A stretch of 33,173 bases of DNA from Acidobacteriota bacterium (GTDB lineage Bacteria > Acidobacteriota > Vicinamibacteria > Vicinamibacterales > 2-12-FULL-66-21): NCBI GenBank assembly GCA_016184105.1, contig JACPDI010000019.1, positions 1 to 33,173 of the forward strand, given 5' to 3'. Numbering within the stretch: position 1 is the first letter of the stretch; each line of letters begins with the position of its first letter. The notes under the pieces are model-generated. The model saw only the letters and a list, made by a program, of their open reading frames with translations, ran no database searches and was not told the origin of the DNA. This document shows positions 1 through 33,173 of the stretch, one piece after another. Position numbers and translations under genes: made by a program.

Positions 1-1346
1 CGGCCGCCACGCCGGCGCCGGCCAGGCCCGACGCGGCGTCGCTGACGGCCGGACAGATCGGCCCCGACACGCAAAAGCAGTACACCGGCCACCCGGTGAG
101 CCTCGACTTCCAGAACGCGGATCTGCGCTCGGTGCTCCGCACGTTTGCCGAGATCAGCGGGCTCAACATGGTGATCGACCCGACCGTGCAGGGCTCGGTG
201 GACATCGTCCTGACCGACGTGCCCTGGGATCAGGCGCTCGACATCATCCTGCGGGCGAACAATCTCGGCTACACGGTGGACGGGACGATCGTGCGCATCG
301 CGAGGATCGACACGCTGGCCGCCGAGCAGGATCAGCGCAAGAAGCTGCAGCAGGCGCAGGCAGAGGCCGGCCAGACCGTGGTCCGGACCTTCACGCTCAG
401 CTACGCGCGTGCGACCGACGTGCAGCCGCTGCTGACGCGCTCCGCGCTCTCGAGCCGCGGCCAGATCCAGGTGGACGCGCGGACCAACACGCTGATCCTG
501 ACCGATCTGCCCGAGCGGCTCGATACGGCCGCAAACCTGATTTCCATCCTCGACCGCGCGGAGCCGCAGGTCGAAGTGGAGGCGCGCGTCGTGCAGACCA
601 CGCGCGACTTCGCGCACGCGATCGGCGTGCAGTGGGGCTTCGGCGGGCGGCTGTCTCCCGAGTTCGGCAACACGCTGCCCTTCGCGTTCCCCAACCGCGT
701 GATCGTCGGCGGGCGCGGAGCGGAGCAGGGACCGGCCGACACCCGCGCGCTTCCAACCGACCAGGTGCCGTCAAACTTCAGCGCCCCGGTGACCGGCGAG
801 GGGGCGGCGACGATCGGCGTGCAGCTCGGCGCCGTGAACGGCGCCTTCAACCTGGACCTTGCGCTCTCCGCCCTCGAGCGGAGCGGCAAGGGGCGCGTCC
901 TCTCGACGCCGCGCCTGACGACGCAGAACAACGTGTCGGCGGAGGTCGCGCAAGGCATCCAGATCCCGATCCAGACGGTCGCCAACAACACCGTCACCGT
1001 GAGCTTCAAGGACGCGGTGCTGCTGCTGAAGGTGACGCCGCAGATCACGTCGGCGAACACCGTCATCATGCAGATCACGATCGAGAACGCGTCGCCCGAT
1101 TTCAGCCGGTCGGTCAACAACATTCCGCCGATCGACACGCAGCGCGCCATCACGCAGGTCCAGGTGAACGACGGCGCCACGACGGTCATCGGCGGCATCT
1201 TCGTCAGCCGGGAGCAGTCGTCCAACAACCGCGTGCCGCTGCTGCACCGGATCCCGCTCCTCGGCTGGCTGTTCAAGCGCGACTCGGTGACCGATGAGAG
1301 CCGCGAGCTGTTGATCTTCATCACGCCGCGCATCTTGCGGGGGTAA
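1..1346 (+). CDS. pilQ: Type IV pilus secretin PilQ (5' truncated by window edge)
   Basis: Outer-membrane secretin through which the type IV pilus passes. The frame is open from the first bases of the window, so the start lies upstream; the GTG at 96 is internal. A small N0/STN-like domain begins at VSLDFQNADLRSVLRTFAEI, followed by a secretin N1-type domain (VVRTFTLSYA to ILDRAEPQVEVEARVV). The C-terminal secretin beta-domain then carries the signature VPLLHRIPLLGWLFK and ends ELLIFITPRIL, so the C terminus is complete. The AMIN domains usual in PilQ would lie outside the window. The next gene starts 7 bp downstream, suggesting cotranscription with two lipoproteins. A GspD-type secretin is the alternative, but the short N-terminal module and C-terminal signature fit PilQ better. 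Confidence 0.93.
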   Translation, partial: AATPAPARPDAASLTAGQIGPDTQKQYTGHPVSLDFQNADLRSVLRTFAEISGLNMVIDPTVQGSVDIVLTDVPWDQALDIILRANNLGYTVDGTIVRIARIDTLAAEQDQRKKLQQAQAEAGQTVVRTFTLSYARATDVQPLLTRSALSSRGQIQVDARTNTLILTDLPERLDTAANLISILDRAEPQVEVEARVVQTTRDFAHAIGVQWGFGGRLSPEFGNTLPFAFPNRVIVGGRGAEQGPADTRALPTDQVPSNFSAPVTGEGAATIGVQLGAVNGAFNLDLALSALERSGKGRVLSTPRLTTQNNVSAEVAQGIQIPIQTVANNTVTVSFKDAVLLLKVTPQITSANTVIMQITIENASPDFSRSVNNIPPIDTQRAITQVQVNDGATTVIGGIFVSREQSSNNRVPLLHRIPLLGWLFKRDSVTDESRELLIFITPRILRG

Positions 1347-1353
1347 GGACGTC

Positions 1354-1956
1354 ATGATCGCGAACTTCGACCAGGCGACGCGCAAGGCGGTGTGGGGGAT
1401 CAGGGCCGCCGCGGCGATCGCCTTCTCCGCCGTGCTGTTTGCGGGCTGTGGCGAGGCGGTGCGCCAGGGGCGCGGGTCAGCCTTCCTGGTGCTCGACTCG
1501 CTGACCGGGACCAACACCGGGAGCACCACGTTTTCATCGGTGGTCGCCTCCGACGTCCTGCACGGCGGTGGCGTCATCGCGGACCAGGGGCAGGCGGCCT
1601 TCCGCCTGCAGATGAAGGATGTCGCGCTGGCGCCGTCCCCGAACAACGCCGTCACGATCACCCGTTACCGGGTGACGTATATCCGCGCCGATGGCCGCAA
1701 TACGCCCGGCGTCGACGTGCCCTACCCGTTCGATGGCGCCGTCACGGCCACGGTGGTGGGCGCCGCGACGGTGGGCTTCACGCTCGTCCGCGTCCAGGCG
1801 AAGCTCGAAGAGCCGCTCCGGGCCCTGTCGTTCGACGGCGGAGCGAACGTGATTTCGACCATCGCCCAGGTGACGTTCTACGGCACGGACGCGGCCGGAA
1901 ATGCGGTGTCGGTCACGGGCCAGATCGAAGTGAACTTCTCGGACTGGGCCGGATAA
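1354..1956 (+). CDS. Predicted lipoprotein of unknown function
   Basis: This 200-residue protein has a signal peptide: positive residues near 10-17, a hydrophobic stretch at 18-30, then the lipobox LFAGC with Cys32 as the likely lipidated residue. The mature part (GRGSAFLVLDSLTG...) is rich in Thr, Val and Ala and looks like a beta-sandwich. I recognise no family. It starts 7 bp after pilQ and is followed 10 bp later by another lipoprotein, so it may be an envelope accessory of the pilus locus; that is inferred from position only. The ATG at 1354 gives the best signal peptide. Confidence 0.8.
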   Translation: MIANFDQATRKAVWGIRAAAAIAFSAVLFAGCGEAVRQGRGSAFLVLDSLTGTNTGSTTFSSVVASDVLHGGGVIADQGQAAFRLQMKDVALAPSPNNAVTITRYRVTYIRADGRNTPGVDVPYPFDGAVTATVVGAATVGFTLVRVQAKLEEPLRALSFDGGANVISTIAQVTFYGTDAAGNAVSVTGQIEVNFSDWAG

Positions 1957-1966
1957 GGGTAGCCAT

Positions 1967-2716
1967 ATGTGCCACATGACCCCGGTGTGCCGGATCACCA
2001 CCGCAGCGCTGCTCGCTGCCGTCACGGCGGTGTCCGGCTGCACGACGAAGAAGCAGGACGCGCCCCCGTTGACCGGGCCCTCTGAATTCGCTCTCTCGCT
2101 GGCGATGACGGCCACGCCCGACACCATCACGCAGGACGGCGCGTCGCAGTCCGTGATTCTCATCGTCGCGCGCGACTCGCACTCGCAGCCGATCGCGAAC
2201 CTGTCGCTGCGGCTCGAAATGTCGGTGAACGGCGTGGTCGTGCCGGAGTTCGGCCGGTTGTCCACGCAGAACCTCGTGACCGGCGCCGACGGGCGCGCGA
2301 CGGCCGTCTACACCGCGCCCCCTGCGCCGCCCGACCTCAACGACCCGGAGGCGATCGTGCGCTTCATCGCGACGCCAATCGGCTCGAATTTCGACAACCA
2401 GTGGTCCCGATTCGTGTCCATCCGCCTCGTGCCTCCGGCAGTCGCGCTGGTTCCGGGAGCGCCGTTCGCGGAATTCACCTACACGCCGGCGAGCCCGCGC
2501 GTGGGGACAGTCGTCCAGTTCGACGCGCGCCTGTCGAGCGACCCGGACGGCTTCATCGTGTCCTATCAGTGGGACTACGGTGACGGCGAGCTGGAAACGG
2601 GCCAGACGCAAAATCACGATTTCACCGCCGCGGGCACGTACCCCGTGACGTTGACCGTGACCGACAACGCGGGGCTGAAGGCCTCGAGGACCCGGTTCAT
2701 CGTGGTCGCGCCGTGA
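1967..2716 (+). CDS. Lipoprotein with Ig-like and PKD domains
   Basis: A 249-residue predicted lipoprotein. A hydrophobic segment at about 10-22 ends in the lipobox AVSGC (Cys25 from the ATG at 1967; the ATG at 1976 is equally possible). The middle (PDTITQDGASQSVILIVARD ... LVTGADGRATAVYTAP) resembles bacterial Ig-like/invasin-type domains. The last about 85 residues form a PKD domain with the hallmark WDYGDG near residue 201 and the closing strand GTYPVTLTVTDNAG. Such domains mediate extracellular protein or glycan contacts. The downstream TPR gene overlaps it by 4 bp (GTGA), pointing to translational coupling. The partner is unknown. Confidence 0.85.
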   Translation: MCHMTPVCRITTAALLAAVTAVSGCTTKKQDAPPLTGPSEFALSLAMTATPDTITQDGASQSVILIVARDSHSQPIANLSLRLEMSVNGVVVPEFGRLSTQNLVTGADGRATAVYTAPPAPPDLNDPEAIVRFIATPIGSNFDNQWSRFVSIRLVPPAVALVPGAPFAEFTYTPASPRVGTVVQFDARLSSDPDGFIVSYQWDYGDGELETGQTQNHDFTAAGTYPVTLTVTDNAGLKASRTRFIVVAP

Positions 2717-3183
2717 GCGAGAACCCGAGAATCGAGGAACTGCGACGCCGGGTCCAGGCGGACCCGACGTCGATCGCCTTTGCGGCGCTGGCGGAGGAGT
2801 ACCGCCGTGCGGGACGGTACGAGGACGCCATTGAGGTGTGCCGCACGGGTCTGACCCGGCATCCCGCGTATCTTTCCGCCCGCGTCACGCTCGGCCGCGC
2901 CCTCGTCGAGCTCAATCAGCTGGACGAAGCGAAGATGGAGCTGGACCAGGTGCTGAGCATCGCGCCCGAGAACCTGGCGGCCATCCGCGCGCTCGCCGAG
3001 ATCGACGAGCGCAGGGGAGTGACGGCTCCTCCCGCTCCCATTCCGCCGTCGCGACCGCCCGTTCACGTGCCGGCGACGTTCGAAATGGATCTGATGCCGC
3101 CCGCTCGCCATCACGGCGCGGTGCTCACCGCGCTCAACCAGTTTCTTCACGCCATCCTCGAGCGCAAGTCGCCCTCGGCCTGA
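2713..3183 (+). CDS. TPR-repeat protein
   Basis: A 156-residue protein without an obvious signal peptide. Residues about 14-90 contain two to three tetratricopeptide repeats, visible in AFAALAEEYRRAGRYEDAIE, ARVTLGRALVELNQLDEAKM and the following NLAAIRALAEI. A Pro-rich linker at about 100-120 and a short helical tail follow. TPRs are protein-protein interaction scaffolds, and the partner here is unknown. The GTG start at 2713 overlaps the stop of the preceding PKD lipoprotein gene by 4 bp. Its place behind pilQ suggests a pilus or envelope accessory role, which is inference. Confidence 0.8.
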   Translation: MSENPRIEELRRRVQADPTSIAFAALAEEYRRAGRYEDAIEVCRTGLTRHPAYLSARVTLGRALVELNQLDEAKMELDQVLSIAPENLAAIRALAEIDERRGVTAPPAPIPPSRPPVHVPATFEMDLMPPARHHGAVLTALNQFLHAILERKSPSA

Positions 3184-3187
3184 TCCG

Positions 3188-4333
3188 GTGAGCGCGGAGC
3201 ATCTCGACAGGCGCATCGCCCTGGCGCGCGCCCACGTCCGGACGATCGACGCCGACGCGCTCTTCGTGAGTCATCTGCCGAACCTCGCCTGGCTTACCGG
3301 GTTTTTCGCCTCGTCCGGGGGGCTCCTGCTGACGCTGGCCGACCCCGCCCTGCACCTCATCACCGATTTCCGGTACGCGCACGCGGCCGGACGGCTGGGC
3401 GATCGCGGGCAGCTGCCCTCGGACACGCGCATCACGATCACCGACCGCTCCGTCGACGAGGCCGCGGCCGCTCTTGTCGAGACCGCCGGCTGCGAGGCCG
3501 TTGCCGTGGAGTCGGATCATCTGACGCTGCGGCGGGCGCGGCGTCTCGAGGCGCGATTGCCAAAGGGGGCACGCCTCGTCGCGACAGACCCGTTTCTCGA
3601 GCAGATGCGCGCGATCAAGGACGGAGTCGAGCTGCGCATCTACCGGGAAGCCGCGGCGAGGCTGGCCGAGGTTGCGCGCCGCGTGCCGGCGCTGCTGGGG
3701 CAGGGACGGAGCGAGCGGGACATCGCGGCCGACATCGATCACGCCATCAAACGGGGCGGTTTCGACCGAACGCCCTTTGACACGATCGTCGCGAGCGGCC
3801 CCAACAGCGCCCTGCCGCACGCCCGCCCGACCTCGCGCCGGCTGCGGGGGGGTGACCCCGTGGTGCTGGACTTTGGCGGTGTTTACAAAGGATACTGCGT
3901 GGATCTCACCCGGACCGCATTTGTCGGGCACCCGACCAAAGAGTTCCTCGGAGTGTTCGACGCGGTGTCCGCGGCCCAGGCGGCCGCGATTGCAGCCGTG
4001 CGGGACGGAATTCACGCGAGTGCTGTCGACGCGGCCGCCCGCCAGGTGTTGGCCGACCGCGGACTGGGCGAGGCGTTCGGCCACGCGACGGGGCACGGGC
4101 TCGGGATCGACGTCCACGAGTACCCGCGCATCGGCGCGGCGCCGCCGGACGGCGAGGACCCGATTATTCGCGCCGGCATGATCGTCACGATCGAGCCGGG
4201 CGCGTACCGGGCGGATCTCGGTGGCGTTCGGATCGAAGACGACGTGCACGTGCTTCCCGGCGCCGGCGCCGGTGGCGGTGCCGAGATACTGACCGACATT
4301 CCGCGCGGGCTGATGATTCCTGGAGCGCAATGA
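3188..4333 (+). CDS. M24-family metallopeptidase (Xaa-Pro aminopeptidase/dipeptidase)
   Basis: Cleaves X-Pro peptide bonds in the cytoplasm with a dinuclear metal centre. This 381-residue protein has a creatinase-type N domain (about 1-125) and a pita-bread M24 domain. All five metal ligands are visible: Asp228 (VLDFGG), Asp239 (VDLTRT), His303 (TGHGLGIDVHEYP), Glu336 (TIEPGAY) and Glu350 (RIEDD). The start is GTG 3188, 4 bp after the TPR gene, and the stop overlaps the accB ATG (ATGA). In many bacteria this gene, efp, accB and accC occur together; here efp is missing between the peptidase and accB. PepP and PepQ types cannot be separated reliably from sequence alone. Confidence 0.92.
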   Translation: MSAEHLDRRIALARAHVRTIDADALFVSHLPNLAWLTGFFASSGGLLLTLADPALHLITDFRYAHAAGRLGDRGQLPSDTRITITDRSVDEAAAALVETAGCEAVAVESDHLTLRRARRLEARLPKGARLVATDPFLEQMRAIKDGVELRIYREAAARLAEVARRVPALLGQGRSERDIAADIDHAIKRGGFDRTPFDTIVASGPNSALPHARPTSRRLRGGDPVVLDFGGVYKGYCVDLTRTAFVGHPTKEFLGVFDAVSAAQAAAIAAVRDGIHASAVDAAARQVLADRGLGEAFGHATGHGLGIDVHEYPRIGAAPPDGEDPIIRAGMIVTIEPGAYRADLGGVRIEDDVHVLPGAGAGGGAEILTDIPRGLMIPGAQ

Positions 4334-4812
4334 ACCTCGACGACGTGAAACGGATTCTCGAACTGGTGAAGGAGCACGAGCTCTCGGAGTTCGAGCTGGA
4401 GAACGAAGGCCTGAAGATCCGCGTCCGCAAGGACGCGCGCGGCCGGCTGGTGGCCGAGGCCCCGCCGGTCCAGCACCACGCGGCCGCGCCGGCGCCGCAA
4501 CCGGTACACGTGGCCACGACAGGCGTTCCCGTCGCGGCGCCCGCGGCGCTCGCCGACGAGGCCGCGGAGTTTGCCATCGTGAAGTCGCCGATCGTCGGCA
4601 CCTTCTATCGTGCTCCCGAGCCGGGCGCCCCCCCCTTCGCAGACATCGGCGCCCGCGTGAAGAAGGGGCAGGTCCTCTGCATCATTGAAGCGATGAAGCT
4701 GATGAACGAGATCGAGTCGGAGTACGACGGCGAGATCGTCAAGGCGTACGTCGAGAACGGCCAGCCCGTTCAGTACGGCGAGCGGCTGTTCGCGATCAAG
4801 TCGGCGAGCTAG
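4330..4812 (+). CDS. accB: Biotin carboxyl carrier protein of acetyl-CoA carboxylase
   Basis: Carries the biotin that shuttles CO2 between biotin carboxylase and carboxyltransferase in the first step of fatty acid synthesis. The 160-residue protein has a helical N terminus, a Pro/Ala-rich linker (about 45-80) and a C-terminal biotinyl domain. The target Lys123 lies in [10 protein letters not shown]. The thumb region typical of AccB is present ([18 protein letters not shown]). The ATG at 4330 overlaps the preceding stop, with GGAG at 4322-4325 as ribosome binding site. accC follows 7 bp later, the usual accBC pairing. Confidence 0.96.
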
Positions 4813-4819
4813 GCGAACC

Positions 4820-6170
4820 GTGTTCAAGAAAATCCTGATTGCGAACCGCGGCGAGATCGCGCTGCGGGTGATCTACGCGTGCCGGGAGCTCGGCATCAAG
4901 ACGGTGGCGGTGTACTCCGACGCGGACGCCGACGCGCTGCACGTGCGCTTCGCGGACCAGGACGTGTGCATCGGCCCGGCTCGCAGCCTCGACAGCTACC
5001 TGAACGTGCCGGCGATCATCAGCGCGGCGGAAATCACCGGCGCCGACGCGATCCATCCGGGCTACGGCTTCCTGGCCGAGAGCGCCTACCTCGCCGAGGT
5101 GTGCGAGGCCTGTCACATCAAGTTCATCGGTCCCGATCCGCACGTGATCCGCTTGATGGGCGACAAGGCGCGGGCCCGCCGTGCGATGAAGAAGGCGGGG
5201 GTCCCTGTGCTTCCGGGCAGCGACGGGCCGGTCGGTCGCCAAGGACCTGGCGTACCCGGTGATCATCAAGGCCGTGGCCGGCGGAGGCGGGCGCGGGATG
5301 CGCGTGGTGCGCACCGCGGCGGAGCTGGGCAAGTCGCTCAAGACCGCGCAGCGCGAGGCGGAGGCCGCCTTCGGCGTCGGCGACGTGTACCTCGAGAAAT
5401 ATGTCGAGAACCCGCGCCACATCGAGGTGCAGGTCCTCGGCGACCATCACGGCCAGGTGGTGCACCTCGGCGAGCGCGAGTGCTCGATCCAGAGGCGCCA
5501 CCAGAAGCTGATCGAGGAGGCCCCCTCGCCGGCGCTGACCGAGAAGATGCGCCGCCGGATCGGCAGCACGGTCGTGGACGCTGCGCGCGCCGTGCAGTAC
5601 ACCAACGCGGGCACCTTCGAGTTCCTCCTGGACGGATCGGGCAGCTTCTACTTCCTCGAGGTCAACACCCGCCTGCAGGTGGAGCATCCGGTCACCGAGT
5701 TCGTGACCGGCGTGGATATCGTCAAGGAGCAGATCCGCATCGCCGCGGGCGAGCGGTTGTCGTTCAAGCAGGGGGACGTGACCTTCAGCGGGCACGCCAT
5801 CGAGTGCCGCGTCAACGCCGAGGACCCGGTCACCTTCGTTCCCTCGCCGGGGACGATCCGCGCCTTCAGCGTGCCGGGAGGACCCGGGGTGCGTGTCGAC
5901 ACCTACGCACACACCGAGTGCACCGTGCCGCCGTACTACGACTCGCTGATCGCGAAGATCATCACCTACGGCCGCGATCGCCAGGAGGCGATCGCGCGCA
6001 TGCGCCGCACGCTGGAGATGACGGTGATCGAAGGGATCAAGACGTCCATCCCGCTGCAGCTCCGCATCCTCGCCGAGCCCGACTTCGTCGCCGGCCGGCT
6101 CCACACGCATTTCATGGAGCGGTTCATGAACGACAAGAAGAACGGCGCGTCGCTGGCCGAGAGTGCCTGA
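4820..6170 (+). pseudogene. accC: Biotin carboxylase AccC, reading frame interrupted near 5234
   Basis: ATP-dependent carboxylation of biotin on AccB. The N-terminal part (GTG 4820, [16 protein letters not shown] ... [12 protein letters not shown]) reads in one frame to about 5233. The rest ([22 protein letters not shown] ... [14 protein letters not shown] ... ESA) reads in another frame from 5235 to the TGA at 6168-6170. Joined, the pieces make 449 residues with ATP-grasp and biotin-carboxylase C domains otherwise intact. Compared with E. coli AccC as I recall it, about nine residues between GSDGPL and IAK are missing, so the change looks like a net loss of about 26 nt in a surface loop. An essential gene broken this way suggests an assembly error, unless a second accC exists. 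No other damage is seen. thiE overlaps the 3' end by 8 bp. Confidence 0.88.
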
Positions 6171-6786
6171 CCTGCCACGCCTCTACGCGATTCTCGACGT
6201 TGACCTGACCCATTCGGCCGGACGCGATCCCCGGGGGGTCGCGTCCGGCTTTTTTGCAGCCGGAGTGCGGCTCCTGCAGCTGCGGTCGAAGCGGCTCGAG
6301 TCCGGGCCGCTGCTCGAACTGGCACGGGCCCTCGTCGACCTGGCGCGGCCCGCCGGGGCGGCCGTGATCGTCAACGACCGTCCCGACGTCGCGGTGCTTG
6401 CGCGCGCCGCCGGCGTCCACGTCGGGCAGGACGACCTGCCGCCCGACGCCGTCCGGCGAGTCATGCCGGCGGGGATCATCGGCCTGTCCACCCACACGCG
6501 CGAGCAGGTCGAGCGCGCCCTCGACGGCCCCGCCGGTTACCTCGCGGTCGGGCCGATTTTCGGCACCTCCACCAAGGACACCGGGTACGCCGCCGTGGGA
6601 CTCGAGCTGCTCGAGTGGGCCGCGCGTCGAAGCGATCGTCCGGTGGTGGCCATCGGCGGCATCACGCTCGACAACATCGCGGAGGTCATCGCCGCCGGCG
6701 CGGCATCGGCCGCGGTGATCTCGGACCTGCTGCGCGGCGATCCCCACGAGCGCGCGAGAGCGATGGTGGCGCGCGCCGGCGGCTGA
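6163..6786 (+). CDS. thiE: Thiamine-phosphate synthase
   Basis: Joins the thiazole phosphate and HMP diphosphate moieties to give thiamine monophosphate. The 207-residue TIM barrel shows family motifs in order: LLQLRSK (pyrophosphate/substrate site), [27 protein letters not shown] and VAIGGI with the downstream phosphate-binding AAVISDLL. The length is typical. GTG 6163 overlaps the accC stop by 8 bp, so it is probably the last gene of the acc operon. No other thiamine gene is nearby and no TPP riboswitch precedes it. TenI-like proteins are related, but the intact GPIFGTSTK loop favours ThiE. Confidence 0.92.
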
Positions 6787-6801
6787 CCGTTCTGTTGCGT
6801 G

Positions 6802-6807
6802 TATAAT
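6802..6807 (+). promoter_or_regulatory. Predicted -10 box (TATAAT) for the permease gene
   Basis: A perfect TATAAT stands in the 53-bp gap after thiE. I see no convincing -35. A start about 7 nt downstream would give a leader of about 26 nt containing GGAGGG at 6831-6836, just before ATG 6840. Confidence 0.6.
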
Positions 6808-6839
6808 CTCGTCCGTTCCAGCGTCAACGCGGAGGGTGA

Positions 6840-8555
6840 ATGGATTCAAATCTGCTCAAGACGAAGTCTATCGAGCAATTGATGGGTGACGTCGAGCACG
6901 GCGGCAAGGCCCTGAAGCGCACGCTCACGGCCTTCGACCTCACCTTGCTCGGCATCGGCGCAATCATCGGTACCGGCATCTTCGTGCTGACGGGCACGGC
7001 CGCCGCCAACCAATCGGGGCCCGCCATCACGCTGTCATACGTGGCGGCCGGCCTGGCGTGCGGCTTTGCCGCGCTGTGCTACGCGGAGTTCGCATCCATG
7101 ATCCCGATCGCGGGCAGCGCGTATACCTACGCGTATGCCACCCTCGGCGAGGTGTTCGCGTGGATGATCGGCTGGGACCTGATCCTGGAGTACGCCGTCG
7201 GGTCGATGACCGTCGCCGTCGGATGGAGCGGGTATTTCCAGCGGATCCTCGCCGGCTTCGGCATCACGCTGCCGGCCTGGATGAGCGCGGCACCGGCCGC
7301 GGGGCTCGAAGGCGCCATCATCAACCTGCCCGCCATCCTCATCGTCCTCGGCATTACCGCGCTGCTCGTCATCGGCGTGCGCGAGAGCGCGCGTTTCAAC
7401 GCCGTGATGGTGGCGATCAAGCTCGCCGCGGTGGTCTTCTTCATCGTCGTTGGCGTCGGGTACGTGAAGCCGGAGAACTGGAACCCGTTCTTCGCCTACG
7501 GCTGGTCCGGGATGATGGCGGCGGCCGCGGTCGTGTTCTTCGCCTACATCGGCTTTGACGCGGTCTCGACGACGGCGGAAGAGGCGAGGAATCCAAGCCG
7601 CGACCTGCCCATCGGCATCATTGCCTCGCTCGTCATCTGCACGGTGCTGTACCTGCTCGTGGCGGCGATTCTGACCGGCATCGTGCCGGTGGTGCAGTAC
7701 AAGAACGACGCGCAGTTCCTGAACGCCCCGGTCGGCTACGCGCTGGCGGTCATCGACAAGGACTGGGCCGCCGGCCTGGTTTCGGCCGGCGCCGTGGCGG
7801 GGATCACCAGCGTCCTGCTCGTGATGCTCATGAGCCAGCCGCGGATCTTCTTTTCGATGAGCCGCGACCGGCTGCTGCCGGCCGGCGTGAGCAAGGTCCA
7901 CCCGCGCTTCAAGACGCCGTACATCACGACGATCATCACCGGCGTCATCGTCGCGCTCATCGCGGGGCTCGTGCCGATCCAGATTCTGGGCGAGATGACC
8001 AGCATCGGCACGCTGTTCGCGTTCGTGGTCGTGTCGGTGGCGGTCATGGTGCTCCGCGCCAAGCGGCCCGATGCGCATCGCCCGTTCCGCGTGCCGGGCG
8101 GGGCGATCATCCCGGTCCTGGGAACGATCTCCTGCGTCTACCTGATGCTGAGCCTGTCGGTGATGACCTGGGTGCGGTTCCTGGGCTGGCTCGATATCGG
8201 CATGGTCATCTACTGGTTCTACGGCCGGACGCACAGCCCGCTCGTGGACCCGGTGGAGGCCCAAAGCCGAACCGCAGGGCGCGAGCTGCTCAACTTCCTG
8301 AAGATCTCGGGCTACATGCTGACGTTCAACGGGTTCGCGATCCTGCTGCTCGGCAAGCTGACCGAGTGGGGCGTGACCACCGAGGAACTCGCGAAGTGGG
8401 CGGAACTCGACGCGCTGCTGGTTCGCATCAACGGATGGATTGGCACCAGCCTGCACATCAATCCGCAGATCGCGGACGTGTTCGGTCTGGCGATTCTCGG
8501 TACGGGCGTCGTGATCGGCGCCATCGGCCACGTGCTCGGCGGCCGGCGGCGATAA
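6840..8555 (+). CDS. APC-superfamily amino acid permease (cationic amino acid transporter-like)
   Basis: Inner-membrane amino acid transporter of 571 residues with about 12-14 hydrophobic helices. The hallmark APC first-helix motif GIGAIIGTGIFVLTG is at residues 38-52, followed by the Gly-rich AGLACGFAALCYAEFASMIP of helix 2 and the conserved FFAYIGFDAVSTTAEEARNP loop typical of the CAT/YfnA branch. The C terminus carries extra helices (ISGYMLTFNGFAILLLG and FGLAILGTGVVIGAIGHVLG), consistent with a 14-helix CAT type. The substrate cannot be read from sequence. It has its own TATAAT box and a strong ribosome binding site. The channel gene follows 10 bp later and may be cotranscribed. Confidence 0.9.
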   Translation: MDSNLLKTKSIEQLMGDVEHGGKALKRTLTAFDLTLLGIGAIIGTGIFVLTGTAAANQSGPAITLSYVAAGLACGFAALCYAEFASMIPIAGSAYTYAYATLGEVFAWMIGWDLILEYAVGSMTVAVGWSGYFQRILAGFGITLPAWMSAAPAAGLEGAIINLPAILIVLGITALLVIGVRESARFNAVMVAIKLAAVVFFIVVGVGYVKPENWNPFFAYGWSGMMAAAAVVFFAYIGFDAVSTTAEEARNPSRDLPIGIIASLVICTVLYLLVAAILTGIVPVVQYKNDAQFLNAPVGYALAVIDKDWAAGLVSAGAVAGITSVLLVMLMSQPRIFFSMSRDRLLPAGVSKVHPRFKTPYITTIITGVIVALIAGLVPIQILGEMTSIGTLFAFVVVSVAVMVLRAKRPDAHRPFRVPGGAIIPVLGTISCVYLMLSLSVMTWVRFLGWLDIGMVIYWFYGRTHSPLVDPVEAQSRTAGRELLNFLKISGYMLTFNGFAILLLGKLTEWGVTTEELAKWAELDALLVRINGWIGTSLHINPQIADVFGLAILGTGVVIGAIGHVLGGRRR

Positions 8556-8565
8556 CGGGCATCGG

Positions 8566-9624
8566 ATGGATGAGCGCCAGGCGGTGAGGCGGCGCGCGAG
8601 CGGGCTGCCGCCGCCTGGCGTGACCCCGTGGCTCGGGCCGCGCCTCGCGATTGCGCTTGCGCTCCTCGTCATGGCCGGCGGCACGGCGGGGTACGTGATC
8701 ATCGAGGGCTGGAACGCATGGGACGCGTTCTATATGACGGTGACCACGGTGACCACCGTCGGCTACAAGGAGGTGCACCCGCTCTCGCGGCAGGGCCAGG
8801 TGTTCACGACGGCGCTGCTCATCACGGGGGTCGGTACGCTCTTCTACACCGTGACGCTGGTGATGGCGCTGCTCGTCGAAGGGGAGCTCCATCACCGCTG
8901 GCGCCTGCGGCGCCTGGATCGGATGATCGACACGCTTTCGGGCCACTTCATCGTCTGTGGCTTCGGCCGCATCGGCGCCATCATTGCCCACGAGTTCGCG
9001 CGCGAACGGGTGCCCTTCGTGATCGTCGAGCGCAGCCCCGAGCGCGTCAGCGCGGCGGTCGAGGCCGGGTATCTGTGCGTCGAAGCGGACTCCAGCAACG
9101 AGGACGTTCTGAAGCGCGTCGGCATCCTCCGCGCGCGCGGCCTGATTGCCGCCGTCGGGACCGATGCCGAGAACGTCTACACGATTCTGAGCGCGCGCCT
9201 GCTCAAGCCGGACCTGCTCATCCTCGGCCGCGCAGAGACCGACGATGCCCGGCGAAAGTTGATCCGGGCCGGCGCGGACCGTGTCGTGTCCCCCTATCAG
9301 ACCGGCGCGCTGCAGCTCGCACAGACCGCGCTGCGGCCGGCGGTCGTCGACTTCATGCGCGTCGCCACCAGTTCGGAAAATCTCGATCTCAACATGGAGC
9401 AGGTGCGGATCGAGCCCGGCTCACCGCTGGCCGGCCGCTCGATCCTGGAATCGAACCTGCGCCAGCGCTTCGGCGTCGTCGTGGTGGGCATCCAGCGCGC
9501 CGACGGCCGGACGGAATTCAACCCGGCGCCGGAAATCGCGATGGCCGCAGGCGATCAGCTGGTCGTTCTCGGCCGCCCCGAGGAGTTGCGCGAGCTCGAA
9601 TCGGTCTGCGCCGGCGCACGGTGA
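8566..9624 (+). CDS. Two-helix potassium channel-like protein with RCK (TrkA-N/TrkA-C) domains
   Basis: A 352-residue inner-membrane channel subunit. One helix lies at about 26-45, then a pore loop (TVTTVTTVGYKEVHPLS), a second helix at about 79-103, and a cytoplasmic RCK domain with the Rossmann motif VCGFGRIG (130-137). A TrkA-C-like domain at about 265-345 follows. This is the MthK/GsuK layout, where the ligand-binding RCK gates the pore. The selectivity filter reads TVGYKE instead of TVGYGD, with Lys68 at the second glycine, so conduction properties may differ. The start ATG 8566 is 10 bp after the permease gene. Its stop overlaps a possible GTG start of folD. Confidence 0.88.
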   Translation: MDERQAVRRRASGLPPPGVTPWLGPRLAIALALLVMAGGTAGYVIIEGWNAWDAFYMTVTTVTTVGYKEVHPLSRQGQVFTTALLITGVGTLFYTVTLVMALLVEGELHHRWRLRRLDRMIDTLSGHFIVCGFGRIGAIIAHEFARERVPFVIVERSPERVSAAVEAGYLCVEADSSNEDVLKRVGILRARGLIAAVGTDAENVYTILSARLLKPDLLILGRAETDDARRKLIRAGADRVVSPYQTGALQLAQTALRPAVVDFMRVATSSENLDLNMEQVRIEPGSPLAGRSILESNLRQRFGVVVVGIQRADGRTEFNPAPEIAMAAGDQLVVLGRPEELRELESVCAGAR

Positions 9625-9632
9625 CCCACATC

Positions 9633-10577
9633 ATGACCGCACGAATCGTCGACGGGAACGCCACGGCCGCGGCTATCCGCGCGTCGCTGAAGACCCGCAT
9701 CGAAGCGTTTCACACGCGCGCGGGGCGGCCGGCATCGCTCCGCATCCTGCTCGTCGGGCAGGATCCCGCCTCGGAGGTGTACGTCCGGAACAAGGTCAAG
9801 AGCGGCGCCGGGGAAGGGCTCGACGTGCAGCTCGAGCGCCTGCCTGACACCGCCACGCTCGCCGAGGTCCTCGCCACGGTGGATCGCTGGAACCGCGACG
9901 AGCGCATTGACGGCATCCTCGTGCAGTCGCCGCTGCCTTCCGCGCTTGGCAAGCGCGCGATGCAGCAGGTGTTCGACGCGATCGACCCCCGAAAGGACGT
10001 TGACGGATTCCACCCATACAATGCGGGCCTGCTCGCCCAGCAGCGCCCGGCGCTTGCGCCGTGCACCCCTTCAGGCGTGATCGAGATGCTGAGGCGCGAA
10101 AAGGTCGCGCTGGCCGGAGCGCACGCCGTGGTCATCGGCCGGAGCGAAATCGTGGGACGACCCATGGCGCTGCTCCTGCTTCAGCATGACGCGACGGTCA
10201 CCATCTGCCACTCCAAGACGCGCGATCTGCCCGCGGTGGCGCGGGAGGCGGACATCCTGGTGGCGGCGATTGGGCGGCCTGCGTTCGTGACGCCGGCATT
10301 CGTGCGGCCAGGGGCCACCGTTGTGGACGTCGGCGTGAACCGTGTCACCGGCGAAGCCCAGGCGATCGACATCTGGGGGGCTGGCTCCCCGAAGGTCGAG
10401 CAGGTGAGAACGAAGGGCAGCGCGCTTGTCGGCGACGTGCACCCCGCAGTGGCGAACGTGGCAGGCCTGCTGACGCCGGTTCCCGGCGGCGTCGGGCCGC
10501 TGACGATCGTGATGCTGCTGGCCAACACGATGACGGCCGCGGAGAGCAGGGTTCAGGGTTCAGGGTTCAGGGTCTAG
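9633..10577 (+). CDS. folD: Bifunctional methylene-THF dehydrogenase/methenyl-THF cyclohydrolase FolD
   Basis: Interconverts 5,10-methylene-, methenyl- and 10-formyl-tetrahydrofolate in the cytoplasm. Motifs in order: VGQDPASEVYVRNK, with the YxxxK pair Tyr50 and Lys54; VQSPLP; DPRKDVDGFHP; the dinucleotide site VVIGRSEIVGRP; and PVPGGVGPLTIVMLL near the C terminus. The ATG at 9633 gives a standard N terminus; GTG 9621, overlapping the channel stop by 4 bp, is an alternative. The last 11 residues (ESRVQGSGFRV) are encoded by a GTTCAGG heptamer array and are not part of the fold; they extend the protein to 314 residues. It converges on coaE with an 11-bp overlap. Confidence 0.94.
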   Translation: MTARIVDGNATAAAIRASLKTRIEAFHTRAGRPASLRILLVGQDPASEVYVRNKVKSGAGEGLDVQLERLPDTATLAEVLATVDRWNRDERIDGILVQSPLPSALGKRAMQQVFDAIDPRKDVDGFHPYNAGLLAQQRPALAPCTPSGVIEMLRREKVALAGAHAVVIGRSEIVGRPMALLLLQHDATVTICHSKTRDLPAVAREADILVAAIGRPAFVTPAFVRPGATVVDVGVNRVTGEAQAIDIWGAGSPKVEQVRTKGSALVGDVHPAVANVAGLLTPVPGGVGPLTIVMLLANTMTAAESRVQGSGFRV

Positions 10578-10578
10578 G
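10547..10578 (+). repeat. GTTCAGG heptamer tandem array
   Basis: Three perfect GTTCAGG units (10551-10571) are flanked by a partial unit (CAGG, 10547-10550) and a degenerate one (GTCTAGG, 10572-10578). Both convergent genes terminate inside it: the folD stop TAG is at 10575-10577 and the coaE stop TGA reads from 10569 to 10567. Confidence 0.9.
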
Positions 10579-11190
10579 ACTCGAGATCGCTTTCAGGCCC
10601 GCGATCACCGCGTCGATCTGGCGATCGGTCTCTTCAAACGTTCCATCGGTCCGGATCACGTGGTGCGCGCGCCGGACCTTTTCCTCGAGCGGCATCTGCG
10701 CGGCGAGTCGCTGGCGGGCCTCCGCCTCAGAGAAGCCGTTCCGGCCGGCCATCCGCTGAATCTGCACGGGCTCCGGGCACCACGTCACGACAATGCGGTC
10801 GAACTGCCGGTCGTGACCGGTTTCAAACAGCAGGGGAATGTCGGCCACGGCGAAGTACGGCGGAACGTCCTGCATCGATTCGTACCACGCGCGAATCGCG
10901 CTGTAGACGGCCGGATGGATGATCGCCTCGAGGTCACGGCGCGCCGCGGGATCTGAGAAGATCAGCCCTCCAAGCCTTGCGCGATCGATCTCGCCGTTGC
11001 TCTGCAGCACGCCGTCCCCGAACCGGTCGCGCACCGCGGACCACGCTGGTTCACCGCGCGCCACGACCGTCCGCGCGAGCATGTCGGCGTCGATCGTCGG
11101 CACCCCCTTCCGCGCAAAGCGGGCCAGCGCATACGACTTCCCAGTCGCGATGCCGCCGGTCAGGGCGACCTTACGCACGAAGGTTCTCAC
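10567..11190 (-). CDS. coaE: Dephospho-CoA kinase
   Basis: Phosphorylates the 3'-hydroxyl of dephospho-CoA, the last step of CoA synthesis. The 207-residue P-loop kinase has the Walker A motif GGIATGKS at residues 12-19, the adenine/CoA-lid features TIDADMLAR and IIHPAVY, and IPLLFETG, all typical of CoaE. The annotated start is GTG 11190; an in-frame GTG at 11178, closer to the P-loop, is also possible. The C terminus ends in a heptamer repeat shared with the convergent folD. It is separated by 136 bp from lapB, so it may be transcribed with the Kdo operon or alone. Confidence 0.94.
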   Translation of the reverse strand: MRTFVRKVALTGGIATGKSYALARFARKGVPTIDADMLARTVVARGEPAWSAVRDRFGDGVLQSNGEIDRARLGGLIFSDPAARRDLEAIIHPAVYSAIRAWYESMQDVPPYFAVADIPLLFETGHDRQFDRIVVTWCPEPVQIQRMAGRNGFSEAEARQRLAAQMPLEEKVRRAHHVIRTDGTFEETDRQIDAVIAGLKAISSPRP

Positions 11191-11227
11191 GAGGGTTCGC
11201 GGTACAGTTCATGCCTGAAGCGGGCGC

Positions 11228-11326
11228 ATGGGCGTGCATCATTTCACGCAACTCATTGCCTGGCAGCTTGCCGACGACATTCGGCGGGAAGTGCTTGCAT
11301 ATACCGCCGAACCCTCGCAAGAAACC
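11228..11326 (+). pseudogene. Remnant of a four-helix-bundle (S23/IVS-type) protein gene
   Basis: The gap between coaE and lapB holds about 25-30 codons reading MGVHHFTQLIAWQLADDIRR, then EVLAYTAEPSQET. This matches the start of the four-helix-bundle family related to the protein encoded in 23S rRNA intervening sequences, whose members begin with a similar FxxLIAWQLAxxLRxxV helix and run to about 110-130 residues. Here similarity stops at about 11320, where the sequence enters the 3' end of lapB on the other strand. The remaining three helices are absent. The frame stays open for a long way downstream only because it lies opposite lapB. Family assignment is from memory of the motif. Confidence 0.6.
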
Positions 11327-12556
11327 CTAGTGAATCAGCTCGGCCGGCGTGGTTTCATCCTTCGCCGGCGAGATCCGCTCCTCGACGAACGTGTTCCATT
11401 CATGGCAATGCGGGCACTGCCAGAGCAGCTCGGTGCTGCGGTACCTGCAACGAATGCACACGTGAGGATCGAGGTAGAAGACCGCATCGCGCGTGACTTC
11501 GATGTAGCGGTTCACGAGCGGGCGCGGGAGGTCGAGGGCGGAAAGCGTCCGCCAGATGGCTTCGTGGATCGCGAGGCCGTGCGGGTTGTTGATGAGCGCT
11601 TCGAACAGCGGCTCGACGGCTTCCGCGTGCCGACCCGCGGAAGCCCGGTGGCGTCCCAGCGCCAGCCGCGCGCGCCAGTCCTGCGGGTTGGTCTCGATCA
11701 GCCGGCGGCAGAGCTCGGCGAAGCGCTCGGGCGTGGCCAGCTCGCCGTACGCGCGCTCCAGGCGATCGAACGCGAGGTACGCCCGGTCAGGGGAGACCTG
11801 CGCCAGCCGCTCCCAGGCCTCCACGGCGGCCGCCGTCTGTCCCTGCGTCTGCCTGATGTCGCCGAGGTTCAGATACGCCGGGAGCGCCGTCGGATCGAGC
11901 GTCGCGGCGGCGCTGAAGCGCTGCGCCGCTTCCGCCGGCTGGGCGCTGCGCATCGCCTCCAGCCCCCGCTCGTTTTCGAGAAACGCGAGGATCGCGCGGC
12001 TGCGCCGCTGGCTTTCTTCGGGCACCAGCGCCGTCAGGCGCTGTCGCATGGCGTACGCCTGTTCCCACTGGTGCTGCTCGGCATGCAGCTTTTCAAGATT
12101 GAGCAGCGCGTACTGGTTGTCAGGATCGAGCCGCAGGACCTCGGTGAACGCATCGAGCGCGCGATCGACGAATCCGCCGCCGCGATAGTCGAGCCCCAGG
12201 CAGAGCAGCACGTTCGCGTGCTCCAGGCGGCGCAGCTTCGGGCGCTGAAGGAGCGCCTGGTGCTCCTGGATCGCGCGGCCGACCTGCCCCTTCTCCCGCA
12301 GGAGGTTGCCGAGCATCATCCGCATCTCGAGCGAGTCGGGCTGCAACTGCATCGCCTGCTGGAGCCCGTCAATGGCAAGGTCGAGCTGTCCCGCGACCAG
12401 GAAATTCAGGGCCTGGAGATAATGCGGCGATTCACGCATCCGGCGGCGGTCGAGCAGCCGGCCGTCCTTCAGTTTGTAGCGCTCGTGCGCCTTGCCGCCG
12501 GCAATTCCGACGAGCAACGCCACGAGGGCGATCAGAAGCGGAAGATAATTTTCCAT
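11327..12556 (-). CDS. lapB: LapB (YciM)-like TPR protein with C-terminal zinc ribbon
   Basis: In E. coli, LapB is an inner-membrane TPR protein that guides FtsH-dependent turnover of LpxC and so sets LPS synthesis. This 409-residue protein has the same layout: one N-terminal membrane helix (about 4-20), a chain of TPRs (about 45-350), and a C-terminal rubredoxin-like metal site with Cys367, Cys370, Cys381 and Cys384 (CIRCRYR...QCPHC). The conserved juxtamembrane AHERYKLKDGRLLDRR is also present. Its ATG shares one base with the kdsC stop, so it is the last gene of the Kdo operon, a different setting from the lapA-lapB pair of enterobacteria. Regulation of LpxC here is inferred from the family. 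Confidence 0.88.
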   Translation of the reverse strand: MENYLPLLIALVALLVGIAGGKAHERYKLKDGRLLDRRRMRESPHYLQALNFLVAGQLDLAIDGLQQAMQLQPDSLEMRMMLGNLLREKGQVGRAIQEHQALLQRPKLRRLEHANVLLCLGLDYRGGGFVDRALDAFTEVLRLDPDNQYALLNLEKLHAEQHQWEQAYAMRQRLTALVPEESQRRSRAILAFLENERGLEAMRSAQPAEAAQRFSAAATLDPTALPAYLNLGDIRQTQGQTAAAVEAWERLAQVSPDRAYLAFDRLERAYGELATPERFAELCRRLIETNPQDWRARLALGRHRASAGRHAEAVEPLFEALINNPHGLAIHEAIWRTLSALDLPRPLVNRYIEVTRDAVFYLDPHVCIRCRYRSTELLWQCPHCHEWNTFVEERISPAKDETTPAELIH

Positions 12557-13095
12557 CAGCGTTGCGCGGCGAGATATTCCTCGATCACGCGTTCCCACCG
12601 TCCCTGCGCTTTCAAGACGAACTCCACGAACTCCCGAACCGCGCCCGCGCCGCCCGGCTTGCCGCTCACCCAGTGGACGGCGGCGCGGACCTCGTCCACC
12701 GCGTCGGCGGGGGCCGCGGCCAGCCCCACGCGGCGCAGCAGCGGCAGGTCGATCAGGTCGTCCCCCATATACGCCACCACCTCGTCGGTCGCCGAGGCCT
12801 CCTTCAGGACCGACTCGTAGGCCGCGCTCTTGGAGGAGGGCACCTGGTGCACGTAGTCGAACTCGAGCTGCGCGGCGCGGCGGAGCGTGGCGTCCGACGG
12901 CCGTGCCGAAATGAGCCCGACCTTCAGCCCGGCGCGGCGCGCCAGCACCACCGCCGTGCCGTCGCGGATGTGGAAGCGCTTCGTCTCGGCGCCGTCGCTG
13001 TGGAGCAGCACGGTGCCGTCGGTCAGCACGCCATCGACGTCGAAGAGCAGCACGCGCGCCGAGGCGGCGCGCGTCAGAACATCTGAGTGCGCCAC
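12556..13095 (-). CDS. kdsC: 3-deoxy-D-manno-octulosonate 8-phosphate phosphatase KdsC
   Basis: Removes phosphate from Kdo-8-P in the cytoplasm to give Kdo. The 179-residue HAD-family enzyme lacks a cap domain, as expected for KdsC. Motif I is FDVDGVLTDG with the nucleophile Asp19 and the acid/base Asp21; motif II lies in GLISARPS; motif III/IV is YMGDDLIDLPLL; and the family-specific GKPGGAGAVREF is near the C terminus. The GTG start at 13095 places it 22 bp inside the end of kdsD. The stop shares a base with the lapB ATG. Confidence 0.94.
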   Translation of the reverse strand: MAHSDVLTRAASARVLLFDVDGVLTDGTVLLHSDGAETKRFHIRDGTAVVLARRAGLKVGLISARPSDATLRRAAQLEFDYVHQVPSSKSAAYESVLKEASATDEVVAYMGDDLIDLPLLRRVGLAAAPADAVDEVRAAVHWVSGKPGGAGAVREFVEFVLKAQGRWERVIEEYLAAQR

Positions 13096-14051
13096 AGGTC
13101 GTGGAGGTGAACAACGCCCTCGGCCGTGCCGTCGTGACCCACGACGACGACCGACGTGATCTTGCGCTCTTCCATGATCCGCAGCGCTTCGACCGCCAGC
13201 ATCCCGCGCGCTGCGGTCACCGGCGTCTGCGTCATGAGGTCTGCGGCGGTGGCTTCATGGATCTTCGCCGAGGTCCAGTGCCGCCGCAGGTCGCCGTCCG
13301 TGACGACGCCGAGGAGCCGCCGGTTGGCATCGAGCACGCACGTCATGCCCAGGCGCTTGCTCGTCATCTCGTGCACGACGTCGCGGATCGGCGTGCCGGC
13401 CTCGACGACGGGCATGCCCGCCCCGGCGTGCATCAGTTGCTCGACGCGCATGAGGCGCTTGCCCAGCTTCCCGCCCGGGTGAAGGCTGGCGAAGTGTTCT
13501 TCGCTGAAACCCTTGCGGACGAGCAGCGTCATCGCCAGGGCGTCGCCGAGCGCCAGCGCCGCGGTGGTGCTGGCCGTCGGCACGAGGTTCATCGGGCAGG
13601 CCTCTTCGGCGATGCCGCAGTCGAGCGTGACGTCCGCGGCCTGCCCCAGCGTCGAGCCCGGCTCGCCGGTCAGCGCGATGAGCGTTGCGCCAATTCGCCT
13701 GATCCCTTCGAGCAGCCGGATCAGCTCCTCCGTTTCCCCGCTGTGCGACAGCGCGAGCACGACGTCATCGTTGCGAATCACGCCGAGGTCCCCGTGGATG
13801 GCTTCAGCGGGGTGGAGGAAGAAGGCGGGGGTCCCGGTGCTCGAGAGCGTGGCGGCAATCTTCCGGCAGATGATTCCCGACTTGCCCATGCCGGTCACGA
13901 TCACGCGCCCGCGGCAGTCGAAGAGCGTCTGGACCGCCCGCTCGAAGCTCTCGCCAAGGCGATCGACCAGGCCGAGGATCGCGTTCGCCTCGGTCCGCAG
14001 CACGCGCCGAGCCAGCTCCAGGACGGTCGCGGTTCTGGCCGCTGCGGTCAC
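13074..14051 (-). CDS. kdsD: D-arabinose 5-phosphate isomerase KdsD/KpsF
   Basis: Converts ribulose 5-phosphate to arabinose 5-phosphate, the first committed step toward Kdo. The 325-residue protein consists of a SIS domain (about 35-175; GMGKSGIICRKIAATLSSTG, HPAEAIHGDLG, SHSGETEE) and two CBS domains (about 205-325). Conserved HPGGKLGKRL precedes the CBS pair. The start was set at GTG 14051 because it overlaps the kdsA stop as GTGA, the coupling style used repeatedly in this window, and because it gives the usual family length. Confidence 0.94.
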   Translation of the reverse strand: MTAAARTATVLELARRVLRTEANAILGLVDRLGESFERAVQTLFDCRGRVIVTGMGKSGIICRKIAATLSSTGTPAFFLHPAEAIHGDLGVIRNDDVVLALSHSGETEELIRLLEGIRRIGATLIALTGEPGSTLGQAADVTLDCGIAEEACPMNLVPTASTTAALALGDALAMTLLVRKGFSEEHFASLHPGGKLGKRLMRVEQLMHAGAGMPVVEAGTPIRDVVHEMTSKRLGMTCVLDANRRLLGVVTDGDLRRHWTSAKIHEATAADLMTQTPVTAARGMLAVEALRIMEERKITSVVVVGHDGTAEGVVHLHDLWRTQMF

Positions 14052-14881
14052 GACGTCACCACCGGCGTGCGAACCACGTGATCGATGGCGACGAGCCGTC
14101 GCACGAGCGGCTCCAGCCGATCCAGGCGCAGCGCGTTCTGCGCGTCGCTCTTCGCCCGCGACGGCTCCTCGTGCACTTCCAGGAACACCCCGTCGATGCC
14201 GGCCCCGACGCCGGCCGACGCGAGCGGCTCGATGAACTCCGCCTGGCCGGCCGTCACGCCGTCGCCGCCGCCGGGCAACTGCAGGCTGTGCGTGACGTCG
14301 AACACCACGGGCCAGCCGAGCGCGCGCATCAGCGGGAAAGCGCGCATGTCCACGACCAGGTTGTTGTAGCCGAACGAGAAGCCGCGCTCCGTCACGAACA
14401 CGTTCGCGTTCCCTTCGGCCGTCACCTTCGCGATGGCGTGCTTGACATCCCCCGGCGCGAGAAACTGTCCCTTCTTGATGTTGATCGCACGGCCCGTCCG
14501 CGCGGCGGCGACAATCAGATCGGTCTGGCGCGAGAGGAACGCGGGGATCTGCAGCACGTCGGCGACGTCGGCGGCAAGGCCCGCCTGCGACGGGTCGTGG
14601 ATGTCGGTGAGGATCGGCACGCCGAGCCGTTTCTTCACCTCGGCGAGCACGCGCAGCCCTTCGGCCAGCCCCGGGCCGCGAAACGCAGTGCCGGACGTCC
14701 GGTTGGCCTTGTCGTACGAGGCTTTGAAGATGAAAGGGACCCCGCATCGCGACGCGATGCCAGCCACCGTCTCGGCGGTGCGCAGCGCGTGCGCCTCGCT
14801 CTCGATCACACAAGGGCCGGCGATGAGCACGAGCGGCGCACCGCCGCCCAACGCAACCGGGCCGGCGTGAACTTGTGGCAC
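14048..14881 (-). CDS. kdsA: 3-deoxy-8-phosphooctulonate synthase KdsA
   Basis: Condenses arabinose 5-phosphate with phosphoenolpyruvate to Kdo-8-P. It is a TIM barrel with LIAGPCVIES near the start, KASYDKANRTS, GVPILTDIHDP, INIKKGQFLAP, FDVTHSLQLPGG and GVFLEVHEEP, all classical KdsA motifs. The Cys in AGPC suggests the metal-dependent class, in which a Cys is one ligand, but this is tentative. The frame extends to GTG 14905. I prefer GTG 14881 because a perfect TATAAT lies across codons 4-6 of the longer form and the shorter N terminus fits the family. The product is then 277 residues. Confidence 0.93.
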   Translation of the reverse strand: MPQVHAGPVALGGGAPLVLIAGPCVIESEAHALRTAETVAGIASRCGVPFIFKASYDKANRTSGTAFRGPGLAEGLRVLAEVKKRLGVPILTDIHDPSQAGLAADVADVLQIPAFLSRQTDLIVAAARTGRAINIKKGQFLAPGDVKHAIAKVTAEGNANVFVTERGFSFGYNNLVVDMRAFPLMRALGWPVVFDVTHSLQLPGGGDGVTAGQAEFIEPLASAGVGAGIDGVFLEVHEEPSRAKSDAQNALRLDRLEPLVRRLVAIDHVVRTPVVTS

Positions 14882-14887
14882 GCCCGT

Positions 14888-14893
14888 ATTATA
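14888..14893 (-). promoter_or_regulatory. Predicted -10 box (TATAAT) for kdsA
   Basis: Read on the minus strand this is a perfect TATAAT, ending 6 nt before GTG 14881. Initiation 7 nt downstream would fall on the start codon itself, giving a leaderless mRNA. No Shine-Dalgarno sequence is seen. It would serve as an internal promoter within the Kdo operon. Confidence 0.55.
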
Positions 14894-14972
14894 TGAAAGC
14901 TTCACCCCAGAATCCGCAGAACCCGCAGGAGAATAAGGATTTTCAACGCGTTCCGCGCGTTCCGCGGCGGGC

Positions 14973-17434
<2,462 letters not shown>

Positions 17435-17462
17435 AATTGCACAGGCGCGGCCCAGCCAGGAG

Positions 17463-17468
17463 TAGAAT
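17463..17468 (+). promoter_or_regulatory. Predicted -10 box (TAGAAT) for the PilP/GspC-like gene
   Basis: TAGAAT stands 9 nt before ATG 17478. The expected start site leaves a leader of about 3 nt and no Shine-Dalgarno sequence is visible. A TTGCAC at 17437-17442 is a possible but poorly spaced -35 (20 bp). Confidence 0.45.
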
Positions 17469-17477
17469 CAGATCGGC

Positions 17478-18014
17478 ATGAGCACGAAACGCGGCGTGCT
17501 GTTCGTCGGCGGGGCGGCGCTCCTCGCGGCGTGGCTGGTCGCCGCGGCCGATCAGGACCGGGAAGGGCAAGCCGCGCCCGCCTCGCGCGACGGCTCCGCG
17601 CTCGATCGCGCGGAAACGCTCGCGCGCGACATCCAGTCACAGGCCGCGCGGTTGCGCGCGCGGCTCGCGACGGCGCCCGAGCCGGGCGGCTCGAGCCGCA
17701 ACCCGTTCGCGTTCCACGTCCCGCCTCCCCAGCCGCGTCCCGTACCGCGCGGCGCGACGCGTCCGGCCGGCGACCTGCGTCCCGCGCTCTCCGTTCCCGA
17801 GCCGCCGCCGTTCTCGCTGAGCGGGATCGCGGAAGACGAGAATCCGGCAGGCGTTCGCATCCGCACCGCGGTGCTCTCGGGCATGGGCGATGTGTTTCTC
17901 GTCAAGGCGGGCGACACGGTCCGTGAGCGGTACTCGGTCATCGCGGTCGGCGCCGACGCCGTGGAATTGAACGATCTCGTCACCGGCCGGACGATTCGGC
18001 TCGGCCTCCGCTGA
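17478..18014 (+). CDS. PilP/GspC-like periplasmic protein
   Basis: A 178-residue protein with one N-terminal membrane anchor or signal (GVLFVGGAALLAAWLVAAA), a short helical stretch (about 38-65), a Pro/Arg-rich linker (about 70-105), and a compact C-terminal beta domain. That domain (FSLSGIAED ... RTAVLSGMGDVFLVKAGDTV ... VELNDLVTGRTIRLGL) follows the pattern of PilP and the HR domain of GspC, which bind secretins. It lies 16 kb from pilQ and alone on its strand, so it may serve a pilus or a type II secretion system. The assignment rests on pattern only. Confidence 0.65.
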   Translation: MSTKRGVLFVGGAALLAAWLVAAADQDREGQAAPASRDGSALDRAETLARDIQSQAARLRARLATAPEPGGSSRNPFAFHVPPPQPRPVPRGATRPAGDLRPALSVPEPPPFSLSGIAEDENPAGVRIRTAVLSGMGDVFLVKAGDTVRERYSVIAVGADAVELNDLVTGRTIRLGLR

Positions 18015-18023
18015 ATTTCTTCA

Positions 18024-18029
18024 TATAAT
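18024..18029 (+). promoter_or_regulatory. Predicted -10 box (TATAAT) for icd
   Basis: A perfect TATAAT at the head of the 205-bp gap before icd. The ten bases from position 4 of the box onward (AATCAGATCG) are the same as those at the promoter at 17463. A start near 18036 would give a leader of about 185 nt. Confidence 0.5.
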
Positions 18030-18139
18030 CAGATCGCCGCGCCATTCTTCTTAACCGCGCGCCCCTGCGTGTCGCACCACGATAGTGCAAATCGCTGGAA
18101 CCGCGCGTCTGATGCGGCCGAACGGCCCGTCGGGCGCTC

Positions 18140-18160
18140 TTTTCCACAAGCTTTTCCACA
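18140..18160 (+). promoter_or_regulatory. Pair of DnaA-box-like sites in the icd leader
   Basis: TTTTCCACA occurs twice in direct orientation, at 18140-18148 and 18152-18160, 12 bp apart. Each differs from the DnaA consensus TTATCCACA at one base. Apart from these sites and the -10 box, I see nothing definite in the gap 18015-18219. Confidence 0.3.
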
Positions 18161-18219
18161 CTTTCTGTTAACTCCGTGTGACGAACCCGCGGGGACGTGC
18201 CCTAAAAAACCGAGTTGTC

Positions 18220-19455
18220 ATGCCTGACTTTTCATCGCTGAAACCTCCGACCGAAGGTACGCCGATTGGCAAACGCAACGGCCAGCTCGTCGTGCCGGAT
18301 AACCCGATCGTTCCATTCATTGAAGGGGACGGCACGGGCCCGGACATCTGGCGTGCCAGCGTCCGCGTCTTCGACGCCGCCGTCGCCAAGGCGTTCCACG
18401 GCAGGAAGAAAATCGTCTGGTTCGAAGTCTTTGCCGGCGAGAAGGCCTTCAGCCAGTTCAACGAGTGGCTGCCGAACGACACCATCGAGGCCGTCCGCAC
18501 TTACAAGATTGCGATCAAGGGTCCGCTGACGACGCCGATTGGTGGCGGCATCCGCAGCCTCAACGTCACGCTGCGCCAGGTGCTCGACCTGTACGCGTGC
18601 GTGCGGCCGGTGAAGTTCTACTCCGGCACGCCCGCGCCGGTGACCCACCCGGAACGGATGGACGTCGTCATCTACCGCGAGAACACCGAGGACGTGTACG
18701 CCGGCATCGAATGGGCCAAGGGCACTCCGCAGGCGGCCCGCATCATCGAGTTCCTCGAGAAGGAGATGGGCAAGCGGATCCGGCCGGACTCGGGGATTGG
18801 CATCAAACCGATCTCGGAATTCGGATCCAAGCGCCTGGTCCGGATGGCCATCCAGTACGCGCTGATGAACAAGCGCAAGGTGCTGACGCTGGTGCACAAG
18901 GGCAACATCATGAAGTTCACCGAGGGGGCGTTCCGCGATTGGGGCTACGAGGTCGCCAAGGCCGAGTTTCGCGATCGCATCGTCACCGAGGAAGAGACGT
19001 GGAACGGCGCGTCGAAGGAGGGCAAGCTGCTCATCAACGACCGCATCGCCGACAGCGTGTTCCAGCAGATCCTCACGCGCACCAGCGAGTACGACATGTT
19101 CGCGACGCCGAACTTGAACGGCGACTACCTGTCGGATGCGTGCGCCGCGCAGGTGGGCGGGCTCGGCATGGCGCCGGGCGCGAACATCGGCGACGAGATC
19201 GCCTTCTTCGAGGCGACGCACGGCACGGCGCCGAAGTACGCGGGCAAGGACGTCATCAACCCGGCATCGGTGATCCTCTCCGGCGTGATGATGTTGCGGT
19301 ATCTCGGATGGGGGCCGGCGGCGGATCTCATCGAGAGCGCGCTGGCGAAGACGATCAAGCAGAAGACGGTGACGTACGACCTCGCCCGGCAGATGGAAGG
19401 CGCGAAGGAACTCAAGACGTCGCAATTCGCGGACGCTATCATCGGCAACATGTAA
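18220..19455 (+). CDS. icd: NADP-dependent isocitrate dehydrogenase
   Basis: Oxidatively decarboxylates isocitrate to 2-oxoglutarate in the TCA cycle. The 411-residue protein closely follows the E. coli enzyme: [65 protein letters not shown] and [19 protein letters not shown]. Ser113, the residue phosphorylated by AceK in E. coli, is at the same number. NADP preference is supported by Lys-Tyr in APKYAGKD and by Tyr and Arg in [15 protein letters not shown] 18220 was chosen over GTG 18178 because it gives the family N terminus. mdh follows 12 bp later. Confidence 0.96.
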
Positions 19456-19467
19456 CGGAGCGCACTT

Positions 19468-20427
19468 ATGAATCGCAAAGTCACAGTCGTGGGCGGCGCG
19501 GGGAACGTCGGCGCCACCGTCGCGCGGCAGATCGCCAACAAGGAGCTGGCCGATGTCGTGATCGTCGACATCGCGGACCAGAAGGCGGCCGGCGTCGCGC
19601 TGGACATCTACCAGGCGTGCCCGATCGAGGGGTCGAGCGCGCGCCTGATCGGCGTGGGCACGAATGACTGGGCCCAGACCGCGAATTCGGACATCGTCGT
19701 CATCACGTCGGGCGTGCCGCGCAAGCCGGGCATGAGCCGCGACGACCTGCTGAACATCAACTACAAGATCATGCAGGACGTCACGGCGGAAGTCGTGAAG
19801 CACTCGCCGAAGGCGATCATCCTTCCGGTGTCGAACCCGCTGGACGCGATGGCGCAGGCGGTCATGCGCATCGGCAAGCTGCCCAAGCAGCGGGTCATCG
19901 GGATGGCCGGCGTGCTCGACTCGGCGCGCATGCGCACGTTCATCTCGATGGAGCTGAACGTGTCGGTCGAAAACGTCCACGCCTTCGTCCTGGGAGGGCA
20001 CGGCGACACGATGGTGCCGCTCGCCCGCTACTCGACGGTTGCCGGGATTCCGCTGCCCGACCTGCTGAGGCAGGACCGGATCGACGCGATCGCCGCGCGG
20101 ACCGCGAACGGCGGCGCGGAGATCACCAAGCTGGTCGGCACCAGCGCGTGGTACGCGCCGGGATCGGCCGTGGCCGAGATGGTGGAGGCGATCCTCAAGG
20201 ACAAGAAGAAGATCCTGCCGTGCTCGGTGTACCTGGAAGGGGAGTACGGCATCCGCGGCCTGTTTGTCGGCGTGCCGGTGAAGCTGGGCGCCGGGGGCGT
20301 CGAGCAGATCATCCAGATCGCGCTGACGGACGCTGAAAAGGCCGCGCTCCACAAGTCGGCGAACGCCGTGAAGGAACTCGTCACGGTGATCCTGCCGGAG
20401 GACGGCAAGAACGCTTCGGTTGCGTGA
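19468..20427 (+). CDS. mdh: Malate dehydrogenase (LDH-like type)
   Basis: Interconverts malate and oxaloacetate with NAD. The 319-residue protein has the Rossmann motif [13 protein letters not shown] at the N terminus and VDIAD, where the acidic residue favours NAD. The substrate loop [14 protein letters not shown] carries two arginines that select dicarboxylic acids over lactate. [16 protein letters not shown] and the catalytic His in GGHGDTMV complete the site. This is the LDH-like MDH class common outside enterobacteria. A clear GGAG at 19457-19460 precedes ATG 19468. It is cotranscribed with icd. Confidence 0.95.
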
Positions 20428-20454
20428 ATGTGAGGATGGGCCTCGAGTCCTCAT

Positions 20455-21663
20455 ATGCAGACCAAAGATCTCGGCATCAACAGCAAGCTGATCCACGCCG
20501 GTCACCGCCCCGATCCAACCGGGGCGGTGACGGTGCCTATCTACCAGACGTCGACCTTCGCGTTCCGCAGCGCCGAGCATGGCGCGGCGCTCTTTGCCGG
20601 CGAGGGTGACGGCTTCATCTACACGCGAATCGGCAATCCCACCGTTCGCGCGCTGGAAGACAACGTCGCCGAGCTGGAGAACGGCTGCGCGGGCATCGCC
20701 ACCAGCTCCGGCATGGCGGCGGTGAACACGGTCTACCTGGCGCTGCTGTCCTCGGGCGGCCACGTCGTCAGCACGGCGTCGGTCTACGGCGCGAGCCGGG
20801 TGTTGCTCGAGGCCGACTACGGGCGGTTTGGGGTCACGGCGGCCTACATCGACACGACCGATCTCGCGGAGGCGCGGCGCGCGATCAGGCCGGAAACGAA
20901 GCTCGTGTACGTCGAGAGCCCGTCGAACCCGTCCATGCAGGTGAGCGACATCGCCGCCATCGCAGCGATGGCGCACGCCCACGGCGCGCTCGTCGTCGTG
21001 GACAACACGTTCGCGAGCCCGTACCTGCAGAAGCCGCTCGATCTCGGCGCTGACGTCGTGCTGCACTCCGTCACGAAGTTCCTCAACGGGCACGCCGACG
21101 TGGTCGGCGGCGTGATCGTGGCGAAGGATCCGGCCGTCCACAAGCGGCTGCGCCGGGCCATGGTGAACTCGGGATGCAACATGGATCCGCACCAGGCGTT
21201 CCTGGTCATCCGCGGGCTGAAGACACTCGGGCTGCGCGTCGAGCGCGCGCAGGAGAGCGCGATGAAGGTCGCGCGCTGGCTGCAGGAGCAGCCGGAGGTG
21301 GCGTCGGTCCGCTACATCGGCCTCGAGTCGCACCCGCAGCACGCCCTGGCGCGGCGGCAGATGACGGGCTTCGGCTCGATGATCGCCTTCGAGCTGAAAG
21401 GGGGCTTCGAAGCGGGCAAGCGGCTGATGGACAACGTCAGGCTGGCGACGCTCGCGGTGTCGCTGGGCGGGGTCGAGACGCTCATCGAGCATCCCGCGTC
21501 GATGACCCATGCGTGCATGAAGCCGGAAGATCGCCGCCAGGCGGGCTTCAGCGACGGGCTGGTGCGTTATTCGGTCGGGATCGAGGACGTCGACGACCTG
21601 ATCGCTGACTTGCGTCAAGCGCTCGAGGCCGCAGCCGCCGCACCGCGCGCGGTGACGGCGTAA
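20455..21663 (+). CDS. PLP-dependent trans-sulfuration enzyme (methionine gamma-lyase/cystathionine gamma-lyase-like)
   Basis: A cytoplasmic fold-type I PLP enzyme of 402 residues from the Cys/Met metabolism family. Key features are YTRIGNPTVRALE, SSGMAAVNT, YVESPSNP, VVDNTFASPY and the PLP lysine Lys208 in HSVTKFLNGHADVVGG. The middle (MDPHQAFLVIRGLKTLGLRVERAQ) resembles methionine gamma-lyases. However, the Cys after the catalytic Tyr (YGC in Pseudomonas methionine gamma-lyase) is Ala here (Tyr111-Gly112-Ala113), so the substrate could be methionine, cystathionine or homocysteine. Such enzymes release methanethiol or H2S, which may matter because a sulfide-oxidation operon follows. ATG 20455 is fixed by an in-frame stop at 20431. 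Confidence 0.88.
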   Translation: MQTKDLGINSKLIHAGHRPDPTGAVTVPIYQTSTFAFRSAEHGAALFAGEGDGFIYTRIGNPTVRALEDNVAELENGCAGIATSSGMAAVNTVYLALLSSGGHVVSTASVYGASRVLLEADYGRFGVTAAYIDTTDLAEARRAIRPETKLVYVESPSNPSMQVSDIAAIAAMAHAHGALVVVDNTFASPYLQKPLDLGADVVLHSVTKFLNGHADVVGGVIVAKDPAVHKRLRRAMVNSGCNMDPHQAFLVIRGLKTLGLRVERAQESAMKVARWLQEQPEVASVRYIGLESHPQHALARRQMTGFGSMIAFELKGGFEAGKRLMDNVRLATLAVSLGGVETLIEHPASMTHACMKPEDRRQAGFSDGLVRYSVGIEDVDDLIADLRQALEAAAAAPRAVTA

Positions 21664-21670
21664 GGTCGGG

Positions 21671-21715
21671 GTCCTGCTGCGGGGCGGACCTGAAAGGTCC
21701 GCCCCGCAGCAGGAC
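21671..21715 (+). terminator. Perfect 21-bp hairpin (terminator-like or palindromic repeat)
   Basis: The arms 21671-21691 and 21695-21715 are exact reverse complements and enclose the three bases GAA. The stem is GC-rich and begins 7 bp after the lyase stop. No T-tract follows, so intrinsic termination is not certain; it may instead be a dispersed palindromic element. Confidence 0.75.
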
Positions 21716-21746
21716 GGCGCGCCCGACAGGCCCTCCGCGATTCCGG

Positions 21747-21775
21747 TTGCCCCGCACTTCAACATTCAATAGAAT
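21747..21775 (+). promoter_or_regulatory. Promoter of the ArsR-rhodanese/DsrE/SQR operon with operator-like repeat
   Basis: A -35 TTGCCC (21747-21752) and a -10 TAGAAT (21770-21775) are separated by an ideal 17 bp. The expected start falls on or next to ATG 21782, implying a leaderless mRNA. An inverted repeat ATTC-AATA-GAAT (21764-21775) covers the -10. That is a likely place for the ArsR-type product to bind and repress; binding is inferred. Confidence 0.6.
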
Positions 21776-21781
21776 AATGGA

Positions 21782-22477
21782 ATGGACGACGCATCCTCCG
21801 GCCGACGGTTCAAGGCGGCGGTCTACGGCGAGCTGGCGCGGCTCGGGCGCGCCCTCGGCGGCGCGGCGCGCCTGGAGCTGCTCGACCTGCTCGCCCAGCA
21901 CCCGCGCGCCGTCGAGGCGCTCGCGGCGGAAATCGGCCAGTCGATCGCCAACACCTCGCAGCACCTCCAGGTGCTGCGGCGGGCCCGGCTGGTGGAGGCC
22001 GATCGCGACGGCCGCTTCGTTCGCTACCGCCTCGCCAGCCGAGAGGTGGTCGCCCTTGTGCACGCGATCCGCGCGGTAGGGGAGTCGCAGCTCGCCGAGA
22101 TCGAGCGCGCCCGCCGGGAGCTGCTCGAGGGGCGCGGCGCCGTGGAGGCGATCGACGCCCGCGCGCTCCGCGCCCGGATCCGCGAAGGCTCCGTGACGGT
22201 GATCGACGTACGCCCCGAAGACGAGTACCGCGTGTCGCATCTGCCCGGCGCCCTCTCCGTGCCGCTCTCCGACCTGCGCCGGCGCCTGCGCGCGCTGCCG
22301 CGCAGGCAGGAAATCGTCGCCTACTGCCGGGGACCGTACTGCGTGATGGCGGTCGACGCGGTCGCCCTGCTGCGCCGCCGCGGGTTCAACGCCAGGCGCT
22401 TCGAACTGGGCGTCACCGAATGGCAGGCGCTCGGCTATGACCTCGCCCACGGGTCGCCGGCCGGAGCGCGGCCATGA
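21782..22477 (+). CDS. ArsR-family regulator fused to a rhodanese domain
   Basis: A 231-residue cytoplasmic regulator. Residues about 10-95 form a winged helix-turn-helix of the ArsR type (LARLGRALGGAARLELLDLL, then SIANTSQHLQVLRRARLVEA and the wing GRFVRYRLA). A helical linker at about 96-120 leads to a rhodanese domain at about 125-225 (VIDVRPEDEYRVSHLPGALS). The active loop is CRGPYC, Cys182 and Cys187. These are the only two cysteines, so the ArsR part lacks the Cys pairs that metal or persulfide sensors of this family usually carry, and sensing probably occurs at the rhodanese loop. It leads an operon with dsrE-like and SQR-like genes and likely controls it. ATG 21782 fits the promoter. 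Confidence 0.92.
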   Translation: MDDASSGRRFKAAVYGELARLGRALGGAARLELLDLLAQHPRAVEALAAEIGQSIANTSQHLQVLRRARLVEADRDGRFVRYRLASREVVALVHAIRAVGESQLAEIERARRELLEGRGAVEAIDARALRARIREGSVTVIDVRPEDEYRVSHLPGALSVPLSDLRRRLRALPRRQEIVAYCRGPYCVMAVDAVALLRRRGFNARRFELGVTEWQALGYDLAHGSPAGARP

Positions 22478-22824
22478 CCTACCTGCTGATCCTGAACGAT
22501 CCCCCGTATGGCACCGAACGCACGTACAACGGGCTCCGGCTGGCCGGCTCGCTGGGCAAACAGCCGGACACGGCCGTGAAGGTGTTTCTGATCGGAGACG
22601 CGGCGGCGACCGCCAAAGCCGGCCAAAAGCTGCCGAGCGGCTTCTACAACCTCGAACGGATGATCTCCGCCGTCGTCAGGCAGGGGGGCGCGGTCGGAGT
22701 GTGTGGATCCTGCATGGACGCGCGCGGGCTCACGGACGGGGAACTGGTGGATGGGGCCCACCGCAGCTCGATGGACGAGCTGACCCGCTGGACTGTGAGC
22801 GCCGACCGCGTGCTGGTGTTCTGA
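22474..22824 (+). CDS. DsrE/F-like (YchN-type) sulfur-relay family protein
   Basis: A 116-residue cytoplasmic protein of the DsrE fold. The first strand is TYLLILNDPPYGTERTYNGL, followed by VKVFLIGDAA. The conserved cysteine loop is VCGSCMDARGL, with Cys77 and Cys80, and the C terminus is DRVLVF. Members carry persulfide sulfur on such cysteines or are of unknown role. It overlaps the regulator gene by 4 bp (ATGA) and is 1 bp from the SQR-like gene, so the three are one transcription unit. A role passing sulfane sulfur between the oxidoreductase and the rhodanese domain is inference. Confidence 0.88.
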   Translation: MTYLLILNDPPYGTERTYNGLRLAGSLGKQPDTAVKVFLIGDAAATAKAGQKLPSGFYNLERMISAVVRQGGAVGVCGSCMDARGLTDGELVDGAHRSSMDELTRWTVSADRVLVF

Positions 22825-22825
22825 G

Positions 22826-24058
22826 ATGGGCGCGCATGTCGTCATTCTCGGCGCAGGCGTGGGCGGGCAGGTGGCGGCTCATGCGCTTCGCCGCCGCCTC
22901 GGGAGCGGGCATCGCATCACCGTCGTGGAACGCGATCCCCAACATGCGTTTGCGCCGTCGTTCCTGTGGGTGATGACCGGCGCACGAACCCCCGGTCAGG
23001 TTACCTCGCCGCTGGCGAAGCTGCTGGCGCGTGGCGTCAACCTGCACGAGGGCGAGGTCTCGGCGATCGACGTCGCCGGCCGGCGCGTGGAGACGAGCCG
23101 GGGGAGCCTGGAATTCGACTTCCTGGTCGTCGCGCTCGGCGCGGAGTTGGCGGCCGACGCGGTGCCGGGACTATCCGGGCGCTCGCACAGCTACTATTCC
23201 CTCGAGGGCGCGACCAGGCTCAAACCCGCTCTCGACGCGCTGGGGAACGGTGCGAAGGTCGCGGTGCTGGTGGCCGGGCTGCCGTACAAGTGCCCGGGCG
23301 CGCCGCACGAAGGGGCCATGCTCATCGCGGATTACCTGCGCCGGCGCCGGCGGATCGACGTGAGCGTGGACCTGTTCACGCCGGAGCCGCAGCCGCTCCC
23401 GGTTGCGGGGCCGGCGCTCGGCGGCGCCGTCGCCGCGATGCTCCAGTCGCGAGGCGTTGGATTCCACCCGCTGCACAAGGTGGCGTCCATCGCCGACCGG
23501 GTGCTGGCGTTCGACAACGGCGCCTCGGTTCCCTTCGATCTGCTCGTCGCGATTCCGCCGCACCGCTCGCCATCCGTCGTCCGGACGAGCGGGCTGGCCA
23601 ACGAGGCCGGCTGGATTTCCGTCGATCGGCGAACGCTCGAGACGCGAGCCGAAGGCGTGCTCGCGATCGGTGATATCACCGCGGTGCAGATCCCCGGCCG
23701 GTGGAAGCCTGACGTGCCGCTGCTGCTGCCCAAGGCCGGCGTCTTCGCGCACGCCGAGGCCCTGGTGGCGGCCGAGCGCGTCGCCGCCGCGGCGCTCGGA
23801 CAGCCGTGCGACACAACGTTCTGTGGCGATGGGTTCTGCATGCTGGAGGCGGGCGGTGGGGCTGCCGGAGTGGCCTACGGCGACTTTTTCGCCGAGCCCG
23901 CCCCCGAGGTCCGCGTGCGCGACATCGGGGCCGCCTGGCATCTGGGGAAGGTCCTGTTCGAGCAGTGGTGGCTCTCGCCCCAGGGCGCCCGCCGCGCCGT
24001 CCTGGGCGCGGCGCTGCGCGCCGGCAGCCGTCTTACCGGCGTACCGGTGCGTCTCTGA
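22826..24058 (+). CDS. Sulfide:quinone oxidoreductase-like FAD protein
   Basis: A 410-residue flavoprotein of the disulfide reductase superfamily. The FAD site GAGVGGQVAAHALRR is at the N terminus, with ATG and GD motifs at FDFLVVALGAEL and VLAIGDITAVQ. Cys156 sits in PYKCPGAPHEG, the position of the first redox Cys of SQR and flavocytochrome c. A second Cys-rich patch has Cys328, Cys333 and Cys338 (CDTTFCGDGFCMLEAGG). The C terminus (WWLSPQGARRAVLGAALRAG) could form an amphipathic membrane-docking helix, as in SQRs. It would oxidise sulfide to sulfane sulfur and reduce quinone at the inner membrane. A related FAD-dependent oxidoreductase without sulfide activity remains possible. Confidence 0.85.
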   Translation: MGAHVVILGAGVGGQVAAHALRRRLGSGHRITVVERDPQHAFAPSFLWVMTGARTPGQVTSPLAKLLARGVNLHEGEVSAIDVAGRRVETSRGSLEFDFLVVALGAELAADAVPGLSGRSHSYYSLEGATRLKPALDALGNGAKVAVLVAGLPYKCPGAPHEGAMLIADYLRRRRRIDVSVDLFTPEPQPLPVAGPALGGAVAAMLQSRGVGFHPLHKVASIADRVLAFDNGASVPFDLLVAIPPHRSPSVVRTSGLANEAGWISVDRRTLETRAEGVLAIGDITAVQIPGRWKPDVPLLLPKAGVFAHAEALVAAERVAAAALGQPCDTTFCGDGFCMLEAGGGAAGVAYGDFFAEPAPEVRVRDIGAAWHLGKVLFEQWWLSPQGARRAVLGAALRAGSRLTGVPVRL

Positions 24059-24127
24059 GGCGAAGCCCGCCGGCGCCGCCGTGGTGCCGGGCGCGCCTGA
24101 AATGGTTCCGGGTTGCAACCCTGTACC
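24059..24127. other. Convergent intergenic gap with a 12-bp palindrome
   Basis: The 69 bp between the SQR-like gene and sdhB contain the perfect palindrome GGGTTGCAACCC (24110-24121) just beyond the sdhB stop, plus GC-rich dyads. It may help stop transcription from either side. No T-tract is seen. Confidence 0.35.
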
Positions 24128-24883
24128 TCAGACCCCGACGAGCCTTGCCCGGAGGTACTCGCGGTTCATCCGCGCGATGTTCGACAGCCTGATCTCCTTC
24201 GGGCAGACCGCTTCGCATTCCCCTTCGTTCGAGCAACTGCCGAAGCCTTCGAGGTCGTGCTGGTCGAGCATGGCCACCGCGCGGCGGGTCCGCTCGGCCT
24301 GCCCCTGCGGCAGCACGTTGAGGTGGCTGATCTTGGCCGACGTAAAGAGCACCGCCGAGGCGTTCTTGCACGCCGCCACGCACGCGCCGCAGCCGACGCA
24401 CGCCGCCGACTCGAACGCCTGCTCGGCGATCGGCTTTGGGACGGGCAGCGCGTTCGCCTCGGGCGCCGCGCCGACGTTGGCGGAGATGTAGCCGCCCGCC
24501 TTGATGATGCGGTCGAGCGCGCCGCGGTCCACGATGAGGTCCTTCAGCACCGGGAACGCACGCGCCCGGAACGGCTCGAGCGTGATGGTGTCGCCGTCCT
24601 TGAACCGCCGCATGTGCAGCTGGCACGCCGTGGTGCCGGGATCCGGCCCGTGCGGCACGCCGTTGATGACCATGCCGCAGGCGCCGCAGATGCCCTCGCG
24701 GCAGTCGGAATCAAACGCGATCGGGTCCTTGCCGGCCGCGATCAGCTTCTCGTTGACGACGTCGAGCATTTCGAGGAACGACATGTCCGGCGAGACGTCT
24801 TCGGCCGTATAGGGGACGAGCGTGCCCCCCTGGTTCGGCCCCGCCTGACGCCAGACGCGCAGGTGAATCGTCATGCCAGCCAT
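24128..24883 (-). CDS. sdhB: Succinate dehydrogenase/fumarate reductase iron-sulfur subunit
   Basis: Passes electrons from the flavoprotein to the membrane cytochrome through three Fe-S clusters. The 251-residue protein shows all three sites: [2Fe-2S] Cys61, Cys66, Cys69 and Cys87 ([10 protein letters not shown]); [4Fe-4S] Cys162, Cys165, Cys168 (CVGCGAC), with Cys172, Cys217, Cys223 and Cys227 (EGECEAVCP) completing the second and third clusters. ATG 24883 shares one base with the sdhA stop; ATG 24874 is an alternative. It is the last gene of sdhCAB, the gene order of type B complexes. Confidence 0.96.
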
Positions 24884-26796
24884 TATTTGTAGCTCCGCTG
24901 TGAAGGCTTCACGTACTCGAAGGTGAGCGGCTCCTTGTGCAGCGTGGGCGCCCTGCCCACGCCGGTGAACTCCCAGGCCGCCGCGTACATGAAGTTGTGA
25001 TCGTCGCGGAGCGCCTCGCCGTCAGGGGTCTGGTATTCCTCGCGGAAGTGACCGCCGCACGATTCGTTGCGGTGGAGCGCGTCGAGCGCGAGCAGCTCGG
25101 CGAACTCGAGATGGTCCGCCACGCGGCCGGCATACTCGAGGTTCTTGTTGAGGTCTCCCGCCTGCCCGGTGACCGACACGTTCTGCCAGAACTCCTCGCG
25201 CAGCTCGGGGATCCGTTTCAGCGCCGTCTTAAGGCCCTCGGCGGTGCGGCCCATGCCGACCAAGTCCCACAGCACCTTGCCGAGCCGGCGGTGGAGCGCG
25301 CGGGGCGTCTCCTTGCCGTTCACGCTCAGCAGCTTCGTCAGGCGGTCGCTCACGCCGGCCTCGGCCTCGCGGAACGCGTCGTGCTCCGTGGTGACCTTCG
25401 GCAACGGCGCGCTGCCCAGGTAGTGCGCCAGGGTGTACGGGATCACGAAGTAGCCGTCGGCCAGCCCCTGCATGAGGGCGCTCGCCCCGAGGCGGTTCGC
25501 GCCGTGGTCGGAGAAGTTCGCCTCGCCGAGCACGTGCAGCCCCGGAACGTTGCTCATCAGGTTGTAGTCGACCCAGAGCCCGCCCATCGCGTAGTGCACG
25601 GCGGGGTAGATCCGCATCGGCGCCTTGTAAGGGTCCTCGGCCGTGATCTTGTTGTACATGTCGAAGAGATTGCCGTAGCGCTCTTCGATCACGTTCCGCC
25701 CGAGGCGCTGGATGGAGTCGCGGAAATCCAGGTAGACGGACAGCCCGGTTTCCCCCACGCCGCGCCCCTCGTCGCACACCGCCTTGGCGGCGCGTGAGGC
25801 GACGTCGCGCGGGACGAGGTTGCCGAAGCTGGGATACCGCCGCTCCAGGTAGTAGTCGCGCTCGTCTTCCGGGATCTGGTCCGCCGGGCGGCGGTCCCCC
25901 CTGTTCTTCGGCACCCACACGCGCCCGTCGTTCCGCAGGCTCTCGCTCATCAGCGTGAGCTTCGACTGGTGCTCGCCGGAAACCGGGATGCACGTCGGAT
26001 GGATCTGCGTGAAGCACGGGTTGGCGAACAGCGCGCCGCGCTTGTGCGCGCGCCAGATCGCCGTGCAGTTCGAGTTGACCGCGTTGGTGGAGAGATAGAA
26101 GACGGTTCCGTAGCCCCCCGTGCAGAGCAGCACCGCGTCGGCGGCGTAGCGTTCGATCTGCCCGGTCACGAGGTTGCGGACGATGATGCCGCGCGCCTGG
26201 CCGTTGACCAGCGCCAGGTCGAGCATCTCGCGCTGGGTGAACTCCTTCACGGTGCCGGCGTTCACCTGCCGCATCATGGACTGGTAGGCCCCCAGCAGGA
26301 GCTGCTGCCCCGTCTGGCCGCGCGCATAGAACGTGCGCGAGACCTGCGCGCCGCCGAACGAGCGGTTGTCGAGCAGGCCGCCGTACTCGCGTGCGAAGGG
26401 CACCCCCTGCGCCACGCAGTGGTCGATGATGTTCACGGAGATCTGCGCCAGGCGGTAGACGTTCGCCTCGCGCGCGCGGTAATCGCCTCCCTTGACCGTG
26501 TCGTAAAAGAGGCGCTGGATGCTGTCGCCGTCATTGCGGTAGTTCTTGGCGGCGTTGATCCCCCCCTGCGCGGCAATCGAGTGCGCGCGGCGGGGACTGT
26601 CGCTGATGCAGAAGCTCAGGACGTTGTAACCCAGCTCGCCGAGCGATGAGGCCGCCGATGCGCCCGCGAGCCCCGTCCCGACGATGATGACGGTATATTT
26701 GCGGCGGTTCGCGGGGTTGACCAGCTTCATCTCGAAGCGATGGCGGTCCCATTTCTCCGCAATCGGGCCGCCTGGGATCTTGCTGTCTAGGGTCAT
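24883..26796 (-). CDS. sdhA: Succinate dehydrogenase/fumarate reductase flavoprotein subunit
   Basis: Oxidises succinate to fumarate using covalently bound FAD. The 637-residue protein has the FAD motif [20 protein letters not shown], the flavinylation His72 in [14 protein letters not shown], and substrate-site segments [11 protein letters not shown] and [11 protein letters not shown]. The C terminus includes [11 protein letters not shown]. The overall sequence (long N terminus with [21 protein letters not shown]) resembles the type B enzymes of Bacteroidetes and related groups. ATG 26796, 7 bp after sdhC, was chosen over the longer open frame, whose upstream part lies over sdhC. Confidence 0.96.
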
Positions 26797-26803
26797 AAGC
26801 GGT

Positions 26804-27463
26804 TCATTTCGCGAAATAGATGAATAACGGAATGATGGCGAACCCGCCGCCGATGATGAGGGCGGCGACCATGCCGACGCGGAGCATGCGCTTGCCAAAC
26901 GTCTCGGCTGCGCCGAGCGACTGGCACGCACTCGCAATCCCGTGACGCAGGTGCAGGAAGATCAGGCCCATGCAGATCACGTAGATGGCCACCCAGATCG
27001 GGTCCTGGAAGAACTCGACCTCGGTGCGGTAGAGGTCCCTCACAGCAGGCGTGTCGGCGGTCTCGTAGTACGACCCCCATTTGAACTGCTGCAGGTGGAA
27101 GATGACGAAGACGGCGGTGACGAGACCGGACACGATCATCGTCGATGACGCAACGCTCTTCCGGCTCGTGTGCCCCGCCCAGTGCTTCACCGCGTAGCGC
27201 TCAGGCCTCGCCTGCTGGTTCTGCAGGTACATCTTCACGGTCTTGTAGACGTGCACCAGGACGACCAGCAACAGCCCGATCTCCATCGGGATGACGAGAG
27301 GATTGGAGATCAGCGTGTGCGAGTAGGCGTTGAAGGGCCCTGGACCGAGAAGAACGAGGAGGTTGCCCGCGAGATGACCGATGAGGAAGACGAACAGAAG
27401 GAGCCCGGTCACCGCGATGAGCACTTTCGTGCCCACGGATGACGACGCGAAGCTACGACTCAT
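26804..27463 (-). CDS. sdhC: Succinate dehydrogenase cytochrome b subunit (type B, single membrane subunit)
   Basis: Anchors SdhAB in the inner membrane and reduces or oxidises quinone. The 219-residue protein has five hydrophobic helices. His30, His71, His123 and His171 lie in separate helices and are good candidates for the four ligands of two b hemes, as in the diheme, menaquinone-linked enzymes of Bacillus and Wolinella. There is no separate sdhD, which agrees with type B. GGAG (minus strand, 27479-27476) precedes ATG 27463. It diverges from sucC over 50 bp. Confidence 0.93.
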
Positions 27464-27513
27464 CGTGTAGGTTTACTCCAAAAGCGGAATGATATCATCG
27501 GAGATCGGTCATT
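27464..27513. promoter_or_regulatory. Divergent sdhCAB/sucCD promoter region
   Basis: The only space between sdhC and sucC. A perfect palindrome ATGATATCAT (27489-27498) supplies a TATCAT -10-like hexamer on each strand (plus 27493-27498; minus 27494-27489). sucC has GGAGA at 27500-27504 and sdhC has GGAG at 27479-27476 on its own strand. -35 elements are weak. Confidence 0.45.
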
Positions 27514-28695
<1,182 letters not shown>

Positions 28696-28697
28696 CC

Positions 28698-29567
28698 ATG
28701 GCGATCCTTCTCGACAAGCACACGCGGCTCCTCGTCCAGGGACTCACCGGCAGGGAAGGCACGTTCCACGCGAAAGCGGCCGCGGCCTACGGCACGAACG
28801 TCGTCGGCGGCGTCACCCCCGGCAAGGGAGGGACGACCCACGAGGGCTGGCCGATCTTCAACACGGTTGCCGACGCGGTGAAGAAGACGGGCGCGAACGC
28901 GTCGGTGATCTTCGTGCCGCCCCCCTTCGCCGCCGACGCGGTCATGGAGGCGGCCGACGCCGGGCTCGGCCTCACGGTGTGCATCACCGAGGGCATCCCG
29001 ACGCTCGACATGATGAAGGCGCTCACCTTCCTGAAAGAGAAGCGCACGCGGCTCATCGGCCCGAACTGTCCCGGCATCATCACCGCGGGCCAGGGCAAGG
29101 CCGGCATCATTCCGGCGCACATCTGCAAGCCGGGACGCGTCGGCATCGTGTCGAAGAGCGGCACGCTCACCTACGAAGCGATCCACCAGCTCACGCGGCT
29201 CGGCCTCGGCCAGACGACGTGCATCGGCATCGGCGGCGACCCGCTCATCGGGACGACGTTCATCGACGCACTCACGCTGTTCAAGGACGATCCGGAGACC
29301 GAGGCGGTGGCGATGATTGGCGAGATCGGCGGCAGCGCGGAGGAAGAAGCTGCGGCGTGGATCAAGGCCAATTTCAAGAAGCCGGTCGTCGGCTTCATCG
29401 CCGGCCAGACCGCGCCCCCCGGACGCCGGATGGGACACGCGGGCGCGATCATCTCGGGCGGCAAGGGCACGGCCGCCGAGAAGATGGCCGCGCTGTCGGC
29501 CGCGGGTGTCACGGTCGTCAAGAGCCCGGCGGAGATCGGCCAGGCGATCGCGGCGGGGCTCAAGTAA
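28698..29567 (+). CDS. sucD: Succinyl-CoA ligase alpha subunit
   Basis: Binds CoA and carries the phosphohistidine intermediate. The 289-residue length equals the E. coli protein. The CoA-binding fold is seen in [18 protein letters not shown] and [14 protein letters not shown], then [31 protein letters not shown] and [12 protein letters not shown]. The active-site His247 lies in [17 protein letters not shown]. It is translationally close to sucC (2 bp gap). The 148 bp downstream contain an inverted heptamer repeat and the korA promoter. Confidence 0.97.
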
Positions 29568-29582
29568 TAAGAAGTCACGTGC

Positions 29583-29664
29583 CAGAGGTCAGAGGCCAGG
29601 TACGACTGAGTTAATCCTGCGTGCACCTGGCCTCTGGCCTCCGGCCGCTGACCCCGGCCTCCGC
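29583..29664. repeat. Inverted pair of degenerate AGAGGCC heptamer arrays with hairpin
   Basis: The left side reads AGAGGTC-AGAGGCC-AGG. The right side, on the opposite strand, reads as further units (AGAGGCC, GGAGGCC, AGCGGCC). The inner parts form a 12-bp perfect stem (29590-29601 with 29625-29636) around a 23-nt loop. Placed just after sucD, it could act as a terminator. Confidence 0.65.
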
Positions 29665-29668
29665 CTGA

Positions 29669-29674
29669 TATAAT
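29669..29674 (+). promoter_or_regulatory. Predicted -10 box (TATAAT) for korAB
   Basis: Perfect TATAAT 41 nt before ATG 29716. CTGACC at 29648-29653 is a weak, short-spaced -35 candidate (15 bp). AAGGA at 29701-29705 is the likely ribosome binding site. Confidence 0.5.
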
Positions 29675-29715
29675 TCCCTCAGTCGCGAAACTCCTCACCA
29701 AAGGACCCTCGACCC

Positions 29716-31608
29716 ATGCCCGTGCCCAACGCGGCGGTCCAGGAGACCGCTATCGGTCCGTCCCCCCATCGGGTCGTCAACGACTTCAGCATCCAGGTCG
29801 CCACCGTGAACGGCTCGGGAAGCCAGACGGCGAATCTCGTGCTCATCCGCTCGATTTTCCAGATGGGCGTGCCGGTCTCGGGCAAGAACATGTTCCCGTC
29901 GAACATTGCCGGGCTGCCCACGTGGTACACCATCCGGGCCAGCAAGGACGGCTACATCGGACGCAAGAAAGAAATCGACGTGCTCGTCGCCATGAACCCG
30001 GAGACGGCGAAGGAAGATGTGCTGTCGCTCGAATCGGGCGCCGCCGTCATCTATGACGAGCCGCTCAACCTCAAGGCGCTGCGGGCCGACCTGTTGTTCT
30101 ATCCCGTTCCGTTCGACAAGCTCGTCGCGCCGGTGTGCCCCGACGCGAAGCTCCGCCGTCTCGTGCGCAACATGATCTATGACGGCGTGCTTTCCTGCCT
30201 GCTCAAGATCGACATGGCGCAGATGGAGAAGGCGCTGCGCAAGCAGTTCGGGAAGAAAGCGAAGGCGGTCGAGCTGAACCTGGGCGCCCTCACGGCGGGC
30301 TACGGGTATGCCGAGGCCAACCTGCCGAAGCAGGACCCGTTCTACATCGAGCCGATGGACCAGACCGCCGGCAAGATCCTGATCGAGGGGAATGCGGCGG
30401 CGGCCCTCGGGTGCATGATGGCGGGCGTGACCGTCGTGGCGTGGTACCCGATCACGCCGTCCTCGTCGCTGCCCGAGACGCTCATCGACTACATGCGGAA
30501 GTACCGCACGGACAAGGAGACCGGGAAGGCGACGTTCGCGATCGTGCAGGCGGAGGATGAGATCGCCTCGATCGGCATGGTGCTGGGCGCCGGATGGGCG
30601 GGCGCGCGCGCGATGACATCGACGGCCGGACCCGGCGTGTCCCTGATGTCCGAGTTCGCCGGTCTCGCCTACTACGCGGAGGTGCCCGGCGTGGTGTTCG
30701 ACATCCAGCGCGTCGGGCCGTCCACCGGCCTCCCGACCCGCACCGCGCAGGGGGACATCCTCACGACCGCGGTCGTCTCGCACGGCGACACGAAGCACAT
30801 CCTGCTGCTTCCCGCGTCGGTCGGGGAGTGCTACTCGATGGCGATGGACGCCTTCGATCTCGCCGAGCAGTTCCAGACGCTGGTGTTCGTCATGTCGGAC
30901 CTCGATCTCGGCATGAACACGTGGATGTCCGACCCGTTCGAGTACCCGACACGGCCGCTGAGCCGCGGCAAGCTGCTCGATGCCGAGACGCTCGAGCGCC
31001 TGGGGACCGAGTGGGGGCGCTACCGCGACGTCGATGGGGACGGCATTCCGTACCGGACGATTCCTGGCGACGGCATGCCGGCGTATTTCGCGCGCGGCTC
31101 CGGCCACAACGAGCGCGGGCAGTACAGCGAGCGCCCCGACGATTATCAGCGCAACCTGGAGCGGCTCGCGCGCAAGTTCGAGACGGCGAAGCGGTTCGTG
31201 CCGCAGCCGGAGGCGTCCGAGCAGGAGGGCGCCGAGATCGGCATCATCGCGTATGGCACCAGTCACTTCGCGGTGATGGAGAGCCGCGACCAGCTCTTGT
31301 CGGAATACGGCGTGAAGACGTCCTACCTGCGGGTCCGCGCGTACCCGTTCGGCGACGAGGTGCGGGCCTTCGTCGAGCGCCACAAGCGGATCTACGTCGT
31401 CGAGCAGAACCGCGACGCGCAGATGCGGTCGCTGCTGAAGATCGATCTGCCGGCCGACCTGGCGTCGAAATACCGCAGCGTGCTGCACTTCAACGGCCTG
31501 CCGATCGATGCGCGGTCGGTGACCGACGACCTCCTCGAACAGGAGGGCGCAAAGCCGGCGGCGCCGAAGAAGGCGGTGGCGTTTTCAGGCGGGCTCGGAG
31601 GCGAGTGA
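29716..31608 (+). CDS. korA: 2-oxoacid:acceptor oxidoreductase, fused gamma-alpha subunit (KorA-like)
   Basis: Part of a CoA- and thiamine-dependent enzyme that links 2-oxoglutarate to succinyl-CoA with ferredoxin-type electron carriers. The 630-residue chain holds a gamma domain (about 28-195; NGSGSQTANLVLIRSIFQMG and GLPTWYTIRASKDGY) fused to an alpha domain (about 215-600; GNAAAALGCMMAGVTVVAWYPITPSSSLPE, QAEDEIASIGMVLGAGWAGARAMTSTAGPG, GPSTGLPTRTAQGD). No ferredoxin-like cluster domain is present. korB starts 1 bp after the stop. The neighbouring succinyl-CoA ligase and succinate dehydrogenase favour 2-oxoglutarate as substrate over pyruvate, which sequence alone does not prove. Confidence 0.92.
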   Translation: MPVPNAAVQETAIGPSPHRVVNDFSIQVATVNGSGSQTANLVLIRSIFQMGVPVSGKNMFPSNIAGLPTWYTIRASKDGYIGRKKEIDVLVAMNPETAKEDVLSLESGAAVIYDEPLNLKALRADLLFYPVPFDKLVAPVCPDAKLRRLVRNMIYDGVLSCLLKIDMAQMEKALRKQFGKKAKAVELNLGALTAGYGYAEANLPKQDPFYIEPMDQTAGKILIEGNAAAALGCMMAGVTVVAWYPITPSSSLPETLIDYMRKYRTDKETGKATFAIVQAEDEIASIGMVLGAGWAGARAMTSTAGPGVSLMSEFAGLAYYAEVPGVVFDIQRVGPSTGLPTRTAQGDILTTAVVSHGDTKHILLLPASVGECYSMAMDAFDLAEQFQTLVFVMSDLDLGMNTWMSDPFEYPTRPLSRGKLLDAETLERLGTEWGRYRDVDGDGIPYRTIPGDGMPAYFARGSGHNERGQYSERPDDYQRNLERLARKFETAKRFVPQPEASEQEGAEIGIIAYGTSHFAVMESRDQLLSEYGVKTSYLRVRAYPFGDEVRAFVERHKRIYVVEQNRDAQMRSLLKIDLPADLASKYRSVLHFNGLPIDARSVTDDLLEQEGAKPAAPKKAVAFSGGLGGE

Positions 31609-31609
31609 C

Positions 31610-32662
31610 ATGGCAGACACACCCACGGTTCCACCGGCGCCCGCGAAGAAGACCAACCGCCTCGGGCTCGAGGTCGCCCCGTACCGCGGCGGCAGGACGA
31701 CGCTCTGCGCCGGCTGCGGCCACAACGCAATCTCCGAACGCATCGTCGAGTCGTTCTGGGAGATGGGCGTGGACGGCTCTCAGGTGATCAAGCTCTCCGG
31801 GATCGGCTGCTCCAGCAAGAGCCCGGCGTACTTCCTGGGCACGTCGCACGGGTTCAATGCCGTGCACGGCCGGATGCCGTCGGTGGCGACCGGCGCGATC
31901 CTCGCGAACAAGACGCTGATCGCGATCGGCGTCAGCGGCGACGGCGACACGGGCGCGATCGGCATCGGCCAGTTCGTCCACCTGATGCGCCGCAACGTGC
32001 CGATGATTTACATCATCGAAGACAACGGCTGCTACGGCCTCACCAAGGGGCAGTTCTCGCCGACGGCCGATGTCGGCTCGACGCTCAAGAACGGCGTCGT
32101 CAACGACCTGCCGCCGCTCGACACCTGCGTGATGGCCATCGAGCTGGGCGCGACGTTCGTGGCGCGTTCGTTCTCGGGTGACAAGAAGCAGCTGTCCGCG
32201 ATCCTGAAGGCCGCCATCGCGCACCGCGGGACCGCCATGATCGACGTCCTGTCTCCCTGCGTCACGTTCAACGACCACTCGGGATCCACCAAGAGCTACG
32301 CCTACGTCAAGGAACACGACGAGGTGCTGGGGGAGATCAGCTTCGTGCCGTTCTTCGACGATATCGCGGTGGAATATGAGCCCGGGACCACGAAGGAGGT
32401 CACGCTGCACGACGGTTCGCGGCTGTACCTCAAGAAAGTGGCGGAGGAGTACGACCCGACCGACAAGCTGAAGGCGCTGCGGGTCCTGCACGAAACGGCG
32501 CGCCGGGGCGAATACGCGACCGGCGTCCTTTACGTCGAGCCCGACCGCGACGATTTCACGACGCTGCTGAACACCATCGACGAGCCGCTGGCCACGCTGC
32601 CGCTCGACAAGGTGCGCCCGCCGAAGGCCGCGCTCGACGAGATCATGGAATCTCTTCGATAA
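31610..32662 (+). CDS. korB: 2-oxoacid:ferredoxin oxidoreductase beta subunit (KorB-like)
   Basis: Binds thiamine diphosphate and one [4Fe-4S] cluster. In 350 residues the likely cluster ligands are Cys33, Cys36 (CAGCGH), Cys67 (GIGCSSK) and Cys217 (LSPCVTF). The TPP/Mg motif runs from SGDGDTGAIGIGQFVHLMRRN to the EDNGCYGLTKGQ segment. The HG in STSHGFNAVHGRMPSVATG-type loop and the DHSGSTKS segment are typical of this family. It forms a two-gene unit with korA. No delta or ferredoxin subunit gene lies in the window, so the electron acceptor is encoded elsewhere. Confidence 0.92.
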   Translation: MADTPTVPPAPAKKTNRLGLEVAPYRGGRTTLCAGCGHNAISERIVESFWEMGVDGSQVIKLSGIGCSSKSPAYFLGTSHGFNAVHGRMPSVATGAILANKTLIAIGVSGDGDTGAIGIGQFVHLMRRNVPMIYIIEDNGCYGLTKGQFSPTADVGSTLKNGVVNDLPPLDTCVMAIELGATFVARSFSGDKKQLSAILKAAIAHRGTAMIDVLSPCVTFNDHSGSTKSYAYVKEHDEVLGEISFVPFFDDIAVEYEPGTTKEVTLHDGSRLYLKKVAEEYDPTDKLKALRVLHETARRGEYATGVLYVEPDRDDFTTLLNTIDEPLATLPLDKVRPPKAALDEIMESLR

Positions 32663-32731
32663 CGGACCGCCACGGCATTGGCAGCAGGAGTGCCACTCGG
32701 TGCGGCGCCTGACGGAAGGGGCGGCCCGTCC

Positions 32732-32926
32732 TCACCCCTCCGTCTCGTCTTCGTTGGCCCCGATCGCATCCTGCGCGATGGCGACGGCGTCGGAGGGGAG
32801 GCCGCGCTCGTCGAGCGCAGGGGCGTTGCGGTTCCACTGCTGCGTGTCTCCCGGCTGGTCCCCCTCGAGCGCGCCGTGATGCGAGTCGGGGTCGCGACGG
32901 CGACGCCCCATGCGCTCGAACGGCAT
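32732..32926 (-). CDS. Small hypothetical protein (64 residues)
   Basis: I do not recognise this gene. From ATG 32926 it encodes MPFERMGRRRRDPDSHHGAL followed by a Gly/Gln/Asn-rich middle and an acidic end (GLPSDAVAIAQDAIGANEDE...). The basic N terminus and acidic C terminus look more like a real protein than the opposite-strand frame, which is Arg/Val/Gly-rich without pattern. No signal peptide or membrane helix is seen. A clear ribosome binding site is lacking. It converges on korB and diverges from ndk. The remaining 69 bp between korB and its stop (32663-32731) show nothing definite. Confidence 0.45.
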   Translation of the reverse strand: MPFERMGRRRRDPDSHHGALEGDQPGDTQQWNRNAPALDERGLPSDAVAIAQDAIGANEDETEG

Positions 32927-32966
32927 GATCAGCTCTGCCGGATGGCCGGCGCGGTCTGCTGCCCGG

Positions 32967-32972
32967 TATAAT
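32967..32972 (+). promoter_or_regulatory. Predicted -10 box (TATAAT) for ndk
   Basis: Perfect TATAAT 9 nt before ATG 32982; the predicted leader is only about 3 nt and no Shine-Dalgarno sequence is visible. No -35 is recognisable. Confidence 0.5.
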
Positions 32973-32981
32973 CGCCAGAAC

Positions 32982-33173
32982 ATGGAACGCACACTCGCCA
33001 TCATCAAACCTGACGCCTTCAGCGCCCGTCACGCCGGGCGGATCATCCAGCGCATCGAGGAGTCGGGCTTCCAGATCCGTGCCATCAAGCGGTTGCACCT
33101 CACGAGGACGCAGGCTGCAGGGTTCTACGCGGTGCACCGCGAGCGCCCCTTTTTTGCCGGGTTGACCGACTTC
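32982..33173 (+). CDS. ndk: Nucleoside diphosphate kinase (3' truncated by window edge)
   Basis: Transfers gamma-phosphate between nucleoside di- and triphosphates through a phosphohistidine. The first 64 residues are present: MERTLAIIKPDAFSARHAGR, then IIQRIEESGFQIRAIKRLHL and FYAVHRERPFFAGLTDF. These are the family's N-terminal strand, helix and Kpn-loop entry. The catalytic His lies beyond the window. The gene is a natural partner for CTP synthase and succinyl-CoA ligase in nucleotide balance, though it has its own promoter-like box. Confidence 0.95.
   Translation, partial: MERTLAIIKPDAFSARHAGRIIQRIEESGFQIRAIKRLHLTRTQAAGFYAVHRERPFFAGLTDF

Follow-up and report, generated by a model that had tools for sequence, protein, structure and literature searches.

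A widespread ArsR-rhodanese fusion as a possible sulfane sulfur sensor acting through its rhodanese loop cysteines

For the ArsR-type persulfide sensors SqrR and BigR, a cysteine pair in helices alpha2 and alpha5 has been described, at positions 41/107 and 42/108, respectively (section of PMC9774590), and a pair at positions 50/116 is given for sHdrR (section of PMC12423496). A similarity network published for ArsR proteins assigns every persulfide sensor known to it to one cluster, which is characterized by the alpha2/alpha5 cysteine pair. The network excluded sequences of more than 150 residues, and fusion proteins of the kind discussed here are therefore absent from the published map (both according to a section of PMC10509353). 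Joining an ArsR regulator to a rhodanese is not a new architecture, since a paper of 2013 already mentions that regulators such as ArsR can carry a rhodanese-like domain (section of PMC3817168). Among open-licence PMC papers, we found no study on how ArsR-rhodanese fusions sense.

Here, we describe such a fusion by computation, with its domain and cysteine content, its conservation, the order of the neighbouring genes and the overlap between its operator and promoter. It is encoded at 21782-22477 (+ strand) of a 33,173-nucleotide stretch of DNA from an Acidobacteriota bacterium, referred to as the window. An earlier note on this DNA had drawn attention to the protein. We propose that the fusion is a self-regulating repressor of a sulfide or sulfane sulfur operon which would sense sulfur via its rhodanese loop, a reading to which we assign a probability of roughly one half. 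The observation in the earlier note is right and in fact broader than its reader had supposed, while the mechanism suggested there is a good hypothesis.

Domains and cysteines of the fusion family

The fusion protein has 231 residues. Pfam profiles place an ArsR-type helix-turn-helix domain at residues 29-72 (HTH_5, 34.6 bits versus a cut-off of 22; 21866-21997, + strand) and a rhodanese domain at residues 126-216 (57.2 bits versus 22.2; 22157-22429, + strand), and HTH_metalloreg likewise scored above its cut-off (67.2 versus 55). An AlphaFold2 model based on a 30-row alignment (mean pLDDT 90.7, pTM 0.83) contains helices 87-103 and 105-118, corresponding to alpha5 and a linker, between both domains (22040-22135, + strand). 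According to Foldseek, the N-terminal part is nearest to the ArsR fragment of Mb0332 (3gw2) and the rhodanese part nearest to BH2092 (3nhv). By its winged-helix domain, the protein is thus a member of the ArsR/SmtB family, as judged from HTH_5, HTH_metalloreg and the model match to 3gw2. The Pfam score, the CRGPYC motif and the 3nhv fold match together identify a rhodanese fold whose catalytic Cys sits in a loop of six residues.

The earlier note had stated that the only cysteines of the protein are located in the rhodanese loop. This is borne out by the translation, in which Cys182 and Cys187 are the sole cysteines, both within the sequence YCRGPYC (loop C182-R-G-P-Y-C187, 22325-22342, + strand), while the HTH_5 domain contains none. 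Sensing therefore probably takes place in the rhodanese and not in the DNA-binding part. With no cysteine before residue 182, the fusion lacks the Cys-x-Cys metal box found in alpha3 of ArsR/SmtB metal sensors, and no row of the family alignment carries a Cys at positions 41-49. The TsoR profile NF045707 gave 47.1 bits, below its cut-off of 115. The absence of a SqrR/BigR-type pair, likewise claimed at the outset, was confirmed by alignment with YgaV, whose two cysteines fall on Asp35 and Glu101 of the fusion. The spacing of these positions (66 residues) agrees with that of the SqrR, BigR and sHdrR pairs as given in the sections cited above. Column 35 is acidic (Asp or Glu) in 113 of the 117 family rows, column 101 is Glu in 103, and Cys occurs at either position in none of the 117. 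Since acidic residues occupy the sensing positions and no row has a Cys there, the fusion is not a SqrR/BigR-type sensor. It scored 40.1 bits with NF040642 (SqrR/BigR, SSN cluster 4; cut-off 155), which is a strict test because control genomes, E. coli among them, also fall below the cut-off.

The fusion of both domains, which the earlier note described for this protein, belongs to a wide family. Of 60 relatives, 13 contain a match at E <= 1e-20, and of 396 same-phylum genomes, 30 do so at E <= 1e-25 (own genome counted in both), with identities of 43-58% apart from the own match. Named genomes were scanned as well; of 312 loci found there, the best 80 were kept, and these cover 14 named phyla, Acidobacteriota among them, plus four unranked loci. 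In light of these matches in relatives, same-phylum genomes and the kept named loci, the protein is not a chance open reading frame. The 118 loci were reduced by merging one identical protein and by dropping L042 (10 residues after ORF calling), which together with the window protein leaves 117 rows. A selenoprotein reading of L014 and L042, suggested by in-frame TGA codons, was rejected as CRGPYC with ordinary cysteines is kept in both; in L042 the two TGA codons are found close to the ends of the aligned stretch, and in L014 TGA falls outside of it.

Both rhodanese cysteines are invariant across this family, with CRGxxC present in all 117 usable rows. The search for the named loci relied in part on the pattern VAYCRGPY, a bias towards Cys182 that does not extend to Cys187. 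Fairer evidence is therefore provided by Cys187 and by the rows from unpatterned genome searches, 37 of 37 of which contain both cysteines. The window protein has both as well, and so do 79 of 79 rows of the patterned scan. The intervening and following residues Pro185, Tyr186 and Val188 vary while the two cysteines are fixed. Exactly two cysteines are found in 59 of the 117 rows and further ones in the other 58. Before residue 181, 60 rows carry no Cys. At least one further Cys is found there in 57 rows, which counts against a sensor that relies on the loop throughout the family.

A specific pair stands out among these additional cysteines. Cys38 occurs in 23, Cys90 in 18 and both together in 17 of the 117 rows (e.g. 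L026, L028, L047 and L049), a co-occurrence with a Fisher p of 1.4e-14 that is uncorrected for kinship. On the tree, independent pairs agree in about three cases and are almost never opposite, numbers too small for significance. Some family members may thus possess a second sensing site, and in these 17 the pair could be the sensor itself, a point that has to be held against the rhodanese loop. Taken further, Cys38/Cys90 in the ArsR domain would be the real sensor of the family, fed by the rhodanese, and the lineage of the window protein, having no such pair, would work less well or in another way. We consider this improbable: the pair is confined to 17 rows, its positions differ from those of the SqrR pair (35/101 in window numbering), and it is absent from the rows branching next to the window protein (L023, on a long branch, L053, L035 and L040).

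Within the own genome, seven rhodanese loops could be read (CRGPYC, CRIGERS, CRSGLRS, CKSGVRS, CQGGYRA, CS-TGA-PSEHTS and CGGGVS) and only that of the fusion has a Cys at +5, the sixth loop position; some further rhodanese domains gave no readable Cys loop. The CxGPxC loop is not peculiar to sensors, since the stand-alone rhodanese BH2092 has YCWGPAC. As a separate observation, one rhodanese of the own genome (L167, G000:C21:109902-110177, minus strand) has an in-frame TGA in its loop (YCS-TGA-PSEHTS) and looks like a selenoprotein; a tRNA-Sec with anticodon TCA is encoded in the same genome (L177).

A predicted operator over the promoter of the fusion gene

One sigma-70-type promoter, TTGCCC-17-TAGAAT (9 of 12 matches), was predicted between 21600 and 21900, where shuffled sequences gave a mean of 0.0. 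It spans 21747-21775 (+ strand) with its -10 element at 21770-21775. Transcription from 7 bases past the -10 would begin right at the ATG (21782), so that the mRNA is possibly leaderless. For this region, the earlier note had pointed out the motif ATTC-AATA-GAAT. It is present at 21764-21775 over the -10 TAGAAT, but the conserved operator is larger, ATTCAA-N8-TTGAAT, of which the shorter motif represents the left half and part of the spacer. The operator predicted for the window by family footprinting, using a matrix that excludes the window, is ATTCAATAGAATAATGGAAT at 21764-21783 (+ strand). It has one mismatch to the consensus, spans the predicted -10 and extends to the first two bases of the ATG.

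Exact ATTC-N12-GAAT is found in 50 and exact ATTC-N4-GAAT in 11 of 115 distinct upstream regions (window included), and the window has both. The full ATTCAA-N8-TTGAAT motif is present in 82 of the 115 regions when two mismatches are allowed and in 69 when one is allowed; no site with up to two mismatches was found in the other 33. Because the motif was derived from the same 115 regions, shuffles and a spacing scan serve as controls. Dinucleotide shuffles (20 rounds, for spacing 8 alone) averaged 1.2 regions and never exceeded 3, coding stretches gave 0 of 114, and spacings from 0 to 15 other than 8 yielded at most 29 regions. Of the 14 named phyla, 12 have sites with up to one mismatch, and the remaining two are represented by one locus each. 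An exact match to ATTC-N8-GAAT, the presumed operator of SqrR, was found in none of the 115 regions. Upstream of the fusions L010, L018 and L065, a third TTGA half-site lies 8 bases past the right half of the operator (TTGATTACTTGA), an arrangement that suggests a longer or overlapping operator.

Using a matrix built without the window, the window site ranks first in the 33 kb, with 23.8 and 18.4 bits on the two strands, compared with 3.7 bits for the best site that does not overlap it. Across the 4.24 Mb assembly (completeness 95.98), no other place comes within one mismatch of the consensus. Two mismatches are found at 13 further places of the own genome versus 1 for a reversed control, and this excess could include weaker real operator sites.

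When up to one mismatch is allowed, the 80 named loci contain 53 sites no more than 150 bases upstream of the fusion, spread over 51 loci, and a further 13 sites at other places. Five of these 13 are located at or just before starts, as called by the ORF finder, of sulfur-related or reductase genes: a TauE/SafE exporter gene in L085 and L106, an SQR/FCSD-like gene in L096, and a Pyr_redox_2 reductase gene in L105 and L126, with the site overlapping the called start in L085, L096 and L105. For the other 8, no sulfur gene was identified as a target. They comprise another site of L105, which precedes a 106-residue ORF without Pfam match, sites in L063, L068 and L078 that have an ABC protein, a methyltransferase and a dimeric pyridine nucleotide reductase nearby but not starting at them, and the sites of L061, L090 and L116 together with a second site of L126.

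Probable operon partners and proposed mechanism

The fusion likely heads an operon composed of the fusion gene, a gene for a DsrE-family protein with a CxxC motif and one for an SQR/FCSD-like flavoprotein. The DsrE/DsrF-like protein (116 residues, Cys77 and Cys80; 22474-22824, + strand) starts within the stop of the fusion, the two genes overlapping by four bases (ATGA). A chance neighbour is unlikely since a single DsrE homolog was found in the 4.24 Mb of the own genome. The SQR/FCSD-like flavoprotein (410 residues; 22826-24058, + strand), identified by profile matches, has conserved cysteines at 156 (25 of 26 homologs beside other fusions) and 338 (24 of 24). These sulfur genes recur in the family. 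Among 100 neighbourhoods (80 named, 20 from relatives, with at least one place counted twice as L055 and L153), 37 contain a DsrE homolog by tblastn, 31 an MFS transporter gene and 27 an SQR-like homolog. Pfam tallies from a crude longest-ORF caller probably undercount. At E<=1e-10, one or more of DsrE, SQR, MFS and TauE were detected in 47 of the 80 named loci and in 18 of the 20 from relatives, and none of the four was found at this threshold in the other 33 named neighbourhoods. The upstream Cys/Met-metabolism gene (20455-21663) was rejected as a conserved partner, with a homolog in 1 of 100 neighbourhoods.

Two further neighbours were noticed. The MFS transporter is a frequent partner in the family (22 of the 80 named neighbourhoods; e.g. 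L066:6617-7954), with none directly beside the window fusion, and it may move sulfur compounds. A fatty-acid-hydroxylase-family gene (PF04116) lies directly upstream (-1) in 11 of 77 named loci scanned with crude ORF calls.

The DsrE gene also allows for a different reading, in which the rhodanese is a working sulfurtransferase that feeds DsrE and derepression results from sulfur traffic or contact with DsrE instead of a Cys182-Cys187 bridge. The direct downstream position with its start/stop overlap, the frequency of DsrE near the fusion and the conservation of both DsrE cysteines in all 34 fusion-adjacent homologs covering them are consistent with such a role. The same applies to the loop itself, as six residues with an Arg are typical of sulfurtransferases and Arg183 is found here. 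However, no DsrE homolog was found in 63 of the 100 neighbourhoods, and Cys187 is invariant in the usable rows whereas a plain sulfurtransferase requires one Cys. We therefore regard this alternative as unlikely.

With a repressor that would cover its own -10 and ATG, sulfur genes downstream and an invariant thiol pair in the loop, the fusion is most simply explained as a sulfane sulfur sensor acting via a rhodanese persulfide. We picture an ArsR-type repressor that acts as a dimer and has its C-terminal rhodanese as sensor domain; it would bind ATTCAATAGAATAATGGAAT, over its own -10 and start codon, and thereby keep its operon off. Sulfide oxidation would raise the level of persulfide or polysulfide, the presumed ligand. 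Cys182 would then accept the outer sulfur, forming the rhodanese persulfide, and Cys187, five residues further on in the six-residue loop, could close a disulfide or polysulfide bridge; a bridge between these two residues is plausible. The resulting change in the loop would reach the winged helix by way of alpha5 and the linker helix, the DNA would be let go and the sulfur-clearing operon expressed. Extended to the family, this would define a widespread class of ArsR repressors in which the catalytic CRGPYC loop serves as an allosteric switch, with Cys182 as acceptor, Cys187 as resolving thiol and release from ATTCAA-N8-TTGAAT as output, a generalization we advance tentatively, at slightly less than even odds.

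The CX4C loop could instead be a general dithiol switch that responds to oxidants, electrophiles or soft metals without specificity for sulfane sulfur. ArsR proteins that sense H2O2 via a dithiol are known, as described for RexT in a section of PMC10509353. The rhodanese fold and the identity of the DsrE, SQR-like and TauE neighbours as sulfur genes argue against this, and we find it rather improbable.

Relation to other known systems

The nearest solved ArsR domain is that of Mb0332/Rv0324 from M. bovis/M. tuberculosis (PDB 3gw2, 2kko), with 43% identity and a Foldseek TM-score of 0.90 to the target, in a structure that covers residues 1-100 only. We take Mb0332 to be the counterpart of Rv0324, which presumably ends in a rhodanese. 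When the Mb0332 ArsR stretch is compared with the genome of a Mycobacterium sp., it best matches (48%) the ArsR-rhodanese fusion encoded there, which carries CRGPYC. Rv0324 has been connected with bedaquiline tolerance and nutrient limitation, with no sulfur link given in the section concerned (PMC9480834). BH2092 (PDB 3nhv, 3o3w) provides the nearest rhodanese fold and likewise has a CxGPxC loop. Its chains comprise 126-144 residues, so that the match extends over the rhodanese part only, and the first Cys is followed by Trp and not Arg. In Staphylococcus, the cst operon controlled by CstR encodes CstA, which has rhodanese and DsrE parts; CstR itself is a CsoR-family protein without a rhodanese, unlike the fusion. 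ChrB of Ochrobactrum tritici, which we liken to the fusion by its description, is a transcriptional regulator with a C-terminal rhodanese-like region. It responds to chromate, and its narrow specificity has been contrasted with the ArsR and MerR families (section of PMC3817168).

If our reading is true, a catalytic loop for sulfur transfer serves as a sensor, with an operator defined well enough for direct testing. It would further tie a large group of regulators to a function in sulfur biology and provide a lead for the mycobacterial relatives of Rv0324. By its likely function, the fusion probably belongs with the ArsR sulfur sensors, although it lacks the cysteines that define SqrR/BigR. It resembles SqrR, BigR, YgaV, SoxR, sHdrR and HlyU in its ArsR winged helix and its link to sulfide-oxidation genes, and differs from them in the rhodanese fused to it. 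A two-gene counterpart of this arrangement is found in E. coli, where the rhodanese gene ygaP adjoins and follows ygaV.
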